DNA from: a virus
Length of the DNA: 64,000 nucleotides
Virus record (IMG/VR): IMGVR_UViG_3300013772_000002
Coordinates: 1-64,000 of that record
Direction: 5' to 3' (one strand)
The notes beneath the pieces were generated by a model. It saw nothing but the letters and a program-made list of their open reading frames with translations. It was not told the DNA's origin and did no database searches. This document shows, piece by piece, positions 1 through 64,000 of this stretch; position 1 is the first letter of the stretch, and each line of letters starts with the position of its first letter. The translations under genes and the position numbers were made by a program.

Positions 1-128
1 GTTGCCTCATGGGCCGTGAGCGCCGCCGCCGCCGCAAAGTGTGCCGCCGAGGTTCCCCATTCGTTGCCGTTCCACGCTTTGGTTGGTTCGTCCTTGCGAA
101 CGACGTGACTGAGATAGATCGTTGCCAC
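1..128 (-). CDS. Small hypothetical protein, C-terminus beyond window
   Basis: Leftward ORF that stays open to the left edge (42 codons visible). The GTG start at 128 sits just after GGAAAGGACAAG, the same ribosome-binding sequence used by its neighbours, and the promoter at 166-194 points into it. The visible part has an alanine-rich stretch following a Trp-Gly-Thr-Ser-Ala-Ala segment. The product of 4889-5074 ends with a similar Trp-Ala-Thr-Ser-Ala-Ala segment, so the two may be related. No function is recognised. Confidence 0.55.
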   Translation of the reverse strand, partial: MATIYLSHVVRKDEPTKAWNGNEWGTSAAHFAAAAALTAHEA

Positions 129-165
129 TGGCTTGTCCTTTCCCTAACTCCCATTCGACATACTC

Positions 166-194
166 AGTCTATCATGGAATGGCTATGGTGTCAA
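166..194 (-). promoter_or_regulatory. Sigma70-type promoter (leftward)
   Basis: TTGACA (194-189), a 17-base spacer and TAGACT (171-166). It lies just past the stop of the 196-381 gene and drives the partial gene at 1-128. Confidence 0.75.
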
Positions 195-195
195 G

Positions 196-381
196 TTATC
201 CCGCGACGAACGGACGGGAGATTGACCAGTAGCGCGCCGATTGATGCGTGATGGCGATATGGTTGCGTTCCACCATCCGCAAAATCGCTCGATCGAGGTC
301 GGTCTCTCCTTTGGGTATGCGACAACGTTTGGCCTTGCGATCACATTCGACGAGATGAAGCATGATACTGAACGCGATCAT
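196..381 (-). CDS. Hypothetical small protein (61 aa)
   Basis: The start is the ATG at 381, preceded by GGAAGGACGATACACG; an upstream in-frame ATG lacks such a signal. The product is mixed-charge with a basic middle. No domain is recognised. No good leftward promoter lies directly in front, so it may be read through from 439-720. A 22-base perfect palindrome (402-423) lies between the two genes. Confidence 0.6.
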   Translation of the reverse strand: MIAFSIMLHLVECDRKAKRCRIPKGETDLDRAILRMVERNHIAITHQSARYWSISRPFVAG

Positions 382-401
382 CGTGTATCGTCCTTCCCGG
401 T

Positions 402-423
402 TCGGTGGTGTCACTTGACACCA
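402..423. other. 22-base perfect palindrome
   Basis: GGTGGTGTCA and TGACACCACC flank a 2-base centre. It sits between two leftward genes. It could be an operator or a hairpin. A related palindrome overlaps the -35 box at 4411-4434. Confidence 0.5.
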
Positions 424-438
424 CCGCCTACGTATCGC

Positions 439-720
439 CTACCCGAATGCTCGCGTATTGTCCCGAACCCACATCCCGTACGCGCGGTCATCATGCGGCG
501 CGCTGTAGAGCGTGAAATCGTGATCGCTCTTGAACCGTTTGCCACAGATGAGCATTTCGGTCCCTATCAGACGGTCCCCGGCCACCGCTCCAGATTCCAC
601 GGCCTTGCGCGCCATGTCACGCGGCGTCATATCATAGCCGAACGTTTTGCCCGTTCGCTCGATCCGCGCCCATGATGGCATCATCGCGTTCATGCTGCCG
701 ATCATTTTGGGTTTCGCCAT
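439..720 (-). CDS. Hypothetical protein (93 aa)
   Basis: Starts at ATG 720 after GGAAAGGACAAG and has its own promoter at 759-787. The product is soluble and basic near the N-terminus, with no signal peptide or membrane segment. It contains a Lys-Ser-Asp-His-Asp-Phe stretch but no catalytic motif I can name. It belongs to the leftward one-promoter-per-gene array of early-type small genes. Confidence 0.65.
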   Translation of the reverse strand: MAKPKMIGSMNAMMPSWARIERTGKTFGYDMTPRDMARKAVESGAVAGDRLIGTEMLICGKRFKSDHDFTLYSAPHDDRAYGMWVRDNTRAFG

Positions 721-758
721 CGCCTTGTCCTTTCCGTTACTCGACTATCGACACTTAC

Positions 759-787
759 AGAATAGCACGGTTACACTACGTTGTCAA
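759..787 (-). promoter_or_regulatory. Sigma70-type promoter (leftward)
   Basis: TTGACA (787-782), 17 bases, TATTCT (764-759). It drives 439-720. The last codons of 776-1111 (Leu-Thr-Thr-stop) are spelled by the -35 region. Confidence 0.8.
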
Positions 788-1111
788 GTCGGGGACGATC
801 AGCAATTCCCGACGATAGTAGTTCGGCGGGTTCTCCAGCGCGGCGTCGAGCACCAGCGGCAGCACGTCCGCGAGCGTCACACGCAGGCGACCGGCGCGAT
901 AGACGAGTATGCAGGCATCGCCGCGTATCCAACGCTTAGGACCCTCGTTGAGTGCTACGGCGTCAATGTACGCGCCCGCGTCATCGTCTACAGTGACGCC
1001 CGCCCATCGTGCGCGTATGCCGTCGCGGTCATACTCGTTCGCGCGATCGAATGCCTGCATCTCAGCAATCTGTCCGAGCATGGTAGAGATGGTATCGACG
1101 ATATCCGGCAT
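776..1111 (-). CDS. Hypothetical acidic protein (111 aa)
   Basis: ATG at 1111 follows AAAGGGGAGCATC. The product is acidic and soluble, with Asp-rich stretches around residues 40-50. No family is recognised. It lies 18 bases downstream of 1130-1354 and has no promoter of its own, so the two probably form a two-gene unit. Its 3' end overlaps the next promoter. Confidence 0.65.
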   Translation of the reverse strand: MPDIVDTISTMLGQIAEMQAFDRANEYDRDGIRARWAGVTVDDDAGAYIDAVALNEGPKRWIRGDACILVYRAGRLRVTLADVLPLVLDAALENPPNYYRRELLIVPDLTT

Positions 1112-1129
1112 GATGCTCCCCTTTCGGCC

Positions 1130-1354
1130 CTAGAGCGGGCCGAATTCCCGTTCGAAGGTCGTGCAGACATGTTGCGCGGCGTCCTCGGCCGTCCGATGCA
1201 ACGTACCGTGTCCGAGCAAGTTCTCAGCCACGATATACCCTTTAGGGGTACGTGTTACGCACGCGAACGTGTAGCCGCTTTCCTGGAAGTTTGCCCGATT
1301 GCCAATTGGCATCGCGGCAAGGAACGTCGCGTGCGATGCAGTGTGTCCGGTCAT
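1130..1354 (-). CDS. Hypothetical protein (74 aa)
   Basis: The ATG at 1354 follows GGAAAGGACAACACG, which is preferred over an upstream in-frame ATG. The middle resembles a small beta-rich fold, with a Thr-Phe-Ala-Cys-Val-Thr strand and a Gly-Tyr-Ile-Val-Ala strand. No function is recognised. Transcribed from the promoter at 1392-1420. Confidence 0.65.
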   Translation of the reverse strand: MTGHTASHATFLAAMPIGNRANFQESGYTFACVTRTPKGYIVAENLLGHGTLHRTAEDAAQHVCTTFEREFGPL

Positions 1355-1391
1355 CGTGTTGTCCTTTCCGTGTCTCTCTTTCCACACGCTC

Positions 1392-1420
1392 ATCATAGCG
1401 TGGAATGACTACGATGTCAA
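1392..1420 (-). promoter_or_regulatory. Sigma70-type promoter (leftward)
   Basis: TTGACA (1420-1415), 17 bases, TATGAT (1397-1392). It drives 1130-1354 and probably 776-1111. Confidence 0.85.
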
Positions 1421-1421
1421 G

Positions 1422-1661
1422 TTAGTCGATCTCTGCGAGCAACGCTGAGTTGATCTCATCACGAGTGAATTCACCCGATGCCAGCACGCGCCGCGCCCAT
1501 TGGCGTTGTCCCTCACGGACTGCATCCGCCCGCCGAACCACTTCCCGATGCGCGTCGCTATAGGACGGGTCCGTGCGGAAGGCGTTCAGCATTGTGGCAG
1601 CGTTGGCGCGGGTAAGGGTGTTCAGATAGTTTTCGATGCTATGGATGTATGCGAGGTCCAT
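1422..1661 (-). CDS. Hypothetical helical protein (79 aa)
   Basis: ATG at 1661 follows GGAAAGGACATTGAG. Predicted almost all-helical, rich in Ala, Arg and Glu, with an Arg-Arg-Ala-Asp-Ala-Val-Arg stretch that could form a coiled coil or bind nucleic acid. No family recognised. Promoter at 1704-1732. Confidence 0.65.
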   Translation of the reverse strand: MDLAYIHSIENYLNTLTRANAATMLNAFRTDPSYSDAHREVVRRADAVREGQRQWARRVLASGEFTRDEINSALLAEID

Positions 1662-1703
1662 CTCAATGTCCTTTCCTATTCCCTTGCTACTCGACTGCAC
1701 TCA

Positions 1704-1732
1704 TCATATCACGGAATGACTACGTTGTCAAA
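1704..1732 (-). promoter_or_regulatory. Sigma70-type promoter (leftward)
   Basis: TTGACA (1732-1727), 17 bases, TATGAT (1709-1704). It overlaps the 3' end of 1720-1908, whose last codons Leu-Thr-Thr-stop are the -35 region. Confidence 0.85.
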
Positions 1733-1908
1733 TGCAGGCGTCCGCGTTGCTTGTCGATCGCCGCCTGCAGGCGTACGTAATCGATCGCACACGCATTGCC
1801 GGAGCGGCGGTGATGCGTGAGCAGTTCGGCTGCCTGGAGGACGGTCATCGCATTGACGATGATATCATCGGCGGTATACGTTTCTTTCGGTACGCTCGGT
1901 ACGCTCAT
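1720..1908 (-). CDS. Hypothetical helical protein (62 aa)
   Basis: ATG at 1908 follows GGAAAGGACGATGCACG. The product is helical, with a C-terminal basic segment. No family recognised. Promoter at 1951-1979. Its stop codon lies inside the next promoter. Confidence 0.65.
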   Translation of the reverse strand: MSVPSVPKETYTADDIIVNAMTVLQAAELLTHHRRSGNACAIDYVRLQAAIDKQRGRLHLTT

Positions 1909-1950
1909 CGTGCATCGTCCTTTCCTGTTCACTTCCTATTCGACATACTC

Positions 1951-1979
1951 ATCATATCATGGAACGGGGAGAATGTCAA
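1951..1979 (-). promoter_or_regulatory. Sigma70-type promoter (leftward)
   Basis: TTGACA (1979-1974), 17 bases, TATGAT (1956-1951). It drives 1720-1908. The stop codon of 1976-2149 is contained in the -35 box. Confidence 0.85.
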
Positions 1980-2149
1980 GCCATGCCAAGGCAACGCGTA
2001 CCGCGATATACCCACACACATTGGCCGGCCCGCTCATGCATCGCCACTATCGCCTTGCGCCATGCGCCCTGTTCAGTGAGGGCGGTGGCGACGGTTCGCA
2101 TCCCATCATCCGCGAACGAGTAGACCATGATTTGATACCGTCCGGTCAT
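1976..2149 (-). CDS. Small hypothetical protein (57 aa)
   Basis: Short ORF from ATG 2149, preceded by GGACGATGCACG, the same leader used by 1720-1908. It ends in TGA inside the -35 box of the downstream promoter. The product is soluble, with an Ala-Trp-Arg-Lys-Ala helix and an Arg-rich C-terminus. No function recognised. The placement, ribosome-binding site and stop/promoter overlap match the surrounding array and argue that it is real. Confidence 0.55.
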   Translation of the reverse strand: MTGRYQIMVYSFADDGMRTVATALTEQGAWRKAIVAMHERAGQCVWVYRGTRCLGMA

Positions 2150-2172
2150 CGTGCATCGTCCTTTCTATGCGA

Positions 2173-2190
2173 GGGCGGCTTGCGCCGCCC
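2173..2190 (-). terminator. GC-rich hairpin
   Basis: GGGCGGC, a 4-base loop and GCCGCCC, just downstream of 2213-2614. There is no T-run, so termination is uncertain; it may be a stabilising or attenuating hairpin. Confidence 0.4.
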
Positions 2191-2212
2191 GATCCGCGTG
2201 CATCGTCCGAAA

Positions 2213-2614
2213 CTAGTGAGTGCTGAAGACGCTGGAAAGGTATTCCGTATCGTGTCCGGTCATCGCGCCGAGGGTTTCAGCGGCCCCCATGTAGAAATTG
2301 AACGTCTCTTCTCCCATTTCCGCGATCGCGTTCGTCACGCCGTTCGTTGCGCCGTCCCTATCGTAGCGAACGTATTCCACGGCCCAATCGGTGTGCGAAA
2401 CCAGGTCGGCCATCGTGATCTCGTCGGGCTGGAGGGTACGGCGGCCGGCCATGCTGTACTTCGTGTACGTGACCTGTCCTTTGTGGTTTGCCACCGTCAC
2501 ATCGAAGAGCGTTCGTCCATCGTCATCAACCTGCCGATTGCGAAACCACAGGTCGATCCCATGCTCGATAATGAATTCCACTGCTGCCGCTTGTGCTTCG
2601 GGCGTCTCATACAT
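2213..2614 (-). CDS. Hypothetical protein (133 aa)
   Basis: ATG at 2614 follows GGAAAGGACCAAGCG; promoter at 2653-2681. The product is soluble and acidic. The first half alternates charged and hydrophobic residues and looks beta-rich (around residues 36-58); the C-terminal third is helical. No known family recognised. A GC hairpin follows the stop. Confidence 0.65.
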   Translation of the reverse strand: MYETPEAQAAAVEFIIEHGIDLWFRNRQVDDDGRTLFDVTVANHKGQVTYTKYSMAGRRTLQPDEITMADLVSHTDWAVEYVRYDRDGATNGVTNAIAEMGEETFNFYMGAAETLGAMTGHDTEYLSSVFSTH

Positions 2615-2652
2615 CGCTTGGTCCTTTCCGCATCTCTCATCTCGACATGCTC

Positions 2653-2681
2653 ATCATAGCACGGTTGCGCTATGGTGTCAA
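2653..2681 (-). promoter_or_regulatory. Sigma70-type promoter (leftward)
   Basis: TTGACA (2681-2676), 17 bases, TATGAT (2658-2653), serving 2213-2614. Confidence 0.85.
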
Positions 2682-2689
2682 GCCGCCGC

Positions 2690-2839
2690 TTAGTGAATGC
2701 GACGGCGCGGGCGTAGCACGGTCTCTTGCGTCCACAGGACATAGAAGAAGACGATCACGGCGGCTACCAGGGGGTTGGTGAGCATCGTCACACCAAACCC
2801 CATGATGACGGTGGCGATCAGCCAGTACGCCAGTATCAC
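2690..2839 (-). CDS. Small two-helix membrane protein (49 aa)
   Basis: GTG start at 2839 overlaps the TGA stop of 2836-3060 (GTGA), which suggests translational coupling. The product has two hydrophobic segments (about residues 2-20 and 24-36) separated by Thr-Asn-Pro, and ends in an Arg-rich cytoplasmic tail. Such proteins in phages can act as holin-like or membrane-modifying factors, but nothing here specifies a role. Confidence 0.6.
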   Translation of the reverse strand: MILAYWLIATVIMGFGVTMLTNPLVAAVIVFFYVLWTQETVLRPRRRIH

Positions 2840-3060
2840 CGTGCGCGCTCCATCTCGATTGAGATGGAGGAGAGGCTTGACTCGCTGAAGCCAGTGAATT
2901 GGCAGGTGTCATACTCGCCCGCGTACGGGCCGGACCAGATTGCGACGACGGAAGCGAACCACGGGTACTGGGTGGAGACTTCCGTGGCGGTGAGCGTCTC
3001 CTGATAGTCTGACTCCGGGTCGTCGCCACGCTTGATAGTGACGATGAACGTGCGTTCCAT
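2836..3060 (-). CDS. Hypothetical protein (74 aa)
   Basis: ATG at 3060 follows AAAGGGACACCGCC. The product looks beta-rich with several aromatic residues. It overlaps the start of a small membrane protein gene by 4 bases, so the two are probably co-translated and may act together. No family recognised. Confidence 0.65.
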   Translation of the reverse strand: MERTFIVTIKRGDDPESDYQETLTATEVSTQYPWFASVVAIWSGPYAGEYDTCQFTGFSESSLSSISIEMERAR

Positions 3061-3082
3061 GGCGGTGTCCCTTTCGTTACGC

Positions 3083-3109
3083 GCGCCCCTCGATAATGCC
3101 GAGGGGCGC
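3083..3109 (-). terminator. Strong 10-bp hairpin between 3122-3310 and 2836-3060
   Basis: GCGCCCCTCG, a 7-base loop and CGAGGGGCGC. The left arm plus part of the loop duplicates the last codons of 3122-3310 (Ile-Ile-Glu-Gly-Arg-Gly), as if the hairpin arose by copying the gene's end. There is no T-run. Confidence 0.5.
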
Positions 3110-3121
3110 TATCGTCATGTC

Positions 3122-3310
3122 CTACCCGCGCCCCTCGATAATCTCGAGCGCGCGCTGCATACCCTTGAGCTGGTACGCCATCGGCGACGTGAGCACATTG
3201 GGGTTGCGCGTGGCGATGTCCGCGATGAGCTTCTCCAGGTGCTCGGTCCGATTCTTGAGCTCCTCGATCGGCGTGACGACGAACGCGCCATTGATATAGT
3301 TGCCGTGCAT
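3122..3310 (-). CDS. Hypothetical helical protein (62 aa)
   Basis: ATG at 3310 follows GGAAAGGACAAGGT; promoter at 3351-3379. After a short N-terminal strand the product is a long amphipathic helix (about residues 15-60) that may form a coiled coil. No family recognised. Confidence 0.65.
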   Translation of the reverse strand: MHGNYINGAFVVTPIEELKNRTEHLEKLIADIATRNPNVLTSPMAYQLKGMQRALEIIEGRG

Positions 3311-3350
3311 ACCTTGTCCTTTCCTGAACTCCCGATCCTCGACTAACCGT

Positions 3351-3379
3351 AGTATAGCATGGTAGCGTTATCGTGTCAA
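3351..3379 (-). promoter_or_regulatory. Sigma70-type promoter (leftward)
   Basis: TTGACA (3379-3374), 17 bases, TATACT (3356-3351). It contains the TGA stop of 3376-3627. Confidence 0.85.
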
Positions 3380-3627
3380 CTCGCGTACGCCATCTCCGCC
3401 GTTCGCGCGTCGATATTGGCGAGCAGTTCGTCGAGCATCAGGGAGAATTCATGATCGCGCTCGGCGCGGACGGCGAATGAGCGATTCCACACGCGCAACG
3501 TCACTCCGTGCGCGACCGCATAGCGCGGGCAGAAGCATCGCACGTCGCGGAATTCCCGAAACAGTCGCACGCCCCGCCAGAGACCGTCCTCACCTAGTTC
3601 GTCAATGCCGATAATCTCGTATGTCAT
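3376..3627 (-). CDS. Hypothetical protein (83 aa)
   Basis: ATG at 3627 follows GGAAGGGAGCACACATC, preferred over an upstream in-frame start. The product has a mixed fold with Arg-rich strands, a Cys-Phe-Cys-Pro segment and an acidic C-terminal helix. First leftward gene of the divergent region. No family recognised. Confidence 0.65.
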   Translation of the reverse strand: MTYEIIGIDELGEDGLWRGVRLFREFRDVRCFCPRYAVAHGVTLRVWNRSFAVRAERDHEFSLMLDELLANIDARTAEMAYAS

Positions 3628-3666
3628 GATGTGTGCTCCCTTCCGCATCTCTCGTTCGACATACTC

Positions 3667-3695
3667 AGGATATCATGGTAGCACGCGAAAGTCAA
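3667..3695 (-). promoter_or_regulatory. Leftward half of divergent promoter pair
   Basis: TTGACT (3695-3690), 17 bases, TATCCT (3672-3667). Back-to-back with the rightward promoter at 3708-3736; the two set the leftward and rightward small-gene arrays. Confidence 0.75.
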
Positions 3696-3707
3696 TCTAT
3701 CGTTCGC

Positions 3708-3736
3708 TTGACACCGATGCGATACCATGCTATTCT
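3708..3736 (+). promoter_or_regulatory. Rightward half of divergent promoter pair
   Basis: TTGACA (3708-3713), 17 bases, TATTCT (3731-3736), upstream of 3774-4016. Confidence 0.8.
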
Positions 3737-3773
3737 GAATGTGTGGACAGGACGAAACGAATAGGGGGCCGAG

Positions 3774-4016
3774 ATGCTGGAAACCTTGATAGTGGGAATG
3801 GCGAATATCGCTGAAGGCGCGATGATGAATGACGCGGTGATGGCACGCATGGGTGTCTGTGAAGTTGAGGTCGGCCTGAAGTATACCGCGCTTGCACCGA
3901 GCGTACAGGCGATCGTTCGCGCCACGCTCGACGTGGCGAAGCGCCGCTACCCCTTCCCCACGCTTTCCGCTCCGGACTATGCGTATCTCGCAATGGGCGA
4001 TGCCCCTGCCGCCTGA
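3774..4016 (+). CDS. Hypothetical protein (80 aa)
   Basis: ATG follows AGGGGGCCGAG. The product is mostly helical with a Met-rich N-terminal half. No domain recognised. First gene of the rightward promoter-per-gene array. Confidence 0.6.
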   Translation: MLETLIVGMANIAEGAMMNDAVMARMGVCEVEVGLKYTALAPSVQAIVRATLDVAKRRYPFPTLSAPDYAYLAMGDAPAA

Positions 4017-4017
4017 C

Positions 4018-4046
4018 TTGTCATCGTGCGATAACCGTGATATGAT
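4018..4046 (+). promoter_or_regulatory. Sigma70-type promoter
   Basis: TTGTCA, 17 bases, TATGAT; drives 4086-4397. Confidence 0.8.
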
Positions 4047-4085
4047 GAACGTGTCGGATCGAGTAGTCTCGGAAAGGACAAACAC

Positions 4086-4397
4086 ATGAGTTGGTTCAAT
4101 GTCCCCGTTACCGCCGCGAACAATGCCTTTCTCGCGCAAGAGGGTGGCGGCCGCGCCCCGGTCACGTTGCGCCTGCAGCGCGTCGCGCGCACCGCACCGC
4201 AGAAAGTGATTGCCAACGCGCTGGCGGTCGCGTACAGCGCGGTGCCGAACCTGCTCACGGATGATGAGCGCGCGTTCCTCACCAATGCCAACGATGGCAT
4301 GTTGTACCATCGGGTGAACATGATCGAGCATTACTGCACCTTCCCCTCCAGCCCTGTGATGGTCGCGCAAACCTTCCGGATGCTCGGCATCGCGTAG
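4086..4397 (+). CDS. Hypothetical protein (103 aa)
   Basis: ATG follows GGAAAGGACAAACAC. The product is helical and moderately basic, with one Cys near residue 84. No family recognised. Private promoter upstream, and a palindrome/promoter element directly downstream. Confidence 0.65.
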   Translation: MSWFNVPVTAANNAFLAQEGGGRAPVTLRLQRVARTAPQKVIANALAVAYSAVPNLLTDDERAFLTNANDGMLYHRVNMIEHYCTFPSSPVMVAQTFRMLGIA

Positions 4398-4410
4398 CAC
4401 GAACACCGTG

Positions 4411-4451
4411 CGATGGTGTCGCTTGACACCATCGCTGATCCGTGATATGAT
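4411..4451 (+). promoter_or_regulatory. Promoter with palindrome over the -35 box
   Basis: TTGACA (4423-4428), 17 bases, TATGAT (4446-4451). The -35 box is embedded in an inverted repeat with 10-bp arms (4411-4420 and 4425-4434, loop GCTT). The element could end the upstream transcript and start the next, or be a repressor site. Drives 4491-4703. Confidence 0.75.
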
Positions 4452-4490
4452 GAGCATGGCGAATGAGAGTGGTTAGGAAAGGAACGAGCG

Positions 4491-4703
4491 ATGGTTGCGC
4501 GCAAACGGTCAACACACACCGTCGAAGACATTGTGATGAATGGTCTGCCGGAGCACGGCATCACGGGGGCGCAAGTCCAGGCATTGCTCGTTCGGGGCAA
4601 GAAACCGTTCGAGTGCATGGAGTGCGGTCGCAAGATGACGACGGCGCAAGCGGAGCGCATGGAATGCCCGTCGTGCGGCGGCAGTGATATCGATATCGCC
4701 TAG
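4491..4703 (+). CDS. Zinc-ribbon small protein (70 aa)
   Basis: ATG follows GGAAAGGAACGAGCG. The N-terminal half is a short helix-turn-helix-like segment. The C-terminal half has two Cys pairs, Cys-Met-Glu-Cys (about residues 42-45) and Cys-Pro-Ser-Cys (about 59-62), a classic treble-clef or zinc-ribbon spacing. Probably a DNA- or protein-binding regulator; target unknown. Confidence 0.7.
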   Translation: MVARKRSTHTVEDIVMNGLPEHGITGAQVQALLVRGKKPFECMECGRKMTTAQAERMECPSCGGSDIDIA

Positions 4704-4711
4704 AGCAACCG

Positions 4712-4743
4712 GCGGGCGAGGAGCGACATTGCTCCTCGCCCGC
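4712..4743 (+). terminator. Strong 13-bp terminator hairpin
   Basis: A perfect 13-bp GC-rich stem (4712-4724 with 4731-4743) and a 6-base loop, followed by a pyrimidine-rich tract. It lies 8 bases after the stop of 4491-4703. Confidence 0.75.
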
Positions 4744-4819
4744 TCTCCCTTCCTGCCCCTTGCACCGCGCTCGCGCGCCGATCGCGGCCTTGCTCGCTCG
4801 CGCAAGCGTCGCGCGTGAT

Positions 4820-4848
4820 TTGACATCGTGCGACGACCGTGATAAACT
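4820..4848 (+). promoter_or_regulatory. Sigma70-type promoter
   Basis: TTGACA, 17 bases, TAAACT; drives 4889-5074. Confidence 0.8.
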
Positions 4849-4888
4849 GAAAGTGTCGAGATGAGTAGTCAGGAAAGGGCAAAACCCC

Positions 4889-5074
4889 ATGAGCGCGATC
4901 ACAGACTACATGCGGGAGATGGATCAGCAGATGGACCGGCTGGAGCGGATGGGCCTAGGCAAGCCGCTCGTTAGCAAGAAAGAATCGCTGTACCCGGTCC
5001 CCGTCGGCCATCGCATCGTCAATGTGTGGGCCACCAGCGCCGCACAGGCACACGAGCGGGCCGAAGCACGCTAA
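4889..5074 (+). CDS. Hypothetical helical protein (61 aa)
   Basis: ATG follows GGAAAGGGCAAAACCCC with loose spacing. The N-terminal 25 residues are an amphipathic helix rich in Met, Asp and Arg; the C-terminus is Ala-rich. Its last part resembles the visible part of the gene at 1-128. No function recognised. Confidence 0.6.
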   Translation: MSAITDYMREMDQQMDRLERMGLGKPLVSKKESLYPVPVGHRIVNVWATSAAQAHERAEAR

Positions 5075-5081
5075 CACGAAC

Positions 5082-5133
5082 GCGGCGATATCGCTTGATA
5101 TCGCTTGATATCGCCGCTCATCCATGCGATACT
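5082..5133 (+). promoter_or_regulatory. Promoter within inverted repeat
   Basis: 11-bp arms (5082-5092 and 5107-5117) surround two copies of TCGCTTGATA. The second copy supplies TTGATA (5105-5110), followed after 17 bases by GATACT (5128-5133). A hairpin-plus-promoter design like that at 4411-4451. Confidence 0.65.
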
Positions 5134-5170
5134 GTGAGCGTGGCAACCGTGGTTCAGAAAGGGCAAACCG

Positions 5171-5311
5171 ATGAAACCCGTCACGCAAGCGATCGTCATT
5201 ACTCTCATATGTATTTTGCTCGTCTCTCTGCTGCATTGGCCGCTCCTGGCCGTCGCGGCGGGGTATGGTGCCTATATGGTTGGACGTTTCGGGGGTTGGC
5301 TCTTTTTCTAG
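5171..5311 (+). CDS. Small membrane protein (46 aa)
   Basis: ATG follows AGAAAGGGCAAACCG. Almost the whole product is hydrophobic (about residues 7-45, two possible membrane passes with an internal Trp-Pro turn) and it ends in Phe-Phe. It could insert in the host membrane; no specific role can be assigned. Confidence 0.6.
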   Translation: MKPVTQAIVITLICILLVSLLHWPLLAVAAGYGAYMVGRFGGWLFF

Positions 5312-5323
5312 AGCCGCCATCGT

Positions 5324-5352
5324 TTGACATCGTGCGACGACCGTGATATACT
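5324..5352 (+). promoter_or_regulatory. Sigma70-type promoter
   Basis: TTGACA, 17 bases, TATACT; drives 5394-5684 and 5686-5847. Confidence 0.85.
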
Positions 5353-5393
5353 GAAGTCGCAGGCAATCGGAAGTACAGAAAGGACTAAGCGTC

Positions 5394-5684
5394 ATGTATG
5401 TCACGATCGTTGCCACCGATGCTCCTTACGTCCGCGGTTCGTCCGGTCGGATCGACGAGCATGACGCCGTGACCGGACAGGCGGTTTTCTACGGTCTCAT
5501 CGGTGCCACCAACGGCGTGTACATGCACCAGGTAGCGGAATATCGCACCGTCGCGGCCGTCCTCGCACGCGCCGATCTTGCCACATGGGTAGAGAAGATG
5601 CAACCGATATGGGCGGCGCAAGAGGCCGCTCTGGCCGATCTCGAGGCGTTCTGCCGCGAACCGCTCGAGCCGAAGGGGGAATAG
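5394..5684 (+). CDS. Hypothetical protein (96 aa)
   Basis: ATG follows AGAAAGGACTAAGCGTC. The first half looks beta-rich (two strand pairs), and the second half is a long Ala- and Glu-rich helix. No domain recognised. One base separates it from 5686-5847, forming a two-gene unit. Confidence 0.65.
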   Translation: MYVTIVATDAPYVRGSSGRIDEHDAVTGQAVFYGLIGATNGVYMHQVAEYRTVAAVLARADLATWVEKMQPIWAAQEAALADLEAFCREPLEPKGE

Positions 5685-5685
5685 C

Positions 5686-5847
5686 ATGGACGCGAACGAG
5701 CGGGCCGAACACAAGGCGCAAGCGCGCGACGGCAAGGCGCATAAGGCGCAATACGGTCATCGGGTGAGTGGCAAGAGCGTCATCTTGCTCGATCGCATCA
5801 ACCGTGAGCGCGTGGCGAAACTCCCCAAAGATCGTGCGGCGGCTTGA
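5686..5847 (+). CDS. Small basic protein (53 aa)
   Basis: ATG lies 1 base after the upstream stop, and GAAGGGGGAATAGC supplies the ribosome-binding site. The product is highly basic and helical with several Lys-Ala repeats, suggesting nucleic-acid binding. Its TGA stop lies inside the TTGACA of the next promoter. Confidence 0.55.
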   Translation: MDANERAEHKAQARDGKAHKAQYGHRVSGKSVILLDRINRERVAKLPKDRAAA

Positions 5848-5872
5848 CAACGTAGCACGACCGTGATATGAT
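5844..5872 (+). promoter_or_regulatory. Sigma70-type promoter
   Basis: TTGACA, 17 bases, TATGAT; the -35 box contains the stop codon of 5686-5847. Drives 5910-6182. Confidence 0.85.
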
Positions 5873-5909
5873 GAGAGCGGAAAGTCGAAGTACGGAAAGG
5901 ACAAACCCC

Positions 5910-6182
5910 ATGGCCTATCGCACTCGCATCGCGCCCCCGCTCTCGCAACGCTCCGCGTCCGAACTCTCGCTCGTCGTTGACCATTTCACAATGATGTACC
6001 TGGAGAACAAGGCCGCCCGCGACGCCCAATACGCACTCACAGGCGATGAAGATGACTACAACCGCCTGCAGGGCCCCGTGGATGCCGCGCGGGCGATGAT
6101 GCTCAAGGCCACCCGCGACCGCGACGCCGCCCACCGGCGTGAAGTTGCTCGATACGAGTCCCAATACGGTATCGAGTACTAG
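5910..6182 (+). CDS. Hypothetical helical protein (90 aa)
   Basis: ATG at 5910 follows GGAAAGGACAAACCCC; an upstream in-frame ATG lacks such a site. The product is all-helical and charge-rich, with Asp-Glu-Asp-Asp near its middle and Arg-rich helices after it. No family recognised. A short GC hairpin (GGGCGC, 5-base loop, GCGCCC) follows the stop. Confidence 0.65.
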   Translation: MAYRTRIAPPLSQRSASELSLVVDHFTMMYLENKAARDAQYALTGDEDDYNRLQGPVDAARAMMLKATRDRDAAHRREVARYESQYGIEY

Positions 6183-6198
6183 GGCGCATGGCGCGCCC
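6182..6198 (+). terminator. Short GC hairpin
   Basis: A 6-bp stem with a 5-base loop immediately after the 5910-6182 stop, followed by TTCCC. A weak terminator candidate. Confidence 0.4.
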
Positions 6199-6275
6199 TT
6201 CCCGACCGGGGGGAGCGCGCCCGCTCACACGTCCGCGCCGCGCTCGGACCCGCGGTCGTCGCGCTCATAACTGAT

Positions 6276-6304
6276 TTGACATCGTGCGACGACCGTGATA
6301 TGAT
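6276..6304 (+). promoter_or_regulatory. Sigma70-type promoter
   Basis: TTGACA, 17 bases, TATGAT; drives 6346-6885. Nearly identical to the promoters at 4820, 5324 and 5844. Confidence 0.85.
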
Positions 6305-6345
6305 GAGAGCGTGGAAAGTCGAAGAGCGGAAAGGACCAAAGCCTC

Positions 6346-6885
6346 ATGGCGTATTACACATCTCCCTCGATCGTTCTCTCGGACAGCGGCGTAGGCATTC
6401 ACGAGGTCCGGCAGTACCAGCGCGGGACACTCACTTTCGACGCGGCGCTCAAGTTCTTGTGCGAGGGCTATCGCCAGTGGCAGCATGACGAGGGGTGCAA
6501 GCAGTATTTCTGCGAATTGACGGAGCGCCTGAAGAGCATTCACGCGCTCCGCATGGGCGACTGGGGCCGAACCAGCGCGGAACTCGCGGAACTCATGATT
6601 CACGCGGCTGAAGCCCCCGCGAACGCGGTCGCGGAGTTGGTAACGCGGCGGAATGCGGAAGATGACGCGCCGTTTGGCGCCGCGTTCGTCGCGGACCATA
6701 CGTACCCGGACGCAATTGAGCGCGGGTACTGCGTTGCCGGGGACTGTGTCTGCAGGATCGCAATGCATTGGGTGTTGCGCCAAGGCGCAAACGGGGAATG
6801 GGCGGAAATGATGACCTTTCTCGGCCTGGTCGGCGGGTACGCGTATTGGCAGCGCGGCCCGATACACACGCTGAAGGTCGTCTAG
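6346..6885 (+). CDS. Hypothetical protein (179 aa)
   Basis: ATG follows GGAAAGGACCAAAGCCTC. The product is soluble, with scattered Cys residues (about 39, 50, 128 and 135), a long central helix and no membrane segment. No recognised domain. Last gene of the rightward small-gene array; a terminator hairpin follows. Confidence 0.65.
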   Translation: MAYYTSPSIVLSDSGVGIHEVRQYQRGTLTFDAALKFLCEGYRQWQHDEGCKQYFCELTERLKSIHALRMGDWGRTSAELAELMIHAAEAPANAVAELVTRRNAEDDAPFGAAFVADHTYPDAIERGYCVAGDCVCRIAMHWVLRQGANGEWAEMMTFLGLVGGYAYWQRGPIHTLKVV

Positions 6886-6905
6886 CGGCACCCAGCGCCC
6901 TGCTA

Positions 6906-6929
6906 CGCCCTCGCAGACAAGCGAGGGCG
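6906..6929 (+). terminator. Intrinsic terminator
   Basis: A 9-bp perfect stem (CGCCCTCGC with GCGAGGGCG) and 6-base loop, followed by TTTGGG. It closes the 6346-6885 unit. Confidence 0.7.
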
Positions 6930-6969
6930 TTTGGGCTGCCCGCAGGCGCATGGCGTCGCACAGGGGCAC

Positions 6970-6998
6970 TTGACAGCGTATGGGCACTATGGCATACT
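6970..6998 (+). promoter_or_regulatory. Promoter-like element into gene-poor region
   Basis: TTGACA, 17 bases, CATACT. There is no convincing ORF for about 600 bases downstream, so it may transcribe a non-coding RNA. Confidence 0.55.
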
Positions 6999-7547
6999 GC
7001 GCGTGGCTGGGAGGCTGCAAGAGACGCCGCGCGGATGGTCCGTCCGGCGTCTTACCTCGTGCGCCCGGCGTCGCACGCGGGCTCTTGGTGTCGTCTCCGG
7101 TCGTCCTGCGACGCCCCGTCATCGTCCTGTCGTCCTCTGTGGGCGATGTGACCGATCTACCATATGAGCCCCGTTGCTACGATGGGTCGTCATCGTCCCA
7201 GGATCGTCTGTACGGGGCGTAGGGCGGGCTATGCCCGGCTTCGCCGGTAGGCGTGTGTGGGCAAGAGGGGTGGTAAAAGGATTGTTAGATGGAACGATGC
7301 GTCAGGGCGAAGGGCGTTTTGTGTGGACGAAGGACCCCGGACCCCCCTTCTTTCTTTTGGTACCATCCAGGTTCTTTTTGAATTGGTACCATATTCATTT
7401 TTGAAAAGGGTGGTACACAATTATTCCCAGACACCCCTACCCCCTCTTTTGAAAAGGGACTCCGACTTTTCTACAAAAAGGGTGGTGCACCTCCTCTGCA
7501 AAAGGGTGGTATCGAATTTTGGAAAGGTGGTCGCTAAATTTGCCTAC
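6999..7547. other. Gene-poor region with GGGTGGT repeats
   Basis: No ORF here has both a ribosome-binding site and protein-like composition. The first part (7000-7250) is GC-rich with several small hairpins, such as CCGGCTTCGCCGG. The second part is A/T-richer and contains four GGGTGGT motifs (7268, 7408, 7480, 7504), a fifth GGTGGT (7526) and two GGTACCAT copies (near 7359 and 7385). Repeats in a locally AT-richer non-coding stretch fit a replication origin, a transcribed RNA or a protein-binding array; the sequence does not decide. Confidence 0.5.
7404..7531 (+). repeat. Iteron-like AAAAGGGTGGT direct repeats
   Basis: Exact AAAAGGGTGGT at 7404-7414, 7476-7486 and 7500-7510, and a variant GGAAAGGTGGT at 7521-7531. 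The last three are spaced 24 and 21 bases apart, about two helical turns, as expected for cooperative protein binding. Confidence 0.55.
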
Positions 7548-7576
7548 TTGACTTCGTCCTCTTCCCATGATATATC
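7548..7576 (+). promoter_or_regulatory. Sigma70-type promoter
   Basis: TTGACT, 17 bases, TATATC; drives the HNH gene at 7613. Confidence 0.75.
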
Positions 7577-7612
7577 TTAGTCCTTCGATCGTCGCACCAA
7601 GGAGTACGATTC

Positions 7613-8134
7613 ATGAATCTCACCACGAAAGACATCGAGCGGTTTTGGTCGTATGTCGATGTACGAGAGTGTGACCAGTGTTGGTCGTGGACGGGGCATA
7701 TGACCCATGACGGTTATGGAGACATGAACGTCAAAGGAAAACATCTTCGTGTCGGTCGCATCGCATATTACCTCGAGTATGGCACGATCGATTCCAAGTC
7801 ACTTATTCGTCATTCATGCGACAACACATCCTGTGTCAATCCACGTCACTTACTTCAAGGGAATAAACTGCAAAATGCACAGGATATGATATCGCGTGGA
7901 CGTCAGTCGTCGGGAGAATGGTGTCCCTCCAAACCCAAACTCTCTCTCGAGATCGCTGCCGAGATCATCAATCGTCATGAGGGCGGCGAATCGAAACATG
8001 CGCTCGCAAGGTGCTTCGACGTAGATGTGAAGCAGATCATCCGCATCGTTCGTGGTGAGAGCTGGAAAGATGCCCGCATGCTTGCTTATGTCAGTCGCCT
8101 TGCTCAATCACTTGACTTGCCAGTCTTTCCATGA
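7613..8134 (+). CDS. HNH endonuclease with C-terminal HTH
   Basis: Phage-type HNH (HNH_3) nuclease of 173 aa. Near the N-terminus is Cys-Trp-Ser-Trp-Thr-Gly; the core is Arg-His-Ser-Cys-Asp-Asn...Cys-Val-Asn-Pro-Arg-His (about residues 66-80), with both histidines and the structural cysteines present, so it is probably active. Residues about 108-150 form a helix-turn-helix for DNA recognition. ATG follows GGAGTACGATTC. Such free-standing nucleases usually act as homing endonucleases or packaging nickases. It adjoins a repeat-rich non-coding region and a methyltransferase cluster. Confidence 0.85.
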   Translation: MNLTTKDIERFWSYVDVRECDQCWSWTGHMTHDGYGDMNVKGKHLRVGRIAYYLEYGTIDSKSLIRHSCDNTSCVNPRHLLQGNKLQNAQDMISRGRQSSGEWCPSKPKLSLEIAAEIINRHEGGESKHALARCFDVDVKQIIRIVRGESWKDARMLAYVSRLAQSLDLPVFP

Positions 8135-8140
8135 TATAGT
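8112..8140 (+). promoter_or_regulatory. Sigma70-type promoter inside the HNH gene end
   Basis: TTGACT, 17 bases, TATAGT; overlaps the last codons of 7613-8134 and drives 8191-8505. Confidence 0.8.
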
Positions 8141-8190
8141 GCAAAGGACGTCGGGATTGTTCCCCGCCGTATCGCCAAAGGAGGCGCTTC

Positions 8191-8505
8191 ATGGACCTAA
8201 CAACCGATCCGACCGATCCACGATTGACACATGGCGTCGACGAGACTCCCGTCCCGCAAGCCGAGACCTACCTCGTCCTTTCGCCCGAAGAGCTCGCCAA
8301 AGGATTCGTGCGACCTTATCGGGAGTCGTATTTCCACGTCCACGGTAAGTATCCCTGTGGGACGGTCACGACCATGGGGCGACCGATTGCCGAGACATAT
8401 GCGAGGAACCCCCACTTCTATGGCGCCACCTACTGTGTCGCTTGCGCGAAGCATCTCCCGCTCGGTGAGTTCGAGTGGTTCGATGGAACGAAACTCGGTA
8501 GTTGA
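8191..8505 (+). CDS. Conserved phage hypothetical protein (104 aa)
   Basis: ATG follows AAAGGAGGCGCTTC. The protein has the pattern His-Gly-Lys-Tyr-Pro-Cys-Gly followed later by Tyr-Cys-Val-Ala-Cys-Ala-Lys-His, which I recall from hypothetical proteins of several phages. The cysteines may hold a metal. Function unknown. Its TGA overlaps the ATG of 8505-8666. Confidence 0.75.
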   Translation: MDLTTDPTDPRLTHGVDETPVPQAETYLVLSPEELAKGFVRPYRESYFHVHGKYPCGTVTTMGRPIAETYARNPHFYGATYCVACAKHLPLGEFEWFDGTKLGS

Positions 8506-8666
8506 TGAAAGTCTCGCTGCAACTGTGGTACACGCTGTACTACCGGGGTATCGACCGCCCGTTCATGAGTAACGGACAGTTTCATCCCGGTTACTGCGTA
8601 TACGAAGCGCCGGATGGCGCGATCTCGATGCGGCGGCGTCATTCGTCTGCGGTCGTGGTGCGATGA
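8505..8666 (+). CDS. Small basic protein (53 aa)
   Basis: The ATG overlaps the upstream stop (TGATG), indicating coupling. The product is Tyr- and Arg-rich with a basic C-terminal patch. No family recognised. Its stop codon overlaps the first bases of the inverted-repeat RNA candidate at 8665-8837. Confidence 0.5.
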   Translation: MKVSLQLWYTLYYRGIDRPFMSNGQFHPGYCVYEAPDGAISMRRRHSSAVVVR

Positions 8667-8837
8667 GATTTGAGGGTGGCAGTACGGAGCCGGACGGCAC
8701 TGTGGCTTAATGGACGTACCCGTGGCCAGATCGAAACAGGGTGTAGTGTGAGTTTCGCGAGCGCACTTGTTGAAAGCGAACATCTCGTGAGCCTTATCCC
8801 CACAAGCGAGGGCAGGACTCGCCCACCCTCAAATCTC
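8665..8837 (+). ncRNA. Candidate structured RNA closed by a 15-bp stem
   Basis: Bases 8665-8679 pair perfectly with 8823-8837 (15 bp). Inside are further compatible stems: 8682-8686 with 8715-8719, 8745-8750 with 8761-8766 (one wobble) and 8806-8810 with 8818-8822. The last sits directly against the closing stem, making a multi-branch layout. No known RNA family is recognised, and a tRNA fold does not fit. An ORF can be drawn across it, but it starts with TTG, lacks a ribosome-binding site and has no protein-like pattern. The closing stem would be very unlikely by chance. Confidence 0.55.
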
Positions 8838-8846
8838 TCTTGGAAT

Positions 8847-8883
8847 AGTAGAAATGGGAACTTCTTGACATCATCGTACTACA
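8847..8883 (+). repeat. 37-bp direct repeat, copy 1
   Basis: Matches 9470-9506 with three differences. The copy encodes, in frame, the same Thr-Ser-Ser-Tyr-Tyr stretch that begins the methyltransferase at 9461, but runs into a stop at 8895-8897. The two copies flank the 8901-9491 methyltransferase. Confidence 0.8.
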
Positions 8884-8900
8884 GTGAGAAAGGTTAGCAG

Positions 8901-9491
8901 TTGATGATCGACGCGAGCGTTGGTAGGCGTGTCTTGGTTGCCTGTGAATTTTCGGGCATTGTACGAGACGCCTTCCTGTCTGTCGGTTGCGATGCTCTGT
9001 CCTGTGACTTCCTGCCTACCGAGAGACCCGGTCCGCACTACCAGGGTGACGTGCGCGATTTGCTCGGGGATGGTTGGAACCTAATGATCGCGCACCCGCC
9101 CTGTACCTATCTGGCGGTAAGTGGGGCGCGCTGGTTCAAGGATCGACGTGGCGAGCAGGCAGAGGCGCTGGACTTCGTTCGTCTCCTCATGGACGCACCG
9201 ATCCCGCGCATCTGTATTGAGAATCCGGTGAGCGTCATCAGTAGCGCGATCCGCCGTCCCGATCAGATCGTCCAACCGTGGATGTTTGGACATGGCGAGA
9301 CGAAAGCGACGTGTCTCTGGCTAAAGAACCTCCCGCCCCTCACGCCGACAAATGTTGTGGAGGGGCGGACACCTCGAGTGCATCTCGCATCGCCGGGACC
9401 AGAGCGATGGAAGGAGCGGAGCAGGACGCTTCCGGGGATTGCGGAGGCGATGGCGAATCAATGGGCAGCAGTAGAAATGAGAATTTCTTGA
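8901..9491 (+). CDS. Dcm-like DNA cytosine methyltransferase (phage type)
   Basis: 196 aa. It shows an SAM-binding start (Glu-Phe-Ser-Gly near residue 16), a catalytic Pro-Pro-Cys within Ala-His-Pro-Pro-Cys-Thr-Tyr (about residues 63-70) and an Ile-Glu-Asn-Pro (about 106-109) corresponding to the ENV motif of C5 methyltransferases. It is shorter than typical bacterial C5 enzymes, as in the phage family I recall. ATG follows GAAAGGTTAGCAG. It is flanked by 37-bp direct repeats, so the gene may have arrived as a cassette. Its TGA overlaps a possible TTG start of the next methyltransferase. Confidence 0.75.
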   Translation: MMIDASVGRRVLVACEFSGIVRDAFLSVGCDALSCDFLPTERPGPHYQGDVRDLLGDGWNLMIAHPPCTYLAVSGARWFKDRRGEQAEALDFVRLLMDAPIPRICIENPVSVISSAIRRPDQIVQPWMFGHGETKATCLWLKNLPPLTPTNVVEGRTPRVHLASPGPERWKERSRTLPGIAEAMANQWAAVEMRIS

Positions 9492-10267
9492 CTTCATCGT
9501 ACTACAACGATAATGGTATCACCCTCTATCACGATCGGTGCGAAGTCATCTTGCCGACGCTTCCTGACTGCAGCGTGGACATGGTTCTTGCTGATTTGCC
9601 TTACCAGCAAACGAGAAACACTTGGGACTCCGCCATCGATCTCGACTTCCTCTGGCCACAATATCGTCGCATCGTCAAGCCGAACGGCGCCATCATTCTT
9701 TTCGGTCAAGGGATGTTCTCTGCCGTCCTGATGATGAGCAATCCCAAAGAATATCGTTATTCCTTGATCTGGGAGAAAGATCGTCCGACCGGATTCCTCA
9801 ACGCCAACCGGATGCCGCTCAGGAGCCATGAGGACATCCACGTCTTCTATCGCTCCTTGCCTACTTACCATCCGCAGATGTGGCAAGGAGAGCCGCAGCA
9901 CAGCCGTGGTATCGGGGGCGGCGTCAACGCGAAGAAGACGACCAACTACGGCGCCTATACGAACGATCCTGAAGACCCGCGTGCCGGCAACACCTTGAAG
10001 CACCCGCGCTCGGTACTGCACTTCCCGAAGCCCCACCCGGCGAAGCATCCGACCGAGAAGCCGGTCGCTCTCTGCGCTTACCTGATCCGGATGTTCTCGA
10101 ATCCCGGTGACGTCGTTCTCGACAATACCGCTGGGATCGCGAGTACAGGCGTCGCCTGTCAACACGCGGGAGGACGGCGCTTTATCGGCATCGAGTGCGA
10201 CGAGGAATACTGCCAGATCGCCGTCGATCGTTTCGCCGTGCATAACCCGATGGAACGTTCGGCATGA
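9461..10267 (+). CDS. DNA adenine/N4-cytosine methyltransferase (beta class)
   Basis: About 268 aa from ATG 9461. A TTG at 9488 overlapping the upstream stop would match the usual start of this family. It has catalytic Asp-Leu-Pro-Tyr (about residues 44-47), then a C-terminal His-Pro-Thr-Glu-Lys-Pro and the SAM-binding motif. That motif reads Asp-Asn-Thr-Ala-Gly-Ile-Ala where relatives usually have Met-Gly-Ser-Gly, so the second glycine is replaced and activity is uncertain. The site specificity cannot be read from sequence. The 4-bp overlap with the next gene suggests co-expression. Confidence 0.85.
   Translation: MGSSRNENFLTSSYYNDNGITLYHDRCEVILPTLPDCSVDMVLADLPYQQTRNTWDSAIDLDFLWPQYRRIVKPNGAIILFGQGMFSAVLMMSNPKEYRYSLIWEKDRPTGFLNANRMPLRSHEDIHVFYRSLPTYHPQMWQGEPQHSRGIGGGVNAKKTTNYGAYTNDPEDPRAGNTLKHPRSVLHFPKPHPAKHPTEKPVALCAYLIRMFSNPGDVVLDNTAGIASTGVACQHAGGRRFIGIECDEEYCQIAVDRFAVHNPMERSA
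9470..9506 (+). repeat. 37-bp direct repeat, copy 2
   Basis: Second copy of 8847-8883 with three differences. It covers the 3' end of 8901-9491 and the start of the adjacent methyltransferase gene. Confidence 0.8.
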
Positions 10268-10974
10268 GTAAGCCAACACACATCGATCTCTTTTCGGGGA
10301 TCGGCGCCTTTTCATTAGCGGCGCGCTGGGCAGGCTTCGAGACGATCCTCCACTGCGAGATTGATCCGTACTGCCAGCGCGTACTCGAAAAGAACTTTCC
10401 GGAGGTGCCCATTCATGGAGATGTCCACACCCTTCGTAATGCCAGGTTCGCCGACCTTCTTACCGGCGGTCATCCCTGTCAACCCTTCAGTGGCGTCGGC
10501 GAGCAACGCGATTTTGCCGACGATCGCGACCTCTGGCCAGAAATGTTTCGCTGCATCACGGAGATACGACCGACATGGGTTGTTGCTGAGAATGTTGAAA
10601 GATTCTCTCGCGTTGGGCTCGATCGCACTCTCTCCGACCTGGAAGGAGCGGGTTACGCCGCAGGGTCGCTCGTATTTCCGGCTCTCGCTGTCGGAGCGCA
10701 GCATCGTCGCCAGCGGACATTCACTCTTGCCTACGCCGGTGGCAAGGGACTGGAAGGGAGCGCCCTCACGAGCAACGCAGAGCATTTGCAAGTACATCAG
10801 GACATTCTTTCCCGATACGACCGGCCGTCCGTACCCCGAGTACTTAGAGGCGGTCATGGGATTCCCCACGCTTTGGACCAAATTAGAGTGCTCGGAAACG
10901 CCATCGTCCCCCAACAATGTTATCCGATCTTGAAACTGATCGCGGATAACATTATCGAGGAACGCGCCGCATGA
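10264..10974 (+). CDS. C5-cytosine DNA methyltransferase, tandem copy 1
   Basis: 236 aa with the ordered C5 motifs: I (Asp-Leu-Phe-Ser-Gly-Ile-Gly, residues 8-14), IV (Gly-Gly-His-Pro-Cys-Gln-Pro-Phe-Ser, about 68-76, catalytic Cys), VI (Glu-Asn-Val, about 108-110), VIII (Arg-Arg-Gln-Arg, about 150) and X (Arg-Val-Leu-Gly-Asn-Ala-Ile-Val-Pro-Gln, about 210-219). The target-recognition region between VIII and X is short. ATG overlaps the previous stop (ATGA). Probably intact and active. A +1-frame ORF (10415-10933) lies inside it. Confidence 0.9.
   Translation: MSKPTHIDLFSGIGAFSLAARWAGFETILHCEIDPYCQRVLEKNFPEVPIHGDVHTLRNARFADLLTGGHPCQPFSGVGEQRDFADDRDLWPEMFRCITEIRPTWVVAENVERFSRVGLDRTLSDLEGAGYAAGSLVFPALAVGAQHRRQRTFTLAYAGGKGLEGSALTSNAEHLQVHQDILSRYDRPSVPRVLRGGHGIPHALDQIRVLGNAIVPQQCYPILKLIADNIIEERAA
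10415..10933 (+). CDS. Overlapping +1-frame ORF in methyltransferase copy 1
   Basis: 172 codons fully inside 10264-10974. The ATG follows GGAGGTG at 7 bases, a good ribosome-binding site. The protein contains Ser-Gly-Gln-Lys-Cys, Leu-Leu-Pro-Thr-Pro and Gly-Phe-Pro-Thr-Leu-Trp-Thr motifs that recur in the equivalent frames of copies 2 and 3. From memory, separate database proteins carry such motifs next to phage C5 methyltransferases. The motifs could instead be shadows of conserved methyltransferase motifs, so translation is unproven. Confidence 0.35.
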   Translation: MEMSTPFVMPGSPTFLPAVIPVNPSVASASNAILPTIATSGQKCFAASRRYDRHGLLLRMLKDSLALGSIALSPTWKERVTPQGRSYFRLSLSERSIVASGHSLLPTPVARDWKGAPSRATQSICKYIRTFFPDTTGRPYPEYLEAVMGFPTLWTKLECSETPSSPNNVIRS

Positions 10975-11903
10975 GTGAACTTACTCACGTCGATCTTTTC
11001 AATAGTGCGCTCGGTTTGCCCGTACCACCAACGCATGTCGATCTCTTCAGCGGCATTGCCGGTTTTGCTCTTTCAGCATCTTGGGCTGGCTTCGAGACGA
11101 AGCTCTTTTGCGAGATCGATCCTTTCTGTCAGAAAGTGATCGCGAAGAACTTTCCCGGGGTACCGATCCATGACGACATTCGTACCCTTATGACCAGGAA
11201 GGAGGAGATGCCTAGTGGATTCAATGGAGCGATCGACCTCGTTACCGGCGGATTCCCGTAGCCTTGCCAACCTTACTCAAACGCCGGTAAAAAGCGAGGT
11301 ACCGACGACCCTCGTGATCTCTGGCCAGAAATGCGACGCGTCATTGCCGCCATCCAACCGCGCTGGGTTGTTGGTGAAAATGTTGAAAACTTCGTCAACA
11401 TGGAACTCGACCGGACGTGTGCCGACCTGGAGGGGGAAGGCTACGAAGTCGGGGAACCGCTTGTTTTCCCGGCTAGTGCAGTTGGAGCGCGGCATCTCCG
11501 TTACCGGACTATCGTTATTGCCCACTCCCGTCGCTTCGGACGCGACGACTGGCAGGATCATTGGTCGGGACGACACCTATCTGATTCGTCCCCATGCGTT
11601 GCCACGCAAGATCAATCGCATGGGTCAGAACGGCTCCGTCGGACTGGCGCGATTGGTGAAGATCGAGGAGGCAATCAGGCTAGGCAAGATGTCCAGGGAG
11701 CAGCCGATTTCGATCTCGGGACGCGACGTCCTTCGTTTGACCGAGGGTCTTGGGGAGTTGAATCCGGAATTCGCCGAGTGGTTGTTGGGGTACCCGACCA
11801 ACTGGACCGCATTAGGGCATTAGGGAATTCGATTTCGCCCTGGCAATTGTACCCCGTCCTCAAGGCGATTGCCGACGATCTGCGATTGGAGCGCGTTACA
11901 TGA
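10971..11903 (+). pseudogene. C5-cytosine methyltransferase copy 2, split by amber codon
   Basis: Reads as one C5 methyltransferase except for TAG at 11259-11261. Around the stop the sequence is Gly-Gly-Phe-Pro-stop-Pro-Cys-Gln-Pro: a 6-base insertion (CCGTAG or an equivalent shift) placed exactly in catalytic motif IV. The frame then continues through Leu-Trp-Pro-Glu-Met, Glu-Asn-Val and Arg-Ala-Leu-Gly-Asn-Ser-Ile to a normal stop. The N-terminus repeats Thr-His-Val-Asp-Leu-Phe twice (residues 5-10 and 21-26). It is either a pseudogene or expressed only by readthrough; other genes here use TAG as an ordinary stop. Confidence 0.8.
11215..11823 (+). CDS. Overlapping +1-frame ORF in methyltransferase copy 2
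   Basis: 202 codons from GTG 11215, preceded by AAGGAGGAG at suitable spacing. Not interrupted where the methyltransferase frame is; the 6-base insertion adds only two residues. It carries Ser-Gly-Gln-Lys-Cys, Leu-Leu-Pro-Thr-Pro-Val-Ala-Ser-Asp and Leu-Asn-Pro-Glu-Phe-Ala-Glu-Trp-Leu-Leu-Gly-Tyr-Pro. Its middle part reads like real protein sequence I recall from phage and prophage methyltransferase loci. The strongest case of the three for a translated second frame. Confidence 0.45.
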   Translation: MDSMERSTSLPADSRSLANLTQTPVKSEVPTTLVISGQKCDASLPPSNRAGLLVKMLKTSSTWNSTGRVPTWRGKATKSGNRLFSRLVQLERGISVTGLSLLPTPVASDATTGRIIGRDDTYLIRPHALPRKINRMGQNGSVGLARLVKIEEAIRLGKMSREQPISISGRDVLRLTEGLGELNPEFAEWLLGYPTNWTALGH

Positions 11904-12652
11904 GTGAATTTACTCACGTAGATTTATGTTCGGGAATTGGTGGTTTTTCCTTGGCGGCATGGTGGGCTGGATTTCAAACTATCCTCCATTGTGAGATCGA
12001 TCCCTATTGTCAGAAAGTGCTGGCGAAGAACTTTCCGGAGGTACCAATTCATGACGACATCCACGCTCTTACCGGCATCTCCTCCGCCGACCTACTTACC
12101 GGAGGTCCACCATGTCAGCCATTTAGTAATGCCGGGAAGCGAGTCGGCACGGCAGATGACCGCCATCTCTGGCCAGAGATGTTGCGCATTATTGACGCAA
12201 GCCGACCCACTTGGTGCGTTATTGAAAACGTTGATGGTTTCACCGGAATGGCGCTCGATCTCGTCTGGTCTGATCTGGAAAGCGCGAACTACGAAGTCGG
12301 GGCGGTTGTATTTCCGGCTAGCGCCGTCGGTGCGTGGCATCGCCGCGACCGGCTTTGGGTTATTGCCCACACCCAAAGCGTCGGATGTGGATCGGGGCGG
12401 TCGTGGCGATCTCTTGCAAGCACTTCGGGGAAACAGCAACAAACACTTTCGACGCGCGAGACTCCCGACGGGCGAGAGTATCGCGTCGACCAGTGGACAT
12501 CCGAACCCAGTGTGGATCGAATGGTTCCAGGGCTACCCTCCGAACTGGACATATGTCGACGACGTGCCATCGGAAATTCGATAGTTCCGCAACAGGCTTT
12601 CCCCGTTCTAAGGGCGATCGCTGATAGCCTTCGATTGGAGCGCTCCGCATGA
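11900..12652 (+). CDS. C5-cytosine DNA methyltransferase, tandem copy 3
   Basis: 250 aa, intact. Motif I is Asp-Leu-Cys-Ser-Gly-Ile-Gly (about residues 8-14); motif IV is Gly-Gly-Pro-Pro-Cys-Gln-Pro-Phe-Ser (about 68-76); motif VI is Glu-Asn-Val (about 109); motif VIII is Arg-Arg-Asp-Arg; motif X is Arg-Ala-Ile-Gly-Asn-Ser-Ile-Val-Pro-Gln (about 225-234). ATG overlaps the stop of copy 2 (ATGA). The three copies share the first 60 or so residues closely and diverge in the recognition region, so they probably differ in target site. Confidence 0.9.
   Translation: MSEFTHVDLCSGIGGFSLAAWWAGFQTILHCEIDPYCQKVLAKNFPEVPIHDDIHALTGISSADLLTGGPPCQPFSNAGKRVGTADDRHLWPEMLRIIDASRPTWCVIENVDGFTGMALDLVWSDLESANYEVGAVVFPASAVGAWHRRDRLWVIAHTQSVGCGSGRSWRSLASTSGKQQQTLSTRETPDGREYRVDQWTSEPSVDRMVPGLPSELDICRRRAIGNSIVPQQAFPVLRAIADSLRLERSA
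12051..12584 (+). CDS. Overlapping +1-frame ORF in methyltransferase copy 3
   Basis: 177 codons from an ATG preceded by GGAGGT at 8 bases, inside 11900-12652. It has Ser-Gly-Gln-Arg-Cys-Cys, Leu-Leu-Pro-Thr-Pro-Lys-Ala-Ser-Asp and Gly-Tyr-Pro-Pro-Asn-Trp-Thr, in the same order and frame relation as in copies 1 and 2. Whether it is translated is unknown. Confidence 0.38.
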   Translation: MTTSTLLPASPPPTYLPEVHHVSHLVMPGSESARQMTAISGQRCCALLTQADPLGALLKTLMVSPEWRSISSGLIWKARTTKSGRLYFRLAPSVRGIAATGFGLLPTPKASDVDRGGRGDLLQALRGNSNKHFRRARLPTGESIASTSGHPNPVWIEWFQGYPPNWTYVDDVPSEIR

Positions 12653-13128
12653 CGAAGACGATTCATAAAGTCGAAGTTGCTTCTTTCTCGGCATCCGATC
12701 GCTGTCGCTTCGTCGTTTACCGGATTGATCCGTTGATGGATGAGTATCACATTTACAAAGAAGTTCGTGACTCCTTCGGCGGAACGATGTGGTTCGGGGC
12801 GATCCAGTCCATCGCCACGAGCGAGGCCAGTGCAATCGCAATCGCGCAACGATTGGCCGATAAATATGCTCCGCCGATACAGTTGGTTCCTACCGCATCT
12901 CCCTATATTCGTGCCTGGCGCGTGATCCGTGGCACCGGACCGCTCTGGTATATCCGCGAGCGTATTGATAACGAGAACGTCCACGTTTTCGAGACCGGGT
13001 ATCTCCCTCGGCTGCCCAATTCGTACACCGGCACCCTGAAGCGCGCGAAAGCATATTTACGTAAGTGCTCATCGGGAACGCTTGAAGAGATCGACCCCGG
13101 AAAGGCATTGCATCCCTATGATGAATAA
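12649..13128 (+). CDS. Hypothetical protein (159 aa)
   Basis: ATG overlaps the stop of methyltransferase copy 3 (ATGA), so it is probably in the same operon. A mixed alpha/beta protein with no signal peptide and many aromatic residues. A Trp-Tyr-Ile-Arg-Glu-Arg segment lies near residue 99 and a basic helix near 130. No family recognised. Confidence 0.65.
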   Translation: MTKTIHKVEVASFSASDRCRFVVYRIDPLMDEYHIYKEVRDSFGGTMWFGAIQSIATSEASAIAIAQRLADKYAPPIQLVPTASPYIRAWRVIRGTGPLWYIRERIDNENVHVFETGYLPRLPNSYTGTLKRAKAYLRKCSSGTLEEIDPGKALHPYDE

Positions 13129-13687
13129 CTTTGACGAAGGTGAACTGTTCAAATGGATTGAGCGCACGGTCTCGACACGTAACTTCTCTAGCGAGGTTGT
13201 CGCGCAGAAGGTCAAAGAACGTCTTGCATGGCTCGAGCGTATCCGCGTTGCTGCCGAGAATTATCGTGCTTTCGACAATTCGATGACGAAGGTAATTATG
13301 GACCCGACAGTACACGATGAAGAATACAAAGACAAAGTATCTCGTGAGGCAGAGCATGCCTTTGATGCTCTTGTTGCCGCGCTCGACACTGACCCCTCTC
13401 CGCCGACCGGCGCCCTGCTCGACGATATCGACGATGGGGAGACAGGTCATCTCGACTGGCTTCAGCCCCACGTCTTCATCGATAGTGGCGACGTACTCTG
13501 CATTACCTTTACCCCCAAGGGCGGTAACCGTCGTCGCACCGTGACGTGCTACGTCCCCTTCGCGGCGTTGCAATGTTTCAAGACCTGCTATGGCGATGAC
13601 AATCGGTTCGGTATCGAACAGATTGAGTTCGAGGCTGGCTATCGCTGGTTGGTTGGGCCAGACAAGAAAGGCGATGGTCCCGCATGA
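13121..13687 (+). CDS. Hypothetical protein (188 aa)
   Basis: Tandem ATGs at 13118 and 13121 follow GGAAAGG in the end of the previous gene. The first 75 residues are helical and resemble short phage proteins that begin with a helical charged domain; the C-terminal half is beta-rich, with Cys residues near 142 and 153. No function assigned. Overlaps the next ATG by 4 bases. Confidence 0.65.
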   Translation: MNNFDEGELFKWIERTVSTRNFSSEVVAQKVKERLAWLERIRVAAENYRAFDNSMTKVIMDPTVHDEEYKDKVSREAEHAFDALVAALDTDPSPPTGALLDDIDDGETGHLDWLQPHVFIDSGDVLCITFTPKGGNRRRTVTCYVPFAALQCFKTCYGDDNRFGIEQIEFEAGYRWLVGPDKKGDGPA

Positions 13688-13923
13688 CGTACACCATCGA
13701 CTGGAACGTTCGCCTCTGGCCTCCGCAGACCATTCGTGAGTTCATCGCACTGATGAGACACGACGGCGAGCGGGATCAATCGCCGGAGATTTTCAGGGAT
13801 GGCGCAGAGTACATACTCGAAGAGCTCGAAGACTTTCTTAAGTATGACTGGGCGTCGCAATTGGGTACTCCGAACGAAGGAGACTGTTTCCCCGTGCGCA
13901 CCACACCGCCGCGTGTAGAGTAA
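13684..13923 (+). CDS. Hypothetical acidic protein (79 aa)
   Basis: ATG overlaps the upstream stop. The product is acidic, with a central Glu-rich helix (about residues 38-55), and looks soluble. No family recognised. Part of a run of closely spaced small genes. Confidence 0.6.
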   Translation: MTYTIDWNVRLWPPQTIREFIALMRHDGERDQSPEIFRDGAEYILEELEDFLKYDWASQLGTPNEGDCFPVRTTPPRVE

Positions 13924-13933
13924 GAGGTATCGT

Positions 13934-14320
13934 ATGAACCCGATCGAAAAGATAGGTTACTGGTGGTTTGGTGGTAAGTTCATTCCGGCATTGCCCGAAT
14001 CTCTCCAAGATGGGGTACAGGTCAAGTCGGTGAGCGGATACATTGGTGAAGTTCGTGGGCCGATCCGACGTACGGAATTCGGAGAGCAATGGGTGGGGGT
14101 CCATTACTACGGCGGTCTTCCTGAAGTCCTTATTCGCGTGGACGATCTCTGTTTATTCGATGAGGCGGCGGCACGGGAGTTGAGAAGGTTATACGAGACT
14201 CCGAAAGAGAAGATCGCGCGGCTGGAAATTGCTCTTGCCGCCGCTCTTACTGAGCGCGACGTGGCCCAGGGCGCGCTCTTGGAGGCTTGGAAAATGAAAG
14301 GAAAAGCGAATGGTTACTAA
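13934..14320 (+). CDS. Hypothetical protein with C-terminal coiled coil (128 aa)
   Basis: ATG follows AGAGGTATCGT. Residues about 28-80 look like a small SH3-like beta barrel (strands rich in Val, Gly and Arg). Residues 88-120 form a heptad-like helix. No specific function. Confidence 0.6.
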   Translation: MNPIEKIGYWWFGGKFIPALPESLQDGVQVKSVSGYIGEVRGPIRRTEFGEQWVGVHYYGGLPEVLIRVDDLCLFDEAAARELRRLYETPKEKIARLEIALAAALTERDVAQGALLEAWKMKGKANGY

Positions 14321-14579
14321 GAAATCTCATGCGTTCAACCCCGCGAAGTCGGTTTTCATCCTCGGTGATGGGGAGGAGCGTAGTTTCACCATCCATCACT
14401 CGCATCACACCGATGACCTGACGGTTGCTCTTTGGGCTCTCCCGGAAGACGGACCCCAAACCTGGCGTCTACTTCAAAAAGCCTGGAACGCTATTGATAT
14501 CGTCGACGACCAGACGGTCGTTGTCTGGCTTGCCTTTGTACCGGCCAAGGACTCAATCAAGGTCGTTCTCATCGGATAA
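14310..14579 (+). CDS. Hypothetical protein (89 aa)
   Basis: ATG at 14310 overlaps the end of 13934-14320 by 11 bases and follows AAAGGAAAAGCGA. Alternating hydrophobic strands and a His-Ser-His-His segment near residue 30; no family recognised. Confidence 0.6.
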   Translation: MVTKKSHAFNPAKSVFILGDGEERSFTIHHSHHTDDLTVALWALPEDGPQTWRLLQKAWNAIDIVDDQTVVVWLAFVPAKDSIKVVLIG

Positions 14580-14603
14580 TGAAGCAGTAGGAAGGTGATT
14601 CCA

Positions 14604-14798
14604 ATGGAAGACAGCAAATTCATTTTCAAGATGTCGATCGTCTGGGGTACGGTAGCGGTACTCATCGTCGTGGCGTTTCTCACGATGGGGATTATTGTCA
14701 GCAATCCACGCGGTCACGGCGGAAGGATCACGTGCGCGATGACGGGGCAAAACGACTACACGACGACGATCACCTGTACCACCGAACCGTCGCGATGA
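14604..14798 (+). CDS. Small single-pass membrane protein (64 aa)
   Basis: ATG at 14604 follows GGAAGGTGATTCC. A hydrophobic segment at about residues 8-30 is preceded by Lys residues and followed by a polar, Thr-rich extracytoplasmic tail with two Cys, suggesting an N-in membrane anchor. Function unknown. Confidence 0.6.
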   Translation: MEDSKFIFKMSIVWGTVAVLIVVAFLTMGIIVSNPRGHGGRITCAMTGQNDYTTTITCTTEPSR

Positions 14799-15013
14799 GT
14801 AAAAACAATTATCTCTGTGGCGCGTTTATCAACATTTCCTGTATGAAGGACGGCACATGCGAGGTGACGTTCATGGACCCACTGCTTTCCTTCGATCCCC
14901 TTCGTCCGCATCATGTGTTCGCTACTGCGGTTGGGGCATGCGTCTTTATCCTCGAAGAAATGACGAAGCGCGAGAAAGAAGCCTCCAGCGTACATACCGA
15001 GGTGGCGCCATGA
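14795..15013 (+). CDS. Hypothetical protein (72 aa)
   Basis: ATG overlaps the TGA of the previous gene. Three Cys in the first 25 residues and a moderately hydrophobic segment at about 43-58. No function recognised. Confidence 0.55.
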   Translation: MSKNNYLCGAFINISCMKDGTCEVTFMDPLLSFDPLRPHHVFATAVGACVFILEEMTKREKEASSVHTEVAP

Positions 15014-15138
15014 GCATTGTCTGTGAAGACGGATTCAGTTCGCTTCATCCAGTTGTTCAAGTAGCGATTGTGGTCATGTTTGGAATAGTCACGATTGCTT
15101 TCCTTTTTGGGATGTTCGGTGGTTTCGGTAGAGAATGA
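15010..15138 (+). CDS. Micro-membrane protein (42 aa)
   Basis: ATG overlaps the upstream stop (ATGA). One clear hydrophobic helix (about residues 15-37) with glycine-rich ends. Resembles the tiny membrane proteins of the PrkA region only in size. Confidence 0.5.
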   Translation: MSIVCEDGFSSLHPVVQVAIVVMFGIVTIAFLFGMFGGFGRE

Positions 15139-15347
15139 GGTGGGATCGAGAACCAATGAAGAGCGAAGAAATTGAAACCGTTCAAACTGTAGTGAGAAAG
15201 ATCGCGGCGGAGCGCGAGTGCCTCGAGTCAGAGGTGATCATCGACGCCGTTGTCCTCTATCGGCACTGTCGCGAAGTGTGGCGAAAGAGTGGCAGTGTCG
15301 TTATCAAATTGCCATGTCGACATGATAGGGAAATCGTCCCGCACTGA
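15135..15347 (+). CDS. Hypothetical protein (70 aa)
   Basis: ATG overlaps the upstream stop; an internal ATG at 15156 is an alternative start. The first 45 residues are helical and charged, and the C-terminus is basic with one Cys. No family recognised. Confidence 0.5.
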   Translation: MRWDREPMKSEEIETVQTVVRKIAAERECLESEVIIDAVVLYRHCREVWRKSGSVVIKLPCRHDREIVPH

Positions 15348-15371
15348 GCAACAAACAGAAAGGGCAGCGTA

Positions 15372-15959
15372 ATGACGGATTCCGATAGGGTGTATCAACT
15401 GAGCAAAAGCGAGCTCCAAAATGTCGAGCAATATGTCGGTTCGACGCCCGAGAACGTCTTTTGGGCACTTGAGAGCAGGAACCTGACGGAGATGCGACGC
15501 GCGATCCGCTTCATCGATCGGATGAGCAAAGACGCGCCGAAGCTCCTAGCGGATATCCGGACCCATCAGGAAAGAGCGCATCGCTGTGGCGCGCGACTCG
15601 CACGACTGATGTATATCTGCAGGATGCACAACATCTTCATCACGACCGACGATCTCGACTCCGATGAGCCGGTAGCGAAAGGTTCCCTGCGCATGGACCC
15701 GTGGCCGCCACCATCGGTCGGATCGAAACTTCGTCGTCGGCACGGACGTGAGAAGTGGGTGCTCGGTGACGATGGTCGATGGCACTCGAAAGGCGCTGTG
15801 CCCACTCCGAGTGACGCGGAAGAGACGATCTCCACCAAACTTGAGATAACGCTGAAAATGCTCGAGGCGGGTCGAGACATTATTCTCTACGGTGGCGATC
15901 TACGTTTCTGGGCAGAGAGCGCCGACACAATGGTACGAAGGGAAGAAGGGAACAGGTGA
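15372..15959 (+). CDS. Hypothetical protein (195 aa)
   Basis: ATG follows AGAAAGGGCAGCGTA. The N-terminal 90 residues are helical; a Pro-rich linker with Arg-Arg-Arg-His follows, then a C-terminal helix. Soluble. No known family. Confidence 0.65.
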   Translation: MTDSDRVYQLSKSELQNVEQYVGSTPENVFWALESRNLTEMRRAIRFIDRMSKDAPKLLADIRTHQERAHRCGARLARLMYICRMHNIFITTDDLDSDEPVAKGSLRMDPWPPPSVGSKLRRRHGREKWVLGDDGRWHSKGAVPTPSDAEETISTKLEITLKMLEAGRDIILYGGDLRFWAESADTMVRREEGNR

Positions 15960-15965
15960 CGACCA

Positions 15966-16433
15966 GTGGCAACTGACGAGAAGATGGTCGAAGGCATCCA
16001 GATGCGTCTTGCCGCCGTGCCGCAGGGTGAATGGCATTCCTCTCTCGGTTCCGGTCATTGCGTGATGACGGCGGTTATGTCCGATATTCCCTCTGGCGCA
16101 GAGGATTACGAGACAGTCTTTATCTGCGACGTGCTTCCCGACTACCGCGTGGAAGACTCGCAGGCGTGGAAGAATCGCAGCCCGCTCCTCGACTTCATCA
16201 CAAACGCGCCGACCGATATTCGCTTTTTGTGTGCGGAGTTGGCGGCGGCACGGGAGATGGCGGGGCAGTTGCGGGAAGTGATCGGTAAACTTTGGAATGC
16301 GGGTGGCATGCTCTATTGCGCTCGCCTGATGACGCCGACTTCAGCCGACCGGACGGATGACATTGAACGGTGGTCGAAAGCTGTTCGCGTCGCTGATGCC
16401 GCACTTGATACTACGCAAAGCAAGGAAGCGTAA
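15966..16433 (+). CDS. Hypothetical protein (155 aa)
   Basis: GTG start just after the upstream stop. The N-terminal half looks beta-rich with a possible Cys/His pair; residues about 88-110 and 125-145 are helical. No function recognised. Its TAA overlaps the next ATG (TAATG). Confidence 0.6.
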   Translation: MATDEKMVEGIQMRLAAVPQGEWHSSLGSGHCVMTAVMSDIPSGAEDYETVFICDVLPDYRVEDSQAWKNRSPLLDFITNAPTDIRFLCAELAAAREMAGQLREVIGKLWNAGGMLYCARLMTPTSADRTDDIERWSKAVRVADAALDTTQSKEA

Positions 16434-16774
16434 TGTCTATTATCCTTACCGATGAAGACCTCATTGGTAGTCCTTTCGAGGATAAGTACAAGAAGGCGAA
16501 GCGCCTTGAGAGAGAAAATGCCGCGTTGCGCGCCTTACTCATCGAGGGCGTGCCACATATGCGCAGTGGTTCCTGTGAACTCGACGACTTCCAGGGTACG
16601 ACTTGTGCCTGTTGCTATGCCACCCTCGAAAGCGATCACGAGTTCCTCTGGCCGATCCAGCCACATCATCCCGATTGCTGGGTCTCGAAAGTCAGTGCCG
16701 CTGTCGGCATCAGCATCGAGGAGATAGAGAAGACGCCACTCGTACGACCGCCGTTTGAGGGGGAGGTAGAATAG
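16433..16774 (+). CDS. Small coiled-coil/zinc protein (113 aa)
   Basis: Residues 15-38 form a charged coiled coil. They are followed by Cys...Cys-Ala-Cys-Cys and His-His-Pro-Asp-Cys-Trp, a likely zinc-binding core. The same architecture (coiled coil, Cys pair, His-x-Pro-Asp-Cys) recurs at 17018-17497, so the two are probably paralogues. Role unknown. Confidence 0.65.
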   Translation: MSIILTDEDLIGSPFEDKYKKAKRLERENAALRALLIEGVPHMRSGSCELDDFQGTTCACCYATLESDHEFLWPIQPHHPDCWVSKVSAAVGISIEEIEKTPLVRPPFEGEVE

Positions 16775-16777
16775 ATC

Positions 16778-17008
16778 ATGGGCTACGAACCTGACGTAAC
16801 AGATGCTGATGGCAATCGGGGGATGAAGTATATCTCTAGCGGCAAGTTGATCACAATCCTCTCGAAGTTTCCTTCTAAGACGCATATTGGCGAGAATAAG
16901 GTCACCGGAAACCTCGTCGTCTTCTTTCCGTCGAAAGGGCGTCGTGACTATTGGGAATACGCTGGCTGGATTAGCTTGATGGACGAGGAGTTCCACGACA
17001 TTCGCTGA
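16778..17008 (+). CDS. Hypothetical protein (76 aa)
   Basis: ATG follows GGGGGAGGTAGAATAGATC. Small beta-rich protein with basic loops and an acidic end. No family recognised. Lies between the two related zinc proteins. Confidence 0.55.
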   Translation: MGYEPDVTDADGNRGMKYISSGKLITILSKFPSKTHIGENKVTGNLVVFFPSKGRRDYWEYAGWISLMDEEFHDIR

Positions 17009-17017
17009 GGGAGATGT

Positions 17018-17497
17018 ATGGCACGCTATCAACGAATAGAGAACGCCAACACGGAGATTGCGGCGCTGACCGTCGAGCGCGACCAGGCGATCGATGAGCG
17101 CAATCAGATGTTGGACGTCGCGACAAGATACGCGGAGCAATCCGATGCCGCGCTCCATGCGTTGGCGCGTCTCGTCGCGGATGACCGTTTCGATGAACGG
17201 ACTGGTGGCTATCCTTGGTCGTCCTGCTCGTTCTGTGGCGGTCTTCATTTTGACTCGCCCGATGAAGAATTTTGGCCGGATGATGTGCCGTGGAGCGAAG
17301 AAGAGCACGATCGCCGTAACGAGATAAATCAGGCGCTCTACGATGCGTTTGTCGAATATACCGATCACACGCCGGACTGCCCACTTATGCTTGGGCGCGC
17401 CGTTCTCGCGAACATTCGTGGAGAAACGATCGACGACGACTGCCCGACGCCCGATGTCTGTGCGTCGGACGAGCGCTGTCGTGGGCAGTGTTGGTAA
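17018..17497 (+). CDS. Coiled-coil/zinc protein (159 aa)
   Basis: ATG follows GAGGGAGATGT. Residues 7-45 form a coiled coil. They are followed by Cys-Ser-Phe-Cys-Gly-Gly (about 70-75) and His-Thr-Pro-Asp-Cys-Pro (about 117-122), and a Cys-rich C-terminus (four further Cys). Paralogous in layout to 16433-16774. Probably metal-binding; function unknown. Confidence 0.65.
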   Translation: MARYQRIENANTEIAALTVERDQAIDERNQMLDVATRYAEQSDAALHALARLVADDRFDERTGGYPWSSCSFCGGLHFDSPDEEFWPDDVPWSEEEHDRRNEINQALYDAFVEYTDHTPDCPLMLGRAVLANIRGETIDDDCPTPDVCASDERCRGQCW

Positions 17498-17508
17498 GGA
17501 GAACCACC

Positions 17509-17799
17509 GTGACGCCAGAAAATGTTGCCGACCTCATTCGCGCCCTTGTGATGGTGGATCGTGCCGAGAAGAAACTGCGCGGCCTAGCCCTTCCCTACGA
17601 TCCGACTCGTTCACTTGCAAATGTCCACGAGAAACTCGAGGGTTGTTTGGGATCACTGATCAGGACCGAACAGAACGATCTCTACACTGCCGGAAGCGCA
17701 CTCTACGACGAGTGGTGGGGATCGCGTTGGGACGAAGACGTCGCGCTTGACGAGAAACGGACTGCCGCACTCACCGCCAATAACTTGACAATCAATTGA
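17509..17799 (+). CDS. Hypothetical helical protein (96 aa)
   Basis: GTG at 17509 follows AAGGAGAACCACC, chosen over an upstream TTG. The product is helical, with Trp-Trp near residue 75. No family recognised. Its 3' end overlaps the promoter for the SGNH hydrolase. Confidence 0.6.
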   Translation: MTPENVADLIRALVMVDRAEKKLRGLALPYDPTRSLANVHEKLEGCLGSLIRTEQNDLYTAGSALYDEWWGSRWDEDVALDEKRTAALTANNLTIN

Positions 17800-17813
17800 T
17801 ATCATGATATAGT
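17785..17813 (+). promoter_or_regulatory. Sigma70-type promoter
   Basis: TTGACA, 17 bases, TATAGT; drives the secreted hydrolase at 17895. A short inverted repeat (cGTGTCGac ... gtCGACACG type) lies in the 80-base leader. Confidence 0.8.
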
Positions 17814-17894
17814 GGCTACGTGTCGACCATGAATATTTATCGTGTAGTCGTTTGGAATAGACGGTCTACCGACACGTAGCGGGGTATTGACGAC

Positions 17895-18875
17895 ATGCGA
17901 CAACAGGGACATCTATCCAGAACGGTAGTGACTGCAATGATTGCATTCTTCCTCCTCTTCCCCAGTACCATCAGCGCGGATCGCGGCGTGCCGCCCCCAG
18001 TGTCGGCAACGACCACGGCTGTGCCGACGGCGCGCCCCAGTTCGCCATTGGCGCCGAGAGCCATCGATCCGACGATATCGCCCCTCCCACCTCAGAAGCC
18101 ACCAATCCCGGCGCGCTTATCTCCGCCGGTTGTGACGCCGCCCCCATCAAGTGCACCAGCCCCACGCTCTCCGGTCGTATTGCCGCACGCACTTTTCGTC
18201 GGCGACTCGGTGACAACCGGAGGATATGGTGGTGAGGAAATCGCCTATCCCGACGACGTCTGCGCCAGAAAGGGATGGCAGCGCGTCGGTCAGGCGCCGT
18301 ACATCGCGGGGACGAATGCCGCTATTCCCGGATCGACGCTTCAGGACTATTCTGGTTCCTTCTACCCCGCCGTGGACACCTTCGCGGAACGCGGAGCCAC
18401 TCTGGACGTACAGTTCCTCTTCATTCAGATTGGCACGAACGACTGGGGTTCCGATCGAGCGATGACGCTCGATACATGGGGATCGGCGCTGGCGAACCTG
18501 CTTACGCAGGTGAACCAAATGGCGAGTCACCCACATGTTTATGTCATCGGTCTGCAGACGATCTTCTTCACCGACTACACCGACCCGCTCGTGCTGGATG
18601 GTACGGGAGTTCCCTCAGCGACACACTGGTGGAGTAGCATTGCCGGTAACCAGGCGGAGGCGCAGGTGTTGCTCGACGGACGGACCGCTGCGGTCGCCAA
18701 GATGTTCGGCGCGACCTTCATTCCACTGATGCCCGGGATGGACCTGGCGACGATGTTCAATCACAACTCGAATGGCACGATTAATCTGCATCCCAATACA
18801 CTTGGCAATCGCTACATCACCGACCGCGTGATGGGTGTGGTGGGTGTCCAAAATCGGTTGCCTCCTGCACGGTAG
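17895..18875 (+). CDS. Secreted SGNH/GDSL-type hydrolase
   Basis: 326 aa. Residues 1-28 are a signal peptide (basic start, hydrophobic core, Ser-Ala end), then a Pro-rich linker to about residue 95. The SGNH domain follows: block I Gly-Asp-Ser (about 102-104), block III Gly-Thr-Asn-Asp (about 177-180), and a C-terminal Leu-His-Pro-Asn where the catalytic His is expected. The usual Asp two to three residues before that His is not evident. The product would be exported and attached to or released from the host envelope. It could be a lysis or cell-wall esterase, or change surface acylation to block competing phage. It has its own promoter. Confidence 0.8.
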   Translation: MRQQGHLSRTVVTAMIAFFLLFPSTISADRGVPPPVSATTTAVPTARPSSPLAPRAIDPTISPLPPQKPPIPARLSPPVVTPPPSSAPAPRSPVVLPHALFVGDSVTTGGYGGEEIAYPDDVCARKGWQRVGQAPYIAGTNAAIPGSTLQDYSGSFYPAVDTFAERGATLDVQFLFIQIGTNDWGSDRAMTLDTWGSALANLLTQVNQMASHPHVYVIGLQTIFFTDYTDPLVLDGTGVPSATHWWSSIAGNQAEAQVLLDGRTAAVAKMFGATFIPLMPGMDLATMFNHNSNGTINLHPNTLGNRYITDRVMGVVGVQNRLPPAR

Positions 18876-18879
18876 AATG

Positions 18880-18908
18880 TTGACGAGATAGATGTACGAT
18901 GATATTCT
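18880..18908 (+). promoter_or_regulatory. Sigma70-type promoter
   Basis: TTGACG, 17 bases, TATTCT; drives 18934-19239 and following genes. Confidence 0.7.
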
Positions 18909-18933
18909 TCGACGAGAAGAAAAGGAGTGTTTC

Positions 18934-19239
18934 ATGGAAACGATTACGTTACGTAACGGAACCCCAGTCCCTGGTCCCGTCTTTGACACGACGATGGCTG
19001 AGATCAAGAAACTTGCCATGCTCGAGCCGGTCGCTTTCTACGAACTGACGCTAACCTGTCGCGTCACCGGGCGCACGATCGACGACGAGACCGTTTGTCT
19101 TTACCTGAAGACGACTGGATTGATCGGTGAGGACGGTCAGCCGGACGATGTCACGCGCGAGATCGTGCTCGCCGCCGTCGGTGGTAGTGGATTCTTCCTC
19201 CACCTTCGCGCGGATGTCGTTGATCTCGGTGGCGACTAA
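18934..19239 (+). CDS. Hypothetical protein (101 aa)
   Basis: ATG at 18934 follows AAAAGGAGTGTTTC. A beta-rich acidic protein with one Cys pair separated by about 15 residues. No family recognised. Confidence 0.65.
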   Translation: METITLRNGTPVPGPVFDTTMAEIKKLAMLEPVAFYELTLTCRVTGRTIDDETVCLYLKTTGLIGEDGQPDDVTREIVLAAVGGSGFFLHLRADVVDLGGD

Positions 19240-19450
19240 AGCACTGACGCCCTGCCCGCTTTGTCATGGACAGTGCTACGTCTACCGTCGTGCAACCGGA
19301 CGTCATCTCTGCCCGTGTTGTGGTGGCGAGGGCACATCGACGCGATCGGATGTCTTTATGCGCCAGCAACTTGGCGATGAGTTGGCGGATGAGTTTATCT
19401 CGCTCCGTACTGTCGGACGCGAAGGAGTAACACGCGATGGGTCTCTGTAA
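19229..19450 (+). CDS. DnaJ-type zinc-finger small protein (73 aa)
   Basis: Probable GTG start at 19229 (an ATG at 19214 is possible), overlapping the upstream gene. It has Cys-Pro-Leu-Cys-His-Gly and Cys-Pro-Cys-Cys-Gly-Gly-Glu-Gly, the CxxCxGxG-like pairing of DnaJ-type zinc fingers, and a helical C-terminus. Likely protein- or RNA-binding. It overlaps the next gene by 14 bases. Confidence 0.55.
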   Translation: MATKALTPCPLCHGQCYVYRRATGRHLCPCCGGEGTSTRSDVFMRQQLGDELADEFISLRTVGREGVTRDGSL

Positions 19451-19796
19451 CTGTCTCAATCCACATCCAAACTGCATCGCCTGTGGGAACTGGCGGCCGG
19501 AATATTTCTCGGCGCCGATGCCATATGATTCGTTAACCCCCGGGTATGGGTGGCCATCGTCCTTTCCATCGCCCTTTCCACTACCGTCGCCCCCCCGCCC
19601 GAATATCTACCCTTTGTACGCCGACCCATCCGAGACGTCGCGCCTGAAGGCGCTTGAAGTGGCGATGGGTCTTTTCCAGTTGGCGGACTTGCTTAACAAG
19701 AGTTGTGGGTGGGACTTGGCGAAGGAGTGCATTGCTTTCGCGCTCAAACTCCAGGGCGTTTCCCCGTCAGACTTCGATGCCGATACGGCGGAGTGA
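19437..19796 (+). CDS. Hypothetical Cys- and Pro-rich protein (119 aa)
   Basis: ATG follows GAAGGAGTAACACGCG. Four Cys in the first 16 residues could bind zinc. A Pro-rich tract (residues 40-60) and a C-terminal helix with two Cys follow. Function unknown. Confidence 0.6.
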   Translation: MGLCNCLNPHPNCIACGNWRPEYFSAPMPYDSLTPGYGWPSSFPSPFPLPSPPRPNIYPLYADPSETSRLKALEVAMGLFQLADLLNKSCGWDLAKECIAFALKLQGVSPSDFDADTAE

Positions 19797-20332
19797 AACA
19801 GCCGCGCATTACCTGTCCGTTAATGCGTGAACTCGAACGTGTCTGGGAAGAGACGGGCGCGTGTCTCTGGTCCCCCGAGCAAAGAGATGCGTTCGGACGA
19901 CTTGCCGATGAGATTGTCTGGGACTATTGGTATTATATGCTGGGGCATTGGCTCCGGGTGCGCAATTGTCAGTACACAACCTTGGTTGACGACACGATCA
20001 CGCTCAATCGTGGCTGGTACGTTCAGGAGGTTCACTGCATGAATGGCAAGCATCCCGATGCTCCGGGAGCGGCGCCGATGACCGTTGTGGAGATTGCCGG
20101 ACCGTTCGAGACGCGGTGGGAGGCGATTCTGGACGCGGATGAGCGCAGTACGTTCCCATACAAAGTGGATGACGCACACAAGGATGAGATCGTTCGTGCT
20201 GCGCATATGGCGTGGCTCTGGTCGCCGACATATGCGCGTGACCAAGGCTACGAATGCGAAGACGATCGGTTCGAGGATGCGATGGTCGAGCTCGGCCGGC
20301 TACTCGGGGAACATAAGGCACTGATCACTTGA
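19793..20332 (+). CDS. Hypothetical protein (179 aa)
   Basis: GTG start overlaps the TGA of the previous gene (GTGA). Mixed fold rich in Trp and Tyr. No recognised motif. Its own stop codon lies within the -35 box of the RNA ligase promoter. Confidence 0.6.
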   Translation: MKQPRITCPLMRELERVWEETGACLWSPEQRDAFGRLADEIVWDYWYYMLGHWLRVRNCQYTTLVDDTITLNRGWYVQEVHCMNGKHPDAPGAAPMTVVEIAGPFETRWEAILDADERSTFPYKVDDAHKDEIVRAAHMAWLWSPTYARDQGYECEDDRFEDAMVELGRLLGEHKALIT

Positions 20333-20357
20333 CAAGGTAATCATTCTATGATAAGGT
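20329..20357 (+). promoter_or_regulatory. Sigma70-type promoter
   Basis: TTGACA, 17 bases, TAAGGT; drives the RNA ligase. Confidence 0.75.
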
Positions 20358-20383
20358 CGGGATAACGACAAAGGAGTACATCA

Positions 20384-21448
20384 TTGAGTGAGTTCGCCGT
20401 TACCGTTCACCGCCTTCATCTCGAACCCCATCCCAATGCCGATAGAATTTTAATCGGCAGCGTGTTTGGACAGGCGTACCAGTTCGTTGTTGGAAATGAT
20501 CGGGTAGAGGCCGAGATGGGGGCGTATATACCAGAGGGAGCGGTGTTGCCCATCCACCTCATTGAGGAGATGGAGCTCGTTGGTAAACTCGCGGGTAGCG
20601 CCCACAACCGCGTCAGGGCGATCAAGCTTCGAGGTGTCCTCTCGCAGGGTCTATGGTACCCCATCGATCGTCGCGATCCGTCGTTCGAGAGTGTTATCGT
20701 GGGCGACGACCTCACCGATTCTCTTGGTATCGAAAAGTACGAGCAGCCGATCCCCATTCACATGGCGGGAAAGATTAAAACCGGACCCGCGTCGAATATC
20801 TGGAGACACTACGACATTGAGAACATCAAGCGCTATCCGGATGTGATTGCCGATGGCGAGATGGTCGTGATAACCGAGAAGCTCCACGGGAGCTTCTGTG
20901 CCGTGGGCATCGTTGGTGGTGAGCGAGTCGTAACCTCAAAGGGTTACCTCTCGCGTGGTCTGGTTATTGTCGAGGATGACGATAATGTCTACTGGCGCAC
21001 GGTAAAGGCTGAGGGACTGCACGAGAAGCTAGCGAGTCTCCTGGTAAGTACCGACAGCACGGAAGTGCTGCTCTTCGGCGAGGTTTGTGGTGTCCAGGAC
21101 CTCAAATATGGTCTAAGCGGCGGCAAGACATTCTTTCGGGCATTTGACCTCCTGGCCGAAAATGGAGATGAACGTGGTTCGTTCCAGTTCATTCCTATGG
21201 ACTGGATGGAGTGGGATTGCGAACAGGAGAACATTCCAATGGTTCCAATCCTCTATGGTGGACCGTTCAGTGCGAAGGTTTTGGCGGAGCATACGAGCGG
21301 AAAGAGTACGCTTGCCGACCATATACGCGAAGGAGTTGTCGTCCAGCCGATGGTGCCGCGGTACGAATCGCCGTTGGGGCGCGTCATTCTCAAGTCTGTC
21401 AGTGAGCAGTATCTGTTGCGCAAGGGCGAGACGACGGAATACGAATAG
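20384..21448 (+). CDS. RNA ligase, Rnl5/DraRnl-like
   Basis: 354 aa, TTG start after AAAGGAGTACATCA. The N-terminal part (residues 1-115) fits the OB-fold domain found in Deinococcus-type RNA ligase. The nucleotidyltransferase motif I is Glu-Lys-Leu-His-Gly-Ser (about 165-170), with Lys166 as the expected AMP-accepting residue. Later motifs include Phe-Gly-Glu-Val (about 233-236), Phe-Arg-Ala-Phe-Asp and a C-terminal Glu-Gly-Val-Val followed by Leu-Lys. The enzyme would seal nicked RNA, possibly repairing tRNAs cut by host anti-phage nucleases. It has its own promoter. Confidence 0.85.
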   Translation: MSEFAVTVHRLHLEPHPNADRILIGSVFGQAYQFVVGNDRVEAEMGAYIPEGAVLPIHLIEEMELVGKLAGSAHNRVRAIKLRGVLSQGLWYPIDRRDPSFESVIVGDDLTDSLGIEKYEQPIPIHMAGKIKTGPASNIWRHYDIENIKRYPDVIADGEMVVITEKLHGSFCAVGIVGGERVVTSKGYLSRGLVIVEDDDNVYWRTVKAEGLHEKLASLLVSTDSTEVLLFGEVCGVQDLKYGLSGGKTFFRAFDLLAENGDERGSFQFIPMDWMEWDCEQENIPMVPILYGGPFSAKVLAEHTSGKSTLADHIREGVVVQPMVPRYESPLGRVILKSVSEQYLLRKGETTEYE

Positions 21449-21463
21449 ACGAAAGGAACGATC

Positions 21464-21643
21464 GTGAGTAAGCACAAGTCGAACAATCCCGATGCATCGG
21501 TCGGCACACTGATGTGGCGACACCTGAAACTGAGACACACCAATCCAAGGATGCACCGGAAATGGCATAAAGAGGGGAAGACCCCGGGGAAACTGGCTCA
21601 AATTACTCTCAGTGAGCGAAGAGCCGAACACCATACCAAGTAG
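21464..21643 (+). CDS. Small basic protein (59 aa)
   Basis: GTG follows GAAAGGAACGATC. Very basic, rich in Lys, Arg and His, probably nucleic-acid binding. Directly behind the RNA ligase, so it may be an RNA-binding partner, but nothing proves it. Confidence 0.5.
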   Translation: MSKHKSNNPDASVGTLMWRHLKLRHTNPRMHRKWHKEGKTPGKLAQITLSERRAEHHTK

Positions 21644-21699
21644 GATTTGGAATTAGCGAGAAACGGCGGTGGTACGGGCTAAAATGTCGACGAAAGTGC

Positions 21700-21728
21700 T
21701 TGACAAAACATCAGAAACATGATATCGT
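21700..21728 (+). promoter_or_regulatory. Sigma70-type promoter of the prkA module
   Basis: TTGACA, 17 bases, TATCGT; about 57 bases upstream of prkA. Confidence 0.8.
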
Positions 21729-21784
21729 AATCACGTGACTCGTCCACTTAATTAATTCGCCCACTTGTGGGAAAGGCGCCAACG

Positions 21785-23680
21785 ATGAACTTGCGCGACG
21801 AACTGGAAGCCTATCGTGCCGAAGAGGGAAAGATCACCTGGACGGGCTCCTTCACTGACTATTTTGACGTGGTAATGAAGAACCCCTCTCTCGTCCGCCT
21901 CTCCCACTCTCGTGTCTTCAACATGATTCTTGATGCCGGCACGACGGTCGAGGAGAACAAGCCTATCCATTACAATTTCTTCGATGAAGAAATTTATGGC
22001 ATTGACCCCGCTTTGCAGCAGGTTGTCGAGTATTTCCGTTCCGCGGCACAGCGCCTCGAGGTACGGAAGCGTATCCTCCTGCTGATGGGTCCGGTCGGTG
22101 GTGGTAAGAGCACGATCGTCAGCTCCTTGAAGCGCGGCATGGAGGCATACAGCCGTAGCGATGCCGGCGCGATGTACGCGATCGTCGGTTGCCCGATGCA
22201 CGAGGAGCCACTCCATCTCGTTCCTGACTCGATGCGAGCGAAAATCGAGAGGGATCATGGCATCTATATCGAGGGAGACCTCTGCCCCCATTGCCGCCAC
22301 GAGTTGGAACACACCCACGGCGGTCGTGCCGAGGACGTTCAAGTCGAGCGTATCACTTTCTCTGAGAAAGCACGGGTTGGTATCGGTACCTTCAGTCCGT
22401 CCGACCCGAAGTCGCAGGACATCTCCGAACTCACCGGAGGAATTGACTTCAGCACTATCGCCGAGGTTGGGTCAGAGAGCGATCCGCGCGCCTATCGCTT
22501 TGACGGAGAGCTGAATATTGCCAACCGCGGTCTGATGGAAATGGTTGAGATGTTGAAGGTCGACGAGAAGTTCCTCTATGTTCTTCTCACGCTCTCGCAG
22601 GAACAGAACATCAAGACGGGTCGCTTCGCGATGATCTATGCCGATGAAGTGATCATCTCGCATACCAACGAGCACGAGTATGCCGCGTTCGTCGGGAACA
22701 AGCGGTCGGAAGCCCTGCAGGATCGGATCATCCTCGTCAAGGTGCCGTACAACTTGCGCGTCTCGGACGAAGTGAAGATTTACTCGAAGTTGCTCAGGCA
22801 GAGCACCATTGGTAACATCCATGTTGCCCCCTACACCCTAGAAACCGCCGCGACCTTCGCGATCCTTTCCCGTCTGGAGCAGTCCAAGAAGTCAGGCATG
22901 AACCTGATCAAGAAACTCAAGCTCTACGACGGTCAATCCGTGGATGGCTTTCAGGAGAAGGACGTCAAGGAGCTTCGTGAAGAGGCGGTGCGAGAGGGGA
23001 TGGATGGTATCTCACCTCGCTATGTGATCAACCGCATCTCGGCGGCGCTGGCACGTGAGGGGACGACGTTTATTTCCCCGATCGATGCTCTGCGGTCACT
23101 CAAGGACGGCCTCGAACAGCATACAAGCATCACTCCCGCCCAACGCGAGACGTACCTCGGTCTGATCTCGGACGCTCGCAAGGAATATGACGAGATCGCC
23201 AAGCGCGAGGTACAGAAGGCGTTCGTCTATGCCTTTGAAGACAGCGCGAAGACGCTCTTCAATAACTACCTCGACAACGTTGAGGCATTCTGCAATAAGG
23301 TCAAGGTGAAGGACCCGATCACCGAAGAGGATGTCGCGCCCGATGAGAAGTTGATGCGCTCGATCGAAGAGCAGATCAATGTTTCCGAGGCGGGCAAGAC
23401 CGAGTTTCGTCAGGAAATTCTCATCCGCATCTCCTCCCTGGCGCGTCGCGGTCAGACCCTGAGCTACACCTCGCACGAGCGCCTCAAGGAGGCACTCGAG
23501 AAGAAAATGTTCGTCGACCTGCGCGATGTCGTCAAGATCACGACGAGCACGAAAACGCCGGACGCCGAGCAACTGAAGCGGATCAACAACGTTGTCGAGC
23601 GGCTCGTTACCGAGCAGGGCTACACGACGGATTCAGCAAATGAGTTGTTGAAGTACGTCGGTACATTGCTCAACCGATGA
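21785..23680 (+). CDS. prkA: PrkA-family serine protein kinase / AAA+ protein
   Basis: 631 aa, the usual length of PrkA (YeaG in enterobacteria). ATG 21785 follows GGGAAAGGCGCC. The N-terminal AAA-like domain holds Walker A Gly-Pro-Val-Gly-Gly-Gly-Lys-Ser-Thr (about residues 101-109). Cys-Pro-His-Cys lies near 167. The central region has the PrkA-typical Asp-Ile-Ser-Glu-Leu-Thr-Gly segment, and the C-terminal part is the kinase-related domain. In bacteria PrkA acts with YhbH and SpoVR and responds to starvation or sporulation. All three are present here, separated by a methyltransferase and tiny membrane proteins, which is remarkable for a phage. Confidence 0.92.
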   Translation: MNLRDELEAYRAEEGKITWTGSFTDYFDVVMKNPSLVRLSHSRVFNMILDAGTTVEENKPIHYNFFDEEIYGIDPALQQVVEYFRSAAQRLEVRKRILLLMGPVGGGKSTIVSSLKRGMEAYSRSDAGAMYAIVGCPMHEEPLHLVPDSMRAKIERDHGIYIEGDLCPHCRHELEHTHGGRAEDVQVERITFSEKARVGIGTFSPSDPKSQDISELTGGIDFSTIAEVGSESDPRAYRFDGELNIANRGLMEMVEMLKVDEKFLYVLLTLSQEQNIKTGRFAMIYADEVIISHTNEHEYAAFVGNKRSEALQDRIILVKVPYNLRVSDEVKIYSKLLRQSTIGNIHVAPYTLETAATFAILSRLEQSKKSGMNLIKKLKLYDGQSVDGFQEKDVKELREEAVREGMDGISPRYVINRISAALAREGTTFISPIDALRSLKDGLEQHTSITPAQRETYLGLISDARKEYDEIAKREVQKAFVYAFEDSAKTLFNNYLDNVEAFCNKVKVKDPITEEDVAPDEKLMRSIEEQINVSEAGKTEFRQEILIRISSLARRGQTLSYTSHERLKEALEKKMFVDLRDVVKITTSTKTPDAEQLKRINNVVERLVTEQGYTTDSANELLKYVGTLLNR

Positions 23681-24432
23681 TTGCATATTACGAGGAAGAT
23701 GGTATCAGCATCTTCCAGGCCGATTGTCGGGAAGTGCTGCCCACACTTTCCGACGTCGATCTTATCTTCACCAGCCCTCCATACAATAAAGGGTTGCGTG
23801 TTGATGGGAAGTGGAGCGGGATTGTTACCGAGTCGAGTAAGAGCCATCGTTTCCGAGCTGGCTACAATGGTCGTTCCGACATGATGGACCAGGGCGCGTA
23901 CGAGGAGTTGCATCGGGAGATATTGGGACTCTGCTGGCAGACGTTGTCACCAGGCGGCGCGATCTTCTATAACCACAAGCCGCGCATCGTCAACGGTCGA
24001 CTTTGGACGCCGCTTATCCTCAATCCCGGGTTGCCCCTCCGACAGATCGTCACCTGGGATACGGGGGCGGGTATCAATATCATGCCAGGCGCCTACGTGC
24101 CTGCTTACCAGTGGATCATGATCTTTGCCGGTTCGTCGTTTCGCCTCCGTTCTCGGGAGGATTCCGCCCTTTCCGATGTCTGGCATGTGCGTCCCGTTCA
24201 TTCGCGGGAGCACCCTGCTCCCTTCCCGGTCGATTTGGTTGAACGTGCGATTCGCACTACCGCGCCGCGAACGTTGCTTGATCCGTTTATGGGTACGGGG
24301 GCGGCGCTGATTGCCGCGAAGCGTGCGGGCATTCGAGCCATTGGTATCGAGCGGGAACGAGAGTATTGTGACGTCGCCATCCAGCGCCTGGAACATGAAT
24401 GCGCCACTGATATCATCGAGGAGATCGCATGA
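23677..24432 (+). CDS. DNA methyltransferase (N4/N6 type)
   Basis: 251 aa; ATG overlaps the prkA stop (ATGA), indicating coupling. Catalytic Thr-Ser-Pro-Pro-Tyr-Asn (about residues 32-37) and, at the C-terminus, SAM motif Asp-Pro-Phe-Met-Gly-Thr-Gly (about 202-208), in the beta-class order. SPPY suggests N4-cytosine or N6-adenine modification. Embedded in the PrkA-YhbH-SpoVR set, which is not part of the cellular version of that cluster. Confidence 0.88.
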   Translation: MIAYYEEDGISIFQADCREVLPTLSDVDLIFTSPPYNKGLRVDGKWSGIVTESSKSHRFRAGYNGRSDMMDQGAYEELHREILGLCWQTLSPGGAIFYNHKPRIVNGRLWTPLILNPGLPLRQIVTWDTGAGINIMPGAYVPAYQWIMIFAGSSFRLRSREDSALSDVWHVRPVHSREHPAPFPVDLVERAIRTTAPRTLLDPFMGTGAALIAAKRAGIRAIGIEREREYCDVAIQRLEHECATDIIEEIA

Positions 24433-24524
24433 GCACAACCGCGTTCGTGGTCGGTTGCCTGATCATTTTCGGCGTCGAGATTGCGATGCTCCTCTTCGCT
24501 TTCTACGTCTTGACTCGCGACTAG
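24429..24524 (+). CDS. Micro-membrane protein 1 (31 aa)
   Basis: ATG overlaps the methyltransferase stop. A single hydrophobic helix fills residues 5-27 and the product ends Thr-Arg-Asp. First of six tiny membrane proteins scattered through the PrkA-YhbH-SpoVR region. Confidence 0.5.
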   Translation: MSTTAFVVGCLIIFGVEIAMLLFAFYVLTRD

Positions 24525-24541
24525 GCTGGGGGTTCGGGCAG

Positions 24542-24643
24542 ATGCATGAAGTCATTCGCTGGACATTGATTGCCGCTGGTTGGCTTCTGGCTCTCGGGTT
24601 CGCTCTAGCCCTCTGTCTCCTCGTCGGGGATTGGAGAGAGTAA
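24542..24643 (+). CDS. Micro-membrane protein 2 (33 aa)
   Basis: ATG follows GGGGGTTCGGGCAG. One membrane helix (about residues 7-28), preceded by Glu-Val-Ile-Arg-Trp-Thr-Leu and ended by Asp-Trp-Arg-Glu. The opening matches micro-membrane proteins 4 and 6. TAA overlaps the next ATG. Confidence 0.5.
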   Translation: MHEVIRWTLIAAGWLLALGFALALCLLVGDWRE

Positions 24644-24756
24644 TGCGCGCGACCCTCTATTTCTCGCTAACTGCTATGCGGGATAGCATATTTGGTCTCG
24701 CGTTCTCTCCGTTCGTTGTGCTCTTGATCTGTGCATATGTCGTTGCCAGTCGTTAG
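24643..24756 (+). CDS. Micro-membrane protein 3 (37 aa)
   Basis: ATG overlaps the upstream stop (TAATG). One hydrophobic helix (about residues 15-35). The first 15 residues align with micro-membrane protein 4, including a shared Arg-Asp before the helix, so they look like duplicates. Confidence 0.5.
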   Translation: MRATLYFSLTAMRDSIFGLAFSPFVVLLICAYVVASR

Positions 24757-24771
24757 GCTAGGGGTGGTGTG

Positions 24772-24888
24772 ATGCGCGAGATTGTCTATTGGACCCTGAT
24801 CGTCATTCGTGACGTTGGGATCGCGATCGCAATCCTCTCCTTTATCTTCTTTCTTGCGCTCGCCCCAATCTTTATCGATTACGACTGA
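24772..24888 (+). CDS. Micro-membrane protein 4 (38 aa)
   Basis: ATG preceded by GGGGTGGTGTG. Opens with Arg-Glu-Ile-Val-Tyr-Trp-Thr-Leu; membrane helix at about residues 16-34; short acidic end (Asp-Tyr-Asp). Lies 13 bases before yhbH. Confidence 0.5.
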   Translation: MREIVYWTLIVIRDVGIAIAILSFIFFLALAPIFIDYD

Positions 24889-24901
24889 CCCGGAGGCATT
24901 T

Positions 24902-26107
24902 ATGGTTACCCCATCCGCCCAATCCTATCCAACGATCGCCCAGGGCAACTGGGACTTGCAGCGCAAGGGGATCGCTGACCGCGATCGGCATAACGCGAAA
25001 GTCAAGGACGCGATCAAGAAGAATCTGCCGGACATTATCTCCGAGCAGAGCATCATTGGTAGCGATGGCAAGAAGGTCATTCGCGTACCGATTCGTTCAC
25101 TCGACGAGCCCCGCTTTCGCTTCGGCGACGAGGGGGAGAAGGGCATCGGCCAGGGTCAGGGTGGCACGAAGAAGGGTGACGTTGTCGGCCAAGGACCGTC
25201 TCAGCCCGGGACTAGTCCTGGTCAGGGAGCGGGTGACCAGCCCGGCATTGATTACTACGAGGCGGAATTCACACTCGATGAGCTGACCGCGCTCATTTTC
25301 GAGGACCTCGGTCTACCGAATCTCGAGGAGAAGCGCCTTCAGACCGTCTCCTCGCCGACGATTCGTTTCAATGATGTGCGGAAGACGGGTGCGATGGCGA
25401 ACATCGACAAGCGGCGGACGATCATCGAGAACCTGAAACGAAACGGCATGAAGGGTGACGCGCATATTGGCAACATCAATCGTGACGATCTCCGTTTCAA
25501 GTCGTGGGAGGAAACCTTCGAGCGACAATCCGGCGCCGTGATCTTCGCGATGATGGATGTCTCCGGCAGTATGGGAAATACCGAGAAGTATATCGCTCGC
25601 GCCTTCTACTATTGGATGCTGGTTTTCCTGCGCACGAAGTACCAGAACGTCGAGGTCGTCTTCATCGCTCACCATACCGAAGCGAAAGAGGTGACCGAGG
25701 ATGAGTTCTTCACCAAGGGGGAGTCGGGCGGCACGATGTGTTCCTCGGCATTCAAACTCGCTTTGGAAATCCTCGAGACGCGTTACCGTCCCGAGGACTG
25801 GAATATCTACCCCTTCCTCTTCTCCGATGGCGATAACTGGGGAGGCGACAACGAAATCTGTAAGGAGCTGGTGACGAAATTGCTGATGGTTTCCGCCCTC
25901 GTCGGTTATGGAGAAATCAAGCATTCATGGGGATCATGGGGCGGTTATGGCAGCGCAGGTGGACTCGCTACTACCCTCCGGACGATCTCTCACCCGAAAC
26001 TGAGCGTCCTGGAAGTTAAGTCACGCGCGGACGTCTATCCCGCATTGCGTAAATTCTTCGGTCCGCAGGCCGATCCGGAGCCCGTTAGTCAGAACGCCGC
26101 CGCCTGA
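24902..26107 (+). CDS. yhbH: YhbH/YeaH family protein (DUF444)
   Basis: 401 aa, close to Bacillus YhbH. ATG follows GGAGGCATTT. The N-terminal part leads to a Gly/Gln-rich linker (about residues 80-118). A von Willebrand A-like domain follows with a metal-site motif Asp-Val-Ser-Gly-Ser-Met-Gly (about 217-223) and a later Ser-Asp-Gly-Asp. In bacteria it works with PrkA and SpoVR and is a likely PrkA partner or substrate. Sits between prkA and spoVR as in cellular operons. Confidence 0.92.
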   Translation: MVTPSAQSYPTIAQGNWDLQRKGIADRDRHNAKVKDAIKKNLPDIISEQSIIGSDGKKVIRVPIRSLDEPRFRFGDEGEKGIGQGQGGTKKGDVVGQGPSQPGTSPGQGAGDQPGIDYYEAEFTLDELTALIFEDLGLPNLEEKRLQTVSSPTIRFNDVRKTGAMANIDKRRTIIENLKRNGMKGDAHIGNINRDDLRFKSWEETFERQSGAVIFAMMDVSGSMGNTEKYIARAFYYWMLVFLRTKYQNVEVVFIAHHTEAKEVTEDEFFTKGESGGTMCSSAFKLALEILETRYRPEDWNIYPFLFSDGDNWGGDNEICKELVTKLLMVSALVGYGEIKHSWGSWGGYGSAGGLATTLRTISHPKLSVLEVKSRADVYPALRKFFGPQADPEPVSQNAAA

Positions 26108-26119
26108 GAGGAGCAACCA

Positions 26120-27529
26120 TTGGTGAACGAGGTTTCGTCGCGTATTCCAACAATTGAGGAGCTCTCCCGGGCGTGCGCCGATATCTGGGAGGTCGCTTGG
26201 GGGATGGGACTACGTCCCTTCCCGATGCACTACGAGATCGTTCCCGCCGCGATTCTCTATGAGTTCGGCGCGTATGGCATGCCCGGTCGCTTCTCGCATT
26301 GGTCGCATGGCAAGGCGTATCATCAGATGAAGACCGAGTACGACTATGGGCTTTCGAAAATCTATGAGCTCGTCGTCAACACGAATCCGTGCTACGCCTT
26401 TCTTCTGGACTCGAACGGCTTTATCCAGAATAAACTGATCATCGCTCACGTGCTCGCGCATTCCGACTTCTTCGCGAATAACGCCTACTTTGCCGAGACA
26501 AATCGTCATATGCTCGATACGATGCCCATGAGTGCGGAGCGTATCCGTGGCTACGAGTACGAGTATGGCAAGGACGCGGTCGAGTCGGTCATCGACGCGG
26601 CGCTCGCTATTTGTTTGCATCTCGATACGACCGCGACCGCGTACCCACGCCGACCGATTTATGACGACGAGGGGCGTCCCGATCCGAAGTGGCGCCCGCC
26701 CGCCCGCGAAACCGTTTACGACGATGTTTGGGAGGAGCGGAAAACGGAAGCCGCGCCCGCCGAAGCCCGTACGGGGGATTCCGCCCGCGACCTCCTCCTC
26801 TTTATCGCCCGACATTCTCCCGACGCCGAGGACTGGCAGCGCGACGTTATCAATATTATTCGTGAGGAGATGCGCTACTTCCGTCCACAAATGCAGACGA
26901 AGATATGCAACGAGGGGTGGGCCAGCTACTGGCATACCCGCATCTTGCGCGAACTCGATCTCACTGGCGAAGAATCGCTTGTTTGGATGGGGATGCACGG
27001 TGGCGTCGTCCAGCCCGGGAAGCGGCAGATCAACCCCTACTACCTCGGCTACAAAATCCTTGAGGACATCGAGAAGCGCTGGTCGGAGGATGGCAAGTAT
27101 CCCGAGAAGGGACGCGAGAAGCTCTTTGAGGTGCGCGAATTGGAGGCGGATGCCTCGCTCTTGCGCAACTACCTGACCAAGGAACTCTGCGAAGAACTCG
27201 ACCTCTATGTCTACGTGCGCGCTCCCCATAGTAATGATCTTGTCGTTTCCGAGAAAGAGGAGTGGGAGATCGTTCGTGATACCTTCGCCGCTGAACTCTC
27301 CAGTCGCGGCATTCCGATCATTGTCATCGATGATGGTGACTTCGGCGGCATGCGCGAGCTCTATATGCGCCATGTCCGTGACGGTCGCGATCTCGATCTC
27401 GACTATGCGAAACGCGTCATGGAGCGGATTCATCACCTCTGGGGGCGGAACGTTTATTTGGAAACGAGCAATGGCGAGAAGAAATCGGTCCTTGCCTACA
27501 ACGCGAAGAACGGGCATTCAACAAATTGA
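26120..27529 (+). CDS. spoVR: SpoVR family protein
   Basis: 469 aa, the usual SpoVR length. TTG (or GTG at 26123) follows AGAGGAGCAACCA. Characteristic SpoVR segments include Phe-Tyr-like start regions, Arg-Phe-Ser-His-Trp near residue 55, Asn-Pro-Cys-Tyr-Ala-Phe-Leu, Ala-His-Ser-Asp-Phe-Phe and Cys-Asn-Glu-Gly-Trp-Ala-Ser-Tyr-Trp. In Bacillus SpoVR is needed for proper spore cortex formation; in other bacteria it travels with PrkA and YhbH. Its biochemical activity is not settled. The TGA stop lies within the promoter of the next unit. Confidence 0.93.
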   Translation: MVNEVSSRIPTIEELSRACADIWEVAWGMGLRPFPMHYEIVPAAILYEFGAYGMPGRFSHWSHGKAYHQMKTEYDYGLSKIYELVVNTNPCYAFLLDSNGFIQNKLIIAHVLAHSDFFANNAYFAETNRHMLDTMPMSAERIRGYEYEYGKDAVESVIDAALAICLHLDTTATAYPRRPIYDDEGRPDPKWRPPARETVYDDVWEERKTEAAPAEARTGDSARDLLLFIARHSPDAEDWQRDVINIIREEMRYFRPQMQTKICNEGWASYWHTRILRELDLTGEESLVWMGMHGGVVQPGKRQINPYYLGYKILEDIEKRWSEDGKYPEKGREKLFEVRELEADASLLRNYLTKELCEELDLYVYVRAPHSNDLVVSEKEEWEIVRDTFAAELSSRGIPIIVIDDGDFGGMRELYMRHVRDGRDLDLDYAKRVMERIHHLWGRNVYLETSNGEKKSVLAYNAKNGHSTN

Positions 27530-27554
27530 CACGACGCGATAACGATGATATTGT
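27526..27554 (+). promoter_or_regulatory. Sigma70-type promoter
   Basis: TTGACA, 17 bases, TATTGT; the -35 box contains the spoVR stop codon. Drives micro-membrane proteins 5 and 6 and the BCS1-like operon. Confidence 0.8.
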
Positions 27555-27559
27555 ATTCC

Positions 27560-27712
27560 ATGCGTAAGGGGATCGTCTTGGCTACCTTCTTGATCACAGA
27601 CTTTGGCGTTGCCCTCCTCGTATTGGTCGGTATTTTCTTAGGCGTTTCACTCGGCATTTTCGTTATTTACTTGATTGATAAATCCATCGATGAAGGAACG
27701 CGTCGTGGATGA
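27560..27712 (+). CDS. Micro-membrane protein 5 (50 aa)
   Basis: ATG only 6 bases after the -10 box, so the transcript would be nearly leaderless. One or two membrane helices (about residues 5-38), then a charged cytoplasmic tail ending Arg-Arg-Gly. Fifth of the micro-membrane series. Confidence 0.5.
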   Translation: MRKGIVLATFLITDFGVALLVLVGIFLGVSLGIFVIYLIDKSIDEGTRRG

Positions 27713-27806
27713 TGTGATTTACAGGACGATTTTCGTCTTTGGCGCTCTTGCCTTTTTCCTCTTGCTCTTTCTCTTGTTGTGGATCGCGGATCGGGTGGGC
27801 AAATGA
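27705..27806 (+). CDS. Micro-membrane protein 6 (33 aa)
   Basis: GTG overlaps the previous gene by 8 bases and follows GAAGGAACGCGTC. Opens with Asp-Asp-Val-Ile-Tyr-Arg-Thr-Ile, like micro-membrane proteins 2 and 4; a Leu/Phe-rich helix fills residues 9-27. Overlaps the next ATG. Confidence 0.5.
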   Translation: MDDVIYRTIFVFGALAFFLLLFLLLWIADRVGK

Positions 27807-28195
27807 CGCACGGTCGTCCTGCCAGCCTATCGATCCCCGCCATCGAGAGCCAGGTACTGCTCTCTCGACTGGAGGAGCTGGCGGAGCAACGTGGCTACGA
27901 GCGCGCCACCGAAGAACTGACCAGTAAGTTTGTCGGCTATCAAAAGCGTAAGCGCACACAGGCGGACACCGATTACCATACGCTCAAGGAGCAATACGAC
28001 CAGTTGATGTACGTGGCGATGATGGCGATTGACCATCTTGGCGGCACACTCTATATGGACCCCGGGACAGAGACGAAGCCGACGACGCTGACGCATACCA
28101 TCGAAGGACCTGACCACCTGCCCGATGGCGGATGGGGATGGCGACTCGTTCCTTGCCATACTGGCGAAGATAATCTACGGGAGGAAACACAATGA
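27803..28195 (+). CDS. Hypothetical protein (130 aa)
   Basis: ATG overlaps the upstream stop (ATGA). Residues 18-70 are a charged helical stretch; the C-terminal half contains a Trp-Gly-Trp-Arg-Leu segment typical of small phage beta domains. No family recognised. Overlaps the next gene by 4 bases. Confidence 0.6.
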   Translation: MTHGRPASLSIPAIESQVLLSRLEELAEQRGYERATEELTSKFVGYQKRKRTQADTDYHTLKEQYDQLMYVAMMAIDHLGGTLYMDPGTETKPTTLTHTIEGPDHLPDGGWGWRLVPCHTGEDNLREETQ

Positions 28196-28500
28196 CAAGC
28201 GATCCCGACCTGCAACTATCGGCGGTTCCCGATGATGAGGAAACGCCCTGGTATCCAACCTGTGCCGACGTCGCCGAAGCAATCGCTTTCGGAATGCGCG
28301 ACGGTTATCCAGACCGCCACGATCTTTCCATCCTCGATACATGTAGCGATGGCTGTATACTGCTTCTTCGCATTGGCGATGGCGTCTTTCCGGTCGTGAC
28401 GGGCGTGATGGAGGATGGCGGTTTCTTCCGTGTGCGCGTTGAGCGCATTGGTAAGAAGGCATGGACTCATGCCGCCGGAGAAAGCGCCGACTCCGTATGA
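28192..28500 (+). CDS. Hypothetical acidic protein (102 aa)
   Basis: ATG overlaps the previous stop. The acidic N-terminus is followed by a helix and then beta strands (about residues 54-90). No family recognised. Immediately precedes and overlaps the BCS1-like gene. Confidence 0.6.
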   Translation: MTSDPDLQLSAVPDDEETPWYPTCADVAEAIAFGMRDGYPDRHDLSILDTCSDGCILLLRIGDGVFPVVTGVMEDGGFFRVRVERIGKKAWTHAAGESADSV

Positions 28501-29876
28501 CGATTCCGACGACGCTCGCGGCGGGTGGTATCGCTGTCTTTGCCCTGGGCATTCTCGCCGCACGCATGCGAGGATTCGTTACCCTTCTGATGCGCTGCTG
28601 TTTCGTCACGGTCGAAGTGCGCAACAGCGAGAGCCTGTTCGCGAATGTCGAGCGCTGGTTCAATGTTGAGGAGTTCACGCGTGGCAGTCGCGCCCTGACC
28701 GCCGCTTTACGCGTCGCTCCAGCGACACCACGCCGCGAAAGCCGTTCGTCATATTTTGGTCCGATATCCTCGATGGGGATTGGGCAGATCGCGGAGGCGG
28801 ACCCACGTGCCGCGCTTCATTTCACCCCCGGTTCCGGAGAACACATTTTCTGGTACGGTCGTCGCCCCCTGTGGGTAACGAGATCGGTTGATACGTCCAG
28901 TAATACCACTGACACGCGCTATCGCGAGCGCTTCATCCTGCGTATCCTAACGCGCGATCCCGCGGTGGCTCGTGCCGTGATGGAGCACATCCGACGCGAG
29001 ACGACCCCCCTCGATGTGTCAACGATCGGCATCTTCGTTTCGCAGTCATCCGACTGGATGCCACTCGGCGAGAGGCAGCCACGATCTCCTGATTCGGTTG
29101 TTCTGCCGGGCAAGACGATGGTCGATCTGATTGCCGACGCACGTCGCTTTCTCGATGGTGAGGAGTGGTACCGCTCCTTGGGCATTCCCTATCGGCATGG
29201 CTACCTCTTTCACGGACCAAAAGGGACTGGGAAGTCCTCGGCGGCAGTTGCGTTGGCGGGCGAACTCGGACTCGATCTCTACGTTTTCAACCCGAGCGGC
29301 GGTCAGTTGGCGGACGATGGCATGCAATACCTCTTCGCTCAACTTCCCGAGCGCGCGATTGTCCTCTTGGAGGACGTCGATGCCGCTTTCGTGGGGCGCG
29401 AGGCGACCGGATCGTTCGGCGCCGGTGGTGGAATCACCTTCTCGGGTCTCCTCAACTGTCTGGATGGCGCCTACGCTGCCGAGGGTCGTATCCTCATTAT
29501 GACGACCAATCATAAGGATCGTCTCGACGAGGCGTTGATTCGTGACGGGCGCATTGACGTGACGGTCGGGTTCGGATTGGCGACGCGATCGCAAGTACGC
29601 ATGATGTATCGGCGCTTCTTCCCTAATGCGGGTGAACTCGATGCAGAGAAGTTTGCTGCCGATTCACGCGCAGAAACGATGGCGGAAGTTCAACGGGAAC
29701 TGCGTGAACTCGTTCAGAAGGGACCAAAGTCCCCTCCACGACAAACGTGGCAGCCGCGTCGGACGATCTTTGATTCCCCGGACACCCCAGTCGTCTATTT
29801 GCCACATCGCGTGAGGAAGATCACGAGGACCAAGAAGGACGAGAGGATTGGAAGGCGAATCCGTGATGAAGTATGA
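28497..29876 (+). CDS. BCS1-like membrane-anchored AAA ATPase
   Basis: 459 aa, about the size of mitochondrial Bcs1. ATG overlaps the upstream stop. An N-terminal membrane helix (about residues 3-28) is followed by a BCS1-N-like domain. The AAA domain has Walker A Gly-Pro-Lys-Gly-Thr-Gly-Lys-Ser (about 240-247), Walker B Val-Leu-Leu-Glu-Asp-Val-Asp-Ala (about 288-295), the BCS1-typical Ser-Gly-Leu-Leu-Asn-Cys-Leu-Asp-Gly and Thr-Thr-Asn-His. Known BCS1 moves a folded protein across a membrane. A phage copy beside PrkA, SpoVR and micro-membrane proteins may act on the host membrane; this is inference. Confidence 0.85.
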   Translation: MTIPTTLAAGGIAVFALGILAARMRGFVTLLMRCCFVTVEVRNSESLFANVERWFNVEEFTRGSRALTAALRVAPATPRRESRSSYFGPISSMGIGQIAEADPRAALHFTPGSGEHIFWYGRRPLWVTRSVDTSSNTTDTRYRERFILRILTRDPAVARAVMEHIRRETTPLDVSTIGIFVSQSSDWMPLGERQPRSPDSVVLPGKTMVDLIADARRFLDGEEWYRSLGIPYRHGYLFHGPKGTGKSSAAVALAGELGLDLYVFNPSGGQLADDGMQYLFAQLPERAIVLLEDVDAAFVGREATGSFGAGGGITFSGLLNCLDGAYAAEGRILIMTTNHKDRLDEALIRDGRIDVTVGFGLATRSQVRMMYRRFFPNAGELDAEKFAADSRAETMAEVQRELRELVQKGPKSPPRQTWQPRRTIFDSPDTPVVYLPHRVRKITRTKKDERIGRRIRDEV

Positions 29877-30417
29877 GATCATCCTCGCAGATTGCCCCTG
29901 GCCATACTATGGATCGAAAGTTAAAGATGCAGCGGCGGGAAAACATTATGATCTCATGAGCCTGGATGATATTGCCAAGATACCCGTTCGTGAGATGGCT
30001 GAGAAGCGCGCCGCTCTCTTCCTCTGGGCTACCTGCCCGCGATTGCCTGACGCGATCGACACAATTCGTGCATGGGGTTGGCATTACCGTGGCGTGGCGT
30101 TCGCCTGGTGCAAGGTCCGGAAGAGTGATGGCGCACTCATCCATGGACAGGGTGTGCCACCGACTTTCACGAAGCCATCCATGGAGCTCCTACTTGTGGC
30201 AACGACGATGAAGACCGGGCGGGCATTTCCGCTTCTCGACCTCGCGATGCCCCAAGTCGTCCTCGCCCCGCGTGGTGCACACTCGGAGAAGCCGGCCATT
30301 TTTCGCACGCTGATCACCGACCTGCTCGGAGATCGACCTCGCGTCGAATTGTTTGCCAGGCAACAGGTCGACGGTTGGGACGCTAAGGGAATTGATGTGG
30401 ACGGCACACGATGGTAG
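29866..30417 (+). CDS. MT-A70 family N6-adenine methyltransferase
   Basis: 183 aa from ATG 29866, after GGAAGGCGAATCCGTG, overlapping the BCS1-like stop. The catalytic motif is Asp-Cys-Pro-Trp-Pro-Tyr (residues 9-14), the DPPW variant seen in phage members. The C-terminal Glu-Leu-Phe-Ala-Arg-Gln (about 165-170) corresponds to the SAM-site strand. Acts on adenine in DNA or RNA; the target cannot be told from sequence. Confidence 0.87.
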   Translation: MKYEIILADCPWPYYGSKVKDAAAGKHYDLMSLDDIAKIPVREMAEKRAALFLWATCPRLPDAIDTIRAWGWHYRGVAFAWCKVRKSDGALIHGQGVPPTFTKPSMELLLVATTMKTGRAFPLLDLAMPQVVLAPRGAHSEKPAIFRTLITDLLGDRPRVELFARQQVDGWDAKGIDVDGTRW

Positions 30418-30427
30418 AAGGAGAGTA

Positions 30428-30817
30428 ATGATGACAAACGTACACACACTGATTGAGGATCAAATTGACGCGGCGATCATTCTTATCGAGGAGATACGGG
30501 CAGCGCATGAAGAGCAAATGCGCGCGTTCCTTGACGTGGAGATCAGCCCCTTGGAACAAGAGATAATCGGTATCGAGTTCCTTGGCGATTGTCGTTTCAA
30601 GATACCGATACGCGACGGGCTTGGAATGGACGTCTATTTCGCTGACGTTAATTTTGATGGTGACCCGACATGGAGTTACTCAATACATGGACCGCATGCA
30701 TCAAGGTCGGGATGGTGCGGCGGCGGCGACCTGCGTCGCCATATCGTCGATTTATGTGCGCGCATGAAGATCGCGGCACGTCAGTCGTTGGTCGCCGCGA
30801 AAACGACATCTGAATGA
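30428..30817 (+). CDS. Hypothetical protein (129 aa)
   Basis: Tandem ATGs (30428, 30431) follow GAAGGAGAGTA. The N-terminal 45 residues are an acidic helix; beta strands follow, with a Cys-Gly-Gly-Gly segment near 96 and a C-terminal helix. No family recognised. Confidence 0.6.
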   Translation: MMTNVHTLIEDQIDAAIILIEEIRAAHEEQMRAFLDVEISPLEQEIIGIEFLGDCRFKIPIRDGLGMDVYFADVNFDGDPTWSYSIHGPHASRSGWCGGGDLRRHIVDLCARMKIAARQSLVAAKTTSE

Positions 30818-31311
30818 CCCGATTAATTATCGCCGGTAGTCGTGGCTTCGATCCGGATCGGATTGCCAAGAGCGGTCTTGCCCCGGACATGACGATCGAT
30901 CAGATCAACTCGGTCGTTCGTCGTTTTCTTTTTCTAACGATCGACACTGCCTATACATCCTTGGCACTTGGTCTAGCCGACCGTACGATCGAAAAGGTTG
31001 TCTCGGGGGGAGCGGTCGGTGTCGATACGTACGGAGAGCAGTGGGCGCGCCAAGAGGGCATTCCCGTGCGTCGGTTTCTGCCCGAGTATGAAAAGTTCAA
31101 GAATAAGAGGGCAGCGCCGCTCGCGCGCAATGTGGAGATGGCCGCACATGGCACTGCCCTGATCGCGATCAGTCTCGGAGAATCCACGGGAACCGCGCAC
31201 ATGATGCGAGTCGCACGCGACCATGGGCTGCCAGTCGCCGCCATTCACGTTCCGGACGAAACGCTATCGCGCGTTTTGCGCTACTCGACGCATTTCTTTC
31301 TTGCTACTTGA
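30814..31311 (+). CDS. SLOG-fold protein (DUF2493/YspA-like)
   Basis: 165 aa; ATG overlaps the upstream stop. It begins Ile-Ile-Ala-Gly-Ser-Arg-Gly-Phe, and has Val-Ser-Gly-Gly-Ala-Val-Gly-Val-Asp (about residues 63-71), then Ala-Ala-Pro-Leu-Ala-Arg-Asn and Gly-Thr-Ala. These match DprA/LOG-like SLOG proteins common in phages, thought to bind nucleotide ligands. The role may be in sensing or cleaving nucleotide signals; it is not established. Stop codon lies in the next promoter. Confidence 0.85.
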   Translation: MTRLIIAGSRGFDPDRIAKSGLAPDMTIDQINSVVRRFLFLTIDTAYTSLALGLADRTIEKVVSGGAVGVDTYGEQWARQEGIPVRRFLPEYEKFKNKRAAPLARNVEMAAHGTALIAISLGESTGTAHMMRVARDHGLPVAAIHVPDETLSRVLRYSTHFFLAT

Positions 31312-31336
31312 CAACATAAGAGAACAACGATATACT
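31308..31336 (+). promoter_or_regulatory. Sigma70-type promoter
   Basis: TTGACA, 17 bases, TATACT; the -35 box contains the stop of 30814-31311. Drives the run of small genes from 31372. Confidence 0.85.
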
Positions 31337-31371
31337 CTTACCCGAGATCGTCTCCTTGCCAGAAGGATCGT

Positions 31372-31587
31372 ATGCTATTTAAGGCTCGTGTCAACAATCG
31401 CATTTATGATGACTTCTCCTCCCTTTGCGATCGTCTCGGTCTTATCTGGGACACGGAAGTCGAGATAATGCTGATCGACCGTATTTCCCGACTGAGTCTT
31501 GTCTGGGCGGCGACCGATGAGGGGCTGCACGCGCTGTCACCCATGGTCGCCGTCGAAACACGTTCTCTTTTCGGCGATATCGAATGA
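31372..31587 (+). CDS. Hypothetical protein (71 aa)
   Basis: ATG follows AGAAGGATCGT. Mixed fold, one Cys, no motif. First gene after the promoter at 31308. Confidence 0.6.
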   Translation: MLFKARVNNRIYDDFSSLCDRLGLIWDTEVEIMLIDRISRLSLVWAATDEGLHALSPMVAVETRSLFGDIE

Positions 31588-31898
31588 TTGACGGAGCCGC
31601 GCTCGCCGGTTGCTCAATTGTCTTCATCGGACTGACGCGAGATCGGACGCGGATTAGCTTTCACTTCGCGAATGGCGAGCCATCCCTGACGGGCGCGGGT
31701 GCGGGCAAACACGTTACCTGGACGCGAGCCGAGGGAGACGCGGTGCCGCCCTCGATGATTAGTCCGTGCGAGAAGCCCCTCGACCAGGTCCTCACCTTCC
31801 CTGACGGCGTTCTCTTCGCCTGGTTTGGGCGCGCGCCTCGGCGTTACTCCTGGGTAAATGGCGTGTGGCGAGACGATGCGACTGAAGGATCGACATGA
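31584..31898 (+). CDS. Hypothetical protein (104 aa)
   Basis: ATG overlaps the upstream stop. Beta-rich with Gly-rich loops and a C-terminal Trp-Val-Asn-Gly-Val-Trp repeat-like segment. No family recognised. Confidence 0.6.
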   Translation: MIDGAALAGCSIVFIGLTRDRTRISFHFANGEPSLTGAGAGKHVTWTRAEGDAVPPSMISPCEKPLDQVLTFPDGVLFAWFGRAPRRYSWVNGVWRDDATEGST

Positions 31899-32176
31899 CG
31901 TACGCCGAGCGTCTCTACGGTCACATGATTCGGACGCGAGTAAAGCATTACCGCGTTCCCCGTTCCCCGAAACGCTTCTTTGCTACATATCTCGCGAACG
32001 TGCAGGATCGAGGCATTCCCGCCGTCTGTCGTGACCGCTATGAGGTCCTGCGCAACAGTGATGAGCGCGGGGTTGTCGTCGACTGGGAGCGTGTCTTTCT
32101 CCTCGACTTTCTGATCGACATTCGTATTCACCCCGAGCCGGAGGAAACCGATGGCGAACCCGACGACGATTCCTGA
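31895..32176 (+). CDS. Hypothetical protein (93 aa)
   Basis: ATG overlaps the upstream stop. Basic N-terminal half (Arg/Lys-rich, possible nucleic-acid contact), highly acidic C-terminus. No family recognised. Overlaps the next gene by 26 bases. Confidence 0.6.
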   Translation: MTYAERLYGHMIRTRVKHYRVPRSPKRFFATYLANVQDRGIPAVCRDRYEVLRNSDERGVVVDWERVFLLDFLIDIRIHPEPEETDGEPDDDS

Positions 32177-32423
32177 TAGTGCACGTATTGACGGTCTACT
32201 CGCGAGTTGCGGTATCTCAGTGATGAACGTCGATGAGATTACCAACCGTGACGCGATTGGTTGGCGTTTCTCCTGTTTTGTCGGACCGAGTAGTGCCGAT
32301 GTTGGGGCGGTTGCTCAGGCAGAAGCGGCGCTCATCAAGGCTGGGTATATTCCGGGATTTACCTGGGAAAACGACGAGGCCGCGAAAAATGGTTGGGGTC
32401 GCTGTATTTTGAAGGTGTTGTGA
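32151..32423 (+). CDS. Hypothetical protein (90 aa)
   Basis: ATG inside the end of the previous gene, after CGGAGGAAACCG. Small alpha/beta protein with two Cys. No family recognised. Confidence 0.6.
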   Translation: MANPTTIPDSARIDGLLASCGISVMNVDEITNRDAIGWRFSCFVGPSSADVGAVAQAEAALIKAGYIPGFTWENDEAAKNGWGRCILKVL

Positions 32424-32424
32424 C

Positions 32425-32703
32425 TTGCAGGCACATTATCTCGAGTGCATCGCGCGCGACGGTGTCATGTATGAATTTGAATATTGCACCGAAGCACTTG
32501 CATCGGGATCAACGGTGCTCTTTTGCCTGATCACCGTTGAGGACCCTACCGCACAGAACCTGCGCTATTACAACAAGGTCTGGACTGATTCGACGAAATG
32601 GGTAATGCCCGTCTTCTACAACTTTCAAGGTAAGTTCATTAACGACGTCGACTATCGTCGGCAATATCTGATAGAAGGAGTGACCGATGAGTGTCCCGGG
32701 TGA
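32425..32703 (+). CDS. Hypothetical protein (92 aa)
   Basis: TTG start 1 base after the previous stop; GAAGGTGTTGTGAC serves as ribosome-binding site. Tyr-rich, beta-strand-rich product. No family recognised. Overlaps the next gene by 17 bases. Confidence 0.55.
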   Translation: MQAHYLECIARDGVMYEFEYCTEALASGSTVLFCLITVEDPTAQNLRYYNKVWTDSTKWVMPVFYNFQGKFINDVDYRRQYLIEGVTDECPG

Positions 32704-33370
32704 CGGCCTCGATACGCCGGAGCGCAATCGCCGCCGTGAGGCGCGACAGAACGGCACATTGGCACAAGTGCCCCCACCGCCCCCACCACCGGAGGATGAT
32801 GGACCGGAGGAGCACTGGGCGGTCCGACACCTGCGCGAGAAAGGCGTGCCCGTCACCAGCCAGTCGCTGGCCATTCAGCGAGCGGGGGGTGAGGTCGTCT
32901 ATCCCGACATCGATGCGCTGGGTAATAAGGTAAAGCCGGAGGTAGCGGATGAATCGATGATTCCCGCCGTCCGCTCGGCGAAGATTGACGCATTCCTCGC
33001 TCACGAACGCGACGAGGACGTCCTCCCCGACGAGGGTGGAAGCGACGATCTGGATGCGGCGATGGCGTCGATGGCGGTACGTACACGGAAGACGGTCTCG
33101 CATCCTGAATACCAGCAGGACGTTGTGACCCATGCGCCGAAAGTTGGCTCCGTGGGGTTGCCGTCGCGTGCCGTCGATCTCGTTTCTCTTGCCGATTCCG
33201 AGGGCTTGACATTGACCATTGCGACACTCCCCTATCTCCAGGAGTGGGAACGCAAGATGGAGGCATGGCTTGCTGCCGAGCGCGCCAAGGATGCCGCACA
33301 CCAGAAGAAACAGGATCAGGCGATCGCCTCGGTGATGCGTACAGTCGGCGCACTGCTCGGTAAAGAATGA
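32687..33370 (+). CDS. Hypothetical protein with proline tract (227 aa)
   Basis: ATG follows AGAAGGAGTGACCG. Basic N-terminus, a run of seven Pro (about residues 29-35), a central acidic region and a C-terminal helix (about 185-220) that may be a coiled coil. No domain recognised. Confidence 0.65.
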   Translation: MSVPGDGLDTPERNRRREARQNGTLAQVPPPPPPPEDDGPEEHWAVRHLREKGVPVTSQSLAIQRAGGEVVYPDIDALGNKVKPEVADESMIPAVRSAKIDAFLAHERDEDVLPDEGGSDDLDAAMASMAVRTRKTVSHPEYQQDVVTHAPKVGSVGLPSRAVDLVSLADSEGLTLTIATLPYLQEWERKMEAWLAAERAKDAAHQKKQDQAIASVMRTVGALLGKE

Positions 33371-33627
33371 TCCTCGAACAAGAGAATCTCATCGATCTGA
33401 TTGCGAAGATCAACGAGCAATGGGGATATTTCGAGAGCGACCAACAGCCGCCCCCTCATCTTCGGTCGAGCGCATGGGAAGTTCACTCTCTTGCTGAGAC
33501 AACGACCTTTTTACTCACGGTTCTTGATAAGGCGGGCGTTGCTTATAAGCGACCGGACTTCCCCTATGTGGGCGGTCTGCCCGTTATCCTCAAAGAGGTC
33601 TTCGGAGAGAAGAAAAAGAAGAAATGA
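33367..33627 (+). CDS. Hypothetical protein with poly-lysine tail (86 aa)
   Basis: ATG overlaps the upstream stop. Helical body followed by five consecutive Lys at the C-terminus, suggesting nucleic-acid or membrane contact. No family recognised. Confidence 0.6.
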   Translation: MILEQENLIDLIAKINEQWGYFESDQQPPPHLRSSAWEVHSLAETTTFLLTVLDKAGVAYKRPDFPYVGGLPVILKEVFGEKKKKK

Positions 33628-34034
33628 AGCAACTCTTCACAGTGGCTCCGCCCGAGCCAACACGACAGGATCATACGCTGGTGATTGGTGAGGCGTGGGA
33701 ATGGACGGTCACCTTTCCTCCGGAAGTGTGTGATGGGCGACACGGCTTCGCCCTTGCCGTCTTTATTCATTCATTGGGCGTTGTACCATGGGCTCAGGCG
33801 GACGTCGCGGTAATCGATCATAACCAAGTTCGTTTGTCATTCTCCGCAGGAAAGACCGCGCTTCTCCCGCTACGGAATCGCCTTTGGTATGAGCTCCGTA
33901 CTATCGATCCCGATGGAGACGGTCACGTGTGGGCGCATGGTCGTATCGACCTCATGACGCCCAACGAGCACGCGAAGAGCATTCGCCGCGTCAGCTACAA
34001 GATCACTATCCCGGTGCCGTCTCGTGCTCGATGA
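33624..34034 (+). CDS. Hypothetical beta-rich protein (136 aa)
   Basis: ATG overlaps the previous stop. Strand-rich, with a Gly-Glu-Ala-Trp-Glu-Trp-Thr-Val segment near residue 22 and an immunoglobulin-like alternation. Similar in style to the virion protein at 58795 but not clearly homologous. Confidence 0.6.
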   Translation: MKQLFTVAPPEPTRQDHTLVIGEAWEWTVTFPPEVCDGRHGFALAVFIHSLGVVPWAQADVAVIDHNQVRLSFSAGKTALLPLRNRLWYELRTIDPDGDGHVWAHGRIDLMTPNEHAKSIRRVSYKITIPVPSRAR

Positions 34035-34218
34035 ACTCTTGCCACTGATGAATGCGCTCGACGATGCTACCGAGCGTCTCGCGGAGTACCTCGCCGTCCA
34101 CCCCCGCACCGACGCTTCGACGATTGAGGAGGCGCGCGCTCTTACGACCGCCTGGCTCGCCGTTCGTGCCGTTAGGGTGGCGAAATGGTGGTACTGGGCC
34201 TGGCGTGTTGACACGTAG
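34024..34218 (+). CDS. Hypothetical helical protein (64 aa)
   Basis: GTG start overlapping the previous gene by 11 bases. All-helical, ending in a Trp/Tyr-rich amphipathic segment. No family recognised. Confidence 0.55.
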   Translation: MLDELLPLMNALDDATERLAEYLAVHPRTDASTIEEARALTTAWLAVRAVRVAKWWYWAWRVDT

Positions 34219-34236
34219 CGAATGTCATGGTACAAC
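34208..34236 (+). promoter_or_regulatory. Promoter-like element upstream of ssb
   Basis: TTGACA, 17 bases, TACAAC; overlaps the end of 34024-34218. Confidence 0.6.
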
Positions 34237-34290
34237 TACTTTGTCAACACATGAATCCCCTGTTGGGGGGAAGGCGAGAAGGAGTAAACA

Positions 34291-34782
34291 TTGGCAGGCG
34301 ATTATCAGGGTCCCGCTCGGGCACGAGGCAAACAGCACGCGACGATTTTCGGTAAGATCGTCATGGACAAGAACACGGACCATCTGACGGTTTCCCACAC
34401 CGATGGTGGCTCCGCGTTCGTCGAGTTCACGGTCGTGGTGAGCGACCTCGTCAAGGGCGTCGAGGTTCCAACCTTCTACAAGTGCACCCTTTGGGGAGCC
34501 GGTGAGGGTGGGGAGAAATACCTCCAGTTCGTTTGTGGTAAATGGGAGAAGAACAAGCCGATCACCGTCATTGGTAAGCAGACGCATCGTGCATGGATCA
34601 ATCGGGATGGCATTGCGCAGCCGGGACCGGAAATACGGGTCGCGGACATCTTCTATGAGCCGAATTGGGACCAGGTTCCGGTAGGGGGCGCGCCCGATGA
34701 CTCGAACTACGGTCAGCTCGTCGGCGCCGCCGCCGCTAAAGCCCCCGCCATTGACGCGAACGCCGATCCGAACGCGTGGTAA
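34291..34782 (+). CDS. ssb: Single-stranded DNA-binding protein (OB fold)
   Basis: 163 aa, TTG start after AAGGAGTAAACA. The body (about residues 17-125) reads like an SSB OB fold: Phe-Gly-Lys-Ile-Val, Val-Glu-Phe-Thr-Val-Val-Val, Phe-Tyr-Lys-Cys-Thr-Leu-Trp-Gly, Gly-Lys-Trp-Glu-Lys and Val-Ile-Gly-Lys-Gln. The C-terminus is Ala-rich and lacks the acidic Asp-Asp-x-Ile-Pro-Phe tip of bacterial SSB, so host partner binding may be absent. Expected to coat single-stranded DNA for the phage polymerase. Confidence 0.75.
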   Translation: MAGDYQGPARARGKQHATIFGKIVMDKNTDHLTVSHTDGGSAFVEFTVVVSDLVKGVEVPTFYKCTLWGAGEGGEKYLQFVCGKWEKNKPITVIGKQTHRAWINRDGIAQPGPEIRVADIFYEPNWDQVPVGGAPDDSNYGQLVGAAAAKAPAIDANADPNAW

Positions 34783-35357
34783 AGGTTCCCGCCACCGGAC
34801 ATCTCCGTCCGCGGACCTTCTCCTTTGCCCTTCCCAATCACGGGAAGGGCAAAGCGCAGGTCTTTGGTGAAGTATTCGCGAACTATATTGTCCATCATGA
34901 CGCGCATATTGCTTCCGGAATCTCCGCGAGTGACACTCGCCTCGGAGAAATCGACTGGACCGAATGGGATCGTGAACGCGCGATCATGACCGTTGGCGCG
35001 CGCGTTGACTACGCGATGAATCACGGCACTTGGTGCCTGATACGCATTTGGGCTGACGCACCCGAGTCGATCGCCACTGGTTACGGCGCCATGCCGGAGT
35101 ACGGCGCGACCCATGTCGGTCGTCACGTGTTCGCTGAATCACTTGACATTAGTCGAGGCGGCACGGCTCCACGACTCGATGCTCCCCTGGGCGATTGGGT
35201 TGAGACTAATCAACTCCTCGTTCCACGCGAGACCGGAACAATCATTACCCCCGGAACACAATTCTCCCATATTCTCAAGACCCTAGAAATCTTGCCCGCC
35301 GAACTGGTTGAGGAGACGGCAATTCGTATCGAATTTCTGCCGGAATCATTCGACTGA
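34776..35357 (+). CDS. Hypothetical protein (193 aa)
   Basis: GTG start overlapping ssb by 7 bases. Soluble, beta-rich, with no recognised motif. A 13-bp perfect hairpin (34823-34854) lies within its first 30 codons; the real start might be further downstream if that hairpin ends the ssb transcript. Confidence 0.6.
   Translation: MVKVPATGHLRPRTFSFALPNHGKGKAQVFGEVFANYIVHHDAHIASGISASDTRLGEIDWTEWDRERAIMTVGARVDYAMNHGTWCLIRIWADAPESIATGYGAMPEYGATHVGRHVFAESLDISRGGTAPRLDAPLGDWVETNQLLVPRETGTIITPGTQFSHILKTLEILPAELVEETAIRIEFLPESFD
34823..34854 (+). terminator. 13-bp hairpin after ssb
   Basis: CTTTGCCCTTCCC, a 6-base loop and GGGAAGGGCAAAG. It lies 41 bases after the ssb stop, inside the next ORF. There is no T-run; it may attenuate or protect the ssb message. 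Confidence 0.5.
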
Positions 35358-35361
35358 CTTA

Positions 35362-35390
35362 TTGACAGCGTCCCCATAACATGACATTAT
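35362..35390 (+). promoter_or_regulatory. Sigma70-type promoter
   Basis: TTGACA, 17 bases, CATTAT; drives 35406-35708. Confidence 0.65.
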
Positions 35391-35405
35391 CTATCGGGAG
35401 GTCGC

Positions 35406-35708
35406 GTGCGAACCCGCGAGATGGGCTACGATCCGCTCTTCTTTCCCATCAACTCAGTTGCCCGGATTGCCGCGGTGATCAAAATCGACGCGGGTTTCGT
35501 GCACGAGAAGGCACGAGACATTCTCGGTCGTTATCCGGGCATCCAGACGGCACTCGCCGACGCCGAGGTGCCGCGCGTCGTCAACGCTTGCCGACCATAT
35601 ATGCCACGCGACGACGAGGCGTGGGAGGCAGAGGAAGACGATTGTGAGTATCGCGATCTGATTGAGCGGTACGGCGGCGACCTCTTCGACGCGCCACGAG
35701 AGGAATGA
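35406..35708 (+). CDS. Hypothetical acidic protein (100 aa)
   Basis: GTG follows CGGGAGGTCGC. Helical, acidic C-terminal half. No family recognised. Confidence 0.6.
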   Translation: MRTREMGYDPLFFPINSVARIAAVIKIDAGFVHEKARDILGRYPGIQTALADAEVPRVVNACRPYMPRDDEAWEAEEDDCEYRDLIERYGGDLFDAPREE

Positions 35709-35709
35709 A

Positions 35710-36054
35710 ATGGGGACACAGATTGCGCGGAAGTCAGGAGAGATGCCTCGCAATCATTTCGAGGAGCCACCGTCCGGATGGAAGCCGCGTCGTTTTCCGC
35801 CGATTGGCGCTTATGGTCAGGGGTCAGATCGCCTCGCGCATGCATTGGGAAGGGTTGTTGGTTCCGGGGTTCACGGTCATGTTGAGAGCATTCCCGTCGA
35901 TGGTGGTGAGCGCGTTCTTTTCATGGTTGGACTGATCGTTGGTGGTTTATCGTGGACATGGCAAGGCACCTATGAGGAATGGGAGGTCAGAGAGGCGATT
36001 GAAGATTTACTTGCCGCTTTCAATAATGGAGGGAGACATGATGGGTCTGACTGA
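35710..36054 (+). CDS. Hypothetical protein (114 aa)
   Basis: ATG at 35710 follows GAGAGGAATGAA, 1 base past the upstream stop. Pro-rich N-terminal segment, then Gly/Val-rich strands and an acidic helix. No family recognised. Confidence 0.6.
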   Translation: MGTQIARKSGEMPRNHFEEPPSGWKPRRFPPIGAYGQGSDRLAHALGRVVGSGVHGHVESIPVDGGERVLFMVGLIVGGLSWTWQGTYEEWEVREAIEDLLAAFNNGGRHDGSD

Positions 36055-36066
36055 TGGGATTGACCT

Positions 36067-36336
36067 GTGGTAAGTGAGCGTACTGCCCAGATGGCGCGAC
36101 GACGAGAGGCTGAGATCGACTATTTGATCTTGACGGCTTTTCGTGCCGCGGAAGATCGGGGCTTCGATGTAAACGATTGCCATCCCGTCGTTGACGAGGA
36201 GGATGGCTCGTGCGTCCTGATGATAGGGGATCGTCCATTTGCGGTGATCGAAATGGATGAAGAGACCCTTCGTCTTACGTTGCGTTTCTTTCTACTTTTC
36301 GCGCCCGACACAAAGGAGCATAAAAATGACAACTGA
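36067..36336 (+). CDS. Hypothetical protein (89 aa)
   Basis: GTG start. Layout of helix, then two beta strands with Asp-Arg-Pro-Phe-Ala-Val, then helix; resembles 28192-28500 in its middle (a Cys-x-Leu-x-Ile-Gly-Asp-x-x-Phe pattern), so the two may be distant paralogues. Function unknown. Confidence 0.55.
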   Translation: MVSERTAQMARRREAEIDYLILTAFRAAEDRGFDVNDCHPVVDEEDGSCVLMIGDRPFAVIEMDEETLRLTLRFFLLFAPDTKEHKNDN

Positions 36337-36628
36337 ACATCCCGATGCGCGACTGACGATGGCACGAGCATTCGAGGAGGGCGCGATCGCCATTACCGGA
36401 CGCGCCGCGCGTACCAATGCCGCGGGGACGATTGTTCCGGTGCGGGTACGCGTCACCGGGCTGGGAGAAAGTCCGTTCTTCGCTCTTTCCATTACCAGTG
36501 AGGCGGATGGCATGGACCTGCTCAATGAGCGCGTCTTCGCCCTCGATGGCGTTATTGCTCGCCTCATGGATGCTGGTGAGGGAGTGGGCACGGACGGGTT
36601 GCCAGCAGTGTGGGAAACGATCCGTTAA
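36326..36628 (+). CDS. Hypothetical protein (100 aa)
   Basis: ATG at 36326 follows AAAGGAGCATAAAA and overlaps the previous gene by 11 bases. Small alpha/beta protein; no family recognised. Confidence 0.6.
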   Translation: MTTEHPDARLTMARAFEEGAIAITGRAARTNAAGTIVPVRVRVTGLGESPFFALSITSEADGMDLLNERVFALDGVIARLMDAGEGVGTDGLPAVWETIR

Positions 36629-36644
36629 TACCGAAAGGAACATC

Positions 36645-37574
36645 ATGCGTAGCCAATCCCTCCTCTTCGATCGCCTGACAACTCATCCGCTCGTCATCGC
36701 CGAAGGCGCGATGAATGATGCCGAGATTCTCACGAAAGGCGCCCCGATCGAGGCGGTCGTTTTTGACATTACCGAGCTCGCCTTCGTTCAGCGCATGCTC
36801 GCACCGCTCGATCGGTGGGCACTCGACAGTTACCCCTGTGTCGTCCCTGTGATCGACACAGACCTCTGGTTCGAGTGGTTTTCCCCCGCTCACGGGACGA
36901 CCTTCGGTCTCTTTGTGCGTGCCGCTGATATGGGGGCGGCAATTGACGGCCAGCTCCGCGACGGCTATCTCATTTGCCACCATCTCGTCGGCGGTCATGC
37001 CTTTATGGAGCGGCCAGCGCAAAGGGACATTCTTCACCTCGGCACCTTTCGCTATGGCGTCGATCGTGAAGGACGCCTCTTCAGTGGTTGGGCTCCTTCC
37101 TTGACCAGTAACTGGGATCGTGAGTTTGGCGAGTTTGGTCCGGAGATGATTCGCGCCTTGCTCTCTCCTCACCTCTTTGCGATGTCTGTGCTGCATAACC
37201 CGACAACTACGGTCGCGCGACACGACCCGGACGATCTTTACGCGCGGCGCTGGGTGAAGAAGTATAAGCGCTCACTCGCCTCCTGGTATGCGATTGATAC
37301 CGAGCCGGAGTTTGACACGGTCAGTGCCGAGCAAACGGGTGCGGAACCCTTTCCGTCGGCTCTTCGTCGCATCCAGCGTGAACCACGCGCGGGTATCGTT
37401 GACTGTCTCAGTCGCTATAACTGGCGGATCGATGACATTCGTGTCGCGACACAGTCCTTTCAGGGATCAGAGAAGCCAATTGTTGCGCCGCCGAGCGGAA
37501 CGCTACTTCTCCCGCCGGCGCCCGCTCGCGTTGTGCCCATCTTCCTGGGTGGCGCACCGGGACACTCTCAATGA
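36645..37574 (+). CDS. Hypothetical protein (309 aa)
   Basis: ATG follows GAAAGGAACATC. A sizeable soluble protein with many Trp, His and Tyr residues (His-His near 110, His-Gly near 85) but no catalytic signature I can name. Pro-rich C-terminus. Its position before dnaE suggests a replication-linked role, which is only a guess. Overlaps the next ATG. Confidence 0.65.
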   Translation: MRSQSLLFDRLTTHPLVIAEGAMNDAEILTKGAPIEAVVFDITELAFVQRMLAPLDRWALDSYPCVVPVIDTDLWFEWFSPAHGTTFGLFVRAADMGAAIDGQLRDGYLICHHLVGGHAFMERPAQRDILHLGTFRYGVDREGRLFSGWAPSLTSNWDREFGEFGPEMIRALLSPHLFAMSVLHNPTTTVARHDPDDLYARRWVKKYKRSLASWYAIDTEPEFDTVSAEQTGAEPFPSALRRIQREPRAGIVDCLSRYNWRIDDIRVATQSFQGSEKPIVAPPSGTLLLPPAPARVVPIFLGGAPGHSQ

Positions 37575-37795
37575 CCATCAATGTGCAGCCGGGAATACGC
37601 GTCGAATTGACGGGCGCTCCAACCGCCGTGACCCTTCGCGGTCGCACCGGGACGGTCGTGCGAGAAGACGAGGACGAGGGCTATGTGATTGTCAATCTTG
37701 ACACCCCCGCCCTGTATCGCCATTTCAACGGCGAAGTTGAAGAGCTGCCGGAAGTAAGGGTGATGACCGACAATCTGCGTATCCTCGGCTCCTAA
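37571..37795 (+). CDS. Small KOW/SH3-like protein (74 aa)
   Basis: ATG overlaps the upstream stop. Gly-Ile-Arg-Val-Glu-Leu...Gly-Arg-Thr-Gly-Thr-Val-Val...Gly-Tyr-Val-Ile-Val-Asn-Leu-Asp is the pattern of a small beta barrel of the KOW/SH3 kind. Probably binds nucleic acid or a protein; role unknown. Confidence 0.6.
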   Translation: MTINVQPGIRVELTGAPTAVTLRGRTGTVVREDEDEGYVIVNLDTPALYRHFNGEVEELPEVRVMTDNLRILGS

Positions 37796-37811
37796 GCGTT
37801 TCTGATGCCAC

Positions 37812-37840
37812 TTGACACGATATATCTAACATGATATAGT
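37812..37840 (+). promoter_or_regulatory. Sigma70-type promoter of dnaE
   Basis: TTGACA, 17 bases, TATAGT; 22 bases before the dnaE start codon. Confidence 0.85.
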
Positions 37841-37861
37841 GGGGGTCATGAGGGAGCGATC

Positions 37862-40800
37862 GTGACAACTGATCCATATATTCATCTTCACCTACATACC
37901 AGCTTCAGCACCGCCGATGGCATTCCCTCGCCCGACCAGATTGCCGAGGCAATCGTTGAGCGCGGGCAGGACGGTTGCGCCATTACGGATCATGGCGCGC
38001 TCCACGGTCTTTTTCCCTTCGACGCGGCGATGCGGAAGGCGGGGAAACACCCCATCCTAGGGGGGGAGCTTTATTTGACGGTTGGACCGATCGTCAAGAA
38101 TAGTGATGGCGCAAAGCCGATTCGGGATAGTTTTCATCTCACCGCGCTTGCCAAGAATGAGATCGGCTATCGCAATCTTCTCGCCCTCAATGCCAAGGCG
38201 TCGATTGAGAATACCTACTATGATAAACCGCGCGTCACGCTGGATTGGCTTGCGGAACATCGCGAAGGTCTCGTTATCCTCTCTGGCTGTATATCCTCAC
38301 TGATTTCCGTCTGCATTCTCGCGGCAAAACTGGAAGGAGCGTGGGGAGACAGGGCACGCGCAAAATCAGGTGTTCGCTTCGGCTATCTCGATGTGGCGCT
38401 AAAACACTTCCTTTGGTTTCGCGAGACGTTTGGCGAAGACTTCTTCGTCGAATTAATGGATCACGGTCTTCCCGAGGAGGAAATAGTTGCCAAGCAACTC
38501 CTCGCCTGGGCAGATCAGTATGAAGTGCCGATTGTCGGCACCAACGACGTTCACTACCTAGAAAAGGATGATTTTCAGATACAGACCGTCATCACTGCCG
38601 CGACGCGGAAGAAGGACGATGATGGCGTCTGGACCGAGGGAATCGGTCACGAAGGACTGCATCTCATGACGGGTGCGGAGATGGCGGTATTACCGCTCTT
38701 TCTCGAACGCCCCGAAGCGCTGACCAATACGCGCGTTGTTTTTGAGCGCTGCGTATTCGATCTGCCCGCGCCACCATCGCTCCTGCCGTCTTTCCCCTTG
38801 CCAAAGGGCGCGAAGGGCATTGAATCGTACCTCTGGGACAAAGTAGTCGCCGGTTGCCACCGGCGCTATGGACATATGTCGGGTGAAGTGCTCGATCGTG
38901 CGACCTACGAGTTTGAGGTCATTCGTGACATGCGTTTCCTCGACTACTTTGCAGTCGTTGAGGAGTTGATCTCCTGGTCGAAAAATAAGGGCATTCGTGT
39001 TGGCCCCGGTCGTGGGAGCGCGGCAGGATCGCTCGTCGTTTATGCGCTCGGTATTACGGATGTCGATCCGCTCCACTTCGGTCTCTTTTTTGAGCGCTTC
39101 CTGAATCCGAATCGTATCTCGATGCCGGACATCGACATTGATTTCGCTGACACGCGACGCGATGAGGTCGTAGCGCATGTGCGAAAAGTCTATGGTGATG
39201 CCCATGTTGCCCAGATATCGACCTATGGCACATTAGCGTCGCGTTCTTCGGTGCGAGCTGTCGCGCGGGCGATGGGAGTCGGGTATCTCGCGAGCGATCT
39301 TCTTGCGAAGCAATTCCCGATGGGTCCGACGAGTCCGCCGATGGCAGAGAGTGCCGCCAGTCCGGCTATCCTCAACTATCTTGCCCAGCAGCCGGACGGT
39401 GAGCGAGAGGAGCTTGAGGAACTCGTCCGTACGGCGGTGACGATTAATGGGCGGATCAATAATGTTGGCCGTCATGCAGCAGGCATCGTGATTTCCGGTC
39501 CGCCGATCCTCGATTACATTCCCGTCGGGCAAATCAAGGGCGAGAAGGTCGTGCAATGCTCGATGCATGAAGTGGAAGACAAGGGACTCCTCAAGATGGA
39601 TTTCCTTGGTCTCACGACATTGACGCTGATCAATGTGGCCGAAGAGTTGATCAACGCCAATCGCGCATCGACACTCGAGCCATTCGCCGTAGCGGATCAG
39701 CCACTTGAAGGACCTGACGCCGACGCGGTCTACGCAATGATGGCGCGCGGTGATGTCTTTGGGTGCTTCCAGCTCGATCAGGCGACGGCATTGGGCATTA
39801 CACGACAGGTAAAACCCCGTCGCTTCGACGATGTTGTGACAATCACTGCGCTTGGTCGTCCTGGACCAATGGAACATGCTCCCCAATTTGTGTCGCGACG
39901 TGAGGGGCGGGAGGCGGTTGTCTACGCCCATCCCGATCTCGAGCCCGTCCTGGGAGATACTTACGGATTCCCCGTTTTTCAGGAGCAGGTGATGCAAATC
40001 GCTCGTGTCCTGGCGGGTTACTCGCTCGCCGAGGCGGATGAACTGCGCAAGGCAATGGGCAAGAAGCTGCCGGTTGAGATGGCAAAGCATCGCGATCGTT
40101 TCCTCGCGGGATGTCGGGGAAAGGGTATCGCCGATAACATCTCGAATCCACTTTTTGATGATATGGAGAAGTTCTCCGGTTACGGGTTCAATCGCTCGCA
40201 TTCGACTTGTTATGCGCTCATTGGCTTCTGGACGGGTTTCCTTTCTTGTCATTATCCGAATGAATTCCTGGCTGCCTTAATGACGAGTGAGTTCGGTAAT
40301 TCCGAGAAAGTTGCGCGTGTGATTGCCGAATCTCGTCATCGCGGAATCGGTATCCTTCCTCCGTCGGTTGATCGTAGTCAATGGGCGTGCACTATTGAAG
40401 GGAGCGCTCTTCGTCTCGGATTGGGCATGGTCAAAGGATTGGGCGCTGACATGGCTCGCCAGATCGCCGCTAGTGCTCCATATGATTCGATCGACGCACT
40501 TTTCTTGCGTATCCCAGCGATTAGTTCCGGAGCCGTCACGGCATTAGTTAAATCTGGGGCGTGCGACCACCTCATCCCCGATCGGTCGCCCAAGCAACGC
40601 GTCGGCGTCTCCGAGCAAGTATCAGCGATGGCAAGACGCGTGCGGGCAATGGTGAAGAAGAATCAGAACGGTCTTCAGACTTCACTCTTTGCGCCAACCG
40701 AGCACTTCGTTCCTCTTCCCCTTGCCGTCCATCCGGACAGCTCATTAAAGGAAACGCTCGAGAATGAGCTCGGGATACTCGGTTGCTATCTGACGCTCTC

Positions 40801-41512
40801 ACCACTTGCTGAGTTGGCAGAGCGTGAGGGACGCGGTGCATCCCTTGCCGATGTGCCGGAGGAAGTTCCGCCCGACGAGGAAATCACCTATGCATTCAAG
40901 GCGCCGCACGACTACGTTGTCGAAGTGCGCGAAATGAATGTCGTCTTGACGAAGGAGTCCCAAGAGTCAATGGCACTCCTAACCGTTGCTGACGCACAGG
41001 GCACGAAGCGTCGTATGGCAGTTTTCCCGCGACTCTATCGCGAGCTGGCGCCGGAGGGTCTCGCACAGGGCGCGCTGATGCGGGTCGTCGCGCGCGCGAA
41101 CATCTACAAAGGCGAGGTCGGTCTTGTCGCCAATGAAGCGCGTATCGTTGCCCTCGGCGACATCGAGCGGATGATGCGTGCGGATGATGCACGGATGCTC
41201 GAAGTCCTGCACGTTTCATTCTCACAGGCACAGTTGGCGACACCAGTCTACATGCGCTTTCTTACAAGCGCCATCAATCGTCCGGAGTTCTCCGGAGACC
41301 GCCCTGTGATCCTCCACACGCCCGATGGCAAGGCGGTACCACTCTCGACGGGCGTCAAGGCCCCACGCGCCATCTGCGAGCACCTGCGCACTCTCTTTGG
41401 GGGTCGCGTGTCCACCGGACCACCCGGACTCCGTTGGCGTGATGAGGCATGGAATTTGTACGACCCAAACGCGGCATTGAGTGAAGAAGACTTCGCCGAC
41501 GTGCCATTTTAG
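37862..41512 (+). CDS. dnaE: DNA polymerase III alpha subunit (DnaE)
   Basis: 1216 aa, the length of cellular DnaE. GTG follows GAGGGAGCGATC. An N-terminal PHP domain begins His-Leu-His-Leu-His-Thr (residues 8-13) and has Thr-Asp-His-Gly near 42. The polymerase core has Gly-Pro-Gly-Arg-Gly-Ser-Ala-Ala-Gly-Ser (about 382-391) and the catalytic Pro-Asp-Ile-Asp-Ile-Asp-Phe (about 421-427). A Phe-Asn-Arg-Ser-His segment near 778 and a C-terminal OB-like region follow. No intein is seen. It gives the phage its own C-family replicase; no helicase or primase lies in this window. Confidence 0.96.
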   Translation: MTTDPYIHLHLHTSFSTADGIPSPDQIAEAIVERGQDGCAITDHGALHGLFPFDAAMRKAGKHPILGGELYLTVGPIVKNSDGAKPIRDSFHLTALAKNEIGYRNLLALNAKASIENTYYDKPRVTLDWLAEHREGLVILSGCISSLISVCILAAKLEGAWGDRARAKSGVRFGYLDVALKHFLWFRETFGEDFFVELMDHGLPEEEIVAKQLLAWADQYEVPIVGTNDVHYLEKDDFQIQTVITAATRKKDDDGVWTEGIGHEGLHLMTGAEMAVLPLFLERPEALTNTRVVFERCVFDLPAPPSLLPSFPLPKGAKGIESYLWDKVVAGCHRRYGHMSGEVLDRATYEFEVIRDMRFLDYFAVVEELISWSKNKGIRVGPGRGSAAGSLVVYALGITDVDPLHFGLFFERFLNPNRISMPDIDIDFADTRRDEVVAHVRKVYGDAHVAQISTYGTLASRSSVRAVARAMGVGYLASDLLAKQFPMGPTSPPMAESAASPAILNYLAQQPDGEREELEELVRTAVTINGRINNVGRHAAGIVISGPPILDYIPVGQIKGEKVVQCSMHEVEDKGLLKMDFLGLTTLTLINVAEELINANRASTLEPFAVADQPLEGPDADAVYAMMARGDVFGCFQLDQATALGITRQVKPRRFDDVVTITALGRPGPMEHAPQFVSRREGREAVVYAHPDLEPVLGDTYGFPVFQEQVMQIARVLAGYSLAEADELRKAMGKKLPVEMAKHRDRFLAGCRGKGIADNISNPLFDDMEKFSGYGFNRSHSTCYALIGFWTGFLSCHYPNEFLAALMTSEFGNSEKVARVIAESRHRGIGILPPSVDRSQWACTIEGSALRLGLGMVKGLGADMARQIAASAPYDSIDALFLRIPAISSGAVTALVKSGACDHLIPDRSPKQRVGVSEQVSAMARRVRAMVKKNQNGLQTSLFAPTEHFVPLPLAVHPDSSLKETLENELGILGCYLTLSPLAELAEREGRGASLADVPEEVPPDEEITYAFKAPHDYVVEVREMNVVLTKESQESMALLTVADAQGTKRRMAVFPRLYRELAPEGLAQGALMRVVARANIYKGEVGLVANEARIVALGDIERMMRADDARMLEVLHVSFSQAQLATPVYMRFLTSAINRPEFSGDRPVILHTPDGKAVPLSTGVKAPRAICEHLRTLFGGRVSTGPPGLRWRDEAWNLYDPNAALSEEDFADVPF

Positions 41513-41527
41513 ATTGAGGAGAATATT

Positions 41528-42394
41528 GTGACTAAGACAAAGACCATTCGCATTGAATTGACGCAGCGTCAGACCGCTCTTATTGACATCGCCAACAAAG
41601 AGCGTGTGCGTCCCTACGACTGGCATGCGACCTTCGATCGCAATTCCGAGCGCTGGTACGCACGCGCCGCGATGACATCTCCTGACGGAACGCGCACCGA
41701 GGTGATGCTGCACCGCTTTCTTCTCGACGAACCGTCCGGTACCGCCGTCCAGTTTATCGACGGTAACCCGCTCAATTGTACCGCCATCAACATGATTGGT
41801 GGTGTACGTAATCGTCTCGCACTGGGGCGCGGCACTTCTCGTTTCAAGGGCGTGTCGTTTGTCTCGAAGAAGAAGGTCAATCCCTGGCGGGCCGAGGTTC
41901 GTTTTGGTGGAATGAAGCATTATATCGGCGGCTTTCCCACCGAAGAAGAAGCCGCAAGCGCCTTTGACGATTTCTGGGAAACTCTTGGCGGTGACCCACG
42001 CCTGACGAACCGGGCAATGATGGCGAGGCGGATGTTGCCAGCGGTCGCGATGGAGGTCGGTGTCGAAATCATGCCTCGGAGGGTTTCGCACAACGCTTCT
42101 GGCTATCGTGGCGTGACACTCTTTAATAAGAAATGGCATCGCGCGACGATCTGGCTTGAAGATAAGACGAAATTGATTGGCTACTTCACGGAGATCACCG
42201 ATGCCGCCCGGGCGTATGACAGGGAGGCGTTTCTTCGCGACGGGGATCGGGCGCGCCTGAACTTCCCTAATGACGATCCGATGGTCTGGGTTGCTCCCCC
42301 TCCCGTCATTCGCGTCCCCCCGCCGCCAAAGCCGGTTTTCCCGCGTGATGCGAAGGATCGGCGGCGGCGCCCCGATCCGATGGCGGCGGCATAG
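41528..42394 (+). CDS. HNH-like protein with two AP2 domains, catalytic site degraded
   Basis: 288 aa. ATG or GTG follows GAGGAGAATATT. Residues about 1-100 follow the HNH-AP2 homing endonuclease pattern, but where Val-Asp-His is normal the sequence reads Val-Gln-Phe before Ile-Asp-Gly-Asn-Pro-Leu, so the catalytic His is missing. Two AP2-type DNA-binding domains follow (about 104-160 and 190-250), each with a Lys/Arg-Gly-Val start and an Ala-Ala-x-Ala-Phe/Tyr-Asp helix. Pro-rich basic tail. It may be a DNA-binding protein derived from a homing nuclease. Confidence 0.8.
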   Translation: MTKTKTIRIELTQRQTALIDIANKERVRPYDWHATFDRNSERWYARAAMTSPDGTRTEVMLHRFLLDEPSGTAVQFIDGNPLNCTAINMIGGVRNRLALGRGTSRFKGVSFVSKKKVNPWRAEVRFGGMKHYIGGFPTEEEAASAFDDFWETLGGDPRLTNRAMMARRMLPAVAMEVGVEIMPRRVSHNASGYRGVTLFNKKWHRATIWLEDKTKLIGYFTEITDAARAYDREAFLRDGDRARLNFPNDDPMVWVAPPPVIRVPPPPKPVFPRDAKDRRRRPDPMAAA

Positions 42395-42823
42395 ATGTAC
42401 GGATCGATCAATTCGTACATAGAGGAATCAACCCAACACGATCTGAACGCGGAGATCGATCGGATCGCTAGGAGGCAGGAGGATATTCTCGTACGCGGTC
42501 GGAAAGCGCTGGAAGTCGCGGCGTTGCTCGCCGTTTCATTCTTTGGTATCAAGATGCCGTCATCGCTCCTCGTGCTTTGCGATGGGCCGCTTCGTGCCAA
42601 TCATCGGCGGACAGACGGACTCATGACGGGTGACGGCATGTGGCAAGAAATACGGTTTGATGGCGATACGCTTGTGCGTGCCGAGCAACGGCATGTCCTC
42701 GAGGAATCGTCAGTGCGCATGGAAGTTTCCGTTCAATTCGGGGAGCGGTTTCGGAAGGCACTCGAAGCGCGCGGGATGCTTGAATACGCGAATGGGGAGA
42801 TTGAGCGATGCTTGAAGACATGA
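42395..42823 (+). CDS. Hypothetical protein (142 aa)
   Basis: ATG directly after the upstream stop. The N-terminal 45 residues are a charged helix and a hydrophobic stretch lies at 43-60; the C-terminal half is helical. Overlaps the next gene by 16 bases. No family recognised. Confidence 0.6.
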   Translation: MYGSINSYIEESTQHDLNAEIDRIARRQEDILVRGRKALEVAALLAVSFFGIKMPSSLLVLCDGPLRANHRRTDGLMTGDGMWQEIRFDGDTLVRAEQRHVLEESSVRMEVSVQFGERFRKALEARGMLEYANGEIERCLKT

Positions 42824-43644
42824 TGCCTTTTGTACTCCTAGACGTAAGTCGTCCCCGGAATGGCGGAAGGATGAGCGAGGACGATATTATTGATATTCAC
42901 GTCTCGTACGCGGCGGGAATATGCACGCGAAAGAACCTCGCGGATCGCTATCATGTTTCCCAAAGACAGATCGGTGCGATCTTGTGTGGGGAACAATATT
43001 TGTTGATCGGTCGAGATAATATGCCGGTCATTCAGAAACACCAAAATAAATTGACCGCTGATGATGCGCGGGCAATTTGTGCCGCGTCCGATATCGGTGA
43101 AACGCAAATGTCGATTGCTGGCCGCTTCGGCGTCTCGGGTGCCAGGGTCAATCAGGTTATCAACGGTTTTGCATGGAGGGAAGCGACGGGGCGTATATGC
43201 CAACGCCATAATCCCTACCATCCGTCTAAACTGACGGGTGAGAAGGTGCGGGCTATCCGTATCGCGTATGCGAAGGGCGATGTGACGCAAGGCGAGATTG
43301 CCATTCGTTATGGAGTTTCGCAATCACTGATATCCAATATTATCCTTGGCATTGCGCACCTAGAAAGCGATGACGAGACGAAGGATGATTACTTCTGGCG
43401 CAAAGTAGATCGCACGGGTGGTTCCAGTGCCTGTTGGGAATGGCAAGGGTCGATAAAGGCAGGGAAGGGTTACGGAATAGTAAAGCGGTCCGGTTCCATT
43501 ATCTCTGCCCATCGATGTGCGTACGAGATGATTAATGGCAAAATTGCCCCCGGAATCACCCTCCGACAAACCTGTCGGAACCCTCGTTGCGTCAATCCCG
43601 CACATATGCAAGAAAAGACAAGGAGGGTACAAGGTGTCGATTAG
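42808..43644 (+). CDS. HNH_3-like protein with repeated HTH units, first His lost
   Basis: 278 aa. Residues about 23-185 hold three helix-turn-helix-like units of the kind Tyr/Phe-x-Val-Ser-x-x-x-Ile/Val-x-x-Ile-Leu. The C-terminal HNH_3 domain has Cys-Trp-Glu-Trp-Gln-Gly, Ala-His-Arg and Cys-Val-Asn-Pro-Ala-His, but Arg-Gln-Thr-Cys where Arg-His-x-Cys is expected (compare 7613-8134). A catalytic residue is therefore replaced. It might now be a DNA-binding regulator. ATG follows GGGGAGATTGAGCG. Confidence 0.8.
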   Translation: MLEDMMPFVLLDVSRPRNGGRMSEDDIIDIHVSYAAGICTRKNLADRYHVSQRQIGAILCGEQYLLIGRDNMPVIQKHQNKLTADDARAICAASDIGETQMSIAGRFGVSGARVNQVINGFAWREATGRICQRHNPYHPSKLTGEKVRAIRIAYAKGDVTQGEIAIRYGVSQSLISNIILGIAHLESDDETKDDYFWRKVDRTGGSSACWEWQGSIKAGKGYGIVKRSGSIISAHRCAYEMINGKIAPGITLRQTCRNPRCVNPAHMQEKTRRVQGVD

Positions 43645-44071
43645 TTACATCAATGGCGATCTCCTCGCCTCAACAATGGAGACCCTCGTCTGTCCGACAA
43701 ACTGCGTTGGCATTATGGGCGCGGGACTGGCGGCAAAATTCGCGCGACGTTTTCCGGAGGTGGCAGATGCGTATAACCGGAGTAGTAAGGATGGTCAGGT
43801 CAGTCCCGGAGTTTTGGTGCTCTCTCGCGGACCCGGAGCACACAATATCCTGATGTTTCCGACCAAGCGTCACTGGCGTGATTTGTCGCGGCTGGAGGAC
43901 ATTGTTGCCGGGCTTGCCAACATTCGGGTTTTTGGAATTCAATCCATCGCCGTACCCGCGCTTGGCTGCGGTCTTGGCGGTCTTGACTGGGAGATTGTTC
44001 GCCCCCTAATGGAGCAGTATCTCGGCGCGCTCGATATTCCGGTGGAAATCTATCCGCCAAAGGAACGATGA
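43634..44071 (+). CDS. Macro-domain protein (ADP-ribose hydrolase type)
   Basis: 145 aa from GTG 43634, after AAGGAGGGTACAAG, overlapping the upstream gene by 11 bases. It has Ile-Asn-Gly-Asp-Leu-Leu (about residues 6-11), the loop Thr-Asn-Cys-Val-Gly-Ile-Met-Gly-Ala-Gly-Leu-Ala (about 22-33), and Ala-Leu-Gly-Cys-Gly-Leu-Gly-Gly-Leu-Asp (about 110-119). These are the ADP-ribose-binding loops of macro domains of the DarG/ALC1 kind. It may remove ADP-ribose placed by host defences such as DarT. No DarT-like partner is next to it. Confidence 0.88.
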   Translation: MSISYINGDLLASTMETLVCPTNCVGIMGAGLAAKFARRFPEVADAYNRSSKDGQVSPGVLVLSRGPGAHNILMFPTKRHWRDLSRLEDIVAGLANIRVFGIQSIAVPALGCGLGGLDWEIVRPLMEQYLGALDIPVEIYPPKER

Positions 44072-44467
44072 ATGATGCCATTAATGGAAACCGCACTGAA
44101 GACGATGCAATTACCCGACATGGACCCCTTCGTTCGTCCCGATGAGACGACACATGTCGACCATCTTGACAAGCGCTGGTACATCCGCGAAGGAGATGAG
44201 GCGATCGGCGCACTTTGTGAAAACATCTCTGAGAAGTATCCCGATACCAAGACAATTAGCGTCGTTTCTTCATCCGGGGTCGAATATCGGGAGACCCCGG
44301 TTATCGGTGGCGGGTTCGTTTATCACCAATTCTATCACTGGGCGACGGCTATCTCCGTTTTTCGGCACGGTCCCTTCGGTATTATTCAAGGAACGTGGGA
44401 GCGGCGTTGCGGCTTCCTGCCGATTTTTACCAGCCCAAAACGACTCGATGGCATTCGTCTCGATTAA
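44072..44467 (+). CDS. Hypothetical protein (131 aa)
   Basis: ATG immediately follows the macro-gene stop. Soluble and mixed fold with scattered His, Trp and Arg. No motif recognised. Last rightward gene before the convergent terminator. Confidence 0.6.
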   Translation: MMPLMETALKTMQLPDMDPFVRPDETTHVDHLDKRWYIREGDEAIGALCENISEKYPDTKTISVVSSSGVEYRETPVIGGGFVYHQFYHWATAISVFRHGPFGIIQGTWERRCGFLPIFTSPKRLDGIRLD

Positions 44468-44496
44468 GGGCGTATCGCTTGACTCCGAGATAGCAC

Positions 44497-44526
44497 AATA
44501 CCCCCGCTCGATCGAGCGGGGGTATT
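44497..44526. terminator. Bidirectional terminator between convergent units
   Basis: A perfect 30-base palindrome (15-bp arms, AATACCCCCGCTCGA and its complement), followed rightward by CTTTT. It lies between the end of the rightward block (44467) and the end of the leftward operon (44540). Confidence 0.85.
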
Positions 44527-44539
44527 CTTTTCGCCTTGC

Positions 44540-45046
44540 CTAATCAGGATCGATCAGCGATCCATCGAAGAGCGGTCGCGCCGCCTCCATCGTCCAGTGA
44601 CCACGTACCGCTCTCCACCTGCCATCATATTGGCAGGAGAAACGGAGGGAGCCAGAGAGTGCGAAGCGAGCGATCTCTACCCTGCCCTTGTGTTTCGCGC
44701 GCTGGAGCGACGGTGGGTTGCCGTAGGAGTGCACCATGCTCCGAGCCACAATCAGTTCGATCGATTGGCCGAAAGAGTTCTGCCAGGTACGCGTTGTCGT
44801 TTCAAGAACGATCAGTGGTCGTGCCGGGAACTGAGCCTCGTGCTCTTCAAATGCCGTCAGAAAGCCGCTCGCTCTTGCTTCGTGATCGAGACCACCAAGT
44901 GAGCCGGATGGTTCGGAGAAAATGAGGTAGTCGCGAATCGGGAAATCCGCGTAATCATCTTCGCGCCCAAGAAGCGGATAGTTGCCGCCGAGATCGATGG
45001 CAAAGCCCAGTTCCTGCATGCGTGGGTCGATATTCCAGATGCTCAA
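44540..45046 (-). CDS. Hypothetical protein (168 aa)
   Basis: Last gene of the leftward nucleotide-metabolism operon; ATG at 45046 overlaps the stop of the HAD gene. Mixed fold, with no known motif. No signal peptide. Confidence 0.6.
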   Translation of the reverse strand: MSIWNIDPRMQELGFAIDLGGNYPLLGREDDYADFPIRDYLIFSEPSGSLGGLDHEARASGFLTAFEEHEAQFPARPLIVLETTTRTWQNSFGQSIELIVARSMVHSYGNPPSLQRAKHKGRVEIARFALSGSLRFSCQYDGRWRAVRGHWTMEAARPLFDGSLIDPD

Positions 45047-45675
45047 GCGGCGCCTTCTTTCTTCAGCCAGAGGTCGCGAACGAAGGCGCCGATCGCGACG
45101 TGACCCCTCATGCGCTTGATTTGTGGAAGGGTTATTTTATTACGATTGTACGACGCATCTAGAAGGAGAAGATCGAGAGGGCGGTCAAAGGTGTAATTGA
45201 GCGCGATGTTCGTCAGTGTCTCCAGGTGATCGTCGATAAAGACGAGGCGTTCGGGTCCGTGGAGGGCGAGTGCCGACATCTTTGTTTCCGGACCGCAGGA
45301 GAGGGATTCCTTGGGACAATACGGCGTCAAGAAACCGTGCGCCTCGAGCCAGGTACGCGTTGTCGTCAGGAGGTGTTCGGGACGGCTGGAACGGAAGTAG
45401 ATTGCACATCCAAGCGTACGCAATGCGAGAACCATTGCCAGTGCACCGCCCATCACGGGCGCGGTCGCGTAGTAGTAGGGATTGTTGTATGCGCTCTCCC
45501 ACCAACGCAGACTCTCCGGGCTCATCCATGGATAGGCATCTGCCGTCCGGAAGGCGGTTGGCGCGGAGAGGGGCTTAGTGGGATGGAGCGTATTCCAGGC
45601 GTTCGTAATGTGACCGCTGACGTCACAAATGACGCCATCAATATCGCAAATGATGCCAATCGATTTGTTGAACAC
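45043..45675 (-). CDS. HAD-family phosphatase/nucleotidase
   Basis: 210 aa, GTG at 45675 sharing a base with the HD gene stop. HAD motif I is Asp-Ile-Asp-Gly-Val (residues 11-15). Arg-Ser-Ser-Arg-Pro (about 95-99) fits motif II, and Phe-Ile-Asp-Asp-His (about 146-150) fits motif IV. A Lys in the Pro-Glu-Thr-Lys segment near 131 would be motif III. Possibly a 5'-nucleotidase or nucleic-acid phosphatase; the neighbours deal with nucleotides. Confidence 0.8.
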   Translation of the reverse strand: MFNKSIGIICDIDGVICDVSGHITNAWNTLHPTKPLSAPTAFRTADAYPWMSPESLRWWESAYNNPYYYATAPVMGGALAMVLALRTLGCAIYFRSSRPEHLLTTTRTWLEAHGFLTPYCPKESLSCGPETKMSALALHGPERLVFIDDHLETLTNIALNYTFDRPLDLLLLDASYNRNKITLPQIKRMRGHVAIGAFVRDLWLKKEGAA

Positions 45676-46322
45676 TAAGCGCTCACTTTCCTGTCATGGG
45701 TCGATACGAAATCTGGATCGCGTGGGCGCGGATCGAAGGCGCCGAAGCCGGGACGACTAGCGAGATAATCGGCGGTCGCGACGGCGAGTTCGATCGGGAC
45801 GGTGGGTTCGCCCATACCATGACGACCCATGTGCGCTTCGCAAATTGCTACGAGTGGCTCATAGTACCGACCGAAAAGCGGGAGATCGGCAAGGTCGTCA
45901 GTCCGCATGCGCACCAGACTGTCATGAAAGCGGTCGATGTGCACCTCGTTATCCTGGTAGGAGGCGATATCGTGAACGAGCGCTCCCGCCATCGCGAGAT
46001 CGTGCTCGACCTGAGTGAAGTCCCAAGCGTCAGCCAAGAGGGCGACGATATAGGCGACGCGGCGGCAGTGGTGAACCATGCCGCCCGTCTCTCCGGGGCT
46101 CGCGGGCGCGTTCGTTGGGTCTCCCTCCCGGGCGGAGAAGAACTCATCCGGCGGGTGGTAGATGCCCGTCGAGCTCGACGGACCTGTCAGGAAGCGCGGA
46201 TGGGCACGACGGAGGAAGGCGACCGCCAGTTCACGAATCACCGCGTTCCTGATGCGTCCGAGCTCGGGCGCGAAGGCGGTGCGAACCGCCGTCTCATTAA
46301 GGAGACGCCCGGTCGTACGCAT
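45675..46322 (-). CDS. HD-domain phosphohydrolase
   Basis: 215 aa. Met-Val-His-His-Cys-Arg-Arg-Val-Ala (about residues 82-90) and Val-His-Asp-Ile (about 116-119) supply the metal-binding His and His-Asp of HD phosphohydrolases. A further His (about 169) fits the later metal positions. Likely a nucleotidase or phosphodiesterase acting on nucleotides. The ATG abuts the stop of the upstream gene (TAGATG). Confidence 0.78.
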   Translation of the reverse strand: MRTTGRLLNETAVRTAFAPELGRIRNAVIRELAVAFLRRAHPRFLTGPSSSTGIYHPPDEFFSAREGDPTNAPASPGETGGMVHHCRRVAYIVALLADAWDFTQVEHDLAMAGALVHDIASYQDNEVHIDRFHDSLVRMRTDDLADLPLFGRYYEPLVAICEAHMGRHGMGEPTVPIELAVATADYLASRPGFGAFDPRPRDPDFVSTHDRKVSA

Positions 46323-46601
46323 CTAGTCGGCCGGATCGCCGGGCGGTAGTGAGGTCGGCACGGTCTCGACGCCCGAAATTGGCGTGACGTTGGCGGGTAG
46401 TGCGGGTTCGTCCTGGATGTTAACGGCCTGCGGTTGGTTGACGCGATCGCAGAGGTCCAGGTATTTCCTTGCGATCGCCCTGGTGTCACCACTGACGTTG
46501 CCGAGGTTGGCGGCATAGAAGCACGCCGCGAAGGTTTGGTAATCAACGGCGGGGATGACGAGCGCCACAAACTCTGGCGCTGCTGGGGTGGTGGGTTCCA
46601 T
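46323..46601 (-). CDS. Hypothetical acidic protein (92 aa)
   Basis: ATG at 46601 follows GAAAGGAATTCCTGACC. Pro-rich ends with a helical middle (residues 20-50, two Cys). Has its own promoter at 46658-46686. No family recognised. Confidence 0.6.
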   Translation of the reverse strand: MEPTTPAAPEFVALVIPAVDYQTFAACFYAANLGNVSGDTRAIARKYLDLCDRVNQPQAVNIQDEPALPANVTPISGVETVPTSLPPGDPAD

Positions 46602-46657
46602 GGTCAGGAATTCCTTTCGGATGAGCGAGGACTTATCGCAGATCGACAAGTCCTCTT

Positions 46658-46686
46658 ATGATATCATGGTATTCGTGCGTTGTAAA
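46658..46686 (-). promoter_or_regulatory. Sigma70-type promoter (leftward)
   Basis: TTTACA (46686-46681), 17 bases, TATCAT (46663-46658). Separates the HD/HAD unit from nrdJ. Confidence 0.75.
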
Positions 46687-46688
46687 GC

Positions 46689-48812
46689 CTATGCCACAAC
46701 GAACACGGGAGTCCAGTCGCACTGGCTGTAGCCGCAGGATTGGCAGGTGACACAACCACCGTCGTCCGCCATCGCATCGATCCCGCAATTCGGACAGCAG
46801 ACGTCGTCATCGCCGGTCATTTCCGTCGATGCCTCCAGAAGAGCCTGTGGTGCCCCTCCACGCGCGAGAAGGCGGTCATCGGCAGTCTTGCCAATGTTAT
46901 AGACCTGAACCTCCTTGCAGCCGTCACGGTAGATCGTCGTGCCCATGCAACCCGATGTGTACGAGAGGATGTACGCGGCACCGATCTCTTCACGCGTTGT
47001 CGAGTTTGGAGCATTCCCGGTCTTGGAAATGCCCGAATCGTTGTGCTCCTGCCATGCCGCCTGCATGAGGATGTGGTCGGTGAGCGAAATATCTCCCGCG
47101 GTGCGGAAGACGCGCTGCCATCGCTCCGGTACCATTGCAACGCCTTGGACTGACCCAGTCGCGACAACGTGTGCCTCCAGATCGCCTGACCAGAACCCCT
47201 CGTGTTCGGCCACGGCCCGGAAGGCGGCGTTAGCGATCTTCAGGTTGCGCCATGAGCCGTCGGTCTGCTTGACCGAGTGGTAAGCGAAGAGGGCAAAGAC
47301 GGGCTCGATGCCGCTGGAACAATTGCCAAGAATTGAAATTGATCCGGTCGGCGCCACGGTCGTGAGGTTACTGTTGCGTCGCGGTGCGTCGTTTTTGTAG
47401 CGTGAGACGTTTTGTAGCGGGAAAGCCCCCCGATCGACCGCCAAGTTTTCCGAGGCAGAGATCGCCTCCTCATTAAGGACGCGCATGATATCGTTGCCCA
47501 GGGCACGAGCCTCGGGTGTGTGGTAGGCGATGCCCAGCAGAAAAAGGAGGTCAGCGAATCCCATCACGCCGAGACCGATCCGGCGCAAGTCTTGTGCGCG
47601 CTTGGTGATCTGTGGTAGTGGGAAGGGGTTGATCTCGATCACGTCGTCGAGGAAGCGGGTCGCGAGGCGGACGACGGACCGGAAGCGTGCCCAATCGAAG
47701 ATCGGAATACCAAGTCCATACCCGCCAAAGTAGTGCGTGACGCTCTCGATAACAAAACGTCCGAGATTAATAGAGCCTAGATTGCAAACATCATATGGCC
47801 CCAAAGGTTGCTCTCCGCACGGATTAGTTGCCTCAATGCTTTCTATCTCTGGGATCGGATTCGCACGAGAAGCATTAACGCGATCGAGGAAGATAAGCCC
47901 CGGATCGCCCGTCCGCCACGCACAGTCAACAATCTGGTCCCAGATGTCGCGTGCCCGGCGCCGACTCGTCACCGCCTTCGTGTCGGGATCGATGAGATCG
48001 TATTCGCCATCTTCGCGTACCGCGTCCATGAAGACGTCAGTAATGCCGATCGAGCAATTAAAGTTCGTAATCGGATACTGAACTTCGTTCGTGCCGTTTA
48101 GTTTTGCGAGGACGCCGATTGGCTCCTTGCAATGAATGAATGTTTCCACGTCGGTATGATCGCAGCGTAATACCGCCATATTCGCGCCACGGCGGGTGCC
48201 CCCTTGCTTGATTTGCTCCGTTGCTACGTCGAAGATTTTCAAAAAACTGACGGGTCCGGACGCAACTCCCATGCTCCTTTTCACGGTTGCGCCCGCGGGA
48301 CGGAGGCGCGAGAAAGAAAACCCGGTTCCGCCGCCGCTCTGATGCACAGTGGCAGCATCTCGTATTGTATTAAAGATTCCCTCTATTGAATCTTCGATAG
48401 GCAAAACAAAACATGCTGACAACTGAAGACCGTTCCCCTTCCCGGCGTTCATCAGACAGGGGCTATTGGGCAGGAAGTCTCCAGAGAGCAGCAGATCGGC
48501 GAATTGATCTCCGACGCGAGCGATCGCCGCATCTTCCTGGTGACCGCAAGCATCGAGATAGGTGGTGAATTCTTCGCGCGGCGTGAGGCCCGGCACGGAA
48601 CCCCATTCGCTTCCGGCGCGCTCTTGATCAATCTTGACAAATTCGCGCTCGCCCTCGGCGACGGCGTATGCGACGCGTTTGTAGAGTCCCTGGGGAGTTT
48701 CGGTAATAGTGACTGTACCATCTGGTTGTTTAACTTTTTGAAGATAGCGTTCTTCGAGGACGCGGAGCGCGGCGTCAGTAGTAAGGGGCGGTGAGTAAGG
48801 AGCGATGGTCAC
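46689..48812 (-). CDS. nrdJ: Class II ribonucleotide reductase (B12-dependent)
   Basis: 707 aa, GTG at 48812. The ribosome-binding AGGAGGTC lies inside the end of the upstream protease gene, suggesting coupling. Active-site features: Asn-Ser-Pro-Cys (about residues 116-119), Ser-Gly-Gly-Gly-Thr-Gly-Phe (about 159-165), Asn-Pro-Cys-Gly-Glu (about 331-335, thiyl Cys and Glu) and Pro-Thr-Gly-Ser-Ile (about 490). The C-terminal Cys-rich tail (Cys-Cys-Pro-Asn-Cys ... Cys-Gln-Ser-Cys) fits the shuttle or zinc region of NrdJ. It makes deoxynucleotides without an oxygen-dependent partner. Confidence 0.93.
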   Translation of the reverse strand: MTIAPYSPPLTTDAALRVLEERYLQKVKQPDGTVTITETPQGLYKRVAYAVAEGEREFVKIDQERAGSEWGSVPGLTPREEFTTYLDACGHQEDAAIARVGDQFADLLLSGDFLPNSPCLMNAGKGNGLQLSACFVLPIEDSIEGIFNTIRDAATVHQSGGGTGFSFSRLRPAGATVKRSMGVASGPVSFLKIFDVATEQIKQGGTRRGANMAVLRCDHTDVETFIHCKEPIGVLAKLNGTNEVQYPITNFNCSIGITDVFMDAVREDGEYDLIDPDTKAVTSRRRARDIWDQIVDCAWRTGDPGLIFLDRVNASRANPIPEIESIEATNPCGEQPLGPYDVCNLGSINLGRFVIESVTHYFGGYGLGIPIFDWARFRSVVRLATRFLDDVIEINPFPLPQITKRAQDLRRIGLGVMGFADLLFLLGIAYHTPEARALGNDIMRVLNEEAISASENLAVDRGAFPLQNVSRYKNDAPRRNSNLTTVAPTGSISILGNCSSGIEPVFALFAYHSVKQTDGSWRNLKIANAAFRAVAEHEGFWSGDLEAHVVATGSVQGVAMVPERWQRVFRTAGDISLTDHILMQAAWQEHNDSGISKTGNAPNSTTREEIGAAYILSYTSGCMGTTIYRDGCKEVQVYNIGKTADDRLLARGGAPQALLEASTEMTGDDDVCCPNCGIDAMADDGGCVTCQSCGYSQCDWTPVFVVA

Positions 48813-48815
48813 GGG

Positions 48816-50378
48816 CTAGACCTCCTGCGCGACAACACTGCCGCCAGACGAATGGAGTTGGGTTGAGAGCCTCGCCCACACATCGTGGGCGAGGGTACGG
48901 TGGAACCCCTCGCAGCCGCCAACGATCTCTGAGATCGCGACGGTGGCGTCGGAGCCGAGGATGATGCGCTCGACGCAAAGGCGATCGACTAGCGGCTTGA
49001 GTGCCTCAATGAGACCGATACCATGGAGTTTCTGGACGCGTTTGTCTGCTTCGATGACGATTTCCCAGGCGAGTGCGGCGACGGCCTCCATGACAAGTGT
49101 GGCGTCGTGATCGATGCGCGTAATGCGTGTCGCGGCGTTCTGTTTCATCTCATCCTTGAGGGCTGACCAGTCGAAGCGCGAGCCGTCAGCGCCACCACCC
49201 GCGACCGTTAGTTCGACGAATGATTCGACGATCGCCTGGTAATCGCCGCCTGCCGCGTGGAGCGCGACGCCGTCTTCACTATAGACGAAGCGCTCCATTG
49301 CCTTACCCATGGCGAGGGAAACAATTTCGCAGAATCCGTCGAGGTAGTTCATCATCCGCTCGTTCCGGAAGAAAACTGACGCCTCCTGATCCCAAACGTC
49401 AAAGAGGTTGATGTTGGAGATCGAAAGACCGAGCGCGAAACCCCCGAGCGCGTGTCCACACTCATGGTGGGCGACGTGGATTTCGATCTCCGGTTCGTCC
49501 TGATCGTCAGGAATCGGGAACCACTGCTCGACCAGGGCACGGGCAATCCAGGATGGCGTTATCTCTCCGGGTGGGCAGATTTCAGCGCGAAGGGCAGTCC
49601 GTTCTACCGCGTCGTCAATGTCCGCTCCCGTCTGCGCGCTGCCACCAATTAGGTCGCGAAGATGCGCCGCGCTCGGAACGGGTAGATTGCGTGTGGTGAG
49701 GCGTTCCCCCAGCATGCGCGATGCTTCGCGGTCGGGTAAGCGAGAGCACTCCGCCTCGATCGACAATCGACCCGCACGGAGCAGCGAGGGATCGATACCA
49801 TCCTTTTCATTGGCAGTCGCAAAAAGGAAAACGGGCACGCCACGATCCGCGAGCCCGTCCAGACATGTATTAAGAGCGGCGGTAATTGGGTCCTTGCCAA
49901 CCGTTCCCCGGTCGGTCGTGACGTGCGCGTCGAATTCGTCCCAGATCAAGCCAATCGGTGCGTCGAGCCGTCTTGCCTCGTGGCATGCCGCCTTCCATAG
50001 CGCAACGACGTCGTTCTCTCCCCACTCGCCATTTTCCAGCGGCCACGCTCGTGCGTCGAAACACCGCGCCCTGACTTCCGTAATCAAGTGGCGAAGCATC
50101 AGCGTCTTGCCATTGCCCTGCTCGCCAAGCAGGATGCCGCCGCGTGGTAGGCGCTGACCGTTTGCCTTCATCTCGGGCCAGCGGTTGATTGCGGCGATAA
50201 ATTCACCCATCGCGCGCTTGACATTCGAGAGTCCGTAGATGTCACCGGCATGAACGGTGTTCGCCCCAGTGCAGGAAAGAGGATGTTTCCAGTAGGCGAC
50301 ACGAGATTTTGTGAGGATGGTGCGGGTACGTGGGATGACCGATATCTCCCCATCATCGAGACGGGCATTTTCGTTCAT
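48816..50378 (-). CDS. FtsH-like AAA+ zinc metalloprotease without membrane anchor
   Basis: 520 aa from ATG 50378, after GGGAGTTTTAC. Walker A Gly-Glu-Gln-Gly-Asn-Gly-Lys-Thr (about residues 85-92), Walker B Leu-Ile-Trp-Asp-Glu-Phe-Asp (about 144-150), and a peptidase site His-Glu-Cys-Gly-His (about 305-309, HExxH). This is the AAA-plus-M41 layout of FtsH, but cellular FtsH starts with membrane helices and none is seen here. A soluble phage protease would degrade cytoplasmic targets, perhaps host regulators or repressors; inference. It is coupled to nrdJ. Confidence 0.82.
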   Translation of the reverse strand: MNENARLDDGEISVIPRTRTILTKSRVAYWKHPLSCTGANTVHAGDIYGLSNVKRAMGEFIAAINRWPEMKANGQRLPRGGILLGEQGNGKTLMLRHLITEVRARCFDARAWPLENGEWGENDVVALWKAACHEARRLDAPIGLIWDEFDAHVTTDRGTVGKDPITAALNTCLDGLADRGVPVFLFATANEKDGIDPSLLRAGRLSIEAECSRLPDREASRMLGERLTTRNLPVPSAAHLRDLIGGSAQTGADIDDAVERTALRAEICPPGEITPSWIARALVEQWFPIPDDQDEPEIEIHVAHHECGHALGGFALGLSISNINLFDVWDQEASVFFRNERMMNYLDGFCEIVSLAMGKAMERFVYSEDGVALHAAGGDYQAIVESFVELTVAGGGADGSRFDWSALKDEMKQNAATRITRIDHDATLVMEAVAALAWEIVIEADKRVQKLHGIGLIEALKPLVDRLCVERIILGSDATVAISEIVGGCEGFHRTLAHDVWARLSTQLHSSGGSVVAQEV

Positions 50379-50425
50379 GTAAAACTCCCATGACGGCAAT
50401 GGTATGCCGTCCCGGAATAGATCGA

Positions 50426-51109
50426 TTAGAACGCGATAGGTTTCAAGCAGTTAACGATGTCGTTCACACGGCAGTGGAGATCATCGAGACTACCGCCATT
50501 GACGATCTCCTCGTCGGCGGAGAGTGTGGACCAAAATTGCTCGGAGGAGTGATTCGCCGCTTCGCCTGTCAGTTTAGTGGCGTCGGGACGAATGATGCGA
50601 ACGAAATGGAAGCCGTTGGCACGCAGTTGCTCGACTTCATGGGGGTAGCGAACATCGTCACAAACTATTGCTTTCCCAAAGAAACGAGATGTTTCCGCTT
50701 CCTGGAGTAGTAGTTTGACCCACGGTTCCTCGGGTGCGGCGAGACCCCGGATGACTTCCGTTCCCCACTGCTGGAGTGCGCCGCGGAAATGTGGCTTGTG
50801 TGCGTTGACGTAATTGACGAAGTGATCGCGGACAATAATATCGCGGTGGTATGTCTCGAGATTTGGAGAATTCGTTGCGTACAGATATCCCATCTTGCCG
50901 GCCATAATACGCCTGACGCTGCCGAACGTATCGGTAACGGACATGTGGAGTGGGAACGGCAGATCGAGTTGGACGTGGGCGAGAAAGCCAAGGCTTACCT
51001 TCATCGGATCAGCGAGTGCTGCCCGATGATAGTCATCTCGTACCTCGACCATCTGACTGACTGTCGTCTTTCCGCTACTGGCCATGCCGATAATGCCGAG
51101 ATTTTGCAC
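50426..51109 (-). CDS. Deoxynucleoside monophosphate kinase
   Basis: 227 aa, GTG at 51109 after GGAAGGAATATCTC. P-loop Gly-Met-Ala-Ser-Ser-Gly-Lys-Thr (about residues 8-15). The Arg-Gly-Ala-Leu-Gln-Gln-Trp-Gly-Thr-Glu (about 109-118) and later Asp-Asp-Val-Arg-Tyr segments are typical of phage dNMP kinases of the T4 gene 1 kind. Phosphorylates dNMPs, complementing the reductase nearby. Confidence 0.82.
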   Translation of the reverse strand: MQNLGIIGMASSGKTTVSQMVEVRDDYHRAALADPMKVSLGFLAHVQLDLPFPLHMSVTDTFGSVRRIMAGKMGYLYATNSPNLETYHRDIIVRDHFVNYVNAHKPHFRGALQQWGTEVIRGLAAPEEPWVKLLLQEAETSRFFGKAIVCDDVRYPHEVEQLRANGFHFVRIIRPDATKLTGEAANHSSEQFWSTLSADEEIVNGGSLDDLHCRVNDIVNCLKPIAF

Positions 51110-51130
51110 GAGATATTCCTTCCGTCGTGA

Positions 51131-51991
51131 CTAAATTTGATCGCGGTATGCCGCAAAACGAGTACGATCACGCCCTATTCTTGGCCTGAGCAATAGCCCT
51201 CGAATGGCAACGTCGCTGTTCGGGTAATTGGGAGTGACCATTGCTGTGAGTGCCGCTTGCAGTGCGCCGGCATTGGTACGCGATACGAAGATTTCATCCT
51301 GGACGGGGATGCCTGTCGCTTTCAAATCACTCCATCCGAGCCAATAATCCCTGGCAACGCAGTAGACCTCCTTAACGAGAAAGGTTGTGCGTTGGGATGA
51401 GGACCCGAGGGTTACGCCGTCGTAGGGCTCACCGAGCATTGTGCCAATGACAACGAGTGGGTAGAGGGGAGCGTAGCGCAAAAGAACGTCTCCCCATGCC
51501 CGCAACCAACCAACCGCAGCATCCTTACGTGTATTCCGACGTGGATCATGACTGTGACCGATGCCCTTCGTTGGATTCGGCGGCGGTGACATAATCGGAT
51601 AGGGAGCGGGATCGTCCCAGTTATTCCAATCGCCGACACGAATACGAAACGTGCCTGTCGTCGTCTCTATCGCGAGTGGCAAGTGACCGATGCGCGGCAG
51701 GATGGCGACGCCAAAGGGCTCGGAGAAGTCAGTGGCGCTTGTCGTTACCGTCTTGCCGTCTCCGGAAAGCCAGATACGTAGTTGTTGACCGGGTGGCAGC
51801 GCCTGAAGAACGCCGATCTCCGGGTCCAAAAGCAAGCTGGACAAAACAGCCGGGGTGAAGGCGGGTGCGGCACGACGTGTCTTTGGATCGGTCGTAAAGA
51901 GCGGACCCTCTACCAATGGCGCCCATGGAACAGCACGGTCGCTCGAATGCGGAGACTCCAGTTCAAGGAGAATCGGTGGGACGGTAGACAT
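51131..51991 (-). CDS. Hypothetical protein (286 aa)
   Basis: ATG overlaps the upstream stop (TAATG). A soluble, Pro- and Trp-rich protein with no signature I recognise. The middle has His-Ser-His-Asp-Pro-Arg-Arg-Asn. It sits in the nucleotide-metabolism operon, so a related role is possible. Confidence 0.6.
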   Translation of the reverse strand: MSTVPPILLELESPHSSDRAVPWAPLVEGPLFTTDPKTRRAAPAFTPAVLSSLLLDPEIGVLQALPPGQQLRIWLSGDGKTVTTSATDFSEPFGVAILPRIGHLPLAIETTTGTFRIRVGDWNNWDDPAPYPIMSPPPNPTKGIGHSHDPRRNTRKDAAVGWLRAWGDVLLRYAPLYPLVVIGTMLGEPYDGVTLGSSSQRTTFLVKEVYCVARDYWLGWSDLKATGIPVQDEIFVSRTNAGALQAALTAMVTPNYPNSDVAIRGLLLRPRIGRDRTRFAAYRDQI

Positions 51992-52185
51992 TATGACTCC
52001 TGCCGGGCTTTCGCCAGGGGGGTTTCATCTTCGGTCGTGCGCCGTCCGGCAAGAGGCTCTTCGTCGTCCTCGCCACGGCGTTTTTGGAGGGGTTTCGAGT
52101 GATGAATCTTCCGCAGCGGCGTCTCGACCTCGTCGGCATCATCGTCGTCACTATCATCGCTTGGTGTAGGGGGTGTCTCGATCAA
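51991..52185 (-). CDS. Small charged protein (64 aa)
   Basis: TTG start at 52185 after AAGGAGACCACCA. The N-terminal half has a run of Asp residues (about 10-18); the C-terminal half is Lys/Arg-rich. Probably disordered. Function unknown. Confidence 0.5.
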   Translation of the reverse strand: MIETPPTPSDDSDDDDADEVETPLRKIHHSKPLQKRRGEDDEEPLAGRRTTEDETPLAKARQES

Positions 52186-52196
52186 TGGTGGTCTCC

Positions 52197-52883
52197 TTAT
52201 TCTACCGCACCGGGGCATTCCGGTGCAAGGGTCTTCAGGGTCCAAGAGTCGATTACCGTCGTCTCACCGGAAGAGATTGGCAATTTGCCGAAGTAGATCG
52301 TCTCATTCTCGGGACCGACGTTGACGACAGACATGGCGCGTCCATAACCGTATGGGCGCTCCCGATTTTTGCGCCGCTTGTGGTGAAGCGCGTCGACGAC
52401 GCGACGACCCCAAGCGCCGGCCAGATCAAGCCAGACGATACCGATATCAGCTACTTCCTCGACGTCAATCTCTCCCATCCGGTAGTCAGCGGCGCGTAGC
52501 GTGGCGAGCGATTCGCCGATCTCGGCGACGAGGTGCAGGAGTTGGCGCAGAACATGACCGTCAATTCCGTTTGTCGGAGTTGTCACGGTCTGCTCGCGCC
52601 TTCCAGAACCCCCAACGCGGGCGTAGGGAGGAAGGCGGGCGGAGAATGCAACACGACGCAATAGATTGGTTGCGTTCTCGATCTCTTCGAGATGGCTCGA
52701 CGGGATTCGACCTGTCTTGCGCTGACCGTCGATCGCCGCGCCAACCGCGCGGACGAGGTCGCCGAGAATAACGAGCTGTTCGGCGTCGGGTGGTGGCGAT
52801 GATGACTCCGCTTCATCCCAGAATCCCTGGCGAATCGCATCGATGCGGCAACTATCGACAATTGCTCCCAAACTCGTATCCAT
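52197..52883 (-). CDS. Possible MazG-like nucleotide pyrophosphohydrolase
   Basis: 228 aa from ATG 52883, after TTGAGGAGGGGCTTCCT. The arrangement Gly-Phe-Trp-Asp-Glu..., then a helix ending Ala-Val-Gly-Ala-Ala-Ile (about residues 45-51), then Glu-Glu-Val-Ala-Asp-Ile-Gly-Ile (about 141-148) and Asp-Leu-Ala-Gly resembles phage MazG-like proteins, where a Glu-x-x-Asp helix binds metal. The first Glu pair is weak, so the call is tentative. It would cut unwanted nucleotides. First gene of the leftward operon. Confidence 0.45.
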   Translation of the reverse strand: MDTSLGAIVDSCRIDAIRQGFWDEAESSSPPPDAEQLVILGDLVRAVGAAIDGQRKTGRIPSSHLEEIENATNLLRRVAFSARLPPYARVGGSGRREQTVTTPTNGIDGHVLRQLLHLVAEIGESLATLRAADYRMGEIDVEEVADIGIVWLDLAGAWGRRVVDALHHKRRKNRERPYGYGRAMSVVNVGPENETIYFGKLPISSGETTVIDSWTLKTLAPECPGAVE

Positions 52884-52947
52884 AGGAAGCCCCTCCTCAA
52901 TAAAAATCGATTGCAGTCGAAGCATGAGCGGCATGCGTACTACGACT

Positions 52948-52981
52948 TTGCTAGTATACACGTGAAGTGGTACAATGTAAA
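52948..52981. promoter_or_regulatory. Overlapping divergent promoters between metabolism and packaging blocks
   Basis: Leftward: TTTACA (52981-52976), 17 bases, TATACT (52958-52953). Rightward in the same DNA: TTGCTA (52948-52953), 17 bases, TACAAT (52971-52976). The -35 box of each overlaps the -10 box of the other, so polymerase can serve only one direction at a time: a natural switch. Confidence 0.65.
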
Positions 52982-53035
52982 GCAGAGAAGACGACTTTCT
53001 ACATGAGTTTTTGACACCCCGGAAGGATCGCCCCT

Positions 53036-53782
53036 ATGCCCCGTCGTACGCTCAACGATCGCGACCTTAAGGCTGATCTTGATGAGGGGATGACGCCCGT
53101 CGAGATTGCCGTGCGGCGCAATGTCACCGATCGCACCGTCTCTCGTCGCATTCTCCGCCTCGGCGCGATGGGTGACGGCGCCGCCGTGCGTGCCGCCGAT
53201 GAGATTATGGCCGCCGGTATTAATCAGGCGCGTGCCTACTACATGATCCAGATGACGATGTTGGAGCAACTGGACGACCTCGCCGAGGACGCGGAGCATT
53301 ACCGCGAGGCGAAAGAGGAAGGGTTGGCGCTTGCCAATGAGTTTCTGGTTCGCTTTGCCGATGGTGAAGAGATTCTTACGCCACAGTTTGAGAAGACGCT
53401 CGATAGGCTTACCAATCCGTCCGACCCCTACCCGAACATGTTCAAGGCGGCATCGCTTGCCTCCGCGAACATGCAACTCTATGTCGATATCTACAAGACG
53501 CTAATCGACATGCGCGCGATGGCGATGCTCAAGCAGGCGCTCCTGGAACTGCTCGATCTCGGTGACCCGCGCATCGCGGCGATCATCGGCGCTTATCAGA
53601 CGCGCGCCGAGAGCGCCCGCAGTCTGCTTGGTATGGACTATCGCAACCCGGACCCCGACCCAAAGACATGGAGCGCGGCCGCTGAGCGTGATTTTCAGGC
53701 GCTCCCCCGCCCCGACAGCTTGCCTGACCCGAAGCGGATTATTGCCGGTCACGGGATCGTCATCGAGGGGAAGGCGCGATGA
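53036..53782 (+). CDS. terS: Terminase small subunit
   Basis: 248 aa; ATG follows GGAAGGATCGCCCCT. The N-terminal region (about residues 1-45) is a helix-turn-helix (Pro-Val-Glu-Ile-Ala...Asp-Arg-Thr-Val-Ser-Arg-Arg-Ile) and is followed by long helices. Its position ahead of the large subunit supports the call. It would bind the packaging site on phage DNA. Confidence 0.7.
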   Translation: MPRRTLNDRDLKADLDEGMTPVEIAVRRNVTDRTVSRRILRLGAMGDGAAVRAADEIMAAGINQARAYYMIQMTMLEQLDDLAEDAEHYREAKEEGLALANEFLVRFADGEEILTPQFEKTLDRLTNPSDPYPNMFKAASLASANMQLYVDIYKTLIDMRAMAMLKQALLELLDLGDPRIAAIIGAYQTRAESARSLLGMDYRNPDPDPKTWSAAAERDFQALPRPDSLPDPKRIIAGHGIVIEGKAR

Positions 53783-53955
53783 CCAATATTTGGGATGAGC
53801 TCACGCTGGCGAAACGCCTGGCCGCTCGCGCTGCCGCCGAGGATCAACTGCGCGCCGCAGAGGAGCGCGCCTGGCACCGGGCGATCAACCGGCGTATCTG
53901 GGCGATCAACCACCCATTGCTTGCTGCGCTATGCGTCGAGCGAGCCAAACGATGA
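53779..53955 (+). CDS. Small basic helical protein (58 aa)
   Basis: ATG overlaps the terS stop (ATGA). Ala-, Arg- and Trp-rich helices; probably nucleic-acid or terminase contact. Its stop overlaps the rusA start. Confidence 0.55.
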   Translation: MTNIWDELTLAKRLAARAAAEDQLRAAEERAWHRAINRRIWAINHPLLAALCVERAKR

Positions 53956-54419
53956 TTGATTTTCTTCTCCGCCTGACGATTCCGATGCCGCCGACGGGCA
54001 CCAACCACGCCTACGTCCCGCGCGTCGTTCATCGTGGTGGCGGCAAGATGGGCGCCTCCCTGATGCATTCCAAGGAGCACGCCACTTGGGAGTCGGGCGC
54101 CCTCAAGGCGATGGTCGATGACGACATGGGCGTCGAGTGGTTTATCAACCCGACTGATTTTGATCCCAAGGAGGCTCTCGGTCTTGCTTTCTCCTGGTAT
54201 TTCAAGGATCGTCGCTCCGACCTCGACAGTCGCCACAAACTTGTCAAAGACCTCGTTTTCGATTACCTGACGGCACGGACGGGAATGAAATGCAATGATC
54301 GTGAGGTATCCGGCGACATCAACGATCGCCATTACTACAAGACGAATCCTCATGTTTTCGTTACCGTTCGTACGCTTGACGCGCACAACGCTCGCTACCA
54401 CACCGATGCCGAGCGATAA
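53952..54419 (+). CDS. rusA: RusA-family Holliday junction resolvase
   Basis: 155 aa; ATG 53952 overlaps the upstream stop. Pro-Pro-Thr-Gly-Thr-Asn-His (about residues 12-18) and Asp-Arg-Arg-Ser-Asp-Leu-Asp-Ser-Arg-His-Lys-Leu-Val-Lys-Asp (about 83-97) hold the acidic and Lys residues of the RusA active site. Cuts branched DNA before packaging, fitting its place beside the terminase genes. Confidence 0.85.
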   Translation: MIDFLLRLTIPMPPTGTNHAYVPRVVHRGGGKMGASLMHSKEHATWESGALKAMVDDDMGVEWFINPTDFDPKEALGLAFSWYFKDRRSDLDSRHKLVKDLVFDYLTARTGMKCNDREVSGDINDRHYYKTNPHVFVTVRTLDAHNARYHTDAER

Positions 54420-54427
54420 CCCGGTGG

Positions 54428-54457
54428 TTGAGTAAACACCATAAATCATGGTATACT
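54428..54457 (+). promoter_or_regulatory. Promoter upstream of terL
   Basis: TTGAGT, 18 bases, TATACT; 49 bases before the terL start. Confidence 0.6.
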
Positions 54458-54506
54458 GGTAGAGTATAGTATCGTTTCCCTCCCCATCCATAAAATCTGA
54501 GGCGCT

Positions 54507-56567
54507 ATGCCTGTCGCTACCTCCGCCGTTGACCCGCTCGACGATTTGTTTGGCGCGATCAAGGGCAAACTCAGCCAGCAAGTACAGCGCGACGAGCGCG
54601 CCCGGCTTCGCCTCGCAAGCGGCGGGGCGATTGGTGCTGGCGGCTCGGCTCTGCGCATGTACGAAGAAGGGACGATCTGGACGGATGGTATTGCGCCACC
54701 AACCTTCGTCGATTTCGTCACGAACGAGATGGAGGGCTTTCTTTATCCTCTGCAGGCCGAAGCAATCATGGCCGCGATTGGCAACGATCCTGCTTTGCTC
54801 TTTCATCCGCGAGTCGACGAGAACGAGTATTACAACGATTGGCCGAATGGTCCACCACTACGCAATATTATATCTACTATTATCTTGTTATGGGGTAAGG
54901 GAAGCGGAAAAGACCTCATCATTTCATATCTAGTATCATATATAGTGTTTGTAATCATGCACATGGCAGACCCCTATGCATACTTTCATCATGCCCCCGG
55001 TGAACCCTTCGACATCATTAACTGCGCCATTAATGCCCACCAAGCGCAGAACGTCTTCTTCCGTAAGCTCAAGAATTGTTTGTTGCGTGAGTGTTTTCAG
55101 AAGTTCGGCAGTAGGCCCGACATCCTCACTGATCGTGCCATCTTCTACCGCGTTGTTCCGGGCATCTCCGAGCCGGTCGAACTGATTCGTTGCTGGTCAC
55201 GCCACTCGAAATCTGAATCGATTGAGGGGATGAATATCATCGCCTTTATCCTCGACGAGGCATCGGGATTCGAGCTCAAGGGGAAGAAGGAACTGGCGGA
55301 AGACGACGAGGGCGAAGAGTACGCCCTCTCTCCCGCCGATGCGATCTTCGATGTTCTCGAAACATCCGCCGCAACGCGCTTCGAGGATCAGTACCTGGGA
55401 TTCGTGATTTCGTATCCACGCTTTGAAGATGACTTTACGATGCGGATGTATAACCGGACACTTCTGGATCATCCAATGAACTACTTCTCGTTGGACGACA
55501 TCGATGATCCGAATGACTCCGTCGGGCTATCGCGGATCGGCAAGTTGAAGTATCCCCACATCTTCGCGCATAAAGCGGCTACCTGGGAAGTCAACCTCAA
55601 GAAACCACGCAGTGCATTCGATAAGTTCTTTCGTGCCAATCCTGAGAAGTCGGCGATGCGCTTCGCTTGCGAACCGCCCCCCGCCAAGGGCGGCTACTTC
55701 TCGCAGCCACAAAAGATTGACGAGGCATTCAGTGAACGCCTTCGCCCCGCTGTCCAGTGGACCGTCGACCATATTCGCCGCGGCTCTCAGGAGTTGGTCG
55801 GCGTCAAGTTGACAGGGCACCGCTTCTCTCCCGCCAACCTCTATGTTGCCCACTGCGATCCCGGTCTGAGTTCTGACGCTTTCACGCTCGGTATCGCGCA
55901 CCCGAACTACGCGGTACAAGCGGAAATCTTCGACTCCAAAGGAAAGGCGTACACGGTTCCGCAGGTGGTGATCGACTCGCTTATCGTCTGGCGTCCCGAG
56001 CCGCGCGAGCATCGTGTCGTTGATTTCATTAATGCCTCGCAGGTGATTCTCGATCTGGCCGGACTTTGTGACATGCGTCGTTGGTCGGCGGATCGTTGGA
56101 ACAGCGCCCAGTTACAACAACAACTGACTGCCGCTGGCATTCGCTGTGAGTACGCCGCCTTCTCGAATGCACAGCAAATCCAGCAGTACGAGAATTTCAA
56201 GACACTCCTCTATGCCGGACTGATCAAGTTCAGTGGTTTCTGGGATGTCGAGCCCTGGCGGCGCGTACGAGACGAACTTCGCAAGTTGATCCTCATCAAT
56301 GGCACGCGCATCGATCACCAAACGGGCGGATCGAAAGACTGTGCGGATGTCGTTGTTGGTGCTACCTGGCTCGCTTGCCAAAAAGGTCTCTCGCAGCGGG
56401 CATTCGAGGGATACGCTCCCCCCGCTCCGGGTCATGCCACTCTCCACCAGCACAACCAGACAACATCGACCCTTGATACCTTGCGCCGCATGCACCGCGC
56501 TCCAAACGCGAAGGAAACGCTGCGGCTCCCCTACGCCAAGTCCCGCATTTCGGCAGGAGTTAGCTAA
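54507..56567 (+). CDS. terL: Terminase large subunit
   Basis: 686 aa, longer than most because of an N-terminal extension of about 80 residues. Walker A Leu-Leu-Trp-Gly-Lys-Gly-Ser-Gly-Lys-Asp (about 127-136) and Walker B Phe-Ile-Leu-Asp-Glu-Ala-Ser-Gly (about 247-254) mark the ATPase. The C-terminal nuclease region has His-Cys-Asp-Pro-Gly (about 449-453) and a later Asp-Cys-Ala-Asp (about 613-616) as acidic clusters. Motor that packages DNA into the head. Confidence 0.88.
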   Translation: MPVATSAVDPLDDLFGAIKGKLSQQVQRDERARLRLASGGAIGAGGSALRMYEEGTIWTDGIAPPTFVDFVTNEMEGFLYPLQAEAIMAAIGNDPALLFHPRVDENEYYNDWPNGPPLRNIISTIILLWGKGSGKDLIISYLVSYIVFVIMHMADPYAYFHHAPGEPFDIINCAINAHQAQNVFFRKLKNCLLRECFQKFGSRPDILTDRAIFYRVVPGISEPVELIRCWSRHSKSESIEGMNIIAFILDEASGFELKGKKELAEDDEGEEYALSPADAIFDVLETSAATRFEDQYLGFVISYPRFEDDFTMRMYNRTLLDHPMNYFSLDDIDDPNDSVGLSRIGKLKYPHIFAHKAATWEVNLKKPRSAFDKFFRANPEKSAMRFACEPPPAKGGYFSQPQKIDEAFSERLRPAVQWTVDHIRRGSQELVGVKLTGHRFSPANLYVAHCDPGLSSDAFTLGIAHPNYAVQAEIFDSKGKAYTVPQVVIDSLIVWRPEPREHRVVDFINASQVILDLAGLCDMRRWSADRWNSAQLQQQLTAAGIRCEYAAFSNAQQIQQYENFKTLLYAGLIKFSGFWDVEPWRRVRDELRKLILINGTRIDHQTGGSKDCADVVVGATWLACQKGLSQRAFEGYAPPAPGHATLHQHNQTTSTLDTLRRMHRAPNAKETLRLPYAKSRISAGVS

Positions 56568-58531
56568 TGCCCCGCGACCCGCGCATGCCAAACATCCCGG
56601 CGCCACCTGACTGGGACTACCACCAGGGGAAAATCTATCTTCCCCCGACGATTGCCAAGTCAATTAGGGAAGAGAAGAGTGCCGAAGAGAAGGCGATCAA
56701 GGGGAAGCTCTTCTCCAACTGGTCCCGGACAATTACGCGTACCGCCGGCGGCGCCGTTGACCGTTCGCCGAACCGCCCCTCACACGCCCTCCTGAAGTAC
56801 GTGGCACGTAACTGCACGCTGGATTCAGCGATTATCTCGACACTCAAGGCGAACATTTCCGCCTTTACACAAGTCGCCCACGTCGAGGGGAAGCAGATTG
56901 GCTTCCGCGTCGTGCACAAACGGTACAACGATCCCGCCTGGCAGCCGGACGAGGAGACGTTACACGATATCAATGATCGCTGCCGCCAGATGGAACGCTT
57001 GATCCTCAATACGACCAAGCCCGCCTGCCCTTCGTTCGCCACCTTTATGTCGGCGGCGACCGATGATGAGCTGACAATCGACCGCGCGAACATGGTGATC
57101 GTCCCTGACCGCCAGGGACGTCCCCTTAGTTATCACTATCTTCCCGGCGGGACGCTCTTGCCACGCTTCCTCTATCTCAAAGAGTTCATGGCTCGCTGGG
57201 GTAAAGAGGATTCGCTCTTCTATAATGACGACCGTGCCGCCCAACGTCTTTCCGAGGAGCTGAAACTTAACGGCGTGCGCACTCCCGAGGGGCACGAGAT
57301 CGACCTGACGCATGCCGCTTTCGTACAGGTCCTTGATGACAATACCGTCTGTGGCGCTTGGACTGAGAAGCAATTGGCGATTGACATTATCAACCCGATG
57401 GTGGAGATCGACCAGAGTTACTTTGGCACTTCGCCGGTCGAGCAGTCACTCGACGTGAGCTATCTGTGGAACAGTGCCTGGAACTACCAGAAGCAGCTAT
57501 TCCAAACGACCTGGCCCGAAGCGATCCTCCTGTTGCACGGCGACTACTCCCCCGAAGGGTTGCAGGGGTTCAAGGACGATGTCCTTGCCTCGCACGGTAA
57601 CTCTCAACGTCTGCCAGTGATTTCCGGTGGTCCGAAAGGGGAGACCGACGTCTCGCTCGTTACATTGCGCAATACGCCACAGGACATGCTCTTCGACCAG
57701 CTGTTGAAATTCATGCTCGCGCTGAAGTGCGCCTTTTTTCGCATCCATCCCAGTACGATCAACTTCGCTTCCGAGGGCGCCGCTTCCGATGGCGGTCTGC
57801 CCCAAGACCGAAACTACATCATCCAGCAGGCCAACGAAGAGGGCAACCGTTCGCGCCTGCGTCGTCGCTTCGGCTGGCTGACCCATCACCTGATCATCCC
57901 ATGGTACGACGATCTGATCGCCATTCCCGAAGGAATGGACATGGTTCCCTTCGAGCAGGTCATTCAACGTGAGATCGAGCTCTCCGGCGCGGGCATCAAG
58001 ACGAAGAACGAGACGCGCGCGCAGATCGGTCTTCCGCCCATGCCCGATGGTCTACCTGGCTCCAACCTTGGCGACTGGACTGGATCACAGGTCGATGTCG
58101 CGATCGTCGGCGCCATCCAGGCTCAGGAAGCGATGAAGCAGCAGCAACAGGCGCAGATGAACCCACAGAATGTCGCCGCACAACAGCCGGGCGCTAGCGG
58201 TGGCGACTATGGCGCCGACCAAGGGATGCCCCAGGGCGGTGCGACCACCCCACCTCCACAGGGTCAACCACCCCAACCCGGCGCCCCGCCGACGGGCGGA
58301 CCACCCGCGGCGCCGCCGCCTCCTCCGGCACAAAAGAGTCTCAATCCATTGACGGAAACGGAGGGACATCCCCACCATCGGAAGACACATTACAGTCTTC
58401 TCTGGTCGGGTGGCCCGGTCGTGCCGCGCGGCGGTCTCGGTTCTGCCTACATGGAGGATGACGAGGACGACACTGATGATGGTCCGAATGGTTCGGACGA
58501 TGATGGAGGCGAGGATGGCGACGACGTCTAG
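56567..58531 (+). CDS. Portal protein
   Basis: 654 aa; ATG overlaps the terL stop (TAATG). Located directly after terL. It has portal-like features: a helical core with repeated polar segments, a Tyr-Phe-Gly-Thr-Ser-Pro-Val-Glu segment (about 285-292) and a Gln- and Pro-rich tail (about residues 530-590). The last 30 residues are strongly acidic. Forms the head vertex through which DNA passes. Assigned mainly by order and length, with similarity to large phage portals. Confidence 0.75.
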   Translation: MPRDPRMPNIPAPPDWDYHQGKIYLPPTIAKSIREEKSAEEKAIKGKLFSNWSRTITRTAGGAVDRSPNRPSHALLKYVARNCTLDSAIISTLKANISAFTQVAHVEGKQIGFRVVHKRYNDPAWQPDEETLHDINDRCRQMERLILNTTKPACPSFATFMSAATDDELTIDRANMVIVPDRQGRPLSYHYLPGGTLLPRFLYLKEFMARWGKEDSLFYNDDRAAQRLSEELKLNGVRTPEGHEIDLTHAAFVQVLDDNTVCGAWTEKQLAIDIINPMVEIDQSYFGTSPVEQSLDVSYLWNSAWNYQKQLFQTTWPEAILLLHGDYSPEGLQGFKDDVLASHGNSQRLPVISGGPKGETDVSLVTLRNTPQDMLFDQLLKFMLALKCAFFRIHPSTINFASEGAASDGGLPQDRNYIIQQANEEGNRSRLRRRFGWLTHHLIIPWYDDLIAIPEGMDMVPFEQVIQREIELSGAGIKTKNETRAQIGLPPMPDGLPGSNLGDWTGSQVDVAIVGAIQAQEAMKQQQQAQMNPQNVAAQQPGASGGDYGADQGMPQGGATTPPPQGQPPQPGAPPTGGPPAAPPPPPAQKSLNPLTETEGHPHHRKTHYSLLWSGGPVVPRGGLGSAYMEDDEDDTDDGPNGSDDDGGEDGDDV

Positions 58532-58790
58532 CCCTAAGACCACCGTCGGCGACATCGTTATGTTTCATCGCGCGCATGGTGTCCACCGTGGTGTCGTACT
58601 CGCTTCTGGCAAGGATGGCGCGCGCGTTCTCGATGCTTTCACGGGCGATAAGTTGGAAGTACGTCACGAAGGTATCTATCGTCACATTACTATTGATGCC
58701 ACCGACCTCCGCGCCGCTGTTGCCGGATTGCACGGCATGGGCCTGCGCGTTCATTTGACCGACGCGCAACGCATCGCGCTGGAGGAGTAA
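58515..58790 (+). CDS. Hypothetical small protein (91 aa)
   Basis: ATG lies inside the portal gene end (17-base overlap), after GGAGGCGAGG. A small beta barrel-like protein (Val-Gly-Asp-Ile-Val-Met-Phe-His...Gly-Val-Val-Leu-Ala), with a C-terminal helix. Possibly a head or DNA-binding accessory protein. Confidence 0.6.
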   Translation: MATTSSPKTTVGDIVMFHRAHGVHRGVVLASGKDGARVLDAFTGDKLEVRHEGIYRHITIDATDLRAAVAGLHGMGLRVHLTDAQRIALEE

Positions 58791-58794
58791 TCCC

Positions 58795-59277
58795 ATGCCT
58801 ACGCATCGTGTTGCCTGGATTGGCGCCTATGAACCGCTCAAGCCATGGCGTTTCGATACCGGATATCCCTCGATCTCTCTCTTTATGGGGGACGACGTCG
58901 ATATCTATTTTCGGGCAACGATGCGTGCCGCCACGACGATCTATACTCCCGATGGGGGCTTTGAGAGTACCGTTGTCGATCTCACTTATGCCAAAATCAT
59001 CTTTACCCTGACCCCCGCCGACCCCGACCTGACAGACCCCCAGACGATCACGAAGACGAGCGCTACCGGCGGCGGCATTGTGATCGTTGACGGTCCAACC
59101 GGGCAGTTGACGATTTCGCTTGCCGCCGCGGATACCGCCGACCTGCCAACGACCGTTTACACCGCTGAGTGTCGTGCGTTGTTTACGGACACGGGCAAGA
59201 TCGGCATGATCGGCAAGAGTCCCGCCTTCTTCATCCCCACGAGCATTGGCGCGGACGCCTTCAACGCGATTCCATAA
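58795..59277 (+). CDS. Beta-sandwich virion protein
   Basis: 160 aa; ATG follows GGAGGAGTAATCCC. Strand-rich, with Asp-Asp-Val-Asp-Ile-Tyr-Phe, Ala-Lys-Ile-Ile-Phe-Thr-Leu and Thr-Val-Tyr-Thr-Ala-Glu-Cys patterns like the Ig-type domains of phage head or tail accessory proteins. No precise role. Confidence 0.6.
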   Translation: MPTHRVAWIGAYEPLKPWRFDTGYPSISLFMGDDVDIYFRATMRAATTIYTPDGGFESTVVDLTYAKIIFTLTPADPDLTDPQTITKTSATGGGIVIVDGPTGQLTISLAAADTADLPTTVYTAECRALFTDTGKIGMIGKSPAFFIPTSIGADAFNAIP

Positions 59278-59287
59278 TAGGAGCCAT

Positions 59288-60016
59288 ATGGCGACGCCCA
59301 CGCTGCCGGAACAGCACAAGTTCAGCTCGAAAATCTTCATCCCGGGTCACGGATGGAAATATAACTACGCGCCCGGCTTATCGTCGACACGCGTGCCGAC
59401 CTTCGCTGCTGCTGCCGCGCGTGCGCGATCTGCCGCCACTCCCCCGGGAGGCACGGCGCCACCAACCCTTCCTTCGACCCCATCTCCTCAAACTCCACCC
59501 CCGCCGCCCGGTGACGATGGCATGATTCGCGTCGGTGACCGGGTTGTTCCACGTGCTGAAGGTAAACGCGCCCGCCGCTCTTTTCGCCCCGATGGCGGAC
59601 CCGACCCGGACGACGAAGCCACGGCACAATTCGTTGCTCAGGCGCGTGGTTATATCCGCAAGGCGCTTTTTCTCTATGCCCATGAACGATGTGCACTTGG
59701 GCATTTGCCCAATGTTTGGAGTGCGTTAGAGCCCCACCTAGACGCCGCGCTCGAGGCGGGAGTCGATATGGTTGTCGCCGATAAAGATCGTCTCTCCGCG
59801 CTCTTCAAGGCCGCGAAGGGAAACGCGCATATCGCCGGGCATCTCGCCGCCGCCGACCGCTGGATACCTGCCGCGCATGCCATCTGCGCCGCCGCCAATG
59901 TGCCGCAATTTGGCGGTGAACTTGCTCGGATCGCTCGACCACGCTCAGGTTGGCCAGCGTTCGATGCCGCCATGAGGGAACTTTCTGAGATGCGTCGTGG
60001 TACCCCAAATGACTGA
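59288..60016 (+). CDS. Hypothetical structural-region protein (242 aa)
   Basis: ATG follows GGAGCCAT. A Pro- and Ala-rich linker (residues 40-80) separates a short N-terminal part from a helical C-terminal domain (about 115-240, with two Cys). Probably virion-associated by position. No family recognised. Confidence 0.55.
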   Translation: MATPTLPEQHKFSSKIFIPGHGWKYNYAPGLSSTRVPTFAAAAARARSAATPPGGTAPPTLPSTPSPQTPPPPPGDDGMIRVGDRVVPRAEGKRARRSFRPDGGPDPDDEATAQFVAQARGYIRKALFLYAHERCALGHLPNVWSALEPHLDAALEAGVDMVVADKDRLSALFKAAKGNAHIAGHLAAADRWIPAAHAICAAANVPQFGGELARIARPRSGWPAFDAAMRELSEMRRGTPND

Positions 60017-61364
60017 TGCACTTGGTCCTGTCCCCACACTTCATCTTGACCACCACGGCTTACCCGTGGCGTTTGGAGACGTGCCAGCGGGGGCATATAG
60101 GATCATCACCCTTCTCGAGGGTCCCCTGACGGGAAAGGACATCCTCATCCGTAAACGCCCCGATAACGCCGTCGATCTCTTTCTCGTCCCCGAGAACAAG
60201 ATTGGCAAATCCCTGCGCCTCGATGGTATCGGTCACGAACCTGATCGGGAACCGCTAGAGAAGACCTTTATCGAGCATCTCGGTTCTCACCTTGCCGCCC
60301 AATCCGCCGCAAAGACCGTCGCTCCGACGCCGCCGCCACAGGCATCGTCAACATGGACGAGTACGAACAAGCCGACACATATAGCGCACGTCTCATTGCC
60401 ATCAGGACAGACAAAATACATCGGTATGCACGGCACTCCCATGCCTGATCTCGAGTCGTATAAGATTGGCAATCCCGCCGATCGTGCCGATGGTTCGATC
60501 GGTATCCGTAATGGGCAGAAGTTGGCGATGACGCCCGTTGAGCGCGCGACCAATCGTGCCTACGGCGTGACGAATCCGACTGCGGACCTCCCCTCCGCCC
60601 GGATCGGCACGAATGCGCAGGAGGCGGTCAGGCGGCGCGTCTCGCATCCTGACTTCCGGATGATCGACGAAACAGGTAAATCGAAGTCGGATCGTTGGGA
60701 CGACATGGAACGCAAGGTATTGGCGGGCGGTCTGGTACCGAGCGACCATCCCTATCTCTCACCGCGCGCCTACATGGGCATTGGCCCTGACGGTCATGTC
60801 ATTCATGTCGCCACCGCCGCGACGGAAAAGATGCGTCCCGAACTGCCGCAGTCTAGGGGCGAGAGCTATGCGTATGGCGAACATAGTCACAAGAGTACGG
60901 GCGACTACCCCGATCGCGGCCATGCCGACGATTTCCTCCATCATGCGATCTACAACCCCGCCTGGGTGACGATGCAGCGACGACATGGCAAGGACATCAT
61001 GTACCGTCACGTCTACCCGCGCGCGGACGGCAAGAACAGCCAGTTGGAACATGACGCGCCGGGCGGCCTCACGTACGTAATGGAGCGCATCCGTCACCCT
61101 AATGACCCAAACGGTAATCACTGGAACCTGCAGACCGTGATTACGAACCAGGGTTATAGTCGTCACCACCCAACCCACGATCAATACGTCGCGGAGTCAC
61201 ATCGTCTCGCTGACGATAATCGTGGCGCGCGCTATATCCGCAGTAGCGAGAATCCGAATGACCCGGGCGTCCAGGCTGCCGTTGCCGCCAGCGCCAAGCG
61301 GTATGAGTACCTCTCAAACAAGAACTCTCCCAAGATTGCCGATCCAGACACGGGAGGGCGCTAA
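60009..61364 (+). CDS. Hypothetical structural-region protein (451 aa)
   Basis: ATG 60009 overlaps the previous stop. The first 75 residues look like a small beta domain, then a Pro/Ala-rich linker (about 100-125), then a long polar region rich in His, Arg, Tyr and Asn. Resembles the next gene in composition, and both may be virion or injected proteins. No catalytic motif recognised. Confidence 0.6.
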   Translation: MTDALGPVPTLHLDHHGLPVAFGDVPAGAYRIITLLEGPLTGKDILIRKRPDNAVDLFLVPENKIGKSLRLDGIGHEPDREPLEKTFIEHLGSHLAAQSAAKTVAPTPPPQASSTWTSTNKPTHIAHVSLPSGQTKYIGMHGTPMPDLESYKIGNPADRADGSIGIRNGQKLAMTPVERATNRAYGVTNPTADLPSARIGTNAQEAVRRRVSHPDFRMIDETGKSKSDRWDDMERKVLAGGLVPSDHPYLSPRAYMGIGPDGHVIHVATAATEKMRPELPQSRGESYAYGEHSHKSTGDYPDRGHADDFLHHAIYNPAWVTMQRRHGKDIMYRHVYPRADGKNSQLEHDAPGGLTYVMERIRHPNDPNGNHWNLQTVITNQGYSRHHPTHDQYVAESHRLADDNRGARYIRSSENPNDPGVQAAVAASAKRYEYLSNKNSPKIADPDTGGR

Positions 61365-64000
61365 TGCCCGTCACGCCGTCAACAATCCCACCGAACAATG
61401 TTCCCGTCCGCCTTGCCGCTAACGCGGCGCAGGGAACGGCGCCGACGATGGGGCAAATACACGGTATTAGTAATGACCTGAAATTGGTGCCATCTCCGAA
61501 CGCGGGAAAGACTGACCTCACTCCGGGCGTGCCTGGTGGCATGGTGCCGAAACTCGCCCTCAATCTTCCCCAACGTCCACGCATCACGGCTGATCCGGTC
61601 GAAGATCAGCCATCAGCCAATGCATTTCCGGTTGCCGGTGGTGGATCGCCTCCGCCTCCCGCCGGTTCCGCCGTGCATCGTGCGGTTCCCCGGCTCTTCG
61701 GCGGACTCAATAACGCCAATGACCTGCGTCTCGATTACGCCGCCGCCGTTCGTCATCCCGACGGCGACTGGTTCGCGGACGGCGGCTACGCCCCGCCCCG
61801 CGTCACCGACGACCCGCTCGCGAATCGCGCGTACGGCGCTCAGCGCGCCGCCGCCCACACAAGCGTTGCCCAGGGTGCGCCCGCCGCTTGGGTTGGTCCA
61901 GACGGCGCGGTCGGTCATGGCATCTCGCTCCACGATCGCGAAGGTAACTTGATTGGTCATACAATGCGCCACTATCATGACGACGGCGCCGGTGGTATCG
62001 CGACACGCATGCACCCGATGACCCTCGCTCCAGGGATTAATCCGGCGGTCGCGCACCAGCACGCCCATGCCGAGGATCAATGGCTCAGGGGGCATGGCGT
62101 GACACGCAAGGAGCGGTCGGTCGGCGCCGGGCAAGAAGCACACGACGCGGCGCGCGAGGGCTACGACTTTGCCTCGCCTGCCCAGGGCTACAATGCGACA
62201 CAGCGCTATCACCGCTATCTGATGGAGCGCGGCCATACGCGGGCGATGAACGAGTGGCAAGATCGGTTGGCCGCCGAGGGGCGAGACGCGATGACGCCCA
62301 ACGAAATCGTCACGCACGCTCCCTTCCAGACACAGGTAACACAGCGCGGTGAAAACGGTCATGCCGAGGACTTTCCGACGGTCGGTGCGGGCACTGCCTA
62401 CATGCTCGAACATCAGCAGCCCTATGAGGCGGTGCAAGATTTTGATTCGCCCGGCGATCGGATCGGCGTTGCCCAACGCGCCGTGGAAATGAGCAAGTCC
62501 CTTGCTCCTCCGCCGATGCCGAAGATCGATGTCCATGCGGAGCCGCCGCGTGGCGCTTACCGCATTCCGCCCGTACCGAAACCGGCGCCCGCCCAGCCGA
62601 AAGCGGCGGAACCGTGGCATGGCACCGCTGAACGGGCGGCCGCGACCTGGCGCTCACCGACGCCTGAACCAGAAGGATGGGGCAAACCGAAGCCGCCGCC
62701 CGAGTCGGTCACTGGTCCTGCCGTCCATGGCGCGACTCCCTACGCCAACGTGACGCCAACGCATATTCCCCACGAACCGGATGCCCCGCCGGTCCACCAG
62801 ATGACCCAGGCGGAATTCCTCAAGACTGGCCACCTCCTCTACCCGAGCAGCGAAGATAATGGCTACGGGAACACCGCCCGTATGCGTCTGACGCCGGAGA
62901 TTGGCGGCAACCTCAATCGCTACGCCGAAGAGGTCGGCGGCGCATCAGTACGCGGCAGGCATCGCAAGGCGGGCAACAGCGACCCGACCGGCGGCGGTCG
63001 TCCTCCGGAGCACGCGGCGATCCAGACGGAGCGGCGCGCTGACCTTCGGGCGGCGATGGAGAAGCATGGCGTCCTCTGGCATCACGACGAGCAAGGCAAT
63101 CCACAACGAATCGACAACCTCGACGCCCTGCCCGAGCATATCCACGACAATGGCAACATCTTTGCCTTCCCGCCTGATGCGCCCAAGCAGGACGCGAAGA
63201 CGGTCTGGGGCAGTGGCTTCCGCGCCGACCAGGGTCACTCCCCTTACAGCGACGAACCCGATACCAGCGAGGACATGACCGATAGTTATACCGCCGGTCA
63301 TCACGGTAAAGTCGTCGACCATAACTTCCTCTTCGACGCCGACGATGACTTCGAGGAGAACGAGCACGAAGGGACACCCAAGAAGCCCGCGCCAGACCCC
63401 AAGGTCGTCCTGGCACGTCGGGACATGATCGGCAACAATGGCAAGAAAGTCCATGCGAACCTCGTACGCGCGGCCCTCATGCACGGCGACGAGCATGTCC
63501 CCGACTCCGTGCTCGCCGACTATCCGGGGTTGCGCGAGAAAGTCGACGCGGAGCGGCTTGAGAAGTTCCGTCCGCAGATGGAATACAACGCCACCCTCCG
63601 CCCCCACCTCGACGATTTTGCCGTCAAGGCGCGCAAATTTATCCAGAACAGCGTCGACAAGAAGATGGAAGGGCATCTCGCGGCCGTCAAGCGGGACAAG
63701 CCGAATCACATCCCCGAGTACGGTGATTTCGATACCCATCCCTCTGCCAGTGACCGTCGGCTGGCGGCGTTGGACTATGAGACCGTCGCCCCCTTCGACG
63801 TTCCGGATGCCCATGCGGCGATGGAGTCTTGGCCCAAGGGCGCGCGGGAGCTCCCGAAAGTCGGTCAACTCGCCAAGCACTACGACGCCCATGCCGCGCT
63901 GACGCGCCACCATAGTGGCGCGGACCTCTATCACTACACCGTCTCCCCCGGTCATTTCTCTGACTTCCAGCCGGAGCGCAAGACCGAATACGAACCGGAG
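61364..64000 (+). CDS. Giant ORF, possible polyvalent/injected protein, runs off window
   Basis: Open for all 879 codons from the ATG (overlapping the upstream TAA) to the right edge. Pro/Ala-rich low-complexity stretches (about residues 95-110 and 385-470) separate polar, His-rich domains. The segment Glu-His-Val-Pro-Asp-Ser-Val-Leu-Ala-Asp-Tyr-Pro-Gly-Leu (about 710-723) resembles a short linker element I recall from phage and plasmid polyvalent proteins. The last visible residues (Leu-Tyr-His-Tyr-Thr...His-Phe-Ser-Asp-Phe) resemble the start of an ADP-ribosyltransferase-like fold; weak. Located in the head-gene region, so it may be packaged and delivered with the DNA. Confidence 0.75.
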   Translation, partial: MPVTPSTIPPNNVPVRLAANAAQGTAPTMGQIHGISNDLKLVPSPNAGKTDLTPGVPGGMVPKLALNLPQRPRITADPVEDQPSANAFPVAGGGSPPPPAGSAVHRAVPRLFGGLNNANDLRLDYAAAVRHPDGDWFADGGYAPPRVTDDPLANRAYGAQRAAAHTSVAQGAPAAWVGPDGAVGHGISLHDREGNLIGHTMRHYHDDGAGGIATRMHPMTLAPGINPAVAHQHAHAEDQWLRGHGVTRKERSVGAGQEAHDAAREGYDFASPAQGYNATQRYHRYLMERGHTRAMNEWQDRLAAEGRDAMTPNEIVTHAPFQTQVTQRGENGHAEDFPTVGAGTAYMLEHQQPYEAVQDFDSPGDRIGVAQRAVEMSKSLAPPPMPKIDVHAEPPRGAYRIPPVPKPAPAQPKAAEPWHGTAERAAATWRSPTPEPEGWGKPKPPPESVTGPAVHGATPYANVTPTHIPHEPDAPPVHQMTQAEFLKTGHLLYPSSEDNGYGNTARMRLTPEIGGNLNRYAEEVGGASVRGRHRKAGNSDPTGGGRPPEHAAIQTERRADLRAAMEKHGVLWHHDEQGNPQRIDNLDALPEHIHDNGNIFAFPPDAPKQDAKTVWGSGFRADQGHSPYSDEPDTSEDMTDSYTAGHHGKVVDHNFLFDADDDFEENEHEGTPKKPAPDPKVVLARRDMIGNNGKKVHANLVRAALMHGDEHVPDSVLADYPGLREKVDAERLEKFRPQMEYNATLRPHLDDFAVKARKFIQNSVDKKMEGHLAAVKRDKPNHIPEYGDFDTHPSASDRRLAALDYETVAPFDVPDAHAAMESWPKGARELPKVGQLAKHYDAHAALTRHHSGADLYHYTVSPGHFSDFQPERKTEYEPE

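Follow-up and report, generated by a model that had tools for sequence, protein, structure and literature searches.

The three tandem C5 methyltransferase genes described here each contain, in the +1 frame, a second gene that is conserved, protein-coding and under selection in its own right. From the way the motifs are shared out over the two frames, we judge it likely that each locus specifies one C5 methyltransferase in two chains, with the outer frame (A) encoding a catalytic chain and the nested frame (B) encoding, from an internal start, a chain that would carry target recognition and motif IX.

Three tandem methyltransferase genes with nested reading frames

The stretch analysed (the window, 64,000 nucleotides of a 104,816-base virus record) has three consecutive A genes that overlap by 4 bases at their ends (Table 1). 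The first-pass annotation had described three tandem C5 methyltransferases, each with a +1 ORF that has a good Shine-Dalgarno sequence and start codon and shares the motifs SGQ(K/R)C, LLPTP and G(F/Y)PxxWT with the others. We found all three ORFs in the +1 frame relative to A frames starting at 10264, 10971 and 11900, and their proteins could be aligned with one another from end to end, with the motifs in identical order. Translation signals were likewise present in every copy: GGAGGTG lies 7 nt before the ATG in copy 1, GGAGGT lies 8 nt before the ATG in copy 3, and copy 2 has AAGGAGG followed about 9 nt on by GTG. The description held for all of the B frames and for the A frames of copies 1 and 3, which have PF00145 motifs I-VIII including PCQ and ENV; the A frame of copy 2, however, is interrupted. 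Profile searches with the B proteins gave no significant Pfam or NCBIfam match, and the four matches to PHROG 1008 in the whole record all fell within the three B ORFs of the window.

Table 1. Features of the three methyltransferase copies in the window
Feature	Position	Strand	Basis
Copy 1, frame A: C5 methyltransferase chain lacking motif IX (I-VIII and X present)	10264..10974	+	PF00145, 4e-37, profile positions 3-170 of 324 only; phrog_363, 3e-67
Copy 1, internal Shine-Dalgarno GGAGGTG upstream of B ATG	10402..10408 (+/- ~1 base)	+	sequence
Copy 1, frame B: putative recognition/motif IX chain, +1	10415..10933	+	phrog_1008, 3e-17; three-copy alignment
Copy 2, frame A: C5 methyltransferase chain, interrupted	10971..11903 (pieces 10971-11261 and 11262-11900)	+	PF00145 match with one TAG inside
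Copy 2, in-frame TAG in A at the PCQ catalytic motif	11259..11261	+	6-nt insertion
Copy 2, frame B: uninterrupted; its variable cassette is longer than those of copies 1 and 3	11215..11823	+	phrog_1008, 3e-19
Copy 3, frame A: uninterrupted C5 methyltransferase chain with motifs I-VIII and X	11900..12652	+	PF00145, 1e-38, profile positions 1-166; phrog_363, 7e-73
Copy 3, internal Shine-Dalgarno GGAGGT upstream of B ATG	12037..12042	+	sequence
Copy 3, frame B: putative recognition/motif IX chain, +1	12051..12584	+	phrog_1008, 2e-17, obtained with the longer ORF from 11937; tblastn matches in phages

The stop codon in copy 2 lies inside the 6-nt insertion in its PCQ motif, and the B frame of this copy runs on uninterrupted from its own Shine-Dalgarno sequence and GTG start. 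Since TAG terminates many large genes of this phage, we took the codon to be a real stop, and recoding of TAG in copy 2 was ruled out on the same ground.

Immediately upstream are a phrog_757 DNA methyltransferase gene (8901-9491) and an N6/N4 methyltransferase gene (9278-10267, PF01555), which with the three A genes make five methyltransferase genes in a row. Elsewhere the window holds a phage-borne SpoVR-like gene (26120-27529, plus strand, PF04293, 6e-124), a 435-residue ORF antisense to it (26210-27517, minus strand) that has no family match and is probably spurious, and a 1216-residue phage DNA polymerase (37862-41512, PHROG 405, E-value 4e-271).

The nested frame is conserved and under selection

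The motifs shared by the three B proteins turned out to be weaker evidence than had been claimed for them. They are present, but SGQKC is largely the +1 reading of LWPEM in A, as LLPTP is of VIAHT and GYPxxWT of GVPxxLDR. Because B motifs are in this way partly forced by A, an alignment of the three copies alone could not settle whether B is real, and we therefore collected related loci. A search with frame-A patterns, which is blind to B, returned 80 viral loci, and in all 80 of them frame B was open and overlapped A in the +1 frame.

Differences between relatives (62 independent pairs) were distributed over positions 1, 2 and 3 of the A codons in shares of.22/.12/.66 before B and.20/.15/.65 after B, against.40/.23/.37 inside the overlap, so that the third-position variation of A collapses exactly where B is read. 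As position 3 of an A codon is position 2 of a B codon, this shift is the signature of a second coding frame. When changes in the overlap were scored as synonymous or not in both frames, omega was.60 for A (bootstrap.57-.64) and.61 for B (.55-.68), values that are approximate, being pairwise with a transition weight of 2 and no multiple-hit correction. Both frames are under purifying selection in the overlap. Supporting this independently of any motif echo, the A codons that B reads as Trp-Thr are frozen at synonymous sites: the first was NTG and the second GAC in 83 of 83 A genes, compared with a background of 23% GTG among valine codons. In a permissive scan, B opened with a start codon preceded by 5 or more nt matching the Shine-Dalgarno sequence in 60% of the loci versus 20% of synonymous shuffles.

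The length of the frame points the same way. In a set of 248 distinct A/B genes, the median length of the longest +1 ORF was 234 codons, and it fell to 95 when A was shuffled synonymously; 202 of the genes beat all of their 200 shuffles, and the figure for the +2 frame in this comparison was 48. For the window itself, equally long +1 ORFs arose in 0.7% of shuffles for copy 1, 2.4% for copy 2 and 0.04% for copy 3. B is a conserved, selected protein-coding overlapping gene, as the first-pass annotation had suggested, and the pattern that it had named as speaking against one (stops in B in many homologs with no suppression of synonymous variation in A) is clearly not the pattern of these loci.

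B occurs only with its A frame

B-based scans of viral contigs and of bacterial and archaeal genomes yielded 225 B ORFs, of which 218 lay fully and seven partly inside a +1 A frame, and no stand-alone B was found among them. By contig title, the A/B pairs come from Bacillota, Bacteroidota, Pseudomonadota, Calditrichota, Planctomycetes, Dehalococcoidales, Coriobacteriia, Parcubacteria and others. The PF00145 genes of 15 bacterial genomes fell into two classes, one that matches only the first half of the model and carries B (15 of 15 genes) and one of ordinary C5 methyltransferases that mostly match the full model. In the latter class, comprising about 14 genes from the same genomes, the length of the +1 ORF was near the expectation from synonymous shuffles and no comparable B ORF was seen; two ordinary control genes (L319 and L322) gave weak partial B matches.

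Judged by profile coverage, both frames were complete in 281 of the 296 loci that were not cut by a contig end, and both were rearranged in six. In the other nine, A was incomplete and B complete: two of these (L224 and L312) fell just below the coverage threshold, and in the remaining seven A is truly broken or split. The converse, a broken B with an intact A, occurred in none of the 296 loci.

Some individual loci depart from the common arrangement. One, L211, is an A-B fusion. A prophage of E. coli PT62 (L354) has two A-type methyltransferases, at positions 1-923 and 2898-3654, each with an unannotated B; these genes form a diverged branch and their B ends read LNPQWVEWFMGWPIGWTEL. In a prophage of E. 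coli PCP07014 (L355, 2850-3651) the methyltransferase is called a pseudogene with an internal stop in RefSeq, and of frame B the second half alone was recovered as an ORF.

The two frames carry complementary motifs

The A protein resembles M.HhaI through motif VIII (HhaI profile match 1-178) and ends in motif X (LGNAIVPQ or IGNSIVPQ). Neither motif IX nor a target-recognition domain was found in the A chain, whose match to PF00145 stops at profile position 166-170 of 324 and whose spacer between motifs VIII and X is unconstrained. The end of B, in turn, has the motif-IX-like sequence LNPxxxEWLMGYPxxWT, which can be compared with the motif IX region of an ordinary C5 methyltransferase (L329), RLTPMECERLQGFPDGWTAYD...MLGNSV. 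While hhalign placed the end of B exactly on canonical motif IX, the match was short and weak (E-value.003, probability 10%).

A few relatives divide the motifs differently. In mycobacteriophage JangDynasty (L007), gp6 stops past motif VIII, and in gp5 (...FAEWMMGWPDGWV...IIGNGVCPQQ) motif IX is succeeded by motif X in one frame and at the canonical distance; both proteins are annotated as DNA methylase. Two further loci (L306 and L118) have an A that ends after motif VIII and a motif X inside the frame of B. With motif X in its own frame, B must serve the methyltransferase in these three relatives, and on these sequences the arrangement is hard to explain otherwise than by B and A forming one enzyme.

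The variable region appears to be written in B

In the A proteins of the window the spacer between motifs VIII and X is only ~40-50 residues long, and it is a linker rich in Ser, Arg, Gly and Glu. Along the overlap, omega for A and B, respectively, was.24 and.56 over motifs IV-VIII, 1.1 and.66 over the VIII-X spacer, and.79 and.42 over the end region. A frame-neutral comparison of the spacer nucleotides in 68 independent pairs, which replaced a B-frame BLAST that favours B by selection, gave an identity of.79 for frame B, against.55 for A and.54 for the third frame, which is not used; the more similar frame of the two was B in 61 pairs and A in five. By the B-frame BLAST, itself biased to B, the cassettes of copy 2 and of another locus (L242) were 58% identical in B, compared with 34% in A, and variable cassettes were found to be shared across loci. 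As the spacer is constrained in B and not in A, the variable, recognition-like region is apparently written in B, with A there a mere linker, and target recognition thus appears to belong to B rather than to A.

Some long B proteins (L055, L036, L048 and L306) hold several copies of a (L/W)PTPxAxD module, an arrangement that recalls the recognition domains found in tandem in multispecific phage C5 methyltransferases. An AlphaFold2 model of the copy 3 B protein alone, made with 106 B sequences, was poor (pLDDT 66, pTM.28), Foldseek with predicted B returned nothing from the PDB below an E-value of 0.001, and a B sequence search of the PDB returned no relevant match. The poor solo model fits a B chain that folds on its partner, although it proves nothing in that respect.

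A proposed two-chain enzyme and its alternatives

In the arrangement that we consider likely, frame A would be translated into a chain with catalytic motifs I-VIII, the unconstrained linker and motif X, and ribosomes starting at the internal Shine-Dalgarno sequence and start codon would make the B chain from the same message. B would consist of a conserved N-terminal part, a recognition region of interchangeable cassettes, and motif IX. The two chains would associate physically and be active jointly, A binding AdoMet and transferring the methyl group and B substituting for the missing small domain. The first-pass annotation had guessed at a recognition or partner subunit, and the complementary motifs, the relatives with motif X in the B frame and the constraint on the recognition region in B only all favour its guess. 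The most likely role would be protection of the phage DNA from host restriction, which is suggested by the two methyltransferase genes that neighbour the locus upstream.

Might B instead be a real protein with a separate function, for instance in counter-defence or as a regulator of the methyltransferase, and not half of an enzyme? The failure of the structural searches to confirm a recognition domain in B and its lack of a Pfam or NCBIfam family would agree with such a function, and the absence of B without A may reflect mere nesting. We think it unlikely nonetheless, because it would leave unexplained an A chain that lacks motif IX and a recognition region next to a B chain that ends in a motif-IX-like sequence, the motif X in the B frame of L306, L118 and JangDynasty gp5, and a spacer that is unconstrained in A.

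Less likely still is a model with no internal start, in which ribosomes would pass from A into B by programmed +1 frameshifting and B would form the C-terminal portion of an A-B fusion. Every B frame is +1 relative to A, as frameshifting would require, yet B has a conserved N-terminus downstream of the enriched start codon and Shine-Dalgarno sequence, and the A codons past the B stop are under normal A constraint, which means that full-length A is also made. Programmed frameshifting may still be an additional route to B beside the internal start. Finally, a reading of the long +1 ORFs as a mere side effect of the amino-acid composition and codon bias of A has next to no chance of being right: despite the echoed motifs and the copy 2 ORF, whose length is the most often equalled among shuffles, this reading is refuted by the shuffles of the 248 genes, the ordinary methyltransferases that have no such ORF, the frozen synonymous sites of A and the survival of B beside broken A frames.

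For the two-chain enzyme, copy 2 raises a further possibility. Its A is broken at the catalytic motif and its B is intact, so the latter may persist as an extra specificity chain for the A protein of copy 1 or copy 3. Extended to a general scheme, B would be an exchangeable specificity subunit: its mobile cassettes would determine the target, and one A could be served by more than one B chain, so that the three B proteins here, which differ in their cassettes and include that of copy 2, would share the A proteins of copies 1 and 3. We offer this scheme tentatively and regard it as possible but doubtful; if true, a single phage would obtain three or more methylation specificities from overlapping DNA.

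Implications

To our knowledge most overlapping genes that have been described are short or lineage-specific, and it is unusual for an overlap to be long, fully nested on the same strand, selected in both frames and retained in phages and prophages from many bacterial phyla. There are also practical consequences. Many database entries named 'DNA cytosine methyltransferase' are suggested to be half-enzymes with an unannotated partner, and as recognition is apparently in B, target specificity predicted from A would be wrong. Synonymous recoding of A for expression would destroy B and could give inactive clones.

Comparison with known split methyltransferases

Most of the records that we examined (HB10c2, Lc-Nu, C72C1 and E. 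coli RefSeq prophages) list frame A only. A family for frame B already exists in PHROG 1008 (329 positions, matches of 1e-17 to 1e-19), whose label, 'DNA methyltransferase', is silent on the role of an overlapping partner chain. The same B with the same +1 nesting is found in Paenibacillus phages Redbud (gp51) and Lily (gp63), where it is annotated as 'internal gene' with no function given. A literature search on this overlap returned nothing beyond mentions of M.EcoHK31I and M.AquI.

M.EcoHK31I is said to have been described by Lee, Kam and Shaw in 1995 as a two-polypeptide (alpha/beta) C5 methyltransferase recognizing YGGCCR. Its beta gene reportedly lies inside the alpha gene in a different reading frame, with chains of ~309 and ~176 residues, an overlap and sizes similar to those of A and B in the window. 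The enzyme has been termed 'naturally split' (PMC3439449); its large chain has motifs I-VIII and X with a predicted target-recognition domain and its small chain only motif IX, while M.AquI has motifs I-VIII on one chain and IX-X on the other (PMC3404938, 2012).

M.AquI is like the window genes in being a C5 methyltransferase in two chains with motifs I-VIII in the large one. It differs in having both IX and X in its small chain, where the window genes keep X in A and only IX in B, and, unlike M.AquI, the window B lies wholly within A in a different frame. A split of the M.AquI type, with X in the frame of the second chain, was seen only in L306, L118 and JangDynasty gp6/gp5.

With M.EcoHK31I the window genes share the motif split itself, in which the small chain has IX and the large chain I-VIII and X, though the motif IX match of B is weak. 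Two differences stand out. M.EcoHK31I is a restriction-modification enzyme, whereas genes of the window type belong to phages and prophages and have no adjacent restriction gene in the annotated loci; a search of E. coli genomes for a restriction-modification locus like that of EcoHK31I gave prophage copies only. In addition, the target-recognition domain is predicted in the alpha chain of M.EcoHK31I and the constrained variable region here is in B. By their layout, the window genes are best called members of the M.EcoHK31I kind. While the split layout of a C5 methyltransferase was known already, what appears to be new is its breadth, the evidence of selection on both frames and the placing of recognition in B, and with these M.EcoHK31I would go from an apparent exception to one of a widespread class.
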